Positions 1 to 64,000 of a stretch of 64,000 nt of DNA are shown here, in pieces (positions within the stretch are counted from its first letter, which is position 1; every line of letters begins with the position of its first letter). This stretch comes from Ulva prolifera (Eukaryota > Chlorophyta > Ulvophyceae > Ulvales > Ulvaceae). The notes under the pieces are model-generated. The model searched no databases. It saw only the letters and a list, made by a program, of their open reading frames with translations, and was not told the DNA's origin. The stretch covers positions 5,833,315 to 5,897,314 of the forward strand of contig CM041199.1 of the NCBI GenBank assembly GCA_023078555.1, given 5' to 3'. The position numbers and the translations under genes were made by a program.

Positions 1-244
1 AGGTGTCCTCACCCCCAGCGGCTGCAGCGTCTGCCAGTCCCCGTTCCGGAAAAACCTTTAGCCCACGGTAGATGCCCACGATCTCGGCCCTCCTGACAAG
101 ACAACATGTCCCCGCCCGGTTGCATGTATTAATGAAGCGGTCTCTCGCACAATGAGCACTCTGTCAGATTCCAAAGCCCGCTCTAAAGCCAACATGCATG
201 GGTAGGCGGTTGGGATACATCAGTTGTCAAGTGCCAAGCCGCAC

Positions 245-1519
245 GTTGAGAGCTGGGCCAGTGTGTCATCAGTGGACTTGCACACAAGCAAGCTGGCAGG
301 CACGTCTGTGCTTCCTGTGGCCATGCGCCCCCAGTGCGCGGATAGCTCATCTCCGGTCACAACCTCTGACGTGCACTTTCTGCTCAGCCAATCTTTCAGC
401 TTGTCTGTGTCTTGAAGCAGAGGTACCATGAGCTGCATAAGAGCCTTTGTGTCAGCGTCCAGGCGGGCCTCTCCTGCTCACACTCCCCACAGTTAAACCA
501 CTGCCACGTGCTCAGTGTTTCTTTCTCGGTGTTGCCAGAGACACACGAAATGAGCTTAGCGGTGAGATGTGTTGTGCACAACGGCCTCGCTGCGTTCAGG
601 AGAATTTGGTGTGTGCTTCCTAGCACACGGGGCAGCCGACACGGTCAGAGGAGTTGCGAAGTGCCGACACGTGAGAAGTGAGACGGACCATTCAAAGTCG
701 TGGCAAGCACCGAGCTATACAGCCCACCCAAAAGGGCCAATCTGAGTTCTGCGCCATCAACTTCGGCTGCTGTTGCACAAGGCTGCACACAGACGACACT
801 GTGAGAGGACCATTTATCCACAATTGCGACAAACCTGCTGGCGCTGATGCTGTAAGGTTGTCCCTTGAGACATCGCGATGAAGCAAGCATGACCTAAGCT
901 GATAGCCAAATAGGAGGAGGCAAGATGGGGTTTCTAGGACTGAATCAAGTGACGTAATGAGCAACATAAGGCCCGCACAGCAGCCGTTGATGCATGTTCC
1001 AGCAGTTTCCGTGAGTGATCCATTGCAAGGGTCCCAGTCGCAGAGCCGGGCAGGTAGCTTTGTCCGGCCTGCAGAGAACGCGAGCAATTGAACTTCAGCG
1101 AAGCTGTTCGCACTCTTGTTGACCAGTCTGCATTTCCGAAGAGATTGCAACCTGAAGCCTTCTTGACACGATGCCTGACGCGGTGCTTGAGCCACGGACA
1201 GTTGACGATACAGCAGCACACATCAACGCTGATGATAACATGTTTTCGATCCTGTCATACAGCTTGTTGATTCCAAAAGTATTCGCAACACACTTGGCGC
1301 CACATCCTTGGATGGTGCAGAATGGGATCCAGGCGCAAGCCTGCAAGACATATCAACTGGATTTCGAGAAAGTTTCCTGGGCGGGTTGAACAGTTTGCGT
1401 CCCACCTGCGTCTCTGGGCCCGTGGAATGCCTTGTGCATTGCTCCTGCTTGAGATCATATGCCAAGACTGACAGCCCAAACAAGAAGCCGATCGAAGCTC
1501 TGAAACCTAAACTGAGCAT
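245..1519 (-). CDS. Secreted Cys-rich protein, GPI-family copy A (3' end outside window)
   Basis: Four exons are placed by eye: 1519-1406, 1340-1152, 782-689 and 473-245 (phases 0, 0, 1, 2). Exon 1 starts at ATG 1519 and encodes a signal peptide (MLSLGFRASIGFLFGLSVLA). Exon 2 carries the Cys pattern ACAWIPFC...GC...KCVAN; exon 3 begins PCATAAEVDG; exon 4 contains KLKDWLSRKC and LLVCKST. Lengths of exons 2 and 4 (63 codons; 229 nt) are identical to those of copy B at 4460-6561, and all phases agree. Copy B implies two more 3' exons (a second Cys block and a GPI tail), which would lie left of position 1. I do not recognise the family; function is unknown, with a cell-surface or extracellular location inferred from the signal peptide. 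Donor at 245 is GTGCGG. Confidence 0.75.
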
Positions 1520-1578
1520 TGATTTGCCTCTTTACGGTACCGTGTGAAGCAGATGAATGATGTCAGGCTATTCAATGG

Positions 1579-2054
1579 TCAGCGGTCCCGACCTCTTGAT
1601 ACTTCGGGGCGAAGCAGAGGGTCCAGATCACGAAACATGTGACATCTGAACTTGGAGTATCCTTCCTTCCCTCCTGCCGCATGTTTGCTGCCTTCACATA
1701 GCCACGATCGCACCTGGCAGCTCGGTACCTGTGGCCGCTGCATTGCTGCATCACCGTCGACCGTCGACACCTGAGGCCAAATGCACATTTGCGTGTTAGC
1801 AGTGTCGAACAAGTTAAAAGGGATCGGACCATCGTATGGCAGAGCATAACGAAGCAAAATGCCAGATAGCTTGTGCTGCATCGACTCAGAAGGCGCAGGT
1901 AGCACCGCAGGAAATGCACCGCAACACAGCACATCTGCGTATACGCCAAAGTCCAGCCGTCAACCAACGCGCTGACGTACGTGTTTGCATTTGCTCCAGC
2001 CGTAATAGCTTCTATGTGGTGAGCGGCAGTCTGCGTTCGCGACAAACTCGCCAC
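1579..2054 (-). CDS. Hypothetical gene upstream of copy A
   Basis: An open stretch reads from ATG 2054 (MASLSRTQTAAHHIEAITAG) and, in a different frame, a convincing exon-like block includes SMQHKLSGILLRYALPYDGP and ends PQVPSCQ before a GTGCGA donor. A third block ends ...MFRDLDPLLRPEVSRGRDR with a stop at about 1579. The frame changes would need one or two small introns that I could not place with matching phase. No family recognised. It lies just 5' of copy A on the same strand but is separate, because copy A has its own signal peptide at 1519. Confidence 0.27.
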
Positions 2055-4459
2055 ATGTGCGCCACACCGGTATGGGTCATCAGGGACCCTGGGAGGTGTT
2101 TTAACTTCGGCATCCGCCTATCGCACTTTTGCACCCCCCCTGCCCCCCTTCCTTCAGCTTCCTAGCTGTCACGACCCATCAGATCAACCAGTGTCGCTCT
2201 GCCGAGTCTGTGCGATCGATTCGACTGCGAGGACCACTTCACTGCTGATGCAAGTGAATGCTGTGCATGGTCAGCAACATTGGCACCATGGCCAGCACTG
2301 GGATGTGTCAACGAGCATCAGCAGTCAGCTTCGCAGTTGAATAATGTGAGTCTTCGAACTATCTGCGGACAGGCCAGGTCTGCAGGCCAGGTCTGCATCT
2401 GAGTTCATAACTTCCAGTTGATCAGGCCTAACCACCCGCAAGCGGTGTTCGACTAGCAGGTGCCCTGAGAGAAATGGGATTCAGTTGCTTTTCCAGCAAT
2501 TCTGAAATTGAATATGGGCCACGGAAGGGTGTATGCTACACCGAGAACTGTGTCACTGTGTGCTGCACAGACAGGTGGTATGTGTTGGGCATGTTGGCCT
2601 GAATTTCGCTTCTCGACACCACGGTGCAGTCAACTTTCCCAAGATACTCTAATGTAGACACAGGAACACATACGTGCCAAATCCTCTTTTTGTGCCTTGA
2701 CTCTGCTTCTGCGTGTGCATATAATGGAACACCGGATCTGTGCGCACTCGAGTAGATGACATCCAAGGCTGCATGGCCGCCCTTGTGTTGGGGAGACTGG
2801 TGAACTCCAAGCAAGCAGCGGCGGCATTCAGTGCTAGCAGCATCCGTCACCTGGACTCTGAGTCGGAGTTATCAGCGCAGCGCCGGGAATGTGAACCGTC
2901 CACAGGCTGCCAGTCCGAGCGGCCAGAGCTGCCCACACGTGCTCCGCTATCATGGACACACCAAAGGTGCTCGCTACAAGTTGTCGGCTGGACTGCTGCA
3001 TGTCCAATGTCCATGTGTGGTCACTGCGATTGGGTACTGATGTATGCGGTTGCCTCGAGTGGTGATATTGCTGGTCTCCGCTGTGCTTGCGCGCCCCATG
3101 CGCAGCTGCGTCTATAGGGTGACAGGTCACAATCCCAGAGGCTTGGCAGCGCTGCGCATGCGGCTGCCATCTGCAGGCCAAGCGCTATCTCCATCGGATG
3201 AATGGCTTCAGCACCACGGTCCAAGGCATGGGGCCTGTGTTCTGTGACTTGTAGCTGAGCGACCTCACATGAAAGAACTGGCCTGATGCTGCAAGGTCTG
3301 AGGTCGCTGAAATGTAGATGCACCGAGCGAGAGGCGAGCCGCCAGAGATCTCGAGCGGACAGCATGCGGCCATATAGTACACGTGTTCCGCATTGCATCC
3401 CCCAGAACCAATCCTCCAACAGCCGGTTGTGTGCCTGGAGCCGCCCAGACTCCGATGTGTGCTCTGAAGCCAGGCAAGCATCTGGGAGCTGCGTGTGCAT
3501 GATGGGCTGTATAGTCCCTCGATGTGGGCTCCGCAATTGCTTAAGCAGGTCGCAGAAGCATGGTCATGCCTTGGCCCGATGTGCACATGCACATTCCGTG
3601 CACGCATGTGTGAGGATTTGCTTGAGGTCTGGTGCTCAGAAATTTCCAACGAACATCCGCAACAAATCGATTCTATGAGTCCACAGCGCCACTAGGCTGC
3701 TAGGAGTGAAAATGGCGACAGGGCTTGGGAAAGCTGAGAACATGACTGTGCAAATTTAATTCCCAGAGTACGGGCCATTGTATGATAGCCAGATTCCCAG
3801 AGCACCAGCACATACATTGACGCAATGCAGCACCAGCATTTTCAGCTGAGAATGTGGGGTGCCTGGGTGTGATACGCGTGATACGGTGCACATGGTCATG
3901 GCGATTTCGAGATAAACGCATGCTGCCGCTCATGCAGGAGTTCACAATGTTCATATACCACATGGTACATACGGACTTCTACGTCCACAGACAGCTCCAC
4001 AAATCTGGTGAAGTTCAGTGATTCATATATACGATTGCAGAGATAGCAGTAAATGCTGTAATGCAGCTATGCAAATCTGTCTTTGCTGTTTCCCACAGGT
4101 GAATTCTCTCAGTGTTTCCACGCCGATGATGCTTACATGCTTCCGAGCTGAATCGTCACTTGTCTGCAAGGACCTTCGCTACATGTAGACTGTCTACCAA
4201 AGAGACACCCCTGTCTGCTAAGAATGGGATTTTTGGAATGGTTGAATCTCAGCTCTGAGGCTGCTTCGCCCGTAGGCCAAATGCATGGTCATCCACAGGA
4301 CACACGTGTGTCTAAACCGCCACGCTGGCATGCGTATCTCGGGTAGATACATCAGCTGACTCCAGATTTGCTGACACTGGAACTCGTTGGTGGTAAGTTG
4401 TTTTATCGTGCGTCTGCCATCGTTTGGTTCTTGTGGTGATGAGTGAAGCTGGTGCATGT
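2055..4459. other. No gene recognised
   Basis: About 2.4 kb with only short open frames on both strands, including a minus-strand one at about 3649-3185 with no recognisable motif. TG/CA-rich, with frequent GCATGC-type words as in the other non-coding parts of the window. I see no RNA gene, array or mobile-element signature. Confidence 0.4.
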
Positions 4460-6561
4460 CTAAAGTGCCATCATGATCACGGAAATTATGATGGCAGCCA
4501 TGCAGCTGATGACACTTGAATGCGCTGCTGAAACTTCTCCCGCAATTGATACGCTAGTGGCTGATGCATCTTCATCCATGGCAGCCGTGGCTGCCTGCCC
4601 CCGCTGCAGTTCCACGTCCATTGCCTGGTCTTGGCAAGCAGTCTGCACAACTCATTGTATGATTGTAACAGCCACGTGCCCTGAACTAAGCACAGGCATG
4701 TCTTGGTGTCTGTTACAACATGCATAACAGCATGTCCCGCTTTCACTGCTCCACTGTGGCATTCCTTCTTGAGCTTTGCGACCTTGCAGCCATGACATAC
4801 ATATATATACAGGAGCTACAGCAAAGTGGTAGCTTCCAATGTGCCTGCTGAGCCTGCGTACCGCATCTGTGATGGCCACACATGCCTGATGTACTGTTGT
4901 CCAAGCTGATACAGAAGCTGCAATATCGGTGGATTCCAGGCTTAGAATTGGTGCTGCGCTATTCAAGCAAGCCTCGCTCATCAGCATTCCATCCATGCCG
5001 AGGCACTGATAATCTGCAATGTCGCTTGTGCCACATGCATCAGACTGCATGACATCAGCTGCCTCCCTGCATGAATGCTACATGTTTTCTCATGTATGTG
5101 ACCAAGGAGGCAGCTTCCACTGAAGTCAGAGTTGAATGAACGAGGTACAGCATTAGCCAGCGGGTTGACAAGCGGACGCTCTTCTGAACAGCATCGACCA
5201 CCAGTCATGAAATAATCATTTGAACCTCTGATCAAGGCTTCTCCAAACATAAGGAAAATACGGGAAGGGTGGTGCTGTGTCGCGTGAGAAGTGCTTACTT
5301 TGCCAGCATGAGAACCTTGTCACTAGTCGACTTGCAAACAGTAATGCTGGTTGGCATTTCGCCACTTCCCATATCCATGCTGTTCCAGTACATGCTCATC
5401 TCATCCCCAGATACCGTCGCTGTTTGGCAGTTTGAGCTCAACCAATCTTTCAGTTTTCCAGAGTCCTTCATCAGCGGCATGATAGCGTCCATTGTAGCTC
5501 TCTCGGCAGGATGCATAGTGGAGGTTCCTGGCCGTCCACAAATAATTCAGCATTGATCTCAAACGAGCCTGTGAATTCTTAGGTGCTGCGCCACTGCAGC
5601 AAGTCTTTCACAACGCAACAAAATGCATGCCATGGTAGGTATCAGACCTGCTCCACCAAATGCTTCAGCGAGCCCAGCTAAAAATTCCAATGCTGGAGCA
5701 GCGGCGTCAATTTCGGCAGAAGTAGCACAGTCCTGCACCTACCATTATAACATATGTACGGCATGACTGCATGCACGCTGTGCAAAACAGAGCCTGTGAC
5801 AGTGTAGATGATCACAAAATCTTCATCTGGCGTCAATGTCCAGACTGCCAAGCACAGGCCCCGTGCATCAGCACTGGGCAAACACGCATTCTGTATTGCA
5901 TGTGAGACGTACGCTAGCCATTTCAGAGGTGTCCAACATCCTCCTGGAATTCCTACCGACTCGATTGGGTCGCAGAGATGCCTCGAATGTTTTGAAGATA
6001 GATGGCATGTTGAATGTCGCACTCTGCAAGCAGGTGCACTGTCACATGGTGTTGGCACGCATCGCTTTGAAAAAGCATCGAAAGTGGTACCTGCAGCCTT
6101 CTAGACTGCGTGTCTCCTTCAAAACTCGCGCCTGTGACCATTGTAGATACCAGAGTGCACATCATGGATGACTGGTACACGCTCTCGAGGCTTTTGACGA
6201 GCTTGTTTTCACCAAAAATGTTGGCGACACACTTGGAGTCGCAACCCTCGACGGTGCAGCTCGGGATCCATGCACATGCCTGTGACATCACAGCAAATAT
6301 TGATGTCCGCTTCATGTCGTGCCGAACTGTGTCCTCGTTTCGACGCGCCAGGACGACCGAATGTGGGTACACAAATGCAATTGACACAAGCGTCGCACGC
6401 GTGTCCCAGCAAAGAAGGCAAGACTTTGGAAGTGCTACTGTAAGATGTCGCACTTTTGCTGCGGTACTTTGGTACAAAGGGCACACGGGCTCATCATGGT
6501 CATCCCCGAGGACAGCCCCGACAAGGACAGAACCCACTATGATTTTCATGAAAGTACTCAT
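4460..6561 (-). CDS. Secreted Cys-rich protein with GPI-type C-terminus, copy B (complete)
   Basis: Six exons spliced by phase: 6561-6454, 6279-6091, 5732-5648, 5527-5299, 5066-4862, 4642-4460, giving 999 nt and 332 aa with no internal stop. Order: signal peptide (MSTFMKIIVGSVLVGAVLG, residues 1-19); Cys block ACAWIPSC..GC..KCVAN; DCATSAEIDAAAP; a block with KLKDWLSSNC and VCKST; a second Cys block ending CLNSAAPILSLE...SAWTTVHQAC; then a Ser/Ala-rich stretch and a hydrophobic tail ending directly at the stop (CMAAIIISVIMMAL). A terminal hydrophobic stretch with no cytoplasmic tail, plus a signal peptide, is the usual layout of a GPI-anchored surface protein (inference). The upstream ATG at 6597 gives a longer N-terminus; 6561 puts the signal peptide at the start. 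Elicitins were considered, but the Cys spacing does not fit. Family unknown. Confidence 0.82.
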
Positions 6562-7329
6562 AATGGTGGTTTGTGACCGTTTCGGGGGAAAAGCCAAGTT
6601 GGGCTCAGGTCTTATGCGGCCTGCCAGCGCGGGTCAACACAAACAAACAGTATCCGGTGGGCGATACGGAGAAATCTGGGGGGTTCAACAAGGCCATATT
6701 TGTCATAGCTTTCGACGCTACAATCAATTTATTGGTCCCGCATGGCTTCGCGAGGAACATCTGTAATGACATGTTGGGCATCCGCGGCACCGCGTTGCAC
6801 AAATGCACGTCTAGCCACATTACCAGTCCATCTACGACTTATCGCGATGATGTAGCTGTCGCAGCGCATCATTTGGAATGTTCGACCCATTGTCTTTGCA
6901 ACACAGGGCCCCTGCCTCTCTGGCGTCGTCTTTGTCAGATGCAGCCCTGCAGTTATCAGCGGTCTGGCAAAAAATCTCTTGTGCAGAGCACCAGCCGGGC
7001 TCCACGGGCTGCCCTGAAGCGCATCAATAGTAGCACTGAGTTGTCATTACAGCAGCCCCATGTCGGCCTTACCCAGTCCTCACAGGCGAGGTAAGGCCGA
7101 TATCTGGCTGATGTAAGGACAACATGTGGATTTCAGGCATAGCCCCAGTCCTTGCGTAAGGCCTGGACACGGACACGTTTGGATAATAGGGATCAGTCCA
7201 AACGATATGGACGTCGACGGATCCTTACGATCGCAGTCTTTACTTGTTCCATTGCAGTCCTTACAAGTATGGACTGTGCTTGGAGTAAATATGGACTGTG
7301 TATTTACAAAGCAAGGATATCATGGAGTG
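6562..7329. other. No gene recognised
   Basis: About 770 bp upstream of copy B; its promoter would lie here, but no TATA-like or other defined element stands out. Around 7150-7310 there are loosely repeated words such as TATGGACTGTG and CAGTCCTTAC, too few to call a repeat family. Confidence 0.35.
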
Positions 7330-7384
7330 ACTGTGTTACAAGGACAAAGCAAGCAAGGCAGGTAGCACCGCGAGCAGCAAGCAA
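7330..7384 (+). repeat. 55-bp repeat shared, inverted, with 21022-21076
   Basis: The stretch TGTTACAAGGACAAAGCAAG and the following bases to about 7384 reappear in reverse complement at 21022-21076 with only a few differences. Both copies lie near retroelement-like sequence. It is probably the end of a dispersed repeat whose remainder is not conserved between the two sites. Confidence 0.6.
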
Positions 7385-7424
7385 GGGAACTGCACACTAT
7401 AGTATACGCAACAAGCTACACGTA

Positions 7425-7590
7425 GCACACACCAACACACCCACGCACCACCAGCACCCTCACCGGCCACAGCCACACAGCCACACACACGACCACACAC
7501 ACCCACAAACACACACAAGCATCCCACCCAACACCCACAGGCACACCCACACGCCCACCCCCACCCCGCCCACCAGCCAGGCGCAAGAGC
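7425..7590 (+). repeat. CA/CACCC-rich low-complexity tract
   Basis: About 165 bp made almost wholly of CACA, CCACA and CACCC words with virtually no T on the plus strand. The open frames that cross it (Thr/His/Pro-rich on +, Val/Gly/Cys-rich on -) are composition artefacts. Confidence 0.7.
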
Positions 7591-7696
7591 CCCGAAAGAA
7601 AGCACACGCAGCCAAGGCAGCCGAGCAAAGAAACAGCGAAACCCCTACAACAACCCCCGCCCCGGGGAGGCCCCCGCCTCCCCCAGCACAACCCCC

Positions 7697-7968
7697 GTCC
7701 AATGGGTTGAGGACGGATTAAAAGCTACCCCCTCCGTTTCAGGAGGTCGTGGGTTCGATTCTGCGTGCGCTTTGGGGAATCGAAACGGCCGTACGTGACC
7801 TCGCTTAGCACAGGAGGAGGCCCTGTGAGTTGCGTACGGTCGTCTGAGGGGGGGTTTCCAGGTGGTTTACCCCTTCGGCATATGTGGTCCCGTTAATTCG
7901 GAGTTGTCAATGTCCAATAGGATACGGCTCAGTAAATTCAGATTTACTTTTACTTTACCCACCCCGCC
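7697..7968 (+). mobile_element. tRNA-derived SINE (family B), full-length copy
   Basis: About 270 bp. The head resembles a pol III internal promoter: a degenerate A box near TGGGTTGAGG, a short anticodon-arm-like hairpin (CTCC...GGAG) and the B box GGGTTCGATTCT. A conserved body (CTTCGGCATATGTGGTCCCG, then CAATAGGATACGGCTCAGTA) follows, and the element ends in TTTAC repeats. The same sequence occurs in reverse at 50630-50898, and its 3' third at 52680-52767. Heads of this type with a simple-repeat tail are typical of SINEs mobilised by LINE machinery. A LINE-like remnant begins about 280 bp downstream on the other strand. Confidence 0.75.
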
Positions 7969-8249
7969 CAGCCCCTGCACACCACCCCGCCCACCCGCAA
8001 ACCCATACCCGCAACCCCTCAAAGTCCAGCCCAGCCTGCCCACACCACCCGGGTGCGCCCCAATGGCAGGCCACACGCAGACGCACGGGGAGGACAGCGG
8101 CAAAGCGCAGCACGCCAGGGCCGCCACTACGACGAAGCGGATGAGGCTGCGAGCGCACGCAGCGACGATCGCCTATCAGGCAGCCCGGGCGGGCGCGCAT
8201 CGCCGCTCAGGCCGGATGGCCTGTGAGTGGCGTGTGGTCATCGGACGGG

Positions 8250-9538
8250 ACTGCCAGCCCCGTCAAAACTGCCTTGCCCGCATGACGTGCCATCAGCGGG
8301 GCAGCGGCGTGCACCTGCCGAGCCACTGCGCGGCACAGCATCGTGGACAGGTCGTGCATCGCATTCTCCCAGAACAGCCGCCGCGAGGCTGCGCCCGAAC
8401 CTGCAGCAACGTCAGCCAGCCGGTTCAGGAAGACGAATGCGGCCGGGCCGATCCTCCCGTACGTCTCGTGAGAGAGTGGCACCAGGGTGAATGCGCCGGA
8501 GCCCGCCCGGCTATACTTGTCGTGCTTGCGCTGATCGGACTTCGCCGTGGCGGCGCCGTCACAGGTTGGCGCTGAGCGGACATTGGAGCCGGCCAGCGGG
8601 TGAGACACGCACACGTCGCCGATCACCGGCGCGCCGGGGAAGAACGCGAGAATGTCACTGCGCTCAGCGCCGCTGCGCGACCGGGAAGGAGGAGCCGAAG
8701 TGGCACTCCGGACGGTGGCCGACCGCTGGGACCGCTGCCCGGCCGCCGAGGGTCAGGGGGGTCATGCACGTGGCCCGCCGCCGCCGCCGCCGAAGCCGGC
8801 GCCGCTGCTCCGGGCTCAGCCGGGGTGGGCGTCGGGCCGGCGTCGGTGGCAGGTGCGACACAGGGGGCACACCCCGAGGCAGAGACAGCAGCTGCGTATC
8901 TCGAGATACATGACAGGAGGGGGAGCATGGGCGCCATGGGAGGGAGCGGGCGCGGCCGAGGCAGGGGAGGTGTCAGAGATAGGCTGAGCTGTTGCAGGGA
9001 GGGCCGGCCAGGGGTCGACCGCGGGGTGGGCGCGGGGCGAGTGCGCGCGGAGTGCAGCGGCGCCGAGGACGGCTGCGCCGAGGACCGCGGCGTTGGCGGC
9101 GGCAGTGCATGCGGGAGCAGCCGCAGGGAAGCTGGAGGGCAGAGCCTGGGCGCCATGAGAGGTTGCGGGCGCGGCCGAGGCCTGGGCGGGTGAGGGTTCA
9201 GTGGAGGGTGACGTGCGGGGTGCTGCCGGGCGTGCTGGGAGGCCACAGCCGAGGCCCTGCGGGAGTCTGCTCAGGTGCGGTTCCACCGCGGAAGCGATGC
9301 CGCTGCGCGCTATGACGCGGCGCCACGCCTCCACGAGCAGGTTGTGGCGGGGGGCCACAGTCCCCCACAGCGACTTGCAGACCAAGGAGTGGGTGCCGGA
9401 CTCCCCGCTGCGGCCACAGGGGCAGTCACCATCATCGCTCATGCTGTGGAGTGACGGTGTGTGGTGCATGCGTGTGTAATGTGCAATCGTCACCACATGC
9501 ATGCAGCATGCTGTAATGTCTCTCCACGGTGCATACAC
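8250..9538 (-). mobile_element. Non-LTR retrotransposon (LINE) C-terminal remnant
   Basis: Two minus-strand blocks match the region after the reverse transcriptase in LINEs. The 9440-9200 block has CPCGRSGESGTHSLVCK, a Cys/His knuckle, followed by RHNLLVEAWRRVIARSG and EPHLSRL. The 8650-8250 block has DILAFFPGAPVIGDVCVSHP, then VPLSHETYGRIGPAAF and FLNRLADVAAG. Between them lies a GC-rich, repetitive Ala/Pro-coding insert (about 8700-9190), and the blocks are in different frames, so the copy is dead. No RT catalytic block is present. Assignment rests on motif resemblance only. Confidence 0.55.
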
Positions 9539-9539
9539 A

Positions 9540-11088
9540 AAAAAACAACTGGAGACAAAAAAGAGCGCGTAGGATTGTGGGCACGCACGAATCCGGGCTC
9601 AATAGGTTGTATACTATACATGACCAGTTCATATCTAGGGACCCCAATTCATGTTGTATCATCAAACGCATCCATGTGCAACCTTTTATGACCTGGTTGG
9701 CGTGATCACAAATCTCAAGGGGGTTGTCAAGGTATACCGGCCACGCAGCAGCCACGACCTTTCCACGGGAACATTGGAGCATGTGCTGGGTATTCGCATG
9801 GTGCTGACGGCTGTTTGTGTGTGTCAGAATGAATGGAAACCCTCGGTGGCCCACCTCAGCGGAGCGACATGTGCTCAAAAGGAAAAAGCCTGCTAGCAAA
9901 GCTAACAGTTCCAAACCATCTGAAATTTTGTGAATGGGGTAGATGTGCCTGGGCGGGGGTTCTGAATATCCACACATCTTACAATCTCTACATACACAGC
10001 GCACTCGCATGCACACAAACTCATTCGCGCATCGTACCTTCCTCTATGTGAATATCAGCTGTGCCCAAAGCCAGACTTGAAACCCCCGGCGGTAATTTGA
10101 GGTTGTCCAGATGCAGCTGCCAGGCAGAAAATAGTAGTTCATGGTTGCTGTTCGAAAGGATCGCTGGTGTAGGTGACCTATGGGCATCTCTCCTCCACAC
10201 TCACCTAAGCCACTGGAGTAGTGCGGGCTGGAGATTGGACAATTTGGGGTCACTGCGTATGTGTGAGGTGGTCAGAGAGCGTAGCCAAGGCCCAGCCAGA
10301 ACGAAATCTAGGTTGAGATCTCTACCCGCCTTCCTCAAGTACAGTCACCACATCAGAACATCCATCTCGGATTCGCTCCCGAATCATTCTTGCCATTCAT
10401 CCGCCAACAACAATATACCGCTGAAGCTGATGGCAAAGATTATCTGTCTTCACGATCATCGCTGCAGACGTGGTGTATCCATCGTTGTACAGCATCTCAT
10501 TGTGTTAAGCGTGTACCTGCCGCAGCGGGCGGGTCACAGCGGCTGCACCCAGTGCCCAAGTCAAGCTCGTGTTCGTTGCTTCCTGGGCAGCGGACACATC
10601 AGGTGAAAACACACAGGCCCCGGTATCTACAAAGCGCGTGTCTTGCCTGTGACTTCTCACAGAACCCTTATACGTATTTTACAAATCAACTGGATAAGAA
10701 CATGAGCACGGGACCACACTCAAGCATGACATACTTGGCAACGCGAGGCTGCATGGCAGCCACACACCAAGGCACTGCACGGCTTTGACCATCAGCGAGC
10801 CTCTGGAACGGTTGCGTACTTGCGAGCCGCAGCTGCCATGCAATCACTCACACCCTGGACACTCCCGCACCGCAATGCCTACACACAGCCTCAGCGTGCT
10901 GCAACCAGTGGCTACCTAGCACTTGAAACAGCAGCCAGCCCATTGCAAATCACAGAGAGGGCACCACCTTCAAACCCAAAATCCATCTGCCCTCTATGCA
11001 GGCACCGCTCCAACCTGGAACCACGCCCCTACCAGCCACCAGCCAGTCTCTCCTCCTGCCTGGAAAGCCTGTCGATCCCACAACGCCA
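9540..11088. other. No gene recognised
   Basis: About 1.5 kb holding a 194-codon minus-strand frame (10016-9432) and a 181-codon plus-strand frame (10061-10606), neither with a recognisable motif or a plausible splice pattern. Probably 3' flank of the kinase gene and decayed repeat DNA. Confidence 0.35.
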
Positions 11089-12945
11089 TCAAGCCCATAG
11101 CTCATTTGTCTTCGGCAAGTTCAGGTGACCCCAGCGGTCATTCTCCTGCCCAGAGCCAGTGCCACAGCTGACACCACCGCTGCCTGGGCTCGCAAACACA
11201 TGAGCCTTCCACTGCTGGCCATCCTTCAACGGCGAACACACACCTTTCGCGCACAGCCCCAGAGTCTCCGGAAGCTTCACAAGAACCTCCTTTGACGTCT
11301 TGGGGGTCTGCAAGAGAGGTGCCGCACCAACCCCGGCCCTGTCTCCGCACACGTACAAGCCGAGCGTCTCTGGGAGGGCCCGCACAGCTGGGGACGGCGT
11401 GCGTTGCAGGGCGCGGCCATCCCAGCATGCTTGCACACGAGGGCTCGCTGGACCAGGACGCCCTGCGTACCCACCACTTGCAAGACCCGCAGAGCAGCCG
11501 GCGCCCCCCACACTATGCAGGCCTCCTAGAATCGTGGCAACACGCTCGGCCGCCTCCTTGCGGTGGGCTGCCAGTGCGCGCAATGCCGCGATCTCAGAGA
11601 GCAGGCTTTGCACAGTTGCGCGCTGCTCTGGGGCGTACACCAGGCAGCGAGCGATGAGGCCACGCCACTCCGGCTCACAAGGAAGGCCAGTGCCCGCAGC
11701 AGTGTAAAGCTTGCCTTCACGCAGGGCGCGCTTGATTTGGTCACCTGTCAGGCCACTGCCGGGGGCAGTGATACTGACCAGATCCCACAACAACACGCCA
11801 AAGCTCCAGACGTCAAGCGCCGGCGAAGCAGCTGTGCGAGAATTCCGTACCATCTCAGGCGCCATGTATGGCCATGTACCACGGTATTGACCAGGCATCG
11901 GCGTGCCAACAATAGGCTCTGCAAGACCAAAGTCACACAACTGCGTGTCTGCGTTGACGTCTGGTGCTCCGTTGCGCAGCAGGACATTTCCCGGCTTGAT
12001 ATCAAGGTGAGCATAGCCACGCGTGTGTGTGTGCTGCAAGCCTTGCAACACCTGCAACGTTTCGGTGTGAGAGGCACACACTTTCTCATCAACTTTTGGC
12101 ACAGTGACCACCACATGCGCGTCATGCAATATGACAAACACTACAGTGGCGATGTTCAGACGCTTCGGTGTGGCTAATGCAATAAGCAGCTTTTAAGTAC
12201 AACCGATCGCACCTGGAACGCAATGTCGAGACGCTGTTGAAAAGGCAGCAAAGCTGAAGAGCCACTAGCTTTGGCACGGGAACGCCGGGCTACCAGCCAG
12301 TCTCCAAGAGAGCCCCCACTACAGATCTCTGTAGCAATTGCTGCAGCAGCTGATGGATCGTCATCGGACGGGAACACAGCGTGCAGACCAATAACTCTGG
12401 GGTGGCTCAGCCGTGACAGCACGACTGCTTCATGTGTGATGTCCCTCTCCCTGCCAGGTGCAGCAAGCTTGAGAGCAACGGGGAGCTGTGGATCCCAAAA
12501 GGAGATGATAGATCTCATAACCTGTAAACAAAATCACAAGTGTGGCATCTGAAATCGAACAAGCAGCCAGCTCGACCACCGTAGGCCACATTACTACTTG
12601 CATAGGTCAGAAAAATTGAAAACGTATGTGATCTCTTATAGCAGAGCATACCCGGCCATATGTTCCTGACCCAAGCTCTGATATCTGCTGGATGCTGTCG
12701 ATGTGAATGTGTGGAACACACTCACAGTGCACGACAGTGCGCGGAATCCAGTTTCGCGGCAAGAAGTGGGCTGGCGCAAGCGCGACAAGACCAGGGCTTT
12801 CCTGGCCGTACTTGTCAGCACCGATCAGACCATCTGCGTTGCCAACGCAGCCTGCGAGAGCCTTTCTGCCTAGCATTGTCCCTCCGACTAGCACGCACGA
12901 GGAAGGCATAAAAATGCCACCCAAGTCGCTCGATCCCGCCGGAAT
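11089..12945 (-). CDS. Protein Ser/Thr kinase, non-RD type (N-terminus unresolved)
   Basis: Three exons fit by phase: 12945-12652, 12521-12213 and 12051-11089 (521 aa placed). Kinase landmarks in order: Gly-rich loop ELGSGTYGR|V across the first junction; ATP-binding Lys in PVALKLA; hinge region around ATEICSGGSLGDWL; catalytic loop HLDIKPGN, where the Arg of HRD is replaced by Leu; DFG as CDFGLAE; APE as GTWPYMAPEM; subdomain IX DVWSFGVLLWDL. All catalytic residues (Lys, Asp, Asn, DFG Asp) are present, so it is predicted active. The overall look is TKL-like (inference). After the kinase core come about 150 residues of Ala/Gly/Ser/Pro-rich sequence to the stop. The first exon also carries about 80 residues of unknown origin before the Gly loop. 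It opens after an AG, so upstream exons are expected but none was found with confidence. Confidence 0.82.
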
Positions 12946-14439
12946 CTGCACATGACCTGGTCATGGTGTTGACACTACGGCTAGAGTGCTTTGATAGTGG
13001 GTACAGAACGCTGCCAGTGTTCACTGAGAAGCCGTTTTGCGGACAAGCAGGAGCCACAGGCTGAACATGCCAGCTGGATGGGAATCGAGATCAACGCTCA
13101 CTCATGATTGTCTTGGATGTATGGGTGTTTCGCGGCCCACCCACACACGTTGCTGGACATCCCTGAGCCGCCGCGTCAAAAACACTTTACCAGTACTATA
13201 CGCCGCTAAAATATGTATATGGAGCACATACGAGGCAACATACATCAAGGTTGGTCTGCATCGCCGAAGCGGGGATTACATGCGAGCAACGACACTCCGG
13301 GATGGCATAAACACAGTGAACGAAAGCGTTCACGTACCGCCAACCGATCACGCAAAAACCTCGGTCAAGCTGAAAATCAACATGAGGCGCACCGAGTGTT
13401 TGGCATTGCCGCAATAAACAGCATTTTCATCTCCAAAGAGATGGCCATGCTCAAGCGCGACGCTGCCTAGAGACATCGGCGTTGGAACCGACTGCTATTG
13501 GACGCTGGCCGATTTAGCTACAAGCCGGTTACACTCCAGAGGATATATGATGCCTGGCAGGGCCGGCAAATCCTGCGCAGGTGAAAACACAGCTCTGAGC
13601 CATGTTATTCGATCTTCATACTTGAGATATAGAGGACAAGCTATCTGAGATGCTTACTCACATTGTGTCTGGCTTTGCAAAATTAAATTGGCACGACTCC
13701 AGCGAAAATGGGTCAATCAGCTGCGTTCTTGACGCATCAAACTCCGGGGAGCCATGCATGAATCGCTACCGGGACGTGAACAGCCGGATGTTGGACGGTC
13801 GTACACCAAATACTTCAAGTAATCAAGAACTCATGTACCATGGCAGCTAGTTTGGCCAGAAAGCGCGGGACAACGATACGCATGCGCTTCTGGAGCACAA
13901 AATGGGTCCTCCCTGAACAAACGACCAGCCCATGTTTTTTACAGCGATTCATGCTCCATACTGATCATCGCGACACGAGAGTTTCGCTTGTCAAAGCCAA
14001 TGCAGACCTGCATATTCTGCAGTTCATGTGCGAGCAACTCGACGGACTGAATCAATGAGTAAATACAGGAAAAGTTGTGGGGACTTTGAATCACTGGGAA
14101 ACATGCAGCATCTGGAGGCTGTTTCTGAACAAGACGAATGGTTGTATGGTTCCTGCGGCTTCAGCCTCAACTGTACTGAAACACATCCTCTCTGAGATGG
14201 TCATCATGCCCAGCAAAACAGCCATGAGAAGTAACCAATCTTCGGTCACTCTGAAAGGACTCGTTGTTGACGAGAATGTCCGACCCACATTTTGACGTCC
14301 AATATGTGATGGGATGCCGATCACACCACTGCATGCCAAATACGGAGTCCAGGCGAGTATTGACACTCCCAAAGCCAGCTTGTGTCAGCTACAATCACAA
14401 CCCAAATGGTTTCCTCTTCAGTCTGTGTTCCACTTAGAA
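12946..14439. other. No gene recognised
   Basis: About 1.5 kb between the kinase and the next minus-strand gene. It should contain the missing 5' exon(s) of the kinase. Candidate open stretches near 13057-12960 (-) did not join in phase. Plus-strand frames at 13213-13470 and 13840-14058 have no recognisable motif. Confidence 0.35.
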
Positions 14440-15236
14440 TCAAGGATCCGCGACCGCTCGTAAGTACACGACTTCGCGCATCAGCTCTTTGACATCCTCA
14501 TCCATCTTCCTCAACAGCCTGGACTTGTGCATACGCTTCTGCAGGTCCAGCAATCGTGACGAAAGCAAGACACAACCCCATGAGTTGTGTGACACCTGCT
14601 CTCAGATCATGGATGCAGCACAACTAGCCGGAAAGTCAGGTAGAGGATGTGCACGCAGGTACTCGCGGCAGGTCGAGACATCAATAAAGGCAAATGTAAC
14701 TCGGATAACGTACGTCAGCCTTCATCACTGCTGGATGTTCATAGATGGATAGTGCATCCGCTGCAGGAGGCAGAGACTCCAGTGCCGCTGAGGTGTCAGG
14801 AGCAGCTGCTGGCGACTCCGCGACTAGTTCTGAAAGTGGAATACCTTGACCAAGAGCAACTTGTAAAAGCAGGGGGTTTTCTGCATGCCAGAGTTGAACA
14901 TGGAGATAAATTGTGCATCGTGTGCAATTGTACAACGTTAAGCACGACGCGACAGCAGAAACGTAAATAAGAAGCCTTATGTGTGACGAAACCTAGAAGT
15001 CAGGCTCGTACCTGCGATTATATCTTTCACAGTGGATTTCGATGCCTGCGAGCAAGGTCATGACGTCAGGTACCATGCCTGCCAATATCAAGCCTTAGTG
15101 GAGCAGACAATTAGGCAGGACAGCATACCGCAGGCGATGTAGCTGGAGACCTGGGACCACGGAAAAGTGCCCTCTTCAACACGACTGCAATTGCAGCAAC
15201 GCTGCCCAGAGCGTATAGAATTGCACGGCGATCCAT
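14440..15236 (-). CDS. Small membrane-anchored protein, 135 aa, unknown function
   Basis: Four exons found by phase alone: 15236-15129, 15045-15012 (34 nt), 14880-14714 and 14538-14440. They sum to 408 nt, a clean 135-aa frame with donors GTATGC, GTACGA and GTACGT and acceptors all GCAG. The N-terminus MDRRAILYALGSVAAIAVVL is a signal-anchor or transmembrane segment followed by basic residues (KRALFRGPRS). The middle is acidic to neutral (NPLLLQVALGQGIPLSELVA, then a Pro/Ala stretch). The C-terminus is charged and probably helical (KRMHKSRLLRKMDEDVKELM). No family recognised; an organelle inner-membrane or ER-anchored small protein are both possible. The start ATG directly follows an AG, so a 5' non-coding exon cannot be excluded. 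Confidence 0.72.
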
Positions 15237-15549
15237 CTGAACCTGCGACAGGGACTGTATGCTCAAGGGCATTGTGCCGAGTCCCTGTGAACGAGAGCAA
15301 TGCCTGGAAGACTTCTGCAGGCCACGGATGCTTCAAACTTTGCACCCCCCCACAATCGGGACCGATCAGTCTCTGACGCCGCAAGGACACCCTGCTGTCG
15401 AATTTGTTGACATTCGAAGACAATCAGTATCATCGATTTGTGTCGAAGCGCCGAGGTCCTGGGTGTGCAGTTGCCCCAACAAGTAGGGCGCTATAGCGCG
15501 CTATGCATTCAACGGAGCCTCGGAGACTCCGGGTTACCGCGGTAATTTC

Positions 15550-16001
15550 CTACGACAGCTGCATTTCCGTACTAAATACTGCCATATCATGCGCGTTCTG
15601 GCTGACGATGCCAGTAAACTTTGCGCAGTCACGGACGCAGTACTGAAAATCGCAAGCAATTCACAACATCGCAACCCAGACATTGTTTGTTTTGGTGAGC
15701 GACCGTATCTCGAGTAGAGTGCCTCGATCGGACTTGTCCAGTACAGTGACACTGACTGTTTACGCATGACTTTTCTGGCAAGGTTCAAACCGTAGAGCGC
15801 TCTCGCACGGTCCCAGCGATACCACTCAACATGTTTCAGAATTCCGAAGTTTATCCTGGGTCCCGAGAGCATATACTGCCGCGACGAAGTGTGCCCATCT
15901 TCGGGTGTCGTATCCATGCTGCCAATTGCCTGTCGTATGGCTGCAGCCGGAAGTCTCGCGGAGCTTGTGTACCCACCTTGCATGCCAAATCGGTACACCA
16001 T
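15550..16001 (-). CDS. Hypothetical small protein, two exons
   Basis: ATG 16001 opens a 77-codon exon (16001-15771) containing SSRQYMLSGPRINFGILKHV and WYRWDRARALYGLNLARK. A second exon, 15642-15550, follows a TTTTCAG acceptor in the same phase and reads YCVRDCAKFTGIVSQNAHDM to a TAG. The donor would be GTCATG, unusual, although GTC donors recur in the Cys-rich family here. The first 25 residues might instead contain an intron (GTGGGT...GGCAG). Not recognised; it lies 5' of the 135-aa gene on the same strand. Confidence 0.38.
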
Positions 16002-18718
16002 GACTCAGGAATCTGCAGCCGTTGAGTTCAAGCTTTCACATTTCACGGTTCAGCCACATCCGTAGATACTGCTGCCAGCAGCCTTTCTTATGATGATGTG
16101 AACTGTCCGTGAAGGCTGTACACGGTGATCAATTCGTTGTGCTCTGTCATCGAGATGCCTTGAGCTCAGATACTCAGCGATGTCTTAGTGATACGATGCA
16201 TAAGAGAATATCATCGCTGTGGGTCCTCATCTCTGCATGCCTTACGTCCTCCAGACTTTCGAAAGGGGGCGGGATCGATCACAGTGCACACAGAACCAGG
16301 ACAGTGTGATACCTGCGTTTCTACGTGCATGCATGCCTCAGTGACCTTCTCCATGTGACCCACAGAGATGGCCAGCTAAGGCAGCAAGCACTAGATGTGG
16401 GGACATGTATTGGCCTCGTGCACTGCACCCTCCTTGCTCGCATTATGGGTTAGACCAGGCCTCTGGTGCTTTCAAGGCTGCACTGCACCCAGCCCCAGAC
16501 CGTTCTGCTTGTTATGCTACCACCATCAAAGTCTGTCCTGCTCCATACATCGTGGTCCTGACCGTTGCACGGCCTAAACAAGCTCCTACCAAACCCCATT
16601 GCAGCCGAAGGCTTGTGTGCAACTAGCTACGAGCTGCGGCACGTTCAACACATGAACGGAGCCTGGCATAGACCGATATTGCAATCATGATCTGTGTCGC
16701 CAGTTCAAACCCGATTTGTGTGGTGGTGTCAGTGCCACTGTCTTTGGTGCTTCCAAACACACACCCGAGCAATCCCAGAGCCATCTCGTGCCTCAGCAGG
16801 CATGGCAGCCGTCTTTCCTGTACCCCTCAAGCTTGAGAGACACATCCTGGGTCACGTCAATTCCACACATTCTATGCATGCCTGCCGTCACTGGTGCACG
16901 AGTTGCCATTTCCCATCAGCACCGCCAGGAATGTAGCTCGCAGAACATGACAAGTCTATCGAGTTAACCTAGTCGAGTCCTAGGACGCAGCCCACAAGGC
17001 CACATCTGCTAACCATGTGGGGGAAGTCCTGGACAAGATGTCTTATTGATCTGTGCACTTGCAGCGCCCTGCGTCAGTGCCGTGCATGAGTGTCAATCGC
17101 ATCACTCTATTGAAAGCACAGTATTCATGCAGCTGTCGCCGATTCAAAGAGCTCACAAGCACTGTGCAGATGGCCGGGTGATAATTACTGGGCGATCATG
17201 GTAACTACGGTCAAGCAAGATACACACCAGCTGGGCGACCTTCGGCATGCTGGGTCCTGCTTGTGCGGAGCGCGACTTGCTTTGCTCGTCACCGAGGTCA
17301 ACCGGGTGCTTGTTCTGAGAGGGCGGCTGGCTGTGGCTTGGGCGTGTTGTGCTGGGTTGATGAACCTGCTCTTGACCTCATGGCGCCAATTGCCTCCAAA
17401 TGGTCACCTGATCTCAGCTGGTCAAGCCACAGGAGCGGCGACCACGAACTTGTGGCCAGCCGAATGGGATGTCTAGCCTGTTCTACATCCAATTCATAGA
17501 AAGAACACCTGATTCGAATCCAGGCTGTACACCAGAGTCGTCCATCATACACTGCCGCCCGGACGGACTCAGGCGCCGGTACTGCATGCGCATCGCGACG
17601 CCTCTGCGTACGTCCAGCTATCAGGCCGATAATGTACGTCCAGCTCCAGAGAGGCCGCATCACATGCAGTGACTCCATCCGGGCAAACCGATGCTTTTCA
17701 GGCCTGATTGACTATTCGAAATCTGACTTGAGCTTCAGAAGCTGACTACGACAACCCCGGTATGATAAGTGCAACGAGGGAGGTGTCACTACCAGCACTA
17801 CGGTGCAGCTTGGGTCAATTCGAGTTTGATCACAGCCACGGAGCAGCAGCGTGCAGCCACCTTGTCAGCCACTGACGGTCGTTCCAGCCGCTCCCACAGC
17901 CGCACACACAACCCATGGCCGCCACCGGCACAGCAGCAGCACGCGTTGAGCCCGCTCGCCTCACCGAATCCCCTGACGCCGCTCCCGGGGCTAGGTTGCG
18001 GTCTCTCAGGAGTGCCTGCACAGCAAGCTCAAGCAGCACTGCAGTCGCTGATACAGCAAGCAGCTGGGTAGCGCCCATGGACACGCCACCCCCACACCGG
18101 CCCCCACAGCCACCCCGTCCTGCATGCCGCCGTCATCCCCGGCACTGGGTCCCAGCTTGACGCTTGCGCCCCCCCCCCCCCCCCCCCCCCCCGCCAACAG
18201 TTTTGTCTTGGGCGATTTGCCTTGAGTTGGTTTCGGCAAATTTTAGCTTAAAGTGCTAAATAGGGAGGGCTCCTCGGATGGCTGCGTTGGATGCGATGCT
18301 GAGCAGTTTGTGTTGGTGCTCTGCTGCCATACACTGGCCGGAGGTGTTGCAAAACTATTTCCCATGCATCACAGTCAGCGATGTGGCACTTGCAGAATCG
18401 GTTCAAGAACCCCTCGGTTCTAGATGACGCCCTCAAGACATTTCTGAAGCCCCTCACGGGTGTTCAGCATACCCGACGCCTGCTGAATTCTGGTGAAGTG
18501 TATGGAGTATGACTCTGCTCGCTAATGTGCCCCCAAATGTGTCGGGGCCCCATCAGGCGAAACATGACAGTTCGTGCTGCAACCACCACCATCTGATACT
18601 TGGGCGTATATACCATGTGGGCTTTTTCTCATGTTCTTCACTGCAAACACAGTAGGTACTTGTCGCGCCTCTTCACTGCGTGCGACCTTCGACGCACATG
18701 ATGATTTCGCTTTTGCAG
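16002..18718. other. No gene recognised
   Basis: About 2.7 kb. One stretch at about 17960-18070 (+) reads like an exon (VPAQQAQAALQSLIQQAAG before a GT), but nothing joins to it. No counterparts of exons 1 and 2 of the Cys-rich family were found here, although a complete copy C would need them. Confidence 0.35.
18169..18192 (+). repeat. Poly-C tract of 24 C
   Basis: Uninterrupted run of cytosines in the sequence as given. Such tracts are hypermutable and G-quadruplex-prone on the other strand; the exact length is likely uncertain in any assembly. Confidence 0.9.
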
Positions 18719-20160
18719 TCTTGTCCTTCTCCGGCTGATGTCGATACGGCTGCTGTGGACTTGGCGAATGAAGCGGAAGTGATTGAAGCCGAAGTAGCCG
18801 CAGGTCCGGATCAGAATCCTGATCATCTTGTCAATAGACAACACCTTCACATTTCACTACATGCTGGTCTAAGTTCTTTTTTTGTGGGAGACATACACTG
18901 TGCCGTCGATGGGTGCTGTGGCTCCTGATGCACTTGCAGAGGCACCATCAATCCGGACATCCTCCAGATTGGGCCTCATTTTCACACGAATGCCGACCAT
19001 TCAGCTTGCCTGCATGCCGTGAGGGCCACCTAGCACACCACATGCACTCACATCCATCAGATGGGAGCAGGAGGCACGGATGACTGGGATGACATGGGGA
19101 AATCCAGATTGGAGGAGCTGTTGCCAATGATGAAGGACGCCCAAAAAATGATGGGTTGGCTAAGCTCAAATTGTGAAACTGCCCCTGCATCTGGTGATGA
19201 ATTGGAAACATACCGTCGCGTTGGCATGCTTGATACTTTCAGTATGCCATTGGTGCCGGTAAGCCTGTTGGTCTGCAAATCATCGGACAAGCAGATCAAA
19301 TGTTCGAGCGAGCAGATCACAGCATTGGCAATGTACGGTCTTTCCCCAGAACGAGCCAACAATTCTGCCATCTGCCATCTGCGTTGGTGATGCAACGAAA
19401 TTGATAACTTGGAACATGCACAGAGCGGCGACGCATGGTTGCAAATGGGCTGTGCTGAGACATGACTCTTAAGCGGGCTGCTGGATCCATCAATGTCGGC
19501 TCGTGCCTGTTTGATTGCAGTCAGGACATCGATGGTTCGTCTATGACGGGTCCTCACTCATTCCTTTGCAGGCAGCTTACCGATTGCGAGGGATTTGCCA
19601 CATGCAACAGGCTCAATGGGACTTGGGCTCAGTGCATTGTAAACAATGCATTGGCCATGGACGAGGCGTGCTTGAACAGCATGGCCCCAGTTCTAAATTT
19701 GCAAGCAGTAGATGTCGTAGCTTCTGCCTCTGCTTGGACAGCGATACAACAGGCATGTGGTGCCATAGCAAACGAGGTGTGCACTTGATTCTTGAATGGA
19801 CAACATTGTGTATATCTATGAAATCAGAGGTTGTAGCCAAGCAGTCATGAAAAACACGAGGTGGTTCTGATGTTGTACATGCTGCCAACGTGCACATCGC
19901 GTACGCGTACGTGCCTGCGATTGCTTGAGCCTGTCGTGCCGTGCAGGCTGATTGTAAAGCAAAAAGAATGGACCAGGAACTCCAGCAAGGTCGGGCTGCA
20001 GTTGCTAGCATGAACAGTGATGCATCATGATACAGCTGCAGACATGGGTGTTACAGTTGACATAACCGGTGGTGCAACATCCGGTGTTGCAACAGTACCA
20101 TCAAAGGTGATTGTCTGCTTGGCGGCCGCAATGTTCTCTTTCATCGCATTGGCCAGTTAG
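18719..20160 (+). pseudogene. Cys-rich GPI family copy C, 5'-truncated and frameshifted
   Basis: Homologues of exons 3-6 of copy B, on the opposite strand, in the same order and phase: 18719-18803 (85 nt, as in B; SCPSPADVDTAAVDLANEAE), 19071-19332 (MMGWLSSNC, SLLVCKSS), 19572-19776 (205 nt, as in B; CEGFATCNR, CLNSMAPVLNLQ, SAWTAIQQAC) and 19947-20160 (MDQELQQGRAAVASMNSDAS, then a hydrophobic tail ending AAAMFSFIALAS). The last exon is 214 nt against a frame that needs a multiple of three: one extra base around 20027 gives a TGA, while the tail is intact in the next frame. No signal-peptide exon or first Cys exon was found upstream. Most likely a pseudogene; a base-calling error at the frameshift and distant 5' exons are the alternatives. 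Confidence 0.68.
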
Positions 20161-21021
20161 GCTAGGCATCTCCGCGTTGGACCGATCTCACATCAGAGCA
20201 TAAGGAGACACATAGGCGTACTTATTAGGGACGCCATCTCTGTTGCAGGTGACTGTTTTGATCTGAATGTTCAGATCAAAACAGGCAGCACTGATCGGCC
20301 CCTTTGGTCTGTCCAAGTCAACAGCCCATTGCCGTGTGGCCTACGGGCCGTGATGCAAATGAATGAGTAGCGAAGGAAAATTGGAACGCCTGGTGGGTGC
20401 TGAATCTGCTGTAAGAACATTGGATCAGCGCTGTGCATCCTTGGACGCACCTGGGAACCGCGGATGTGTGCATGCACCGATTCGCAGCAACAAAATTCTC
20501 ATCATGTCCCTCGCATTGCTGTTTGATCCGGAAACTCCGGCGAGGTGTATGTGTGCTCAAAGTCCATGCTGGCCATCTGCGCCAGAACTGGGTCATCTGA
20601 CACCTTGAATTCTAGGCATTTGAAAAAATGGAAAATGACAGAAGCTCGGGCCACTGTATGGCGCAGCACCAATACAATTCCAAATGCATTGCAACCAGTC
20701 ATTCACGAGTACCAGTATACAGCGATGTGACCGCCACGCTACAGCCCCAAGTATCATCATGTGATACGACATAAGTGGCACAAGTATCACACAAGTCGAC
20801 TGTGTTCTGCGACCCACGCTTAAAAAAATGCCAACTATGTGCGGGATGCAGATGATCATTTGAAAACGCCTCAAGAATCCTCGAAACAGTATATGCAGTG
20901 TTGAACACACACTACAGTACACTGCGGCACGTCTCGGTGCACGGATGTGAGGTCAAACACAAGCATGAGTTCGTATTCTCATCGTGTCTGTACAGGTGGC
21001 TAAGGACAACAGACACAAGGC
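20161..21021. other. No gene recognised
   Basis: About 860 bp downstream of copy C without a supported gene. A short perfect inverted repeat around 20261-20281 (TTTTGATCTGAA / TTCAGATCAAAA) is visible and would form a hairpin; I see no further context for it. Confidence 0.4.
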
Positions 21022-21076
21022 AGTGTGTTCTTGCTTGCGGTGCTACCTGCCTCGCTTGCTTTGTCCTTGTAACACA
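21022..21076 (-). repeat. Inverted partner of the 7330-7384 repeat
   Basis: Reverse complement of 7330-7384 with a few substitutions; the core GCTTGCTTTGTCCTTGTAAC is identical apart from orientation. A short direct repeat, ACAAGGCAGTGTG, flanks it on both sides (about 21012 and 21073), compatible with a target-site duplication, although the flank may equally be part of the element. Confidence 0.55.
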
Positions 21077-21169
21077 AGGCAGTGTGTGCCCCGGTGCCAC
21101 AGCCGTACACAGGGCCGGGTTTTCTCGCTGTGCAGGCTCTCGCGGGCGTTGAGGTGAACAGCTGTCGCT

Positions 21170-22550
21170 GTGGACCACCAGCGTGGTGCTGTGCACTCCG
21201 GTGGAAGGGTGGTGTTGCTCCAAGCTGCGCGTGGGGCACTCGGCCGTGGCGCACAGATTGAAGGCTTGGGACAGTCACAAGGAATATGCCAGCGAGGTGC
21301 TGGAGTCTGAGCAGGCGAGCACTCAGCAGTGGCGCCAGACCCCAACGCCTCGTGCTCTGGGCCACCCGGCTGTCTACCCCGTGTCATGCATCTCCACTCG
21401 GTCCAAGGGACGCCAGGGCACTGCAGCAGTTTCTCCTGGAGCAGCCGGCAACGATGCAGATGACCACAGCCTCGTCATTGACGCCGCTGTCCCCGATGCC
21501 CAGGCGGCCTGCACGCTCTCACGCAGCACGCCTCGCGACACCATGGCTGCCAGCCGTGCAGACGTCCAGACTGATGAGCCGCCTCTGGCCACCCTCCCCC
21601 TCCCCTGGCCCAGATACCATTTTCACGGGGGACCTTGCGTGGCTTCATTGCCTCCATCCCAGAGAAGCGTACAACAGTCCACAGAGCCGCGCCAAGTCCA
21701 GGCAGACCCTGGTCCGGCATGCGCCACTCGACGGTGGCTGCGCTGCGACATGCACTGCAGCAGGAGCCCCCCACCCATGCCCACGCATGAGTTTGGAAGA
21801 TCGCCCTGCGTCAATGAGACCCCACTGGGACACCTCCCGCCCGCCTTCCTCTTGCATTCACTCCCTGGACATGATGGTGTCACCGACCTGATGAACAGAA
21901 AAGCGAGACACCGCCCCGCCCCGACGCACGGCTGCCTGCGTCCTTTCCATTGAGCCCTCCAATTCGCCCCGCCTCCGTGTCCTCACCACCCCACTAGGCA
22001 GTAGCCGGGCCGCATGCGTGAGGAAATGCCCGCTCGCCGCCGAGGATCGCCATCTGTCCAAGCACCGGCACCCCAGCACCACCACGGGCTTAACCTTGCT
22101 CACTGTGCTGCAGATCATCTAGATGAGCACCTGCCCCTGGCAAGTCTACCTCGACCGCAGCCCCGTGCCCCCGCCGCGTCATGCCTCCGCCGAGCAACAC
22201 GCAACGCACCCCCAGCCGCCGTAGAGCTGACCCCATGTACTTGGACTGGCGCCGCCGACTCACTGAGTCCCTCCAGCTTGTCTAGAGTTCCTCAAGTCAT
22301 ACTGCTTGCGGAGGGCGCCCGATAGCGTGCTGGAGTGCTGCCGAATCATGGTTGCGGTGTGCCGGCAGCTGTCACGGCCGCTCGCCGCCGGTGCGGCTCT
22401 ATGGGTCCATCTCCGCTGATGGCAGCATTCCGGTGCCGGATGCGCCGCTCGCGCCAGATACGCAGTTCTGCCTGGACCAGGCGCGTGGCGACGCGGTCCA
22501 GCATGGTGCTGCAAAGGGTCATGTATAGGTGGTGATTGGATCTACGTTAC
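21170..22550 (+). mobile_element. Possible decayed retroelement coding remnant
   Basis: GC-rich stretch with a 256-codon plus-strand frame (21183-21953). Part of it, DDHSLVIDAAVPDAQAACTL, resembles the post-RT region of LINE proteins, where a V-x-D-V-S-V-x-x-P motif is usual, and compares with VIGDVCVSHP in the 8.2-9.5 kb remnant. The rest is Pro/Arg/Ser-rich with no conserved block, and both strands have long open frames because of composition. Weak call. Confidence 0.28.
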
Positions 22551-24309
22551 TTGGACTGCACCACCGCCGAGATTCTCGATGTGACTGAGCCGCGTGAGGC
22601 CACACACGGCCATGTGCAGCCCCAGTAAGTGCTGCTGGCAGTGGTGCATCTCAGCTGCTGACGCCCTGGCCTGACGAGCCCACGCACAGGCCTCCCTCTT
22701 GAAACTGCGGCGAACTGTACTGTCAAAACAAAGCGGGGAATATTGGGCTGGCAAGCCGCCCACGGAATATGAATTGTTCAACTTGAAAGTGTTGCCTTGC
22801 TGCCGTCTGGGCACGCCGCTGTCACGTTTGCTCCCCTTACAGTCTGATGTGCATCATGCACAGGAGCTACGCGAAAGTGGCGCACAGGTCGGTGCGCCAC
22901 GAAGGTGATCCAATGACACGCGATCAGGTCAAAGTGGCTCCAGAGCCTGTAAACGTCCGCTGTTGCTTGTAGTGGATAGAACATTGTGTATATGTACACA
23001 TGGCGTTGATCCGTAATGAATCGGAGGAGTTTACGATGAACTGTGCGTGTCGCCAATACAGCACTATCTCATGACGCGCAAGCGGATACGGGCTGTTGGG
23101 GCCTACGTTTCCGCAAGAAACGCGACGAGAAGCTCAATTGTATAACAGGTTGTGGCTCTGTGTCGATCAATGTCGCCTATCGTGTAGCTCGGGTCATCGT
23201 TCCGCCACTTACCCGCTTGGCTTTGCTTGCACCACTCTGGCGCCCTCGTGGTTAGACAACCATAGACATGCTGTGGCGTTCGTACAATGCATACATCAGG
23301 TTGTTGATGCATCTGTGTTGATCGGTAGCTGTTGCCGCCGTGTAGCGAAGGCTTGCGGTTGTATATGCGTGGGCATCGGCATGTGCACCGTGTCTGGTCT
23401 CTGGCGCAAGGCCACGTTTTGGGCTCCCAAACAGCGAACCATGACACTCAGTTGAGTGACTTTCATCACTCAGAGCTCTACTCTAGCCGCAGGTGTGACC
23501 CGCTGCCCTGTACTTGGTTACCGGTGGGGTATGCGCGTGCCCTTCAGCCTTGGCTCAGTGCCAATGTTAAGGACCGCACAGCCGCTGGACAACTGTACGC
23601 CGTCGTTTAAAATATATTATAGTAATGGACACCACTGGAGTGCTGTCTGACGTACCGGCGTGCATTCCCTGTGCTTCGTTAATTCCAGATCATGCTGTAC
23701 GCATCACCGGACACGATAGTTGCGCGAGGCAACCATCGCCCGCCGACGGCTGAATAAAACGCTTTTAGCTTCAATGGCACCCTCCCAGCTTCTGGAACCT
23801 ATGGAGAGTGTCAAGCCGTCATCCCACTGCGCCGGCTCTTCAATCGGGAAGTTTAAATAGCTCCGGCATGCGTCTCTGACCCCCTACAAGCGTAACGTGC
23901 GGTAGTGGATGTTGATTATACATATTAATACAGTGTCTCGTGTCATTGAGGTCCTTTCCGGTGAAGTTTCTGACCGGCTCACTGTTCCGTGGCACACCTA
24001 AAACCGTAGCCCCTCCTCCCGGGGGTTGTCTCACCCAGTGGGAGCACCCGGCCGGGTGTGCCAAGCTCTCAGGATGCGCTCACGAAGTGTGCCATACATC
24101 ACAGAAGCCGATAAAAACCAATCCAGAATGATAGAATGCTGCTTGTTTCATCACTGCGATGGTACGTATGTTTTTTATTACATCTGGCCATTGGTGCTGG
24201 CACCCATCATTGGTGCTGGCACCCATCACTGGTGCAGGCACCCATCCCCATGCATCATGAACAGGCTGACACCTTGCCGGTGGCATCAACACATCAACAC
24301 ATTGAACTA
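22551..24309. other. No gene recognised
   Basis: About 1.75 kb of unassigned sequence that includes the left flank of the transposon-like unit. I looked for CACTA-like terminal inverted repeats and found none that pair with the 34.2-35.2 kb side. Confidence 0.35.
24189..24245 (+). repeat. 19-bp tandem repeat, three copies
   Basis: Unit CATTGGTGCTGGCACCCAT, two exact copies and a third with changes (CACTGGTGCAGGCACCCAT). It lies just 3' of the stop of the second transposon-unit gene, where subterminal transposase-binding repeats would be expected if the left end is near (inference). Confidence 0.75.
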
Positions 24310-27286
24310 TCATTTTGCAGCCAGTCTGGTGCTCGGTTGCTTCCTGCGTTGTGATGCTCGCCTCTTGAGACCTCCTGGAGCAGGATGTACCCCCTGTGTT
24401 GTGTCAGCCTCCTCATCTTCCTCGGTTCCCTCGGGATCCTGCAAAGGTCGATAGTGTCTTTGACTAAAATGCATGCACACAGTGTCCGGGGCAGTTGCAG
24501 CATGTGGCACAAACACATGTCTCTGTAGACATACATCTCGTTCCATAGCTAACAGGGCTCAGCACAGACTTACCTTGGGGGACAGCTTCGTTTTGGGACG
24601 GCTTGTTGTCCTACGCCTCTTCGAAGGGCCTGTCTCAGCTGCGTCTCCAGGTGCCATTGTCAAAAGACGCTGCGTTTGTTCACTTGTCTCTGTCACCTGG
24701 AAACGTGATGACGTGTGTGTGATTGTCCATGTACAGTATGCTCATGTCACATTAATCTAGCAACATGTTGTGAGTAAAAGGTGACACAATGTCTCAAGCT
24801 TGAGGACTAGGAAGACTCACCGCGTTGCAGATCTCAGTTGTAGCGGCAATCTCTGTTTCTTCGGGCACGCCTGGCACTCGTTGCTCCTGAGCATCTGAAG
24901 CACTTGCTTTGTTGTTGGATGGCCCTGCACGCGACGAACCGTGACCAGACTTGAGAGATACGCCTGTCCTTCGCTGTCTTCGCTCTGATCTGGCTTGTTC
25001 CTGTGCTGCGAGCTGGCGTCTTGCATCTGCCGACTCATCTTCGTCGTCAGAGGAGAACTCATTGTCGGTTGTGATGTCTGGCTTGTTGTCATCAGCTGCC
25101 ACTTGAACCTCAGACCCGGGCTTCTGCGGTGTGACACACCGCATTGTATCGACAAAGTGTTTCAGTGCCAGCGGCGGTGGCATGCCATAAAATTTGAATA
25201 GATCCTCCTGTAATAAGCCACAATGACACTTTCATCGATGCACATGCAGTTGCTCACAACGGATAATGCCCACACATTTCTCGCTGTAGCGCACCACATA
25301 CTCCAACAATGGTTCTAGTAGGAGCACTCCGTGGACATGCAGGAAGCCACCTGAAGGCCCCGGGAAAGGCACATCATCGACTTCAGCTGCTGATGGCGTG
25401 CTCCCTGATCCGTCATCACCTTCCGTAACCTCGGATTCTGCGGATACATGAAAAAATTCTGACAGGTCGCCTGGTTTGGGGGAGTCTGGTGAGTCATCTT
25501 CACGTTCTGGCACCGGCACCTTCCATTCGAGCAGGGGCCGGAGCTTCGAGAAAACGACCATGGCCGCAGGAGCATTTTCTCCCGAGGGAGCAAGGAGTTG
25601 TGACAGATTGCAGGTCTCCGTTGACTGGCGCAGCCGTCGGTCCTTCTGCTCGCATGGACGAGGGAGGTATCTGTCTTCGCAGCTGAAGGCCAACGGCGAA
25701 GCCTCGCTGGGATCCCCGGTTGTGCCCCAGTCTACACCCCAATCTATTACCTCTGCCAAGTTCAGCTCAGGTGGTAGATGGGCAAAAGACGGCACACCGT
25801 TTTCAGTTGCGGTCTGCAGTGTATTGTCATTCTTGAAGGTCTTTGCAAATTCAATTTGCAGGGCCCGCACTCCCTACAAACGTCCCCGCTGGAGGTCACA
25901 GGCCTCCGGGGTTGAGTACTCCATTGTGATGTAGTTGTGTCAGCAGGTACATTTGTAAGGGTACTTGAATACAACATCGGTTCATACCGTTTCTGCGTTT
26001 TTAGCTTTCACTAGGCCAACAATGTCTTTGCGTAGGGCGTCTCTGAACAGTTTCGAGATCAAGCCTGGAACGGCTTCCTTCCTCAGCTCGAAAATGCCCC
26101 CGAGACCTGTCAATGTGTCGTTCACCACATCCTCACCGAAACTCCAGGGGGCTTCCGCCAAGAGCTTGCTGAGTTCGCCGGTCTTGTTCTTGTTGAACAG
26201 CCAAGACAAGAACAACACATCGAATGCAGCTCTTACCTTGCGTGCATTATTGGTGTTGTGACTCTTGGTGAAATGCCTGAAAACAGCTTTGGCGAGCCTC
26301 GCTGCCAACGGCTTGTGGTGTTTGGCAGCGAAACGCTTGATGTATGAAAGCGTCATCCTCAGCACTTCTGTGCGCTCCCTCCGAAAGCTAAATGCCGTCC
26401 GCAGTTGATCAAGGCCTTCTAGGCTCTACAAGTTGGTGTTTCTAAGATTACAAACACGTTCCATCGCATGTACATTCGTCGCTGAAGGTAATGTGCATAC
26501 AAGGCGCCGAGTGGGCTCGTGCGAAGCGACATTGTTCGAAAATCAGTGGATCGGTCAACGCACCAATGTCACACAGTCCCTGGCCCAACCGAGCTTGCCT
26601 CTTAGTTGCTTGCGAATGAGTTGGGACACGACCGCACCAGGGAAAAGAGAAGCTCCCAGTCTATGGATGTCTGCTCCCAAGTACACACTGATATGGATGA
26701 AGGCTTCCATCGAAACTCGCGGCGTGTAAAGTTCGAGATCTCTCAATAATTTCTTTTCTGCCTACATGCGGCCGGGTTGAGCTGGCTCGGTCTAGGCGAA
26801 TTCGAATGGACACATAACAACAACAGTGACTCCCGAGGCAGTGGATGCCAACGCCATTAGGTTGACCAATCGTACCTTTGTGGGATCGCGGTATGTCTTC
26901 TTGCCATTTTTACTTCCCGCCTTCGGCGCAACGTGGGTCGGGACGCGAGAGTTTGGCGACTCCATCCGCATGACTCCAACGAGCCCCTTCTTTCCTGCAG
27001 TCGCCAGCTTCCACACCTCGTCTTTTTGATAAGCTACATACACCACGTCCACAAAAATCGCCTCTGCTGTGTCCGCGTCAAGGCCAGCAATGCCTGGAAC
27101 GTAAAAGAAGCGTTGTGTTGTCTTGGTGTGCACCTTCCGGACGAAAGTATCCTGGCGATCATTGAGGAAAGTTTCGATGCATTCATTTTCTTTTTTCCGT
27201 AGACTAATACACACTTCATCGTCGCCAAGGAGGACCAGTATGGCCTCAAGCTTCCTCACAGCGATGGTCTGCGTCTCCTCGTCCAT
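24310..27286 (-). CDS. Second gene of transposon unit, about 789 aa, unknown function
   Basis: Seven exons fit by phase, all junctions phase 0: 27286-about 26822 (donor ambiguous among adjacent GTT triplets), 26761-26564, 26425-25988, 25873-25244, 25207-24821, 24696-24574 and 24438-24310. The start ATG 27286 reads MDEETQTIAVRKLEAILVLL. The N-terminal half is mixed alpha/beta-like (FFYVPGIAGLDADTAEAIFV; TYRDPTKVRLVNLMALASTA), followed by a helical basic region (SYIKRFAAKHHKPLAARLAK). The C-terminal third is acidic then basic: an EFSSDDEDESADARR stretch, then KRRRTTSRPKTK and GGLKRRASQRRK, which look like nuclear localisation signals. No catalytic motif or known domain was recognised. Intact frame through seven exons argues that it is under selection. 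Nuclear and possibly DNA- or chromatin-associated (inference from charge pattern). Confidence 0.75.
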
Positions 27287-28385
27287 TCTGCGAATTGACT
27301 ACGAGATACGAATTCGATGCACGCAACACATCCGTGCGAATTGAGATAACCTGGGGAGCCCCACAGGCAGACGACGGGGCTGTGAGCTGTTATTTCGAAT
27401 GGCTGCACGACTTCTCGCGACTAGGGCGACGTGGTGGCGTCCGCCAGACACCCACCCATGTAGCCACACAACTAGAGTTCGCCTGTGACGCTAACGAGTC
27501 CGCGTTTTGCACGAAGGGCAAGAAGGTTGTGACATAAGCACGAAAACAAAAATATTCCGCGGTGTATGTGATGCCAATTGCTTGCCCTGTGCGCAAATGT
27601 GCGATCGTGACGACCCGTACTGAGTTTTCTGTATGCTGATGGTAATTAACTAACCGACCTTCGCCGGAAGTGTCATAGACAGCCGACTCCATCAGCAACC
27701 AACGTTTAGGGGCGCTTTATCGGTGCCTATGTGTGTGCCGCTTGATGACACCGCTGACCCCGGTGTTGACGGCCATTGGTTTCTGCGGATTCCTGCAGTA
27801 GGGATACACCAACTCCGCACCCAGACCTCTTGGCCAAACGCGGCAACAACAAAACGGATTCAGGAAGATTTCAGACTGGATCGTGTGCAGAGAGAGTGGC
27901 TATCCCGACGTTGCAGACAGGCTTGTGCCCATAATACCTGCATATACTTGTGGTCTACCGGCCAGTCATCCACTCGAAACAGTAGATGAGTCCTGGGTTG
28001 CAGGTCTGAATAGGAGTAATGTCGATATTATCTGATAGTTACGGCTATGCAGGTGGCTCTTTCACAAGATTGGCTCACCACTGGCCGTGCCAGTGTGATC
28101 AGATTCAACACTGAATATGTACCATTGCCTGATACCACAGTTGAGAATGAATGATTAGATTCCTTTGGCTCGAGAACCTGCATGTTGTGCTATCTGCTGT
28201 TTGCTTTGTTGTAGCCCATGTCGATACTTGGCTGCTACCGCCCAATGTAACATATCGATGATCAGAGTTGCATTGCTGTCAATGCAGTGTGTTTCTAGTC
28301 TGTGAGTGTGTTGTTGTTCTCCTCTACTGCACTTGTGTTCGATATAGAATTTTGCATTACCCGGATTTCTAAAAAAAATTGGACG

Positions 28386-29390
28386 GCCTGGAGCTGGTTG
28401 TGTCCCATCGGTGCCCGAAAATATGTACCTGTCCGGATTCAATGAATCACACCTCTTGTTTAATGACATTTTGTGACAATAAACAAGCTTTCAATACCCG
28501 GACCGCTACTTAGTTTTTTGGACAACTTGCTTGCAAGCAGGAGGTGGCTCTGTCCCATCAGTGCCCGAAAATATGTACCTGTCCGGATTCAATGAATCAC
28601 AGCTCTTGTTTAATGACATTTTGCGACAGTAAACAAGCTTTCAATACCCGGACCGCTACTTTTTTTTTTTGGACAACCTGCTTGGCCACTTGGAGCTGGT
28701 TGTGTCCCATCGGTGCCCGAAAATATGTACCTGTCCGGATTCAATGAATCACAGCTCTTGTTTAATGACATTTTGCGACAGTAAACAAGCTTTCAATACC
28801 TGGACCGCTATTTTTTTTTTTGGACAACCTGCTTGGCCACTTGGAGCTGGTTGTGTCCCATCGGTGCCCGAAAATATGTACCTGTCCGGATTCAATGAAT
28901 CACAGCTCTTGTTTAATGACATTTTGCGACAGTAAACAAGCTTTCAATACCCGGACCGCTACTTTTTTTTTTTGGACAACCTGCTTGGCCACTTGGAGCT
29001 GGTTGTGTCCCATCGGTGCCCGAAAATATGTACCTGTCCGGATTCAATGAATCACAGCTCTTGTTTAATGACATTTTGCGACAGTAAACAAGCTTTCAAT
29101 ACCTGGACCGCTACTTTTTTTTTTTGGACAACCTGCTTGGCCACTTGGAGCTGGTTGTGTCCCATCAGTGCCCGAAAATATGTACCTGTCCGGATTCAAT
29201 GAATCACAGCTCTTGTTTACTGACATTTTGCGACAGTAAACAAGCTTTCAATACCCGGACCGCTACTTTTTTTTTTTGGACAACCTGCTTGGCCACTTGG
29301 AGCTGGTTGTGTCAGATCAGTGCCGGAAAATTATGCAGACGTCCGGATTCCATCGATCACTGCACTTGTTTAATGACATTTCTTCTAGAG
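28386..29390 (+). repeat. 152-bp tandem array, about seven copies
   Basis: Each unit has GTGTCCCATCGGTGCCCGAA, then CTGTCCGGATTCAATGAATC, GTTTAATGACATTTTGCGAC, AACAAGCTTTCAATACC and a run of about ten T before TTGGACAACCTGCTTGGCCA. The word TGTCCCATC recurs at about 28401, 28551, 28703, 28854, 29006 and 29158, with a degenerate last copy near 29309. Outer copies are the most diverged, as expected for unequal exchange. The array lies immediately 3' of the transposase stop (29453, minus strand). Open frames of 76 codons in it are by-products of the period. Confidence 0.92.
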
Positions 29391-29452
29391 TGCCTACCCT
29401 CTTTGTAGTGTTACATGGCATTAGCTAGTAAATAGGACTAGTGCTGCACTAG

Positions 29453-32400
29453 TCACGATGAACCGCCCCCGCCACTATCATCCTCTTGAGATTGGCCACA
29501 AGCCGCCTCAAACAACAAGTCCCGCCTGCCTGTGAACCCCATCTTACTAATGGTAATAAAGTAATCGCCTTTCTCGCGATCTGGTATATACACACATGGG
29601 CATGCAATCTGCCGAATATGGACAATGTGATTGTAACCCTTCTTACGGCGAGTAGGAGACATGAACAAGGCACGAGGAATGGAACATGCCCCTCGTGTAG
29701 GATCGTCGTTGAATGCAGTCTCGAGGCCTGCGCCTTCTCGTATACTGAGGTTGTCCCACAGCGTACCTACAGCTAGCCTAGCCTCGTCATTGGGCCACCC
29801 CATCCCCTGCCTGTGCACCAGCATCAGGTGCTTGATCTCCATGATGCACGCATTATGCTTCGTTCTCGATCGGAACGGCACGTACACGAACTGGTCAGTG
29901 TGTGTCCGGCCATCTGCCGAAGAACCCACTGCTGTCCGAATCACAAATGCCCCACTCTGGATGGTTGCAGAGTCCGAACACATCACCGTGGCCTGAATCC
30001 CCCCGTCCCACACCACACAGCCAGTGGGGACGTGGAAGTTTCCCCTGACATGCCTCTCTCTTAAAACCCCCGCCAACTCCAGCTCACCTACGACTTGATG
30101 CGATCGTCCGGCTTTGGCAGCCATCTCTTCCAAAACCGCTACAAACTTTGAACCCTACAACACACTCAGCGTTACGAAGCCTTTCCTCAATGCACAAATC
30201 ACACAAGAGCATCAAAGAGCATGTTTGATGTTCGATAAACTGACCTCGTCGCCATCGTCTCCAGTGAAGGCTAGCTTCAGCTGATGCAACGCTGTTCCAT
30301 AAACATCACCTGGGTCCATATCCCTGGAGGAGGTGGGTGGCCTGATTCGTAATAACGGCGCATCAATACCTGGATGTTCTTGCTGACAAATCCTCAAACC
30401 CATCTCTACCAGGCACACACCAGCTGAGGCCCTGGGCGCTTGCTTCGTGGAGTGTCCCGTGATCTTGCCCTTGGTGCGTCGTACTAACCTCTCCCCCCAA
30501 TCTTCTCTAAGATAGGCTCCTGGTAATGTGGACAGGACTTGATAAGGCAAATGGGCAAAACACCTATGAATGAGGAGAGTCAGCGTCTTGCATCGCAGGT
30601 GCTCCTCTGCGTATTCTCCAAACTGAAACATCTCCTTCTGGGCCGCCAGGACCTGAGATTCTGTATGTTGTCCGGGTCGATAATGCAAAAAGTATATAGC
30701 AAACTTCCGTAAATGAGTCCACATCTTCAAGATTCCTGGGTGGACTTCATCCCTGGCAACATAAAATAGCATGGCACCTGTGACCTCCACAAACGTGTTG
30801 ACCTCCTCAAAGAGCCATCTACTTACTGCAATTCCTCTGCACCGTGGTCACTGTGGAGATAATGTAAAGCTTACAGCAGGAGTCGACGCCGTGGCTGTGG
30901 CACAACATAGACCTTCACAACACACCTGTTGAGTCTTGGAGGAGTGCGGTTATAAGCCGAGGGGTACTTGAACTTGTCGGTAAAGGTATCCAATCTGTCT
31001 TTCAAGTTTCTTGGCAAACTGAACTTCCGGCCATCCACTTTGAGGCCATTACCGGTGTGGCAAATGAGCTCCAAGAAATTACGCACAAGAGCGTACAGAA
31101 TCGAGTGCGAAACGGGTTCGACAAATGTATGCTGGAAACTGCATTGCACCGACTTTCGACGATCGAGCTTTGCCAAAATTAATACTGGTCCGAAATCAAA
31201 ACACATAATGAGCAGTGGGCGGGACTGGTGATGGGGGTGGGAACACACTCATATCCCTTCAGGTCACTGGCCTGAAAAGAGTTCACACCGCGACACCCGA
31301 GGGATTTATGCTTCTCATTTGCGTATTTAAACCTCTCCTCCCATTTGGCCTGACACTCTATGTGTAGAACGGATGTGAATTCAATGGATGCAAACATGGA
31401 ATGAAGCATGAACAAGCTTACAAGGGCGTCCCACTTTTAATGCAGCAAAGACGAAGTACGTGTTATGGCACGCACCTCTGGTGAGCCGACGCTGTTCGGT
31501 CGAGTTTGGATCAGCTGTGAGAGACCCCCCTCCAGCGGCGAGGGGCGGCAGAGGGAACATTGCCTCTGAGTCCCGGGTGATTTGGTCAGCCTCTTCACTA
31601 CGGATTCGGTGAACGGCATCAGTGATCCTGACTGTGGCGAGTGCTGCCTGGTCAGGTTGCCCCTTCCTCCCGAATTGAACCTTGATGGCCTTCCAGGGAG
31701 TATCCTGCGCAGCCAATCACGAAGGTCTGAACAAATGTAGCCAAGATGGACGAAAGAGGGTAACCTGAAGAGCAGCCCCACACCGAGTCCTCCTCTGGAC
31801 ACAGTATCACTGCCTTGCAAGGTTTCCGAAATCCCACAAAGGCTGTCCACCCCAGCTGCACTCCGTCCAGCAATGATCGGATACCCCGCACACCGCACTT
31901 GTCACACCCTCTGATACCTGTATGGCCCGTTGTGAGCGCCCATATTCGTCTTGCAGGTGTATCCGCAAATCCAAAAACAATGACTGGGAATACGCGACGC
32001 CACTTTTTTCTGTGGCTGTCCCACACCCGGATTGGATCCCCTCGAATAAACTGCTTACCTACAGAGAATGTGCAGACTGCCCCGCTATGTCAATGTTTCG
32101 ACAATGTAGAGGCAACCATGTGACAGGTGCATGCAAGACGCTACGCAAATCAATCAGCACCCATTTGTTGGTTCATTTACCTTCTCTGTCAGTCTGAGTC
32201 GATGGCTCGTGGCATTTGAATTGATCAAGAATGATCGACATGATTTCAGACAAATCTGAAGGCTCCTTCGGGCCTCCAATGAAGGCAAGAGCGTAGCAGG
32301 CCAAATCTGTGTGGCACAAAAAAGCAGGCAAATCGAGGCACTTCAGCCCAATGACTGTGGTAGTATCCCTTCCATGCCCATGCAATTGCACGCCATCAAC

Positions 32401-34191
32401 GAACAGAGCAAACAACAGTGTAAGGGTGTCACCCGCCCCGGTCATGACCTCGTCGCTTGGATCCGTGTCCACAGGCTCATGTAAGGGATCTCGGTAAGGA
32501 GCTGCTGGTGCTGCCTCAACAGGTGGATGCATAGGTACAGCACCACCGACGGGAACCTCAGACTGCGTCTGACTACTATCCAAAGCAGAAAGAGCGCGGC
32601 CATGCGCCTCGTCCAGTTGCTGGTAGAGAGGCGAGTCCAGCATGGCTCGTGACCTCATACCGGCAAAACGAGCAAACTGATCTGCTCTGAACAAGTGGCT
32701 CACCACATCTTCAACTTTGAGCACATAAGCACTGCATGCCACAAATAAATACTAAAACGCATGTTGCCCGCCTCGACACGTGTGTAGGGAAGTGCATACA
32801 GTAGCATCGGATTGAGGTGGGATTAGAGACACGCACCTCCGGACTGCCTGCAGCTGTTTATTTCGCTTCTGAAAACGTTGATTTCCACACCGCTTGCACC
32901 TTTCGCCTTGTCTTTGATGGCGTTGCGCCGAAGGCAGCTGTCGTCCAAAAACAGTGGGACACTGCCCGTTGTCACACATATCCCACGAGTACTCGTCTGG
33001 CTTTTGCAAGCACAATACACCATTGATGATGTGCTCGGACCTGCACATACATGGACCCATGTCTCGTGAACGGACTTGCCAATTGAAGTAAATCATCGAG
33101 ACGGGTAATCATGTACAACGACAATTGCACCCAGATTGTCACAACGGAGGGGCGCCACCTGGGTATCATGTTGTTTTCATCTACACAAAATCCCCCTAGT
33201 GACAACATTCTACAAATTGTGTCCAAACAAGTCCCAGTCATCCCCCCGCGCAACTTGAGCGCTGCGAGACAAAAGCAAGCTTGTCGTACTGTTACTGTAG
33301 AACCCGCTGCCACTGGCTCATCAGCATTCTGCTGATACCAACGGACGGTGCGTGCCTTCGGCACTGCAAGAGCTGGATCCAACTGTTGAAGTTTCAGAGT
33401 GTCCATACGACAGGCCAACTCAGCTGTCAGTATCTCCATGGAAAGGTCTGATCCTGCACACAAACCAGACGCACGGGCATCACGCAGAAGATCATCGACA
33501 CCTGAACCCCCACGAGCCCTCCAGTCATCAACGGCGAATCTGACAAAGTCCTCAATATCCTGCATCCAAGAACAGAGCATGGTGCGCTGGCATGCAAGTG
33601 GATCATACACCCACCGTTGGCTATCTGGGCATGAGCATGGACCTATGGATACGCACATAGCTTTGGTAACACGAAAGGGCGTACGGCGTTGATGAAGTTG
33701 TCAGTGTCATCAATGTCTGGGTGTACGGGGAGAGAGCCGTCAGTGGGACTGTCGTCAACCTCCCAATGCAGAATCGTTTCATCCTCATCATCTGATGGCA
33801 GATACGGACATTGCGATGTCACCAGATCAACCAACTTCGGCGCTTCTCCGTTTTCAGAGTCCGAAGTGTCATCTACTTCGGGTTCGTTGATCGGATTGGG
33901 GCTGTTAGGCAGATCCGGCAGTTCCAATGCCTCCGCAGGTGGCGACGACTCTGTCTCGGCAGGCTTTAGAGGTGCAACGTACCGGCAGACAGTTGGCGTT
34001 ACTTCATTTGGAACAGGATAAAAAGAAGTTACCCCAGCTTCGCGAGCGAGTTGCGCCTGCTCTTGGTGATTCGGATTACGCAGATGCCTGCTCAAGTTTT
34101 TCGTGAAGCGACACGGTTTATCACAGACAGAACAGAAATACCAATCGTGGTCCAAGGCTACGAAGAAATCTCCGGACCGCTTCTCCGCCAT
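29453..34191 (-). CDS. Transposase, Tnp2/CACTA (Transposase_21)-like, multi-exon
   Basis: Placed exons: 32731-32181, 32058-31784, 31704-31476, 30836-30245 and 30154-29453. Further coding blocks lie at about 34191-33660, 33620-33180, 33090-32838 and 31400-30927, with some joins unresolved. N-terminus from ATG 34191 has a C2H2 finger (YFCSVCDKPCRFTKNLSRHL plus a later His). A second zinc-binding block has CDNGQC and CKRCGNQRF. The core resembles Tnp2-type transposases: FALFVDGVQLHGHGRDTTT, IGGPKEPSDLSEIMSIILDQ, FGFADTPARRIWALTTGHTG then CDKCGVRG. The 3' part has WLFEEVNTFVEVTG, HRCFAHLPYQV and DWGERLVRR, like the post-catalytic domain of CACTA transposases. Catalytic acidic residues could not be assigned by eye. 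KDZ and Plavaka transposases were considered; ADTPAR...GHTG..GC..C favours the Tnp2 group. Length about 1,300 aa (estimate). Confidence 0.72.
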
Positions 34192-36165
34192 TACTCATGT
34201 GCAAGGGTGGCAATCACGGCGATGCTTGCGAGACATGTGTACATGAACGACGCACCCACAAGGCCGGGGCACGCTGGCACCAATAGTACCGATTGCAGTG
34301 TCATCGAAATCAATAGCAAAGAGTGACGGTGGCTTCGTACGCCACGGGAACCTTGGTTGCATAAACGCAAAGCATCCTACGTATCGCGCTAGAGCCACAG
34401 CCCCGGACGCCACCGGTAAGCCCGCTTAATCGCCAGGCATGGCCATCGATCGGGCCTAGCAGAATTCGATAACATACAGCACTTGCATGAAGCACTTACT
34501 CACTCCGGAGGGTGCTGGTATCTGCTCCAGCTTGGAGTGATCGGCCGGAACGCAAACGTTACTAACGCACTTAGTAACGAAGTAGTGCACGCTTGACTCA
34601 AAGCCATATCCGACAAAGCCGTGTATGTGGCTACGCATACTTACTGTAGTTTTACGACGGGGCCCCAACCACATGTAACTCACCTGGATATGGCGCACCC
34701 ATATTCACGGCGCACCGAGCGGGTGGGGCTCCAGCCCGTGTGCGGTTGAGGCCAACCTGCTCAAGTGGGACACATATGGCTTGAATTGAGTCTACAATAT
34801 AAGAATTGATAATAAGGGGGCACTGCACCCCATTTTAACATCTTGGCAGCCCAGTTCCCATGTGGAACACCTGCTGGTAGCTCACCCAGACGTCTGGCGC
34901 ACCCCAAAAGTGTGCCTCAAGTGCACCTGGTACTTGCCACCTCCACACTACACGATCATACACCTAGGCAATCGATGCTCAAGCACTGCATGTCCACACC
35001 GTACACTCATAAACGCTGTCACAGCAGTAACGGAGGTCTTTCACGGAATATATTTATTGGATCACCTTTCTGTGGATCACCCAACCATGTGGACCACCTG
35101 GGTGAGTCATGTCCACCGTAGCTCCTGTGTGTGATCATGCAAAGTAGCTGAGTGTGGAATTGCTGTAGCATTGGTGTGGGACAGGTCGCCCAGCAGTGGC
35201 CAACTTCTCACCCATGTACGCATATAAACACGTGGTTTGGGATCGCAACATCATTGTAGCTAACGGTAAATGTATTATCAAGATTCAGGAAATGGTGACG
35301 CTGGATGTTGGTGCATGCCACCTGATCGCGAGCATGCTTTTCTTACGGGGTGGATACAAAAAGGTACCCTCTAATGTGTGTCACCGGGAATGCACGTGAC
35401 TACCGTTTGTCAGCATGTGTCCTTGATACCTCAGCATGCCTCGTGGGCCGAGTTGGGTTCGTTAATGTCGTGTTTGCTGCTTCCCGGCTGTGACATGATG
35501 CAGCTCTTGGGTAGGCGCCACGTAAAGCGGCAAAACACATTTGCATACGCCTTGTGACCAAATAAAAGACTTCATTTGCATATATAAAACTGAACGCAAT
35601 CATCGAGGTGGGCGGGGTGTGCGCCAGCGCACTCTGGTCCCAGTACTGGTCGAGTGTAAACAGCGATATGTTACGTGTCACATATCAATTAAAGATGGCT
35701 TGAAGCTGTGACGATGAAATTTCCAAAACGATCAACTCGCCTGTGGAACATATATAAAGCTCATGTTTACACGAACCAACATTCCTGTGTGAATGTCGTA
35801 CATGGCTCTCAGCTGAAAAAGTAAATAACAAAGTGGATAATAATGAAGGTTTCAGATTTTGCAAACACCGCTTCGCTCCAGTATGTGTACTGCACGGACT
35901 GATTTTGGATGCGATTGTCGCCATGCTCGGTGGAACGATGCCTACCAAAACAGCGCTGCGCGCCACGGTCATTGAAAGCTAACACCACCGATAGTTTCAC
36001 CTGTATCGAAAGTTACGTCTTTCACAGTGATCTGTGGTGTTCCCGCGCATGGTGCATCCAGACGCGCTGCCGAGGTGTCTCTGGCAGAGTTAGTGCGGAC
36101 TTGTGTTCTATACAGAATGATGTGATCATTTCAGTGTTACTGAAAACGCGAGCAAGCATCACGGA
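34192..36165. other. No gene recognised; right flank of transposon unit and SEC8 5' region
   Basis: About 2 kb. At 34860-35110 the words GG(A/T)(A/T)CACC and CCACCTGG recur several times (for example 35060, 35077, 35091), possibly subterminal transposon repeats, but no inverted match on the left side was found. The promoter of SEC8 should lie within the last few hundred bases; nothing definite is visible. Confidence 0.35.
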
Positions 36166-39100
36166 ATGCGGAAGGAAGCCTCTGTATCGTCAGCAAGACG
36201 ACACACTCGGGAGCGGTCGCTCAGCTCATCGGTGGACTGGGTGAAAATCGAGCAACAGCTGCACAACATTCCAGAAGACTTCAAAAGCTCCAAATTCAAC
36301 TCTTTAAAACGTGTTATAGAGATCTTGAGCAAGGACAAACCGCAATGGGCACTCGCAGAGGTACTGCACTGAGCTAGCTGCTGCATCCATCTGGGAACAC
36401 ATACATTCGGGCAGTAATGCTATCAGATTGTGAGCCCTCTCACATCGCTTCATCTCGTCAAGTATCGGTGTTTACAGTTAGAGCAGGAGCTCAAGAAGGT
36501 TGAGGCAGTCATCGACACAGTCGTTGACTCGCACCATCTCGGATTCAACCATGCAATCGAAAACTACTCGAAGATCTTGTCCCTGTTCAACGAATGTAAA
36601 GCACAGGTATGTGATCTCTGGTCTTTCTGTAGGGCCCTGGCAGTTTGCAACACCATGACGACATGTGATTGTGCAGGTAGCAGCTTTGCGTGCCAGTTTT
36701 GATGAAGCACAGTCACGGATTGGTGCCGTCAGCAGCAACCTCAGAGGACAATGGCATCGATCTATGGCATTGCAGGTGCTGTACAGTCACACTCTCTGAC
36801 TGCTTGCAAGCCTCGGCCCCATCTACGGGTGCACAGCGCATGGACATTGCAGCTGGCTGTGGTTGTTGATGCAATTCTCTTCTTAGCCCAGCGCGCATAC
36901 CATGCAGGGCTCAATCGCCATGCTCAAGGATGTGCAAGCTGCAATGGCGGACCATGCAACGCTTCAGCAGCACCTCCCCAAGAAGGAGTGGCTCGCTGCT
37001 GTGCCCGTGCTCCTGCGGGTCGCGAACAAGTGCGAACCTGCTCACACCGTGACGACCCCCTCACCAGCCTGGAGCCCTCAACCTGCATCCATCGCAACAG
37101 CTGCAGTGTTCCATGCCCTTTCACCTGCAAGCACAAAGGCGCCGGCCAATGGCACACGCGCATAGAGCGCCCATGCTGCTCGTGGGACACACGAGCCAGG
37201 TGTAGGCTGGTCAGCAGTGCACGCAAAGGCACCGCCCGCGTCTGCACTCGACGAGCAGGTGCTGCGCAGGTTGTCCATCCAGGAGATCGCGAACCTCGGC
37301 GCCCTCAGTGGTGTGCGCGCCTCCGTGCGGCCCGCGTACGACCAGATCACCTCCGCCCTCGTCGCCGAGGTCATCGCGCTCACCTTCAACCGCCCGCAGG
37401 CGCTCGCGGTGCCCGCGGCCGCCGCCGCGGCGGCCGGCGGCCGCAGTGCGGCCGCGGCCGCGGCCGCCGGCCCCGTCGCGCACCACGCGCGCATCGCGGC
37501 GCTGCTCGCGGAGCGGCAGGACGCGGCGGCCGTGCGGCGGGCCGCGGGGGGGTTCCGCGCCGGCGGCACGGAGGAGGGCGACGTCCGCGTGCAGCAGCTG
37601 CTCGACGCGCTGGTGCAGCTGGACGCGGTGGACCTGCTGCGGGAGGGCATCCTCACTGCCGTGGAGCCGCAGGTGCCGTGCACCCCACCCCACTCACCTC
37701 TGCGCTGTTCCTTGCACCGCAGCAGCCGCGTGCCTTGTTGTGCTGCATCCCTCATTGCAGCGGGCCGGGCATGGTGCGGAGCGTCGTGGCAGCCATGGCC
37801 GCCGTGTGGCGGCTGGCCGAGGCGTCACTGTGCACTGAGCCGCTGTGCCAGTTGACGGGGTGCGCTTGCCGTGGACGGCGCTGCACTGCGCACTCCCCCT
37901 CCTGCTGTGGAGCACGTCAGCCACGTTGTAGCACTCTCTGCCGTCGGAGCATCGTGTGCAGCTGCGCTCCGTGCAAATTGCACCGTGAGAGAGCCAGACA
38001 TCGTCATGCAGGTGCGCGCGGCGATGGAGCGGTGCCTGACGGCGTCGCAGGCACGCGCCGACGGCGCGGTGGACCGCCCGGGCGGCGACCTCGCCGGCAG
38101 CGACGCGCACCGCGCGTTTGTCCCGCCGCCCGCCGGCGAGCGCATCTGCGCCGTCGTCCTCGGCCTCCTCGTCTCGCTCCTCCTCGTGTTCCACAACTGC
38201 TGCAAGCTCTACACGGCGCTCGCGGTCGCCGGCGAGCGGCTCGCGACGGCGCGGCGGCTGTACGGCCGCGTCATGACGGGCCTCGTGCGGCGCGAGGGCG
38301 GCTTCACGACGCCGGAGCAGGACGAGAGCACGGCGGTGCACGCGCTCGCGGAGGCCGCGAGCGCGGACCGCGACACCGTGTGGGGCCTGCTGCAGAAGGA
38401 GGTCGTCGGCCTCTTCTCCTACCTCATCCGGTGCGTCACTGAGCCAGCAGACATGAGCCCCTCTCACATTTGAGAGGCAATCGGTTTGGAGACCATACAC
38501 CTGTTTGTAGCAGTGTGCATTGGGCGCGGGCGTGTTCATTGGGTGCGCGCTTGAGGCGGACCATCCGGAACCCGGGGGCTCAGAGGCTGCTGCGGGTTAT
38601 TGGTCACGCAATCGCCTGTGCCGATGGGAGTTTCGGGCGAACTGGTGGCATCTGGTGCGCCCTTGCGGGCGTCCATGTGGGCGCGGTTCTACTGGCGGTG
38701 TGCGACTGCGATGCCCGACTGCGATGCCCGCACACGTGTCAGAATGCCGTGCCTGCGCCCCTTTACACAGTTTGCTGCGCAGAAGTTTCGCTGTGCGCCA
38801 ATGCGTTGACATGCCAGTAGGTGGCATTGTGTGGTGACACCGGCACTTGTTCATGGCCTCACGTCGGCAGCACGTCGGCAGCACGTCGGCATGCATGGAG
38901 CCACATGCAGACGGTGTGTCCTCAGCGGCCATGCTGGTCTTCCTGAGATGTCCCCCGGCTTGCAGAGATCGTGCGTGGTCACATTGGTGATGCATGCATG
39001 AGTGCTATGCAGGGCCCCCTTCACGCAGACGTCCGCCGCACAGGCGGACACGCAGGCCGGCGCCGCCGCGGGCGCAGACGGCGGCCAGGCCGGCTCGCAG

Positions 39101-42100
39101 TGGCTGTCCAACCTCCTCCGCTCCGAGGTGTACTCCTCGCTGCTCGCGAGCAAGCCAAAGGCGCGGCAGGGTTCGATCTCGTTCCGGTTCGCGAGCACGG
39201 CCGCCGCCGGCGGTGCCGCAGCGGCGCCGCTCGAGGCCGATGCGGCCGCGCCGGCGGTGCTGGAGTACCGGGACCTCGCGGACGCGGCGCTGCAGCGCCT
39301 CGCGGCGCCGTCGCCGTTCCTCGTGTGGTGCCTATACACCCCGACGGTGCACTTTGTGCGTGAGGCGGCGTCGCTGCTCGGGCCGCTCACGGCGGCGACG
39401 GGCTCGCGCTCGGTGCTGCAGCACTTCCTGGACGACTTTACGGCAGAGACGATGCTGCCGCGGCTGATGGCGGAGGCGAAGGCGGCGGCGCAAGCGATCA
39501 TCTCTCAGAAGAACGCGTTTGCGCCGTCGACGTCCGTCGCGATTGAGAGCGGCGCGCAGGGCCTACAGGTGCCCCCCCTCCTCTTCCCCCCCTCCCCGTC
39601 CACCACCTTCCTGTCCCTTTGTATCAAGGAGTATGCACGCTGTTTGGTGGTCTGGTGCAAGAGCTGGCGATGGCTTTTTGCTTTACCTGCCCTGGTGTGC
39701 TGCCGTGCATTGGCCGGTGCTCATGCATGTTGTTAGTTTGGTGCAATGACCCGGTGCGTTCTGCCACGCGCGCTGTGCGGCGTGCGCCGGATTTCGGCGC
39801 CACGCAGGCATGCCATCAAGACCTGAAGCCTAGGTGCTGCATGCCGCTGCTGCGATGGCTTGTCGGAAGGGAACCGCGCTGCCAAGCGGCACACATACTC
39901 CAATACTTACAGACGAGCGAACGAGCCTGAGAATACACGATACAGAGGTCAGGATGTGTGCAGGCTGCAGAGTCGCTGTCGGCGCTCTTCACGGAGCTCT
40001 CCCTGTGGGCGCGTGCCATGCCGGTGTACGCCGACGACCTGTGCGCGGTGGCCGCCGGGGCGCTGACCGTGCTGGACGATCGCTGCGCCGCCCTCCTCGA
40101 CGGCGTCCTGCAGCAGGCGCGCCTTTCCCCCCGCCCCTCACCCTCTCCGCCGACTCATCAAACCGCACGTCCCGAAATTTGTGCATTTGCTCGGTGATAC
40201 CTCAACTGCCAGGCAGCCTGAATTCATAGCCAGGGCTCGGAAATCCTGATTCTGGGCCTGGCTTCATGGACCCTGTTGTGGCTGCTGCCGTGTGACGGCA
40301 CTGTGCCACGTGACTGTTTGTCGTGACCTCGATCCGAACGCCTTCTTACCCTTGTTTGCAGGTGCTGTCACTGGCAGTAGTCATACACCGAAATATTTTG
40401 CTCCGTCCTCCCAGTGTAGTGCCTAGCTGCGCACGCATGGCGCACTTGTGCGACAGGGCCCCATGTTGCAACGTATCATGATGCCGGCCTACATTCCTGG
40501 CATACCATGCTTGGCGCTGAGGCCGCGTCGCCATGCAGGAGGGCACCCTGGCGGCGCTGCTGGAGCGCCGTGCCGTGGCGGCCAACCTTAGCGCGGAGCC
40601 CGCCGTGCGCTTCGTGCAGAGCGAGGAGATGTTTGAGGACCCCTTCCGCAACGCCGAGTCCCGCGCGTCGGAGGACATGCTGCGCGCCATCGTCGCCGCC
40701 ACCGACCACAGCGCCCCCATGAGGCCGCAGGTGCGCCGGCCACCTGCCCGCGCCCCCGACTGCTCTGAGCGCACGCGGCGGACCATGGCTCGTCCCCATC
40801 GCTTGTGTCGCTGCAAGGCATATGAGTCCTGGCCGGGGTGCTCCGCCTTTCAGCTTGGCGGAACGGTGAAGCGCAGTCTGCTTCACCGTGGTGACCACCA
40901 AAGCGTGGCTGCCTGGCAACTGCACCGTTTTTCCAGGCGAATTCTGCGGAGTGGCTCAGGCCTCCCCGTCTAGGCAGTCTTTTCCAGAGCCTAGCTGTTC
41001 TGTCAGCCTGCAGGCATGAGCGCAGGGCGACATCACGATGTGACGCTGACATGGGAGGAGTGGCGGCTGCAGGCGGAGACCGTGAAGATCGCACAGCGGC
41101 TCGCGGGAATCGCGGCGACGATGCTGCACATCACCCGCACCATCGAGGCCGTCGGCCGCAGCTTCACCACCGAGCACAACGCGCACCACGACATCGCCAC
41201 CTCAGCCACCCTCGCCACCTCCCCCCGCAACGGCACGTCACCCGTCGGCGGCACAAGCGCCGAGCTCGCCACCAACACCCTCGGTAACATGAACGACTCG
41301 CTGCGGTCGTCCTCCCGCCTGCGAAAGCTCAAGAGCGGCAGCTCGAGCAGCGACTTTGGGGACGGGGACCCCGCCGGGGCCGGGGGTGACGGCGGCGGCA
41401 GCGGCCAGGAGCTGCTGCCGGAGCTGCAGGCCGCCCTGCCGGCACTCAACCTGCCGACGCGGGGGCACGCGGCGGCGGCGTCGATGCTGGCGCGCACGCT
41501 ACACGAGGCGCAGGACGTGCTGCCGCTGACGCTCGTGCACCTCGCGAAGCAGTGCGCCCCCCCTCAGCCCACAGCTAACGCTACATATCACGACGCTATC
41601 TGCGTTGTGGTATTGCGACAAACCACACGAGCTCAGACCGGTGTATGGAGGAGCACCGAAACACAGATGCAGTCAGCATCGTGATAGCGTCGTTGCAGGC
41701 GCGCTGAAGCAGATCCTGACACTTGCCCATGCACGCTGATAATTGTGCCTGGACTTGCAGCACAGTGCGGCAGCGACTGGTGGGCACACGTCATGTGTAT
41801 CGCATCATGAAGACGAACATATCAAGCTGTCGGTGGCGTGAATCCGTCGGGCCTGGATCCTGTGTGCAGAGGCATGTCGGAGCACGGCATGGGTCGATGT
41901 CTGCACTACTGAGCTGACACAGCCGCCCTGAATGTGACCTAACTGGAAGCCACGGTCTCTGTGTCGTGGCCCCTGTCCCGAGCAGTCACTGCCGGCTCTG
42001 CAGCCCAGCGCATGGCGGCCAATTCAGGCCCGCCGGGGGGTTGATAGAGGTGGATGATGTCAGAGATATGACGCAAAGGCATGGGTGCAGGATGCGGCTG

Positions 42101-43554
42101 CGCGCGGGGCGGTGCCTCGCGACGGTGCGCCTGCTCATCGCGGCGACCTCAGCGCACACGTTTGCGAACGTCGCGGCGGCTGGCACGCACGTGCTCGGCG
42201 CCGACGGCGCGCGCGACCGCGACCCCCGCATCACCGGCTTCATCCGCACCTGCGGCCGCCTCGTCGAGGAGCTGCGCCCGCTGCTGCAGCCGCACTGCCA
42301 GCGCTACGTGTTTGCCGACCTGCCGCGCGTCGCGTACCAGTCGCTGCTGTGGACAGTGCCGCGGGTCGAGGTCGTCAACAGCATCGGCCTCGAGCGCTTC
42401 CTGCAGTGCGCCCCCTCCGCATTAAAAACAACGACGGCATGGTATCTGTGAGGTGATACATGTGATGTTGCTGCATTCTCCCCCCCTACCCCATCGCCAC
42501 CCCCACCGGCTGCTTTCTGCTTCCACATATCCCCCACCCCCCGCTACCCTTACCGACGATGGCTGAGGCCTGCAATGCGCTTGCCAAGCATCACATGGCG
42601 GTAACCTTCACGTTTCTCAGCCCCTCAATGGAGTCGTTCGCATGCTGCAGACACCTGTGGCCACGCAATCACCAGTGTGCCTGCTGAGGACGAGCCCATG
42701 CATTGCGATGGCCGCCTACTGCAATACATTGCCACGGAGTGGCCTGATCTCATGCGGCTTGCGTTCACCTCTGCTGCCTGCAGCTCAGGCACACCTTGCG
42801 AGCAGCTGGCTTCACTTGCGTGCACCACCACAGATGACGCACATGCATCAGCTTGAAGAGGACACAGCAGCACATGCATCCACGACTACGGCCGCCCCGG
42901 CGGCCGGCCGGCCCCCCTGCACACCCGGCCCCCCTCTGCCCTCGCAGCCCCTGCAGAGGTGACTGCCGCCGCGCGTGCAGGTGGCTGCTGCTGCTGAAGG
43001 GTGCGCTGGTGCCGCTCGCCGGCCTCGACGCGGCCGCGAGCGCCATGCATGGGCTCGCCCTCGAGACGAGCGAGGCCGCGCTCGCCGCCGCGCAGGCCTA
43101 CCTGCAGCTGCTGCAGGGCCCCGTCAACAACATCGTGCTCGAGGCGAGCCGCGCCGAGAGCCGCGGCAAGTTCCCTTCCGCCGACTGGCTCTCGCTCCTC
43201 GACGTGCCCGTCATGTCGCGCTCCGTCACCAAGGGGCAGCGCCTGCAGCTGCGGCAGGCGATCGACAGCTGGGGTGGCGGCAGCGGCTCCGCACCACATG
43301 GCAAGGGGATGGCGCTGCGGGATGTGGAGCCGGGTGTGCTGAGTCAGCCGGCGGGGCAGGGTGCGGCGGCGGGGAGCCCGGACAGCCGGTCTCCGGCTGG
43401 GAAGGGCAGCGGGTCACCGGCGGCGCCGGGGTCGCCGGCGGCGGGACACGGCAAGGCGGCGCCGGTGAGCGCCCGCAGCAAGTCGCGCATCTCGTCCGTG
43501 ATGTCGGCGATGCCGTGGCAGCGCGCAGACCCTGGCAAGAGCCCCCGGCCGTAG
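36166..43554 (+). CDS. SEC8: Exocyst complex component Sec8 (EXOC4), 12 exons, 1,243 aa
   Basis: Exons: 36166-36360, 36478-36606, 36677-36775, 36908-37048, 37259-37672, 38012-38430, 39013-39568, 39964-40116, 40539-40730, 41007-41551, 42091-42405, 42981-43554; 3,732 nt with every junction in phase. Sec8 subunits tether exocytic vesicles to the plasma membrane within the octameric exocyst. Diagnostic similarity is at the N-terminus: VEAVIDTVVDSHHLGFNHAI and ENYSKILSLFNECKAQVAAL, followed by WHRSMALQ. Later regions keep the family's helical-rod pattern, and the C-terminal QRYVFADLPRVAYQSLLWTV then VEVVNSIGLERFLQ matches the conserved end. It is longer than the roughly 970-aa animal protein because of Ala-rich inserts (residues about 215-250 and in exon 7) and a disordered Gly/Ser/Pro C-terminal tail. 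Exon 8 seems to use a GC donor. The exon 4 end (37048) is the least certain junction. Confidence 0.88.
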
Positions 43555-44589
43555 CTAGCACCTCAGAGTGGCTGTGGATGAGAGTATCTGCACACCTCAG
43601 CATGCATGTTGAGGTCTGAGGCGGCTCAGTGAAGGTCCGCGCGAGGTCTGCGCGAGGTGCCAGGTGGGGTTTGGCGTAGATGTGACCGCGGTGGCGCCGC
43701 AATCTGCCGGCCGTGCTTGCAACGTGTTGACATGCACAGATGCACGCAAAGGGTGCCTGCGTTCTGGGGGGTGACATGCGGATTGTAGTGTGACACATCT
43801 TTATTATGCTGTTTGGTGCTCGGACCTCGAGAGGGCGCATACAACAGGCTCTTGCGGCTGCATAGCTGGCTGCATGTTGTGGGGCCAGTGCAGTGTTGAG
43901 TCTGCCTTAAACGGTTTCACATGTGTTAGCAGCCTCGGTTCATTGCGGCATTTGGGGTATTGGTCGACACGGCATGCTGCAGTATGAACAGATCACCAAC
44001 ACGATTGCAAAGCATTATTCGCCAGACTTAAAGAAGCAGACAGTAGAGGCTGCCAGCGCACCGGTCAAGACCAAGCATAAAGCCTACGATGTGGTCCCTG
44101 AAGCAATTCTTCAGTTCTCTCAAATACACGGCAGCCTTTGCCGCGTACTGGTCAAAGCTATGCCTTGGGCGGTTTGTGCACTGGGCAATGGAGATCGAAA
44201 GGGCCGGAAGAGTAGGACAAAACTTCCTGCGTTGAGATGCTGTAAGAATAGCACACTTTGCTGCTCCCTGCACAGCGGAGCCTTTACTGAAAAAATGTGG
44301 TCGTTGAGCCGTCCTATGCAAGGAACGCTTCAGAGCTGACAAGTGCACCGACTAAGAAAAACTTTTTCGCCAACGTTGACTTCGTCGTGACGCTACACCA
44401 GTTGGCAGCCGGACGGTGGGTGATGCACCGTACGCCACAATGCCACCGCACTTCGTCAAGCGTTGCGGCAAAGCCTTGCAGACAGGGAATCGCAGAGTCA
44501 CAATGCATCAAAATTTTGCGTGGTGAAGACTTGATCCGTGTACGCGTCAATGCAAAGTGACTTTTCGCGGAAAGAATAATGAAGCGCAC
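43555..44589. other. No gene recognised
   Basis: About 1 kb downstream of SEC8. Short plus-strand frames at 43923-44339 and 44297-44560 carry no recognisable motif. Confidence 0.4.
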
Positions 44590-45345
44590 ACATGTTCGGG
44601 GGTCATAGGTGGTGTGCGGGGCGTGCGGGTGGGGCTGGACGAGGCAGCAGGCGGCGTTGTGATAGGGCACAGCGTGGTGTGATGGGGATAGGAGTGCAGT
44701 GGTTGCGGTGGTGGCGCTCCTGGGGGTCATGCGGCCGCTGGCTCTGGCTGAGGTTGCAGCGGCGGGGCCCCGGTACCACAGCTGAGCTCCTTGACAGCAG
44801 CCTCCCCTGGTGGTAGGGCCACCATGTTGGCTACAAAACATCTCATGTGCTACCAAGTGTCACACATGGCATGTCATGACTGTCTCTGGAAGGCAGCCTT
44901 ACGACAGCTGATGTGGTCTGGAGTGCCATGTATACCTGCGCCAGGAGCCAGGCGCAGCTGCCCCAATGGCAGAGGGCCTGGCGTGCTTGTTACTTAGACA
45001 GAGGACAACGATCCACATACAGTGCTGATGAATGACATGGCAGGTCAAGGCAGGAACGGGCATCTGTGTCAGAGGCAAGGCATGTTTGGTGGTCGGGGAT
45101 GAGGTGGCAGAGTGCTGAGTGTGCGCAGCGAGCCTGGGCAGGTGCTCCCGAGCACGTTCCCCTGCCTCATGACCTGCAGCCTTCGAGCCAGGCCTCAGGG
45201 TTAATTTTAATATGCATATTAGTATGTATTGTTTCATGATGTGGCATTGGTCGGAGGAAAGCAAGCAGAAATGTGGTGGATTTTGGCACGTTGTGTGACA
45301 TAGGCGCTGAAAGCGCACCTGTTGACATCGGAATCAGCATCGCAA

Positions 45346-45448
45346 GTGCTGCGATAGGTCAGTGGTAGACCGCCTCCGTTAAAATACAAAGATTCGGAGT
45401 TCGATTCCCGGCCGGACAAAAAAAAACGAAAACAAAAGAAAACAGAGA
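45346..45448 (+). mobile_element. tRNA-derived SINE head with A-rich tail (family A)
   Basis: GATAGGTCAGTGGTAGACC is a good A box and D-arm. After an arm CTCCG...CGGAG comes GAGTTCGATTCCCGG, a near-perfect B box and T-loop. An A-rich tail (AAAAAAAAACGAAAACAAAA) follows. The acceptor stem does not pair and the T-stem has mismatches, so this is not a functional tRNA. It recurs inverted at 55308-55412 as part of the duplicated arm, so it may have been copied with the arm rather than inserted twice. Confidence 0.66.
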
Positions 45449-45475
45449 ACTTTGCCGCACAGCCATTGGTAGTTA

Positions 45476-45592
45476 GGAATTGTCGGATTAGCGAGGTAGA
45501 AATTGTCGGAAACGAACGCCAGAATTGTCGGACCAGTCTCGGAACATTGTCGGAGCCCAGTATCGGAAAATTGTCGGACCCGGCCGGGGTCG
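45476..45592 (+). repeat. Five-copy ATTGTCGGA array
   Basis: The 9-mer ATTGTCGGA occurs five times in about 115 bp, at spacings of 20-25 bp, with unrelated sequence between copies. The inverted arm at 55180-55285 keeps all five as TCCGACAAT. Regular spacing of an exact 9-mer suggests protein binding sites, perhaps for a transposase or transcription factor (inference). Confidence 0.8.
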
Positions 45593-46099
45593 AATTTTTT
45601 GTCGTCGCTCCTGGACATCACGTACCGATGTCTCACTCAGCCGGCAAGCAACCTTGGTTTCCATGCATGGCCAACACGATGCGTTCACGGATACGTGCGC
45701 CTGCGTTCTGTCCAGCCGCACCGTCGTGTAAAAGAGATGCTCCTCGAGCATGCATGCCGCGATCCGCTGACACAGCTCGCCGTCCCCTTCGTCACAGCCA
45801 ACACGCACACTGTCAGCTCCTCATGAGCGTGCTTGCAGTGCCATCGGGATGGGTATAGAGTGGTCCGTTGGACGGCCTCCATCTGCTGAGGTCGTTGAGA
45901 AGGCTTCCTCAGGTTGCTGTTGATTCGCACGCACACGACGCGCCATGTGCGCATATGCAAGAGGCTGACTCCGTGAGTCGCCGTGTCTTCAGATTAGCTT
46001 GACTTGTTCGACTGCAACTTAGATCCGGCCTGGGAGGGCATCGCCAGTAGACGCAGGCCACACTTCGGCTACTGCATGAACGCCACAGGGCGCAACTCG

Positions 46100-47139
46100 C
46101 CAACTCTCAGCATGGAGGGCAGTGCTAGCGTTTGATATGTAAGATTCAGCGCTAGCGCGGGGAGAGGAGGACACAGACAGAGTTGTGTAGCTGCTCACAG
46201 TCACGGAGACTGCCGTGGCGCAGGCAGCCAACGGTGAACTGAACTCCAAGGTCAGAAAGCTGTGATTGCTCCGAAACTGTCTCGTCATGCTCTCAAAGCG
46301 TGGGCACAGCAGCGGGTCCAGCACGCAGGCCTGTGAACCTATTCTGCATAGCGCAAATGCTTCATCAACTGGTGCAAAGTCCTCAGCAGCTACTGAGGGC
46401 TTGAGAGCAGTAGCTGAATCATCTCCTCTCATGCTCTGCATCCGTAGGCATGCCAGTAGTGCAGTAAGCAGGACTGTGAATGGAGCAGTAGCTGAATCAG
46501 TTCCTGTCATGCTCTGCATCCATGGGCATGGCAGTGGTGCAGTTGGCAGGACAATGAATGCATTCTGCATTGCAGCAATCACACATCGACTGGTTCACAG
46601 GTGTCAGCAGCTGCTGAGGGCTTGGAAGCAGTAGGTGAGGTGGTTCCTGTCATGCTCTGCGACAGAGCTTCATGCTTGATCGGTTTTGATGCGCTACACA
46701 TACCATCGAGCGCCGCATTATGAGAAAATGCACATTCATTTCAGTATTCGAATGTACAGTAAGCATCGACGGGAGCAAACGTCCGTGGTATGTGAGAGAT
46801 AATGCGTGACGCATACCTGCTTGAGTCCTTGCTCTTACACTGCACAGAGACGTGGCGGGGCGCTTTCAGACATGCCTTCTTGATGCATCTGCGAAATGTC
46901 CGTACATGAATGTTTTCACACATGACCTGAAAGGACGACATAGCCAAGTCGGCACGCCCAAGCAAGACTGTGCTGGACCACCACCGAATGCAACCACGGA
47001 CTTGATCCATTTTGAAACTCCACGGCATCTCTCATACCTGGGACGTGCAGGCAGCGTGGCCTGCGCGCTCAACTACTGGGCGACGTGCTGCTTCTGCGAG
47101 CATGACGCCGAGGCTGATGACGACCATCCAGATACACAT
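46100..47139 (-). CDS. Small secreted Cys-containing protein (3' part unresolved)
   Basis: Exon 1, 47139-47038, is a clear signal peptide (MCIWMVVISLGVMLAEAARR) ending at a GTATGA donor in phase 0. Exon 2, 46926-46817, follows TTTCAG in phase 0 and reads VMCENIHVRTFRRCIKKACL to a GTATGC donor (phase 2). Downstream coding-like blocks at about 46445-46330 and 46325-46030 include SACVLDPLLCPRF-like and LAACATAVSVTVSSYTTL segments, but their joins were not resolved. A related copy in the right arm (54440-54810) keeps parts of the last block. Not recognised; Cys content and signal peptide suggest an extracellular protein. Resemblance to the GPI family is too weak to claim. Confidence 0.5.
46362..46665 (-). 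repeat. Internal duplication with repeated splice-acceptor-like sites
   Basis: A segment of about 85 bp (46362-46445) is repeated with changes at 46575-46663, and its TCATGCTCTGCATCC part occurs a third time near 46506. On the minus strand each copy has GCAG followed by AGCATGA and a Ser/Thr/Ala-rich reading (SMRGDDSATALKPSVAAE versus SMTGTTSPTASKPSAAAD). This looks like exon duplication within the secreted-protein gene. Confidence 0.6.
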
Positions 47140-47315
47140 GGCTAGTTGTTATGCTAACCAGCAAGATGAGAACTTGTGCTATCTCGAAATTGAGCTAGAG
47201 CTAGTGACGATGACGGGGTGCAGCTTTGAATGGCAGCTAGCACGCTCTCATAGCAGTGTCATTCTGACACCTGCCTGGAGCGATGCCTTCCCTTGCCACG
47301 CCCCCCTTGCCACGG

Positions 47316-50300
47316 TCAGAAGGTGAGCGCCTCGAGCCAGTTGAGGGGCTCCCCGGTGACCAGCTCCACCACCACAGGCTGCCCCTCGCCGCCCCCCTCT
47401 CCGCCGCCGCCGTCCCCTGCTGCATCTGCCCGCTCCAGGCTCATCCCCGGGCCGGCTTGCCAGCGCTCGCCCTCCTGCATGATCGCCCCCGCCCCTGCCT
47501 CCTGCACGAGCACTCCCACCTGTCAGCCTCCTCCGGCCGGGTCTGCAGACGTCTACTTATGCGCCACGGCGAGGAGATGCTGGAGGTGCGGTGGCCCGTG
47601 CGTGCGTGTTGGGCAGCAGTGTTGGGTCAACATGCAGCATTGTTGGGGCTCCCATCCCAAAATTAGACCTGAATAATCGGAATTGTTCTATGTGATCGGG
47701 CCCGACGACCCAACGCGTCGGGCAGAGGTGCCTGTGGGAGCACCGCCGTCACCGGCGGCAGCGAGGTTGCAGCCAGTGCAACGGCAGGGGGGGCATCAAG
47801 GTGCCGATGCAACGGTGTCGTCATGAACACCTGTGACGACACACTGAGCGGACCGGACACGGCAGCTGTGCAGGGCCGGGCCGGGTAGAGCTGATATTTC
47901 CATGCATCGCATCAGGCGGCCGGCGCACAGCAGCTGCAGCGAGGGCACGCGCGCCTGTGGCGACCGCAACGAGGCGGCCCCCCCCACACCACCTCGAATC
48001 CACCACGTGCGTGGCGACTGAGCCGACAGGGGGAGCACCGCCCGGAGGCAACATGTGATCACAGTGGCACCCCGCGGAAATGCCGGAGGCCCCACAGCCC
48101 ACGACCGCGTGGCTACACCAGCATCGAGGTACAGCCTGAGAATCAGGCTGAGGCGCAGGCACACCCTCCCGGAGGTGACAACAAGAGCAGCATCGCCCGC
48201 ACACGGGCCATGATATGGCTGGGGCTGCAGATTTGCACCATGGAGGTGAAACACCGCAGCAGCCCGCCGTCACAGCGCAGCGCACCTTGGCCTGCATCCA
48301 CTGCCGCATGAGCACGTTGACGGTGTGGGGCGCCTCGTGGTGCGGGCAGTGGCCGGCGGGGGACAGGCTGTAGTACTCGATGGCGGGCACCTGCCGCTTC
48401 AGGCGCCGCGCCCACCACGCGCGCACCCACGGGTCCTGCTTCCCTGCACCTTCCCCACCGTCAGCCGCACCCCCGTAAGTATCATGCAAATTACCAACCC
48501 TTTGGGCCGTTGTACGGCAGAACACTATTTGAACAACAAGACATCGCCAACGAGAAACCAGCTCACGACCCAGTCAGTCAGGCGGGCCACAGCAGGGATA
48601 CAAAGGCCTCGCAGTCTGCCTTGGTTCTCTGCCATGCAAGGCTCGAGCACATGTGATTCTTCCTGCACATGCAGGCTGCTGCAGCTCAGGGCATGCCGCG
48701 CAGCGGCCCCCCACACCTCACGTCCCGATACTCTTGGCACCCGGCACTGCTTTGGCACCAGCTGTCCTGTCCCCTGCCGCTGCGAGCCTGCTGCTCTGGT
48801 GGGGCCAGCTTGCGGCAACGGCAGCGCACCGCCGCTGTGCACAGCACAGCATAGCACAGCACCCTGGCCATTCAGCAGCCACAGCCGGCAGCCATCGGCA
48901 GGGTGGCTTGGTGACGCGCATGTGGGATGGCCGTGGGGGGCGTACCATGGATGAGGCAGATGGGCGTGCCGCGCGCGGCGACGGCGGCGGCCATCTTGCC
49001 AAGGCCGACGCCGCCGCGGGGGGAGAGCATCATGCTGAGGAAGGCGTCGGCGGCGTGCGGGTGGCCGGCGGCGCTGGACATGCGGCGCACGAGGCCCTCG
49101 TCGATCGACGCCTTGTCCACATACACCTGCTCCCCGTGTTGGGTCGTTGGGCCACACCACACAAAACAAGTCCGAGTGTCCAGGACTGATATCTGGATGG
49201 CAGCCAACAGAATGCTGCAAGGTACCCCAACATTGCCTGCTCCGGCAAACTCAGCTGGCAGCCAAGTCAACCACGGTGAACGCTTGTTGGGATTGGCCAA
49301 GCTGAAGCAGGTCACTGTACGAGCGTGAGCAGTAAGGTCAAGTCGTGTTGATCTGGGTTGCCGAGCCATGTAGCTCGGACCGTCACAGCTTTGGCAACTT
49401 GGGGCCACGTGCAGTGCGCAGCTCATCCAGCAGAGGCATGCTTAAGAGCCCGACTGCCGTGGTCATACGCATGCTGGATCATGCAGCTTCGTGCTGCAAT
49501 GACGTGGCTGCCACCTAGTGTGCGATCTTGGGTGGGCGATCACTGAGGGGAACATGTACCTGAGACAGCATCCATGTGATACATGAGTTTTTGTGCCATG
49601 CTTTTCGGCTTAAACATCGCGAGGCCCAGATCTCCATCGAAGCATGGCTTGTAGGAGAGCTGCGCTGGGCGCCAGGCAGCCGGGCGCACCTGCTTCAGCA
49701 CCGTCGAGATGGTGTTGGGGTCCGAGAGGTAGCCAAAGACGGTGTTGCGCACGAAGTCGGTCGCGGCGGGCGGCAGCGGCACGGTCGCGAGGCCGAGCGG
49801 CGCGAGCGCCCGCAGGCTGTACACCGTCCAGAACGGCGTCGCGTTCAGCAGGATGACGCCTTGCACCAGCTGCACACACGTGCCCGGTCAGCGCCGCATG
49901 CATGCAAGGTCCTGCGGTGACCTCCGCATGCATGTGTCCCATGCATCAGCAACAACGGGGATACCACAATTGTCTGGTCTTCCCACGAAGAGTACGCTTC
50001 AAAGACAACTGATCGCAATCTTAGAGCGCGAATCGAGGCGTTTCCACCACAAGAAATCCGGATACCTGGATTTCACCGTAGCCAGGCCCACACGGCTGCG
50101 CAACGAGGGTGCCGAGACCACCACATCTGCACTGTGCTACGATCACCACCACAGTGCTGGAGGGCCAGCGCTGGAGCAGGTTCGGAGGTGGCGTAGGGGG
50201 CGCGCCTCCGGGTGGCGATACGCCACCGTTGTCGCGAGCAGGCCCCCGAGCGAGTTGCCGGCGATGTAGGCCCCGCCCTCATCCTGAATCACGTTCCGGA

Positions 50301-51944
50301 TAAACGCCGCAAGCTGGTCCGTCCAGGTGTCGATCGAGTACGAGAGCTGCTGGCGCTTCTCCGGGGGGGCCGCGGGCCAGGAGGCGCCCTGGCCGAAGAG
50401 GTCGCACGCCCAAACGCGGTGCTCCCGGCCGAGCTCCTCGAGGTTGCGCTCGAAGTGGAAGCTGCCGACGCCGAAGCCGTGCACAAGCAGCAGCGGCGGG
50501 CCTGGGGGGGCATTGCCGGGGGTCAGCGCGGGCGCGGCGCGCTGTGTGGCACGAGGTGACCGCCGGAGGAAGGCAGGGTGCGCCGCTGGATGCATGCAGG
50601 AGCGGCGCGCTGTGTGCGGGGGTGGTGTGTAAAGTAAAGTAAAGTAAATCTAAATTTACTGAGCCGTATCCTGTTGGACATTGACAACTCCGAATTAACG
50701 GGACCACATATGCCGAAGGGGTAAACCACCTGGAAACCCCCCTCAGACGACCGTACGCAACTCACAGGGCCTCCTCCTGTGCTAAGCGAGGTGGTCACGT
50801 ACGGCCGTTTCGATTCCCCAAAGCGCACGCAGAATCGAACCCACGACCTCCTGAAACGGAGCGGGCAGCTTTTAATCCGTCCTCAACCCATTGGACCCCA
50901 TGTGTATGGCATGCGTGGGGGCGAGTGTCGCGGCTGGTAGGGGGTGGCACAGGCGAGGTGTGTGTGCAGCCGGTGGTCAGGAGTGGTGCTCTGGGGGCAG
51001 CCGTGAGTAGATTCAGGACCACGGGCAGTGCTTTTGACCGCCCGAGGAACAAATCACGATGTCTAGGGCGATTGCATGGCACAGCAGCGAACCAAGCTAA
51101 CGGGCATTGGCCTCCCGTGAAGAGCCCTTGGAGGTTGTGATCGAGAGCGCGTGGGAGCCATGTCGGCGGTGGTGTTCAGGTGGAACAACTATGAAATGTG
51201 CAGTGCTTGAGCTGGGGTGAATTTTGCACGGGTGCATGCAGCATGGCTGCAGCAAAAGCAGCACATGCAGCACATGCTGACACACAGGCACATGTGCGCG
51301 GCCAAATGCAACCTTGTATCTCGAGATATGCGGGCAGATGCTTGAAGTGCACAAAAACACGGTGGCCAACGATATCGTGTGGGGTGTGGCTGGCGCCTGA
51401 CGGACGAGCGTGGGAGCTCAGCTGTGGTGAATCGAACAAGAAACACCCCTTGGCATCGACTCTGGCGTGCGGTCGGCTCTTGCGTCGGGATACAAAACCG
51501 ATGATGCCTGTGGGGCGTACGTCACATCCTTGAGTGTGCATTGTTTGCACATGGATCACAGCGACAATTTGACAGGTTTGCCAGCGCACAGGTCACATGC
51601 CGAATACGGCGTTTGCCCGCCACGACAGTAGATGTCCGACCAGGCGCACCTGATGTACCACTCTTGAGATAGTGGATACGGCAGTTCGGTTTCCATTCGT
51701 GGAACAGCGCATCCTCCGTGTGGAGCTTCAGATCTGCGATTTGCCCGCCCCACTGGTTGGACGCATCTGAGGCCTTCTTTGCCGGGACAGCAGCTTCATC
51801 GCTGACGCTAACACTGCTGAGTGATGGACATTCCTTTTTCGGTTGTTGTGCAGATGCTAAGACGGCTCGCTGCGTGGTGTTGCGACAGCAAGCCTGCACA
51901 GGCCGCTCGGATGATGCAAGCCTGGCTCGCGCCTGGCCGAACAT
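47316..51944 (-). CDS. Pheophytinase-like alpha/beta hydrolase, probably organelle-targeted, 437 aa
   Basis: Six exons fit by phase: 51944-51650, 50501-50206, 49869-49690, 49126-48946, 48443-48286, 47519-47316; 1,314 nt including stop. The start (MFGQARARLASSERPVQACC) is Arg/Ala/Ser-rich like a transit peptide. Then WKPNCRIHYLKSG | PPLLLVHGFGVGSFHFERN across intron 1 gives the oxyanion-hole region, YIAGNSLGGLLA the nucleophile elbow (Ser in GNSLGG), and PICLIHG|KQDPWVRAWWARRLK with YYSLSPAGHCPHHEAPHTVN the acid and His region. DPWV and SPAGHCPHDE are characteristic of the plant pheophytinase/chlorophyll-dephytylase group of plastid hydrolases. A role in pigment phytol removal is possible, but other members of the group have unknown substrates. 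The C-terminus adds a Gly/Glu-rich stretch. Intron 2 appears to use a GC donor (GCGCGCC). Intron 1 carries an antisense SINE copy relative to the window's plus strand, in the sense of this gene. Confidence 0.86.
50630..50898 (-). mobile_element. SINE family B, full-length copy in hydrolase intron 1
   Basis: Reverse complement of the 7697-7968 element over its whole length, from the GTCCAATGGGTTGAGG head to the TTTAC-repeat tail (here GTAAA repeats at 50630), with few differences. It lies between hydrolase exons 1 and 2 and does not touch the splice sites placed at 51650 and 50501. Confidence 0.78.
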
Positions 51945-54400
51945 GCCCGCCTATTCCTAGCCAATTCACTGATTTAGCAGGACATTATGCGACTGCTCAA
52001 GTTTCTGATCAACGCGCTGGATGTCCCCGCTCGGAGTACCTAGTTGTTCACTCTGCACCAGGCAATCTTGGCGACATTGAGCACATCAGGCGTATGCGCT
52101 CATACATCACACTGGCATCGTGATTCGTGCACGATGTTCAACTATTGGCGCTCTGTTGGTCTCGCCGTGAGCTTGCCCAGCTGGGCCCAGGCGTTAGCTT
52201 CCTGGCTCGAATCTGATCCGTTCTGTTCTTCGGAATCTTCGCCTGATCAAATGCGTGCGTGCATACACCTGAGGCCACTGTGTGGCAGAATACTGGCATC
52301 ACGCATCAACCCCACGGGCACCGGCCTGAGCACCTACAGGGCGGAAGACCCATGCACACATGCATGCACCTGCCCGGGTGGGAACACATCGCAAGCTTTC
52401 CGACCAGCCACAGCCACAACTGCGAGACCTGTGCAAGGCTGTGCAACTGCTTCAGTGAGCTGAAGGGGCCCATCGCTGCAGCTGCGATCATGATCTGCAG
52501 CTGCATATTACACGGAAGTTCGCGGAGGATCTGTCGACACAGCGATACGTACATGTCCAGATAGCCGCTGGACATATGCCATGCCTACTAGTAGGGGTGC
52601 TACGCACAGGCTTCAACTCCCAAGGGGATGCAGCTGGAGAGGTGTGTACTGAAGCGGCATGCATGGCAGGCTCAGCCATGGTAAAGTAAAGTAAATCTGA
52701 ATTTACTGAGCCGTATCCTGTTGGAAATTGACAACTCCGAGTAAACGGGACCACATATGCCGAATGGTGTTGGGGCGCATGCCATCGCCAACTCGAAAAC
52801 CCCGCCCTTGAGCGGGGGGCCTCACCCTGCGTACCGTGTCGCGTGGGTTGTCACCTCACAGCTAGAGCAGCACACCGTCAACCACTGCATGCGGGATCTA
52901 GACTGCTGCACTGGCAACCCAACACTGCATGCTCTCGTTGCAGTGAAGTGAGTCGTTCGAGGGCTGGACTCGCCCGCAGCCGTTCGCGGATCCTGTTGTT
53001 TTGTTCCTGTCGAGACAAAAGGTGCCTATCTAGACAGAAGGGGAAGCAGGGGGCTGGGGGGGGGGGAGCAGGTCTTGACTCAGTTGCCGCATATGTTCAT
53101 TCTCGGTCATCCCGGGTTCGTTCGGACGTCAGCAAGGGAAGTATCCTGGCGGATCGCCGCTTCTGGCGCCGCCTTCTACAGGGAACTGCCCACAAGTATT
53201 AAGTTGGCACAGGATGTCCTGGCAGCTTATGAACCGTTGAAGCTACAGATACGGACGGCCCGACAGTGGCACAGTGAACACTCAGATGCGGTGCTGCCTT
53301 TCGAATCGTCGCTGTAGGTCCACAGCCAAGTGTGCATGCGAGTTCTGCAGAGTTCACTCAGTCAGTGGTGCTTGGCAATGCATGCATCACATCAAAATTG
53401 CTCGACTCTGCTGCTCAGCGGCCGTTGTGGAGTGCCCACATCATCATCCACTGCATTGCTCGAGTGAAACTCCGACCTTAAAAATGGCCTTGTTCCCCTT
53501 GTCAACGTAGTTTGCGGCAGTGCAAGAGTCGACGAGCAAAGTGCTGACGCGAGCAGCACTTGATTGCACAGCTGGTCTGGCGCTTGGACACGCACGGCCG
53601 CACACCGTGATGCACCACAGCCACAGCATATCGAACACTACGTATTGGTGAATGTACTCAAGCACAATTTGGTCCCGCGTGTCCAGAGCTGTCAATGTCG
53701 CAGCCTAGTAAATCGGCTTTGCTTGGCAATTGCACATGATATGTGGAAATCTGCATGCACATGGGCAATTGCGACGGATGATACGCACCGTCGACCCAGC
53801 AGTGTGACGGCATCCACATGACCAGCCGTCGATCACACGTGGCAGCCGTGCCAGAGATTGCGGAGACTGTGAGCCATTTCACAGGAACGAGAGCACAGTG
53901 GGAGCCATGTCTTGAGTGCTGCACGTTCAGCCATCCTTCGCTGGTCGTCCATAGACGTCTTGCATACACAGAGACGTTCAACCATGCGATAGCAGTGAAG
54001 AGAGTGAGCACTCATCGCAGTTTGAGCCAGTCCATGTACATTGCTATGAAGTGCCACTTTGATGAAAGTGCAGATGGCGATGGGTGCTGTGCGCTCCCAC
54101 TCTTGATTGAAGGCTTCGGCCAGCTCAGAGGCGTGTTGTGCACACCAGAAAGATCTGGCCGGCCATGTGCAGCTGGGCATCACATGTGAGAGGAGATTTG
54201 TGCAGAAAGAAGAGCGCAAATGCCTGGGATGGTGCGCTTCAGCTGGCCTGGTGACCAGCCTCAGTGAATGCTGGCGGAAGCTGCATTCGCGGAAGCTACA
54301 TTGCCTTGGTCGTCCGAAGCAGGGTAGAGGTGGCCGAGTGCACTTTGGAGTTGTGTAAGGCTGCAATGGTTTAGGTACTTGTTCCAAGTCCTCCGGAGCT
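51945..54400. other. No firm gene; one long minus-strand frame
   Basis: A 219-codon minus-strand frame at 54492-53833 (containing AQHASELAEAFNQEWERTAP) is the only long one and has no recognised motif. A short G-run (53055-53067) and a 5'-truncated SINE (52680-52767) also lie here. Nothing else could be supported. Confidence 0.35.
52680..52767 (-). mobile_element. SINE family B, 5'-truncated copy (3' 88 bp)
   Basis: Keeps only the last third of the element: GTAAAGTAAAGTAAAT tail (as seen on +), TGAGCCGTATCCTGTTGG and CGGGACCACATATGCCGAA, then homology stops. 5' truncation is the normal outcome of incomplete target-primed reverse transcription. Confidence 0.75.
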
Positions 54401-54439
54401 GCACCACTGCAGCCATGCACAACAGACCACAATTCCCTG

Positions 54440-54810
54440 GACCCAGCGGCTTGCCGAGGCACAAGAACACTACAGCAAAGTCTCGGGGCCACAACAAATC
54501 TACGCTTGGCTTAAACTGTTGGCTGCCTGCGTCACTGCCGTCTGCTTGACGACAATCTGCTCAGCTGTGCTTCCTGGTAATGTTTGAGCCCGCATCTGCT
54601 CTATCAGCACTCAATGTTGCCTTTAGAGCCCTAGCGCTGCATCTCATGCTGATGGCTGGCGAGTTACGTTCTGTGGCGTTCGTGCAGGAGCCGATGTGTG
54701 CCCTACGTCTACTGGCGAAGTCTTCCCAGGCCGGACATGGGTAGCTGTCGACGGAAACAAGAGAATCAATCTGAAGACTCGGCGCTTCATTGAATCAGTC
54801 GTACGTACAT
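54440..54810 (+). pseudogene. Inverted paralogue of the secreted-protein 3' exons
   Basis: Related to 46030-46330 (-): SLDPAACRGTRTLQQ-like, LLAACVTAVCLTTICSAVLP and HADGWRVTFCGVRAGADVCP, continuing STGEVFPGRTWVAVDGNKRI to a GTACGT donor near 54808. The last part is open here where the left copy has a stop, while the earlier parts carry stops here. No signal-peptide exon was found upstream. Probably a decayed half of the inverted duplication. Confidence 0.45.
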
Positions 54811-56160
54811 GGCGTGTCGTGTGCGTGGAGATCAATTGCAATTTGAGGAAGCCACCTCACCCACCTCGGCTGACGGAGGTCATGCACCGGACGACACTAC
54901 AACCATCCCCGATGGCACTGCAAGCACAATCATGAGGAGGTGACAGTGATCGTGTTGGCTGTGACGAAGTGGACGGCGAGCTGTGTCAGCGGATCGCGGC
55001 ATGCATGCTCGAGGAGCATCTCAGACACGACGGTGCGGCTAGACAGAACGCAGGCGCACGTATTCGTGAACGAATCGTGTTGGCCATGCACGGAAACCAA
55101 GGTGGCTTGCCGGCTGAGTGTGAAATCGGTACGTGATGTCCAGGAGCGACGACAAAAATTCGACCCCGGCCGGGTCCGACAATATTCCGATACTGGGCTC
55201 CGACAATGTTCCGAGACTGGTCCGACAATTCTGGGGTTCGTTTCCGACAATTTCTACCTCGCTAATCCGACAATTCCTAACTACCAATGGCTGTGCGGCA
55301 AAGTTCTCTGTTTTCTTTTGTTTTCGTTTTTTTTTTTCTCCGACCGGGAATCGAACTCCGAATCTTTATATTTTAACGGAGGCGGTCTACCACTGACCTA
55401 TCGCAGCACTTGCGATGCTGATTCCGATGTCAACAGGTGCGCTTTCAGCGCCTATGTCACACAACGTGCCAAAACCCACCACATTTCTGCTTGCTTTCCT
55501 CCGACCAATGCCACATCATGAAACAATACATAATAATATGCATATTAAAATTAATCCTGAGGCCTGGCTCGAAGGCTGCAGGTCATGAGGCAGAGGGACG
55601 TGCTGGGGAGCACCTGCCCGGGCTCGCTGCACACACACACACAGCACTCTGCCACCTCATCCCTGACCACCACACATGCCTCTGACACAGATGCCCGTTC
55701 CTGCCTTGACCTGCCAAGGTCGTTCATCAAGCACTGCATGCGGATCATTGTCCTCAAACTGCGGACCAGGCGTGCCAGGCCCTCTGCCATTGGGGCAGCT
55801 GTGCCTGGCTGCTGGCCTAGGTACATGCCACTCCAGACCACATCAGCTGTCGTAAGGCTGGCTTCCAGACAGTGATGACATGCCTGTGTGACACTTGGTA
55901 GCACATGAGATGTTTTGTAGCCAACATGGTGGCCCTACCACCAGGGGAGGCTGCTGTCAAGGAGCTCAGCCATAGTGCGTCCGCTGCTGCAACTAGCTAG
56001 CCAGAGCCAGTGTCCCCGAGGAGCTGTACCTTGCAAGCACTGTACTATCATCATGACACCACACTGCGGCCTATCGCATTGTTGCTCCCGCCGCCCGCAG
56101 CCTCCGCCAACGCCACCAGCACTCGTGTGATCCACAACCCATGCAACCAGCAAGACCAGC
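54628..56160 (-). repeat. Right arm of the large inverted duplication
   Basis: Reverse complement of 44590-46135 with about the same order of parts: exon remnant, five TCCGACAAT words (55180-55285), tRNA-like SINE (55308-55412), then the distal part ending near 56160. Many shared words of 15-20 bp, for example TCACACAACGTGCCAAAA-type sequence near 55455 and its partner at 45285. Confidence 0.82.
55308..55412 (-). mobile_element. tRNA-derived SINE head (family A), inverted copy
   Basis: Complement of 45346-45448: T-rich tail at 55308-55339, then GGGAATCGAACTCCGAA (B box complement) and GGTCTACCACTGACCTATC (A box complement). Same stem mismatches as the left copy, so not a functional tRNA. Confidence 0.65.
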
Positions 56161-56963
56161 ACCTCACACGTTCAAACCCCACGTACCCGCCAGCCTCAGG
56201 CTGCCCTATCATGACCCGGACAGCAAGCGCAGCAGCTCCACCCAGGTCTTAAGATGTTACTAGCATGCCTTGCAGCAGCTGACCACGGGCGGGGCCTCGA
56301 GGGCATATGTGACAGAGGCAAGACACAGACGCTCACATGCACACGTTGCAGTCGAGGAGACAGTGATGCCACAGACAGCCAGTGTTCGCTGTTTCGAAAG
56401 CAAGCATTGCCCTGTTTGGTCCCATGCATCAGAGGCCATGCTCTGTAACGGTGGGACGTCCATTCGGGTGAAACGTCACTGAAACAGCGCCATGACCAAC
56501 GCCGTGCGTCGGTGCCTACGTTCTACAAGGGCATATCTCTAGAGATACTGAGCCAGACAAACATTCTCTGGATATTGGTGGCAGGGGTAGTGCTCGACTG
56601 TTTCCGTCCGCGCACCGACCTGCATTCCAGCTGAAACGCCGTGGTACTCTATGGAGTGGCACGCACCTGCGCCACAATTGTGTACTGCACCTGCAAGCAG
56701 GACCGCGCATCTGGCAGCAGTTTCACACGTGTCGACACGATGTACATCCTACGTGGTCCAATCTTACCATGCACTCGAACATGCGAGAGATCGGTAGCGC
56801 TGCCACGAGAACCATTAACAAGACTTACTTGATCGCATGTATTCAAGGTCGATTGACAGAAAGAGCGGGGTTGACAAAATTGATATGCATCAGCAAATTC
56901 AATCATCGGCATCCTGTATCTGTGGCGTGTAGGCTATGAGTCCGAAATGAGCATGCTCTCGAC
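56161..56963. other. No gene recognised
   Basis: About 800 bp upstream of the large secreted-protein gene; its promoter should be here. No clear element is visible. A palindrome-like ATATCTCTAGAGATA lies at 56532-56546; near-identical TATCTCGAGATA palindromes occur at 8897 and 51317. Confidence 0.35.
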
Positions 56964-57023
56964 ATGGCCCCGCGTTTGACCGTCAATTATAGCTTCCGCC
57001 CCATCAAGATCAAAGCCCTCAAG

Positions 57024-60000
57024 ATGATCGGGTGTCACGATATAATTTACGCTATATGCGTGATGTTGGCTCTAGTAGGATTACAAGCGATGGACCGGGC
57101 CTATGCTCAAGAACAGCCAGAGCCCCCGCCTTGTACCCCAGGCTACACCAGCCCGGCATTGCAGTCCGATCCATGTGCAGGACAATTTCACGGCTGCTCT
57201 ATGAGTACGGCTTGCTGCAGGCTCGGAAGCTAGCACCTAATATGCTAGTTGTGCGTATTGTTTGCATACAGCAGACGCACCACTGGCACCCATGACCAGG
57301 GAATACCTGCAGGTGCATGTGAGCGCACTAATACATCTGTGGATGCCACACAAGCACTTGCAACCAACGTTTTCACAGATGCGACACCCTTCAGCTGCTT
57401 TCAGACCATGTGGTACGCAAACCTGCAGGAGAATGTGTCTCTAGCCGTGACGGTATTCGACTATGACACTCGCATCTGCTCCGAGATGCACTTCAACTCA
57501 TCCAACTCGAGTGCAGCATTCTCATCCTGCACTGACTGTGACAAGCTCCTCATGATACCCGAGCCGTGTCCTGGTATGGCCCAGCGTCACACTGCGATAG
57601 TATACTGCCTGTGCTGAGCTGACTGTCCATCTCGAAACACACGTCCTCCAGGATCGCAGCCCGGTTTCAGCGCTCGTGAGCTCTGGTGTAGATGGAGTCG
57701 AGGGGCGTCCGACGTTCAAGGATCAGCCGTCGGTGTATCTCATGCCAGAGACACTGTATGAGGGAAAAGACGTTGCTGTGCTGGACAACGAGAACATGTC
57801 AGACATCTCCTGGGCAGACAGTGCGCACGGCGGCTGCCCTGGCACCCTGTCATTTGCTGTTGCTGACAGTGACAATGGGTACCCCGAGGCAGCGGTCGGC
57901 AGCTGGCCAGTGTCCCATATCAAGTTCGCATCATCGCCGCACCGCCTACGTATTGCACAGTCTCCGCTTGACTCTCCAGATTTCTACTCTGCACCAGGAC
58001 AGGGGGCTGCTCTGATGGTGATGTTCCGCGTGGTCAACAGCCCAGCTGCAGGGCCGAGTTCGTCTGATCTGATCAAAGTTGACGGCAGTGGGTCAAATGC
58101 CTCGCTGTCCGAGCTGTGGGTGATACAGTATCATCCGCAGAACAGCAGTGTTGACTGTGTCCTTGATGGCACTGAACGCGTCACCAGCTCGCCTGGGAGG
58201 ATTCGCCTGCAGGAGTGGTATGTGTTAGAGTGCCACCTCAGCGACATAGCGATGCTGACTCTGCGAATCAACGGTGAAGATGAGGGTGGGGGCCCTGGCA
58301 CAGACATGCCGGTCCTGGTGGATCCTGTCCCGACCCGCGCCTTTCTGCTCCGGGCCCCTGAGCTGATCATTGGCCATGTCCGGTCCAGGGTCAGAATTGA
58401 CATCGCAGCGGTGGTCGTGCATGACGAGGCGTTCTCAGATCTCGAGACAGACATCATCGAGGAACACATCACAGAGCAGCTCGCCGCCGTGTACCCAGAC
58501 ACCCCAGAGGCCTGCCCAGGTGGGCAGCCCCCAGCTGAACACATGTGCAGTGCAATTATCATCCCTTTCCGTGCGCCGACGCGCGCAACCTCCATATCAA
58601 CATATATGTGTATGATGCATGAGGACAGCCATTCTGCCGCCTTCGGTGCAGTCCAATGCTTCATCAGATTCGTGTGTGTGCCTGTACGTTGGGCGGGTGA
58701 CGGGGGAACACATGGCTTGGCGGGTGCTGCGCAGGAGAGGATGGCGTCGCGTTCTATGTGGAGGCGAGGCCAGGAGGGGCGCTGTCATCCCGCGGGCCCC
58801 TCCGCGCCGACATCGAGGCGTGCATGGCGACAGGCATGTGCCCCACGCCAGTGGACGTGCCAGGGGACATCCCACACATGCACTTCAACGGCTCACAGCA
58901 GTTCCTCGGGGCCCTGCTGCCAGGTGGCAATGCCACTCTTCCGGTGTCATCGTGGGACGGCTTCTCCCTCGCCCTGCGTCTGCGCTTCACAAGCGTGCAG
59001 CATCCGGACTCTGCTGAGCCGTTGACCGGATCGATTTTTTTTACGAGTGGGGGTGGGCTAATGGTCTGGCATGAAGGGGGTACCATTTTTGCTCAGTTTA
59101 GCGGCAATGGGTCCTCGTCCACGTTGAATGTGGGTGGCGACGCGATCGAGGTTGGGGTATGGCGGACGTGGACTGTGTGGTGCGCCTGCTTTCAACTTCC
59201 ACCTCGGTGATGATCGCCGTGGGTGCTACTGCAGCAGCGGCAGAAGCTGCCAGCAGCTAAACCGGCTGCTCCCTGACCGGAGTGTATGTGTGCGGGCGTG
59301 GACGGCGCTGCTACTATACTGCTCTGCCATGGGCAATGCCCCTGCCCTCAATGGCTAATTCACCGCTGTGCCTTGCGTTGATCGGTGCAACAGGACATCC
59401 GGGCCTTGGATGCAGGCACCGCTGGCAAACAGGCAACTTCAGCCTGTACCGGGACGACACGCCCATGTTGTCCATGACAGTGCCGTCTCTCAAGGAGCTG
59501 CCGCTAACTTCTCTTGGCCTGGGTGCACAAGACGCAAGCGATACATCCTTCCACGGTGACCTGGCTCTCGCTACGCTCATCAAGGGCAAGCACCTGGATG
59601 TGTGGCAAGCGGTGACTGGAGCGCCAGGCTTCGACGCCATCTCTGGAGGTCTGCTGCTCGTTGCATGTCGTGCTGCTGCATGCATGTGCTGCGTTGTCCC
59701 CGATGCGCTGCTCTGGCGTAGATGCAATGCCGTCAGCTCAGCCTCACGCAGTGCGCTGCATCAGAGCTTTGGCTTCTGCTTTCTTTGCGACGGGTTCCGT
59801 ATGGCTCACGATGGCATACCTGGTCCTGTTTTGGTTGATCCTTGCACCAGCATGATGCAGTGGCGGTTGCATGGACCAGAGCCAGTGTTGGCAGCGAGCC
59901 CACTCTAACCGTCCACAGTGTAGGCTCTACCCTCCTGCGCGCCACGTGCTCAGAGTGAATGTCTGGCACGGGCACATGGCACGACAGAGAACAAGGGCAG

Positions 60001-63000
60001 TCTCTGAAGTGACCGCAACTGCAACATTTGACCTGAAAGCTGCACCAAAGACACATCGTACAAACACCGCCTCTTAAGCCTCATGGCGGACGAATCTGGA
60101 TCACTAGCCTTGGCACCACTGGCAGCAACGTTCCTCGCTTAGAGCATTCACTCGCATCAAGTCGGTCACCCTGAGAGTCACCCTGGCGCATGCAGAGAGC
60201 AGCGGGGATCTTGGGCGCGCACTCCTGATGCTTACCCCTCACTCCATATGGTGGGACAACAGCACCAATGCGCTGCTTGCATGGGGCTCACGCTGTGCCG
60301 CTGTGTGGGGGCCATCGCCCGGCAACTGGACCGGCGGCGGTGACCTCCAGCCCCCCACCGTCGCTGCCGTCCCGGAAGTCACAAGCAGCGCCTCTGCAAT
60401 CAAGGAGGTGCTGCTCGAGTTTGACCCGCAGCAGAACACCTCGCTGCGGAGCGGTGGGAGCGGTGCGCCGCCGCTGGCGCCGCTCAACCTCAACTCGAGT
60501 GGCGTGACCGTCGCTGCTGTGATCGAGCCGGCGCCTCCAGCCAACGAATTAGTGACTCGCACAGTAGTGGTGCTGGGAAACACGTCCGAGGGGGGCACCG
60601 CGGCGACGTTCGACCCCGTGGTCCGCCTCGGCCTGTTTGAAAATTTTGGGGATCTGTACGTGGAGTGCACCGCCTGGCCCCTACCTCAAGTCCAGGCTGC
60701 CGCCGACACCCTCGTGGATTACACTGTTCTGGCTCCGATCGGTGCCTCTGGGTCCCGTGTGGACGTGGCGTGCATCCTGGACCCCCTCGTGTTGGGTGCG
60801 TAGCGCCTCTCCTGGCCCTCCCCCCCCTCCCTGCAAGCATCATGCCGCACGGTGTCCAAGCGGTTCTGTGTTGTGTTACTCTGGTCGTGAGGAGCGGTGA
60901 TCACGCCTGGCATGCTGCACCGGCTGAGCGGAGTCGATGGCAAGTGACATGCCCAGGCCAGCCGAGAGCCGGTGTTGCCGAGAGAACAAACTCTCGTGGG
61001 GCGTCCGTGTCGTGCCTACATGATACAGCGTTGGCTGCTAACATCGATGACATTTGCCCCAATGCGCGGGCGAGTTCAGTTTGTGCAGAGCTACTCCCAG
61101 GATGTGATGTCACATGTGATGTCAGGCATGGTGCAGGTCCTGACCACAGGAGCTCTGACAATCCGCTGCGAGACATCACACTCGCCGAGTGGAACGTGTC
61201 ACACCTCACTGCGCCAGTGCTTCCGTCAGGACCCAATCCGTACTTCGTGCCTTTGATGACTGATGATATCGCTGAAAGCATACTGACAGCAGCCGCGGCA
61301 GGTTCATTGACCCACATGGAGGAAGTTCTGTATGTTGGGCCGCCTGCTGCCACACAACAGCAGCTGGACAAGCTGCGGCAGCGGGGCTGGTATGTGCCGG
61401 GTGCGCCGCTTTGCTGCCTGATTTGCCATTGTGCTGAACGTGCTGTGTCGGCCGAGACGTGCAGGTATTGCACTGTTAGGCATGCATGCGTACCTGGCGC
61501 AGCAGCAGTGCACACAGACCTGGGCTCAGCTGGACCCTCGATCCCTTGAGGACAAGGAATCGCATGACACCAGCTTTGCTGGCGTCGCCCCCGCAGAGCA
61601 GCACAATATACCCTTGCCGGGCGTTGCCGCCTCTGCACACACTCTCACGCGTGCTGCCGAACGGTGCAGGAGACGGGCCTTCGCTGAAACTCTACATTGA
61701 TGGGAAAGAAGCCGCAGCGAATCACGAGCTCCCGAAGCACCCCGCCAACCGCACCCAACCGCCCTTCGGAGACTCCTCGCCCAACACCCTCTCCATCGGC
61801 AGCACGCCGCTGCATTACAGCCCACAGGCGGACTTCTTCAACGGCAGCATCGCCGCTCTGGCTATTCTTGACAGGCAGATCACGCAGATGGAGTACCGCC
61901 TGCTCAAGCGGATCATGGGGCCAGGACACCACCAGCCCCCCGGGCCCAGGCCCCCGGGTCCCCTCTCCTCCTTGCACCCCCCTGAGCCAGTGGAGCTGCT
62001 CCCGCCCCCGGGCTGCCCCGCAGACAACTCCTGCTGCGCGCACCACTGTGCCCCGGACAATCCCTCATGCCACACCAAGTGCCCCACGGACGATCCCTGC
62101 TGTGGCGCGCCAGCCACTCCGCAGTGCCCGGTCGACGATGCATGCTGCAACCACCCATGCGCACCCGGCGCGGAGGGCTGCCACGGCAGCTGCCCAGACT
62201 CAGATCCATGCTGCGGCGCGCCCCTCCTGCCGCCGTGCCCTGCCGGGGACCCATGCTGCCGCTATGCATGCCCTGCCGAGGATCCGTCCTGCCAGGACGC
62301 CTGCGCCGCCGGCGCCTGCTGTGGCAACGTCGTCCCCCCCTGCCCCGCTGACGAGCCCTGCTGCCACCACCCCTGCGGGGACGGCCTCTTTGCTTGCCAC
62401 GCCTCCTGCCCGTCTGACGACTTCTGCTGTGCCGCGGCATTCTTGCCCCCGTGTGTCGGTGATCCGTGCTGCTATCACCCCTGCCCAGATGGCAGCTCCA
62501 CGTGCCACGACAACTGCCCGGCCGGATCACCATGCTGCAACGCTCCCTTCACGCGCCCGGAGAGTGCGGCCACAACTGGAACTATCTCCTGCCCGCTGGA
62601 GAACCCCTGTTGCACGAACCCGTGTCCTGCCGGCTCCCCCAACTGTCACGCGTCTTGTCCAGAGGAGGAACCCTGCTGCGGGGCCGCGGAGATTCTGCCG
62701 TGTCCGCAGGACGCGCCCTGCTGCCACAACAAGTGCCCGGACGGCACGGATGCATGTCACAGCGGCTGCGGCGAAGAGGCCCCGTGCTGCGGCGCACCCC
62801 CCGACCTCCCCTGCCTCGACGGCGGCTGCTGCCACAACCCGTGCCCCGAGCAGGATCCCCAGTGTCATGCCGCATGCTCCGCGGAGCAGCCGTGCTGCGG
62901 CGCACCGTTCCTGCACCCATGCATGTACGATCCATGCTGCTACCACCCGTGTGGGGACGTGGACGCGTGCCATGAAGGCTGCCCCGAAGGGAGCATGTGT

Positions 63001-64000
63001 TGCGGGGCGCCGTTCGATGCGAATGCGTATGATGGTGGACACAGCGGCAACGATGATGAGTGCGGTGAGGACAACGTCTGCTGCCGGTGAGCTCCTACGC
63101 CACAGTTCACAATGGCGCTACATCACCCACACCACAGCGCACCATGGCACTGTGTAGCGACTGCAGGATTTCTGCACTGGCGCGTGTGTTGATGCATGCA
63201 TTTGTTGTCCTATGCCTTGTCCTGAAACCGCCTCGAAGCCCATTGTTTCGCGATTTTGTCAATGCTGCAGCCTGAGTGTCTCTCGAGAGACGCCATCTGC
63301 TACGGCCCCCGGCTGATGCCCTTGAGATCATGTGAGCAGTGAGAGGTGACCCAGACTTGATGCTGCACGCAGCACGCATGCATGCAGGAACCCCTGCCCC
63401 GTCACCATGCCCTTCTGCCACGAGCCCTGCCCGGAGGAGGACCCCTGCTGCGGCTGGGAGCCGCCCGGGCCCTGCCCTGAGGACAACGACTGCTGCTACT
63501 CCCCGTGCCCGACGGGCGAGGGCTGCTGCGACGCGCCGCCCGTCCTCGCGTGCCCTCCGGACCGGCCCTGCTGCCACAACCCCTGCCCCGCCGACGCCCC
63601 CGACTGCCACGCGGCCTGCGCGGAGGGCCAGCCCTGCTGTGGCGCACCGTTCTTTGAGCCGTGCCGCAAGGAGGACCCCTGTTGCCACAACCCGTGCGCA
63701 GATGACACGCCGGACTGCCACACGGAATGCCCCGCCGACGTCCGCTGCTGCGGCGCCCCGCTCGTGTACCCCAACGGTACCATCGGCGACCCGCCGAGTG
63801 CGCCGGTGGACGGCTCGACCAGTGGGGACGACCAAGCGCTGGCGCCAGGCCCAGGTGAGGACTACCAGGCTCTAACGCCACTTGACGGTGACGGTGCGGT
63901 TGAGCCGCCTGGCCCGGACGCTGCAGAGCCCCCGGATGACTACGCCAATGAGCCTCCCAGCGGTGCACGCCTGCTCACGCTGCGTACCTGCTTGAGTCTA
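57024..64000 (+). CDS. Large secreted LamG-like / Cys-His-repeat protein (3' end outside window)
   Basis: Exons by phase: 57024-57204, 57313-57573, 57671-58519, 58735-59179, 59416-59648, 60196-60795, 61137-61400, 61465-about 61520 (end unresolved), about 61670-63086, 63388-beyond 64000; over 1,600 residues here. A signal peptide (MIGCHDIIYAICVMLALVGL) opens at ATG 57024; ATG 56964 is an in-frame alternative. Then follow several LamG/concanavalin-like sandwich segments: ALMVMFRVVNSPAAGP...ELIIGHVRSRVRID; DGFSLALRLRF...GNFSLYRDD...FHGDLALATL; GVTVAAVIEP; and LKLYIDGKEAA...FNGSIAALAILDRQITQME. From about 62011 a run of about 12 repeats of roughly 37 residues with the pattern C-P-x-D-x-P-C-C-H-x-P-C-P-x5-C-H-x2-C-P-x3-P-C-C-G-A-P, broken by one intron (R of CCR|NPCP). 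It ends in an acidic Pro-rich stretch. Extracellular matrix, wall or adhesion role is inferred. Confidence 0.8.
62011..63776 (+). repeat. Coding Cys/His-rich repeat tract
   Basis: About twelve units, each alternating CPxDxPCCHxPCP-type and CHxxCPxxxPCCGAP-type half-repeats, eight Cys and usually one or two His per unit. Spacing of the CC pairs is nearly constant, with one expanded linker (TRPESAATTGTIS) and one shortened unit (CAAGACCGN). The intron at 63087-63387 interrupts one unit exactly at CC-R-NPCP. Confidence 0.85.

Follow-up and report, generated by a model that had tools for sequence, protein, structure and literature searches.

A two-gene CACTA-like transposon lineage in the green alga Ulva prolifera with a putative end-binding partner protein

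The window, by which we mean the whole 64,000-nucleotide stretch of Ulva prolifera DNA analysed here, contains a transposon of 12,271 bp on the minus strand (22859..35129), with boundaries defined by alignment with copies in C1, C3 and C6. An earlier note, made from the letters of the window, had described a two-gene unit in a single orientation, and both genes are indeed encoded on the minus strand. The limits given there are exact, as the stop codon of the second gene (hereafter gene 2) ends at 24310 and the transposase ATG lies at 34191. The two-gene unit thus stands, but the element itself extends to 22859 and 35129. Its termini read CACAGGAGCTACG...CGTAGCTCCTGTG, with 13-bp inverted ends CACAGGAGCTACG at 35117..35129 (5' end) and 22859..22871 (3' end), and it is flanked by the 2-bp target duplication TG at 22857-22858 and 35130-35131. 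The window copy has CACAG...CTGTG ends, and CACAG or CACAT is found at the ends read in other subfamilies; the copy at C1:10.0 Mb carries an altered first letter at its 5' end. Inverted repeats and short target duplications, which the note had suggested seeking in the flanks of copies, were both found. Seven of the nine elements with both ends read show a 2-bp duplication (TG, TC, CT, AC, TT, TT and AA), and no matching duplication was seen in the C3 copy (AG/CG) or the C1:10.0 Mb copy, each with both ends read. The window copy is a structurally complete and probably autonomous DNA transposon. Two light-harvesting proteins that were read place the host among algae of the green lineage. An Rfam scan of 22000-36000 gave no match above the gathering score.

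The transposase gene (29453..34191, minus strand) is open over 10 exons encoding 1,251 aa, at 34191-33685, 33559-33159, 33040-32837, 32731-32181, 32058-31811, 31704-31476, 31357-31249, 31138-30926, 30836-30245 and 30154-29453. The model derives from tblastx with a relative at C1:9.38 Mb and a splice search; all 10 GT-AG exons are read without a stop, and none of the other splice variants tested gave an open frame. A frameshift between exons 2 and 3 was considered and ruled out, as a longer intron joins these exons. Read by eye, the window protein contains the motif order D, D, C(2)C, H(4)H, E, represented by FVDGVQL, FADTPA, CDKC, HRCFAH and DWGERL. The H(4)H motif and the final E are preserved in all seven elements compared across the respective exon. 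Pfam searches with the whole 1,251-aa protein retrieved no match above cutoff; a weak N-terminal C2H2 match at residues 18-39 (zf-C2H2, E=0.0093) reached 16.8 bits, below the cutoff of 25.2. DUF4218 was not detected in the window transposase and occurs at sub-cutoff levels (E=0.0037 and 0.077) in two distant relatives. The profile PF02992 (Transposase_21) has no match in the window protein, and its single match genome-wide is sub-cutoff (E 0.03) and lies away from the window element. The designation Tnp2/CACTA-like given earlier is hence appropriate in a wide sense, for the catalytic motif order as read by eye and the termini, but not in the sense of a PF02992 match above cutoff. Scans of viral contigs with one transposase exon produced no match.

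Gene 2 (24310..27286, minus strand) is open over six exons encoding 688 aa, and similarity at the level of individual exons was found at 10 further subfamily loci (L036, L040 and L044-L051). The exons lie at 27286-26876, 26425-25988, 25873-25295, 25207-24821, 24696-24574 and 24438-24310, and are separated by GT-AG introns that are all in phase 0. The earlier note had proposed seven exons and 789 aa; the frame is open as stated, but the relatives support six exons and 688 aa. A seventh exon was not recovered, is not required by the relatives and is unlikely. Exon 1 is detected in eight of the 10 loci (missing in L040 and L048), with alignments starting at residue 1 in six and at residue 4 in two; the ATG search was run near the aligned start and is not independent support for the start codon. 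In six of the eight loci with a scripted end call, exon 3 terminates at (Y/F/W)V|GT; in the other two, L045 and L046, the script took a later GT (trimmed by hand), and it called no end in L047 and L049. Exon 2 (25988..26425) is a well conserved and partly strongly basic block according to alignment and composition, and is our candidate for the DNA-binding part. The C-terminal exons 4-6 (24310..25207) contain acidic stretches as well as basic, nuclear-signal-like stretches; the acidic and then basic C-terminus noticed earlier is confirmed and recurs in the relatives. The product matches no known family, in line with the original observation, as Pfam, PDB and profile searches gave nothing usable. 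The best PDB match had E 0.14, and the best Pfam match, IMS (E 0.0047), occurred in one of 11 members and was taken as chance. The query in the single-protein searches was 695 aa long, as exon 3 then ended in seven further residues that are absent from the 688-aa model. Single-sequence AF2 predictions were unusable for both exon 2 (pLDDT 47) and exon 1 (pLDDT 40), and scans of viral contigs with exon 2 gave no match. A homology of gene 2 to a 705-aa ORF of a distant element was considered, and the comparison gave no support.

The two-gene unit recurs across the genome. Further copies of both genes together, which the note had proposed to look for, are found at 53 of the 59 gene-2 loci, where gene 2 lies within 20 kb downstream of a same-strand clade transposase (within 6 kb at 49); three of 64 rows (E 0.007-0.16) had been dropped before this locus count. 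The earlier proposal of an undescribed CACTA lineage withstands, within this genome, the two observations that could have spoken against it, as gene 2 is multicopy (59 loci) and accompanies 51 of the 57 clade transposases. Among 87 distant transposase loci, a single one (C3:4847897) is followed by gene 2 within 15 kb; it is a short fragment, 56% identical, that belongs to the clade by identity. The other six of the 59 loci lie more than 20 kb from any clade transposase, one of them next to a clade fragment.

Gene 2 has diverged between subfamilies and shows selection in the codon comparisons. Its exon blocks are 26-60% identical in the 10 other subfamily loci. The dN/dS values are 0.38 and 0.40 for L044 against L052 and L053, respectively, and 0.67 and 0.72 for two close pairs with few changes. 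Across subfamilies, most comparisons have a saturated dS, and dN over exons 1-4 amounts to 0.45-0.64. Identity between subfamilies is 29-50% for gene 2 versus 67-82% for one transposase exon. That exon ranks among the best conserved, and between the window and the C1:9.38 Mb relative the other transposase blocks are 38-77% identical, compared to 41-60% for the gene-2 exons. A faster evolution of gene 2 is therefore sure only relative to this one exon.

The ends of the elements share an array of short sites. Across 11 scored ends from six subfamilies (both ends in the window and in subfamilies 2, 6 and 10, one each in subfamilies 4 and 5), GGGTGNNC-type sites are found in a nearly fixed register 22-70 bp inside the ends. 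The usual layout consists of four sites at 5' ends (-+++) and three at 3' ends (-++), with letters specific to the subfamily. In the window, and with one mismatch allowed, the 5' end has four such sites inward of the inverted repeat at element positions 23(-), 31, 48 and 63, and the 3' end has sites at 32 and 45, both (+), inward of its repeat and with the inverted site degenerate. At least three sites occur at nine of the 11 ends, versus 242 of 20,000 background 90-mers, for a motif that was initially chosen by eye. The core is also more frequent in inner segments of the elements than it is in background sequence of the window (21 in 6,800 bases). The 3' layout was matched 54 times across the genome, versus three times for the reversed pattern, and the inverted site, which is outside the search pattern, is CACC in 48 of the 54 matches and in 27 of 31 distinct sequences. 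Gene 2 lies on the expected side within 16 kb of 17 of the 54 matches (within 5 kb of 15). Fewer than half of the 59 gene-2 loci carry the exact pattern, and the 37 of 54 matches without an adjoining gene 2 are taken as non-autonomous derivatives. The variable letter is the same in 66 of 90 comparisons between sites of one end, a level reached in none of 10,000 permutations, with kinship of the ends inflating this result. At the sequence level, these counts establish the site array and its association with the clade.

A second repeat is located between the transposase stop and gene 2. The 152-bp tandem array noted earlier is present at 28389..29381 with 6.5 units, but was found in part of the lineage only, being distributed over the window subfamily, subfamily 2, the C1:1.50 Mb element and three derivative-like places. 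None of three terminal-type patterns was found in the unit tested. The partial distribution and the lack of these patterns rule out the 152-bp array as a lineage-wide target.

Several described systems resemble this organization. En/Spm of maize (TnpD, TnpA) and Tgmt* of soybean likewise combine CAC...GTG ends, 13-bp inverted repeats, a transposase with a second protein, and subterminal repeated sites (PMC2613891). Both proteins are needed in En/Spm, where TNPA is the one that binds the subterminal repeats, and TNPA-like proteins of different elements show little similarity (PMC2613891). Alternative splicing of a single large gene gives rise to the second En/Spm protein (PMC2613891), whereas gene 2 is a separate gene here. 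Gene 2 was set against TnpA through Pfam and PDB. The 2-bp target duplication differs from the 3 bp of En/Spm and plant CACTA elements, and Transposase_21 does not match the transposase here, unlike in plant CACTA. Angiosperm CACTA elements such as Jozin of Chenopodium likewise have terminal inverted repeats, direct as well as inverted repeats in the subterminal regions, and two ORFs, one for a transposase and one without an assigned function (PMC8978399). Jozin carries ~19-23 copies of a 12-bp motif over both ends (PMC8978399), compared to three or four sites within ~70 bp here, and the domains TAD, Transposase_21, DUF4218 and DUF4216 of its ORF 1 (PMC8978399) were not detected in the element. 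Three features of CMCT transposons (PMC12730594) are also present here: a D, D, E order in which C(2)C and H(3-4)H precede the final E, recognized here by eye; 5'-CA..TG-3' ends, which most of them have; and duplications of 2-5 bp. The partners described in the consulted part of PMC12730594 include TET/JBP in some lineages and none resembling gene 2. The Harbinger element Nuwa pairs a transposase with a separate DNA-binding protein (PMC12730594), as would be the case here; its partner is a Myb/SANT protein, and no such match was found in gene 2. Idaten of Volvox carteri is another CACTA element from a green alga (PMC4158355).

We suggest that the element represents an undescribed EnSpm/CACTA (CMCT) lineage in which gene 2 encodes a TnpA-like, end-binding helper, a reading to which we assign a probability of roughly 0.6. 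Based on its motifs, gene 1 would be a DDE transposase that cuts at the 13-bp CACAG ends and creates the 2-bp target duplications. The gene-2 protein, rather than the possible zinc finger of the transposase, would bind the GGGTGNNC-type sites at both ends, in the role of TnpA for maize En/Spm, and once bound would bring the ends into alignment and load the transposase. A difference in the number of sites, four versus three, could let the machinery distinguish left from right. An end-binding helper is most likely the function of gene 2, judging from sequence context, although Pfam and PDB searches recognize no DNA-binding domain in it. The element and the gene-2 protein were not found in literature searches, which ran mostly without subscription papers and without Repbase.

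The earlier note had left the second protein as either a helper or a factor for evading silencing. A helper is favoured because the array sits at the element ends. The alternative, which we consider unlikely, is that gene 2 acts as a VANC-like anti-silencing factor, binding non-coding repeats of its own family, stripping silencing marks and thereby aiding transposition indirectly. The VANDAL transposase belongs to a different superfamily from the transposase of the present element. VANC proteins bind short motifs within non-coding tandem repeats of the family to which each belongs, and the divergence of these is rapid (PMC10398659). A partner protein with family-specific and fast-changing non-coding targets would be common to VANDAL/VANC of Arabidopsis (PMC10398659) and to the lineage here, where the targets of gene 2 are putative. 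The divergence of gene 2 between subfamilies, the subfamily-specific end sites and the non-coding tandem array adjoining gene 2 would all fit such a factor. However, VANC targets are tandem repeats (PMC10398659), and the feature common to the ends examined here is a terminal array in nearly fixed register, at the place where a transposition complex would be built; the tandem array, in turn, has the restricted distribution and pattern-free unit described above.

A somewhat less probable explanation is that the transposase itself reads the terminal array, via its N-terminal C2H2 or internal domains, with gene 2 serving in nuclear import, chromatin contact or expression. The C2H2 match at residues 18-39 would provide a reader, but it falls under the curated cutoff. 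With its acidic and basic stretches, the C-terminus of gene 2 would be suited to contacts with chromatin. Near distant transposases of the wide kind, the array occurs at chance level only, with a 3'-layout match within 16 kb at three of 87 versus ~1.7 expected, assessed by position with a clade-derived pattern. It is very improbable that gene 2 is a passenger, captured from the host a single time. Its product resembles no known transposon protein, and a host copy is possible among the six loci further than 20 kb from a clade transposase (one adjoining a clade fragment), but gene 2 recurs in diverged subfamilies with its position and orientation preserved and shows signs of purifying selection.

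The second protein of CACTA elements is said to be poorly conserved and to bind subterminal repeats, and its identity and logic are obscure outside a few plants. Here, a single genome holds ~59 loci of one partner family in many diverged subfamilies, with a distinct version of the site array in each subfamily read. A rule linking the sequence of the partner protein to the DNA sequence thereby becomes directly testable, in a compact two-gene system for study in laboratory algae. More tentatively, and with somewhat less than even confidence, the clade may be a distinct, undescribed CMCT lineage defined by a new protein family, in which gene 2 has an undescribed DNA-binding fold and is co-evolving with an asymmetric code of four and three sites. 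End recognition would then have shifted to a fast-changing partner, and each subfamily would mobilise its own ends only. Divergence of gene 2 and that of the transposase correlate weakly, with Spearman 0.27 (p 0.24) over 21 pairs of seven elements, two of which are near copies. For gene-2 exon 2 alone, the same 21 pairs of seven elements give Spearman 0.52 (p 0.015).

The transposase of the window element belongs to a wide clade, while its partner gene (gene 2) is specific to the lineage and so, in the tests made, is the array of short sites inside the element ends. With the transposase exon at window positions 30218-30847 as query, 150 of 220 candidates were scored and then merged. This yielded at least 57 clade loci (E < 1e-16, one at only 35% identity) and at least 87 other transposase loci, mostly 30-36% identical and including a few short clade fragments. 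All 64 candidates for exon 2 of gene 2 were scored and, with three weaker rows excluded, merged into 59 loci (E up to 8e-4). A clade transposase lies upstream on the same strand within 20 kb for 53 of the 59, and within 6 kb for 49. Conversely, among the matches listed, gene 2 is present with 51 of the 57 clade transposases. Among the 87 other transposase loci listed, only C3:4847897, a transposase fragment of 56% identity, is followed by gene 2 in the same orientation at a distance of up to 15 kb. Two distant CACTA-like elements (C5:8639001-8649000 and C5:8838701-8848700) carry a different 705-aa frame as second ORF, and no relationship to gene 2 could be detected for it. The end of this frame resembles a C48/Ulp1 protease by eye, with no Pfam match. 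Both elements are alike over nearly the whole 10 kb compared, and their first kilobase contains repeats offset by 64 bp.

The limits of the window element were set by comparison with three close copies on contigs C1, C3 and C6 of its own genome (88.9 Mb, 44 contigs). It spans 22859-35129 (12,271 bp) with its genes on the minus strand, starts with CACAGGAGCTACG, ends with the complement and is flanked by TG on both sides. Of the 9 elements whose two ends were read, 7 carry 2-bp duplications. Besides TG in the window element, the flanks are TC/TC in the C1 copy, CT/CT in the C6 copy, AC/AC (C9:1327655) and TT/TT (C6:2334580) in a second subfamily, and TT/TT and AA/AA in two further elements. The flanks of a copy at C1:10.0 Mb do not match, and the C3 copy, part of a rearranged cluster, has AG/CG with no matching duplication. 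In this cluster (C3:4784000-4880000) clade elements are nested and inverted, and the window subfamily has a second, inverted right end there.

The transposase was modeled with a relative at C1:9.38 Mb as guide, and a gene of 10 exons and 1,251 aa was the sole fully open solution among the splice variants tried. Its motifs, assigned by eye, run FVDGVQL, FADTPA, CDKC, HRCFAH and DWGERL, which matches the series D-D-C(2)C-H(3-4)H-E that PMC12730594 describes for CMCT transposases. Pfam returned only zinc-finger matches for this protein, all below threshold. The single PF02992 match in the whole genome is also sub-threshold and lies outside the window element, and DUF4218 matches in two distant relatives are sub-threshold as well (E 0.0037 and 0.077).

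Gene 2 has 6 exons and encodes 688 aa, with no usable match in Pfam or PDB. Its exon blocks are kept in ten other subfamily loci at 26-60% identity, with some exons uncalled in some loci, and the introns are mostly in phase 0. Exon 1 was not found upstream of exon 2 in three loci of two subfamilies (L040, L048 and L055, the last a near copy of L048), where it was either replaced, lost or too diverged. Between subfamilies, gene 2 is 29-50% identical compared with 67-82% for one well-conserved transposase exon; the remaining transposase blocks are less conserved (38-77%, window against the C1:9.38 Mb relative). The dN/dS of gene 2 is 0.38 and 0.40 for locus L044 against L052 and L053, respectively, and 0.72 and 0.67 in two other near pairs with few changes. 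In comparisons across subfamilies, dS is saturated for the most part and dN is 0.45-0.64. In the other three window-subfamily copies gene 2 is interrupted by frameshifts or stops, so the window copy alone among the four has an open gene 2. Directly downstream of gene 2, a 19-bp unit is repeated 3.1 times (window 24189-24246) and includes GGTGC and GCACC.

The motif GGTGNNCCA was spotted by eye near the window-element ends, with 10 of 13 element matches in the outer 2.4 kb. Over six ends of four other subfamilies, 1,800 bases contain its core GGGTGNNC 21 times, compared with 21 times in 6,800 bases further inside elements and a density of 0.68 per kb in the parts of the window that flank the element. 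Across 11 ends, scored with one mismatch to the core allowed, site positions are nearly fixed. Three of the four 5' ends, those of the window element and of subfamilies 2 and 10, have sites at 23 (inverted), 31, 48 and 63; the 5' end of subfamily 6 has them at 31, 48 and 63. Five of seven 3' ends have sites at 22 (inverted), 31/32 and 44/45, one of them with an extra site at 72; the 3' ends of the window element and subfamily 4 have two direct sites only. At least three sites occur in 9 of 11 ends, against 242 of 20,000 background 90-mers. With the inverted site left out of the pattern, the 3' layout matches 54 times genome-wide, against 3 for the reversed pattern. CACC occurs at positions 20-31 in 48 of the 54 (27 of 31 by distinct sequence), and the first CAC after position 20 falls exactly at position 25 in 46. 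Among distinct sequences, sites of the same end share the variable letter in 66 of 90 comparisons, a count inflated by relatedness of ends and reached in 0 of 10,000 permutations. Gene 2 lies on the expected side within 16 kb for 17 of the 54 matches (within 5 kb for 15), and among the matches listed a 3'-layout match lies within 16 kb of 3 of the 87 distant transposases, with about 1.7 expected. The remaining 37, which have no gene 2 nearby, look like derivatives retaining ends, and three of these are located about 3.3 kb from stray units of the 152-bp array. One sequence type, CACAGGAG(C/T)TACAGCAAGTTGGCTCACC..., accounts for 13 of the 54; these are probably short non-autonomous copies that form one family.

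In the array sites the letters vary and the places hardly do. The simplest account is that the gene-2 protein would bind the array, a step we infer, and present the ends to the transposase. TNPA fills such an end-binding role in En/Spm (PMC2613891). Points against gene 2 as the array binder are that the transposase may have a zinc finger, that Pfam and PDB show no recognizable domain in gene 2, and that the divergence of the two genes is weakly correlated overall. Gene 2 might alternatively, though less probably, be an anti-silencing factor following the VANC model (PMC10398659). In En/Spm, binding of subterminal sites by a second protein is already known. CACTA elements normally have a second ORF and subterminal repeats (PMC8978399). 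The literature searches made showed no precedent for a separate gene of unknown family that is found throughout a diverse lineage together with an asymmetric site code in nearly fixed register.

The 152-bp array between the two genes (window 28389-29381) has units also at C9:1333085, C6:2340012, C9:3284589 and C1:1501879. Unit number is 6.5 in the window element, about 15 in the C1 copy and about 1.5 in the C3 and C6 copies. The unit shares ~80-87% identity among subfamilies that have only ~30-40% identity in their gene-2 proteins, and is either constrained or exchanged between elements. Stray units at C2:10757276, C9:3363591 and C5:6094491 have an element-type 3' end ~3.3 kb away and no gene-2 match listed; these are probably non-autonomous derivatives in which the array was retained. 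Regarding the host, the genome contains 38 light-harvesting protein matches (PF00504), and the two that were examined resemble green-lineage LHCII.
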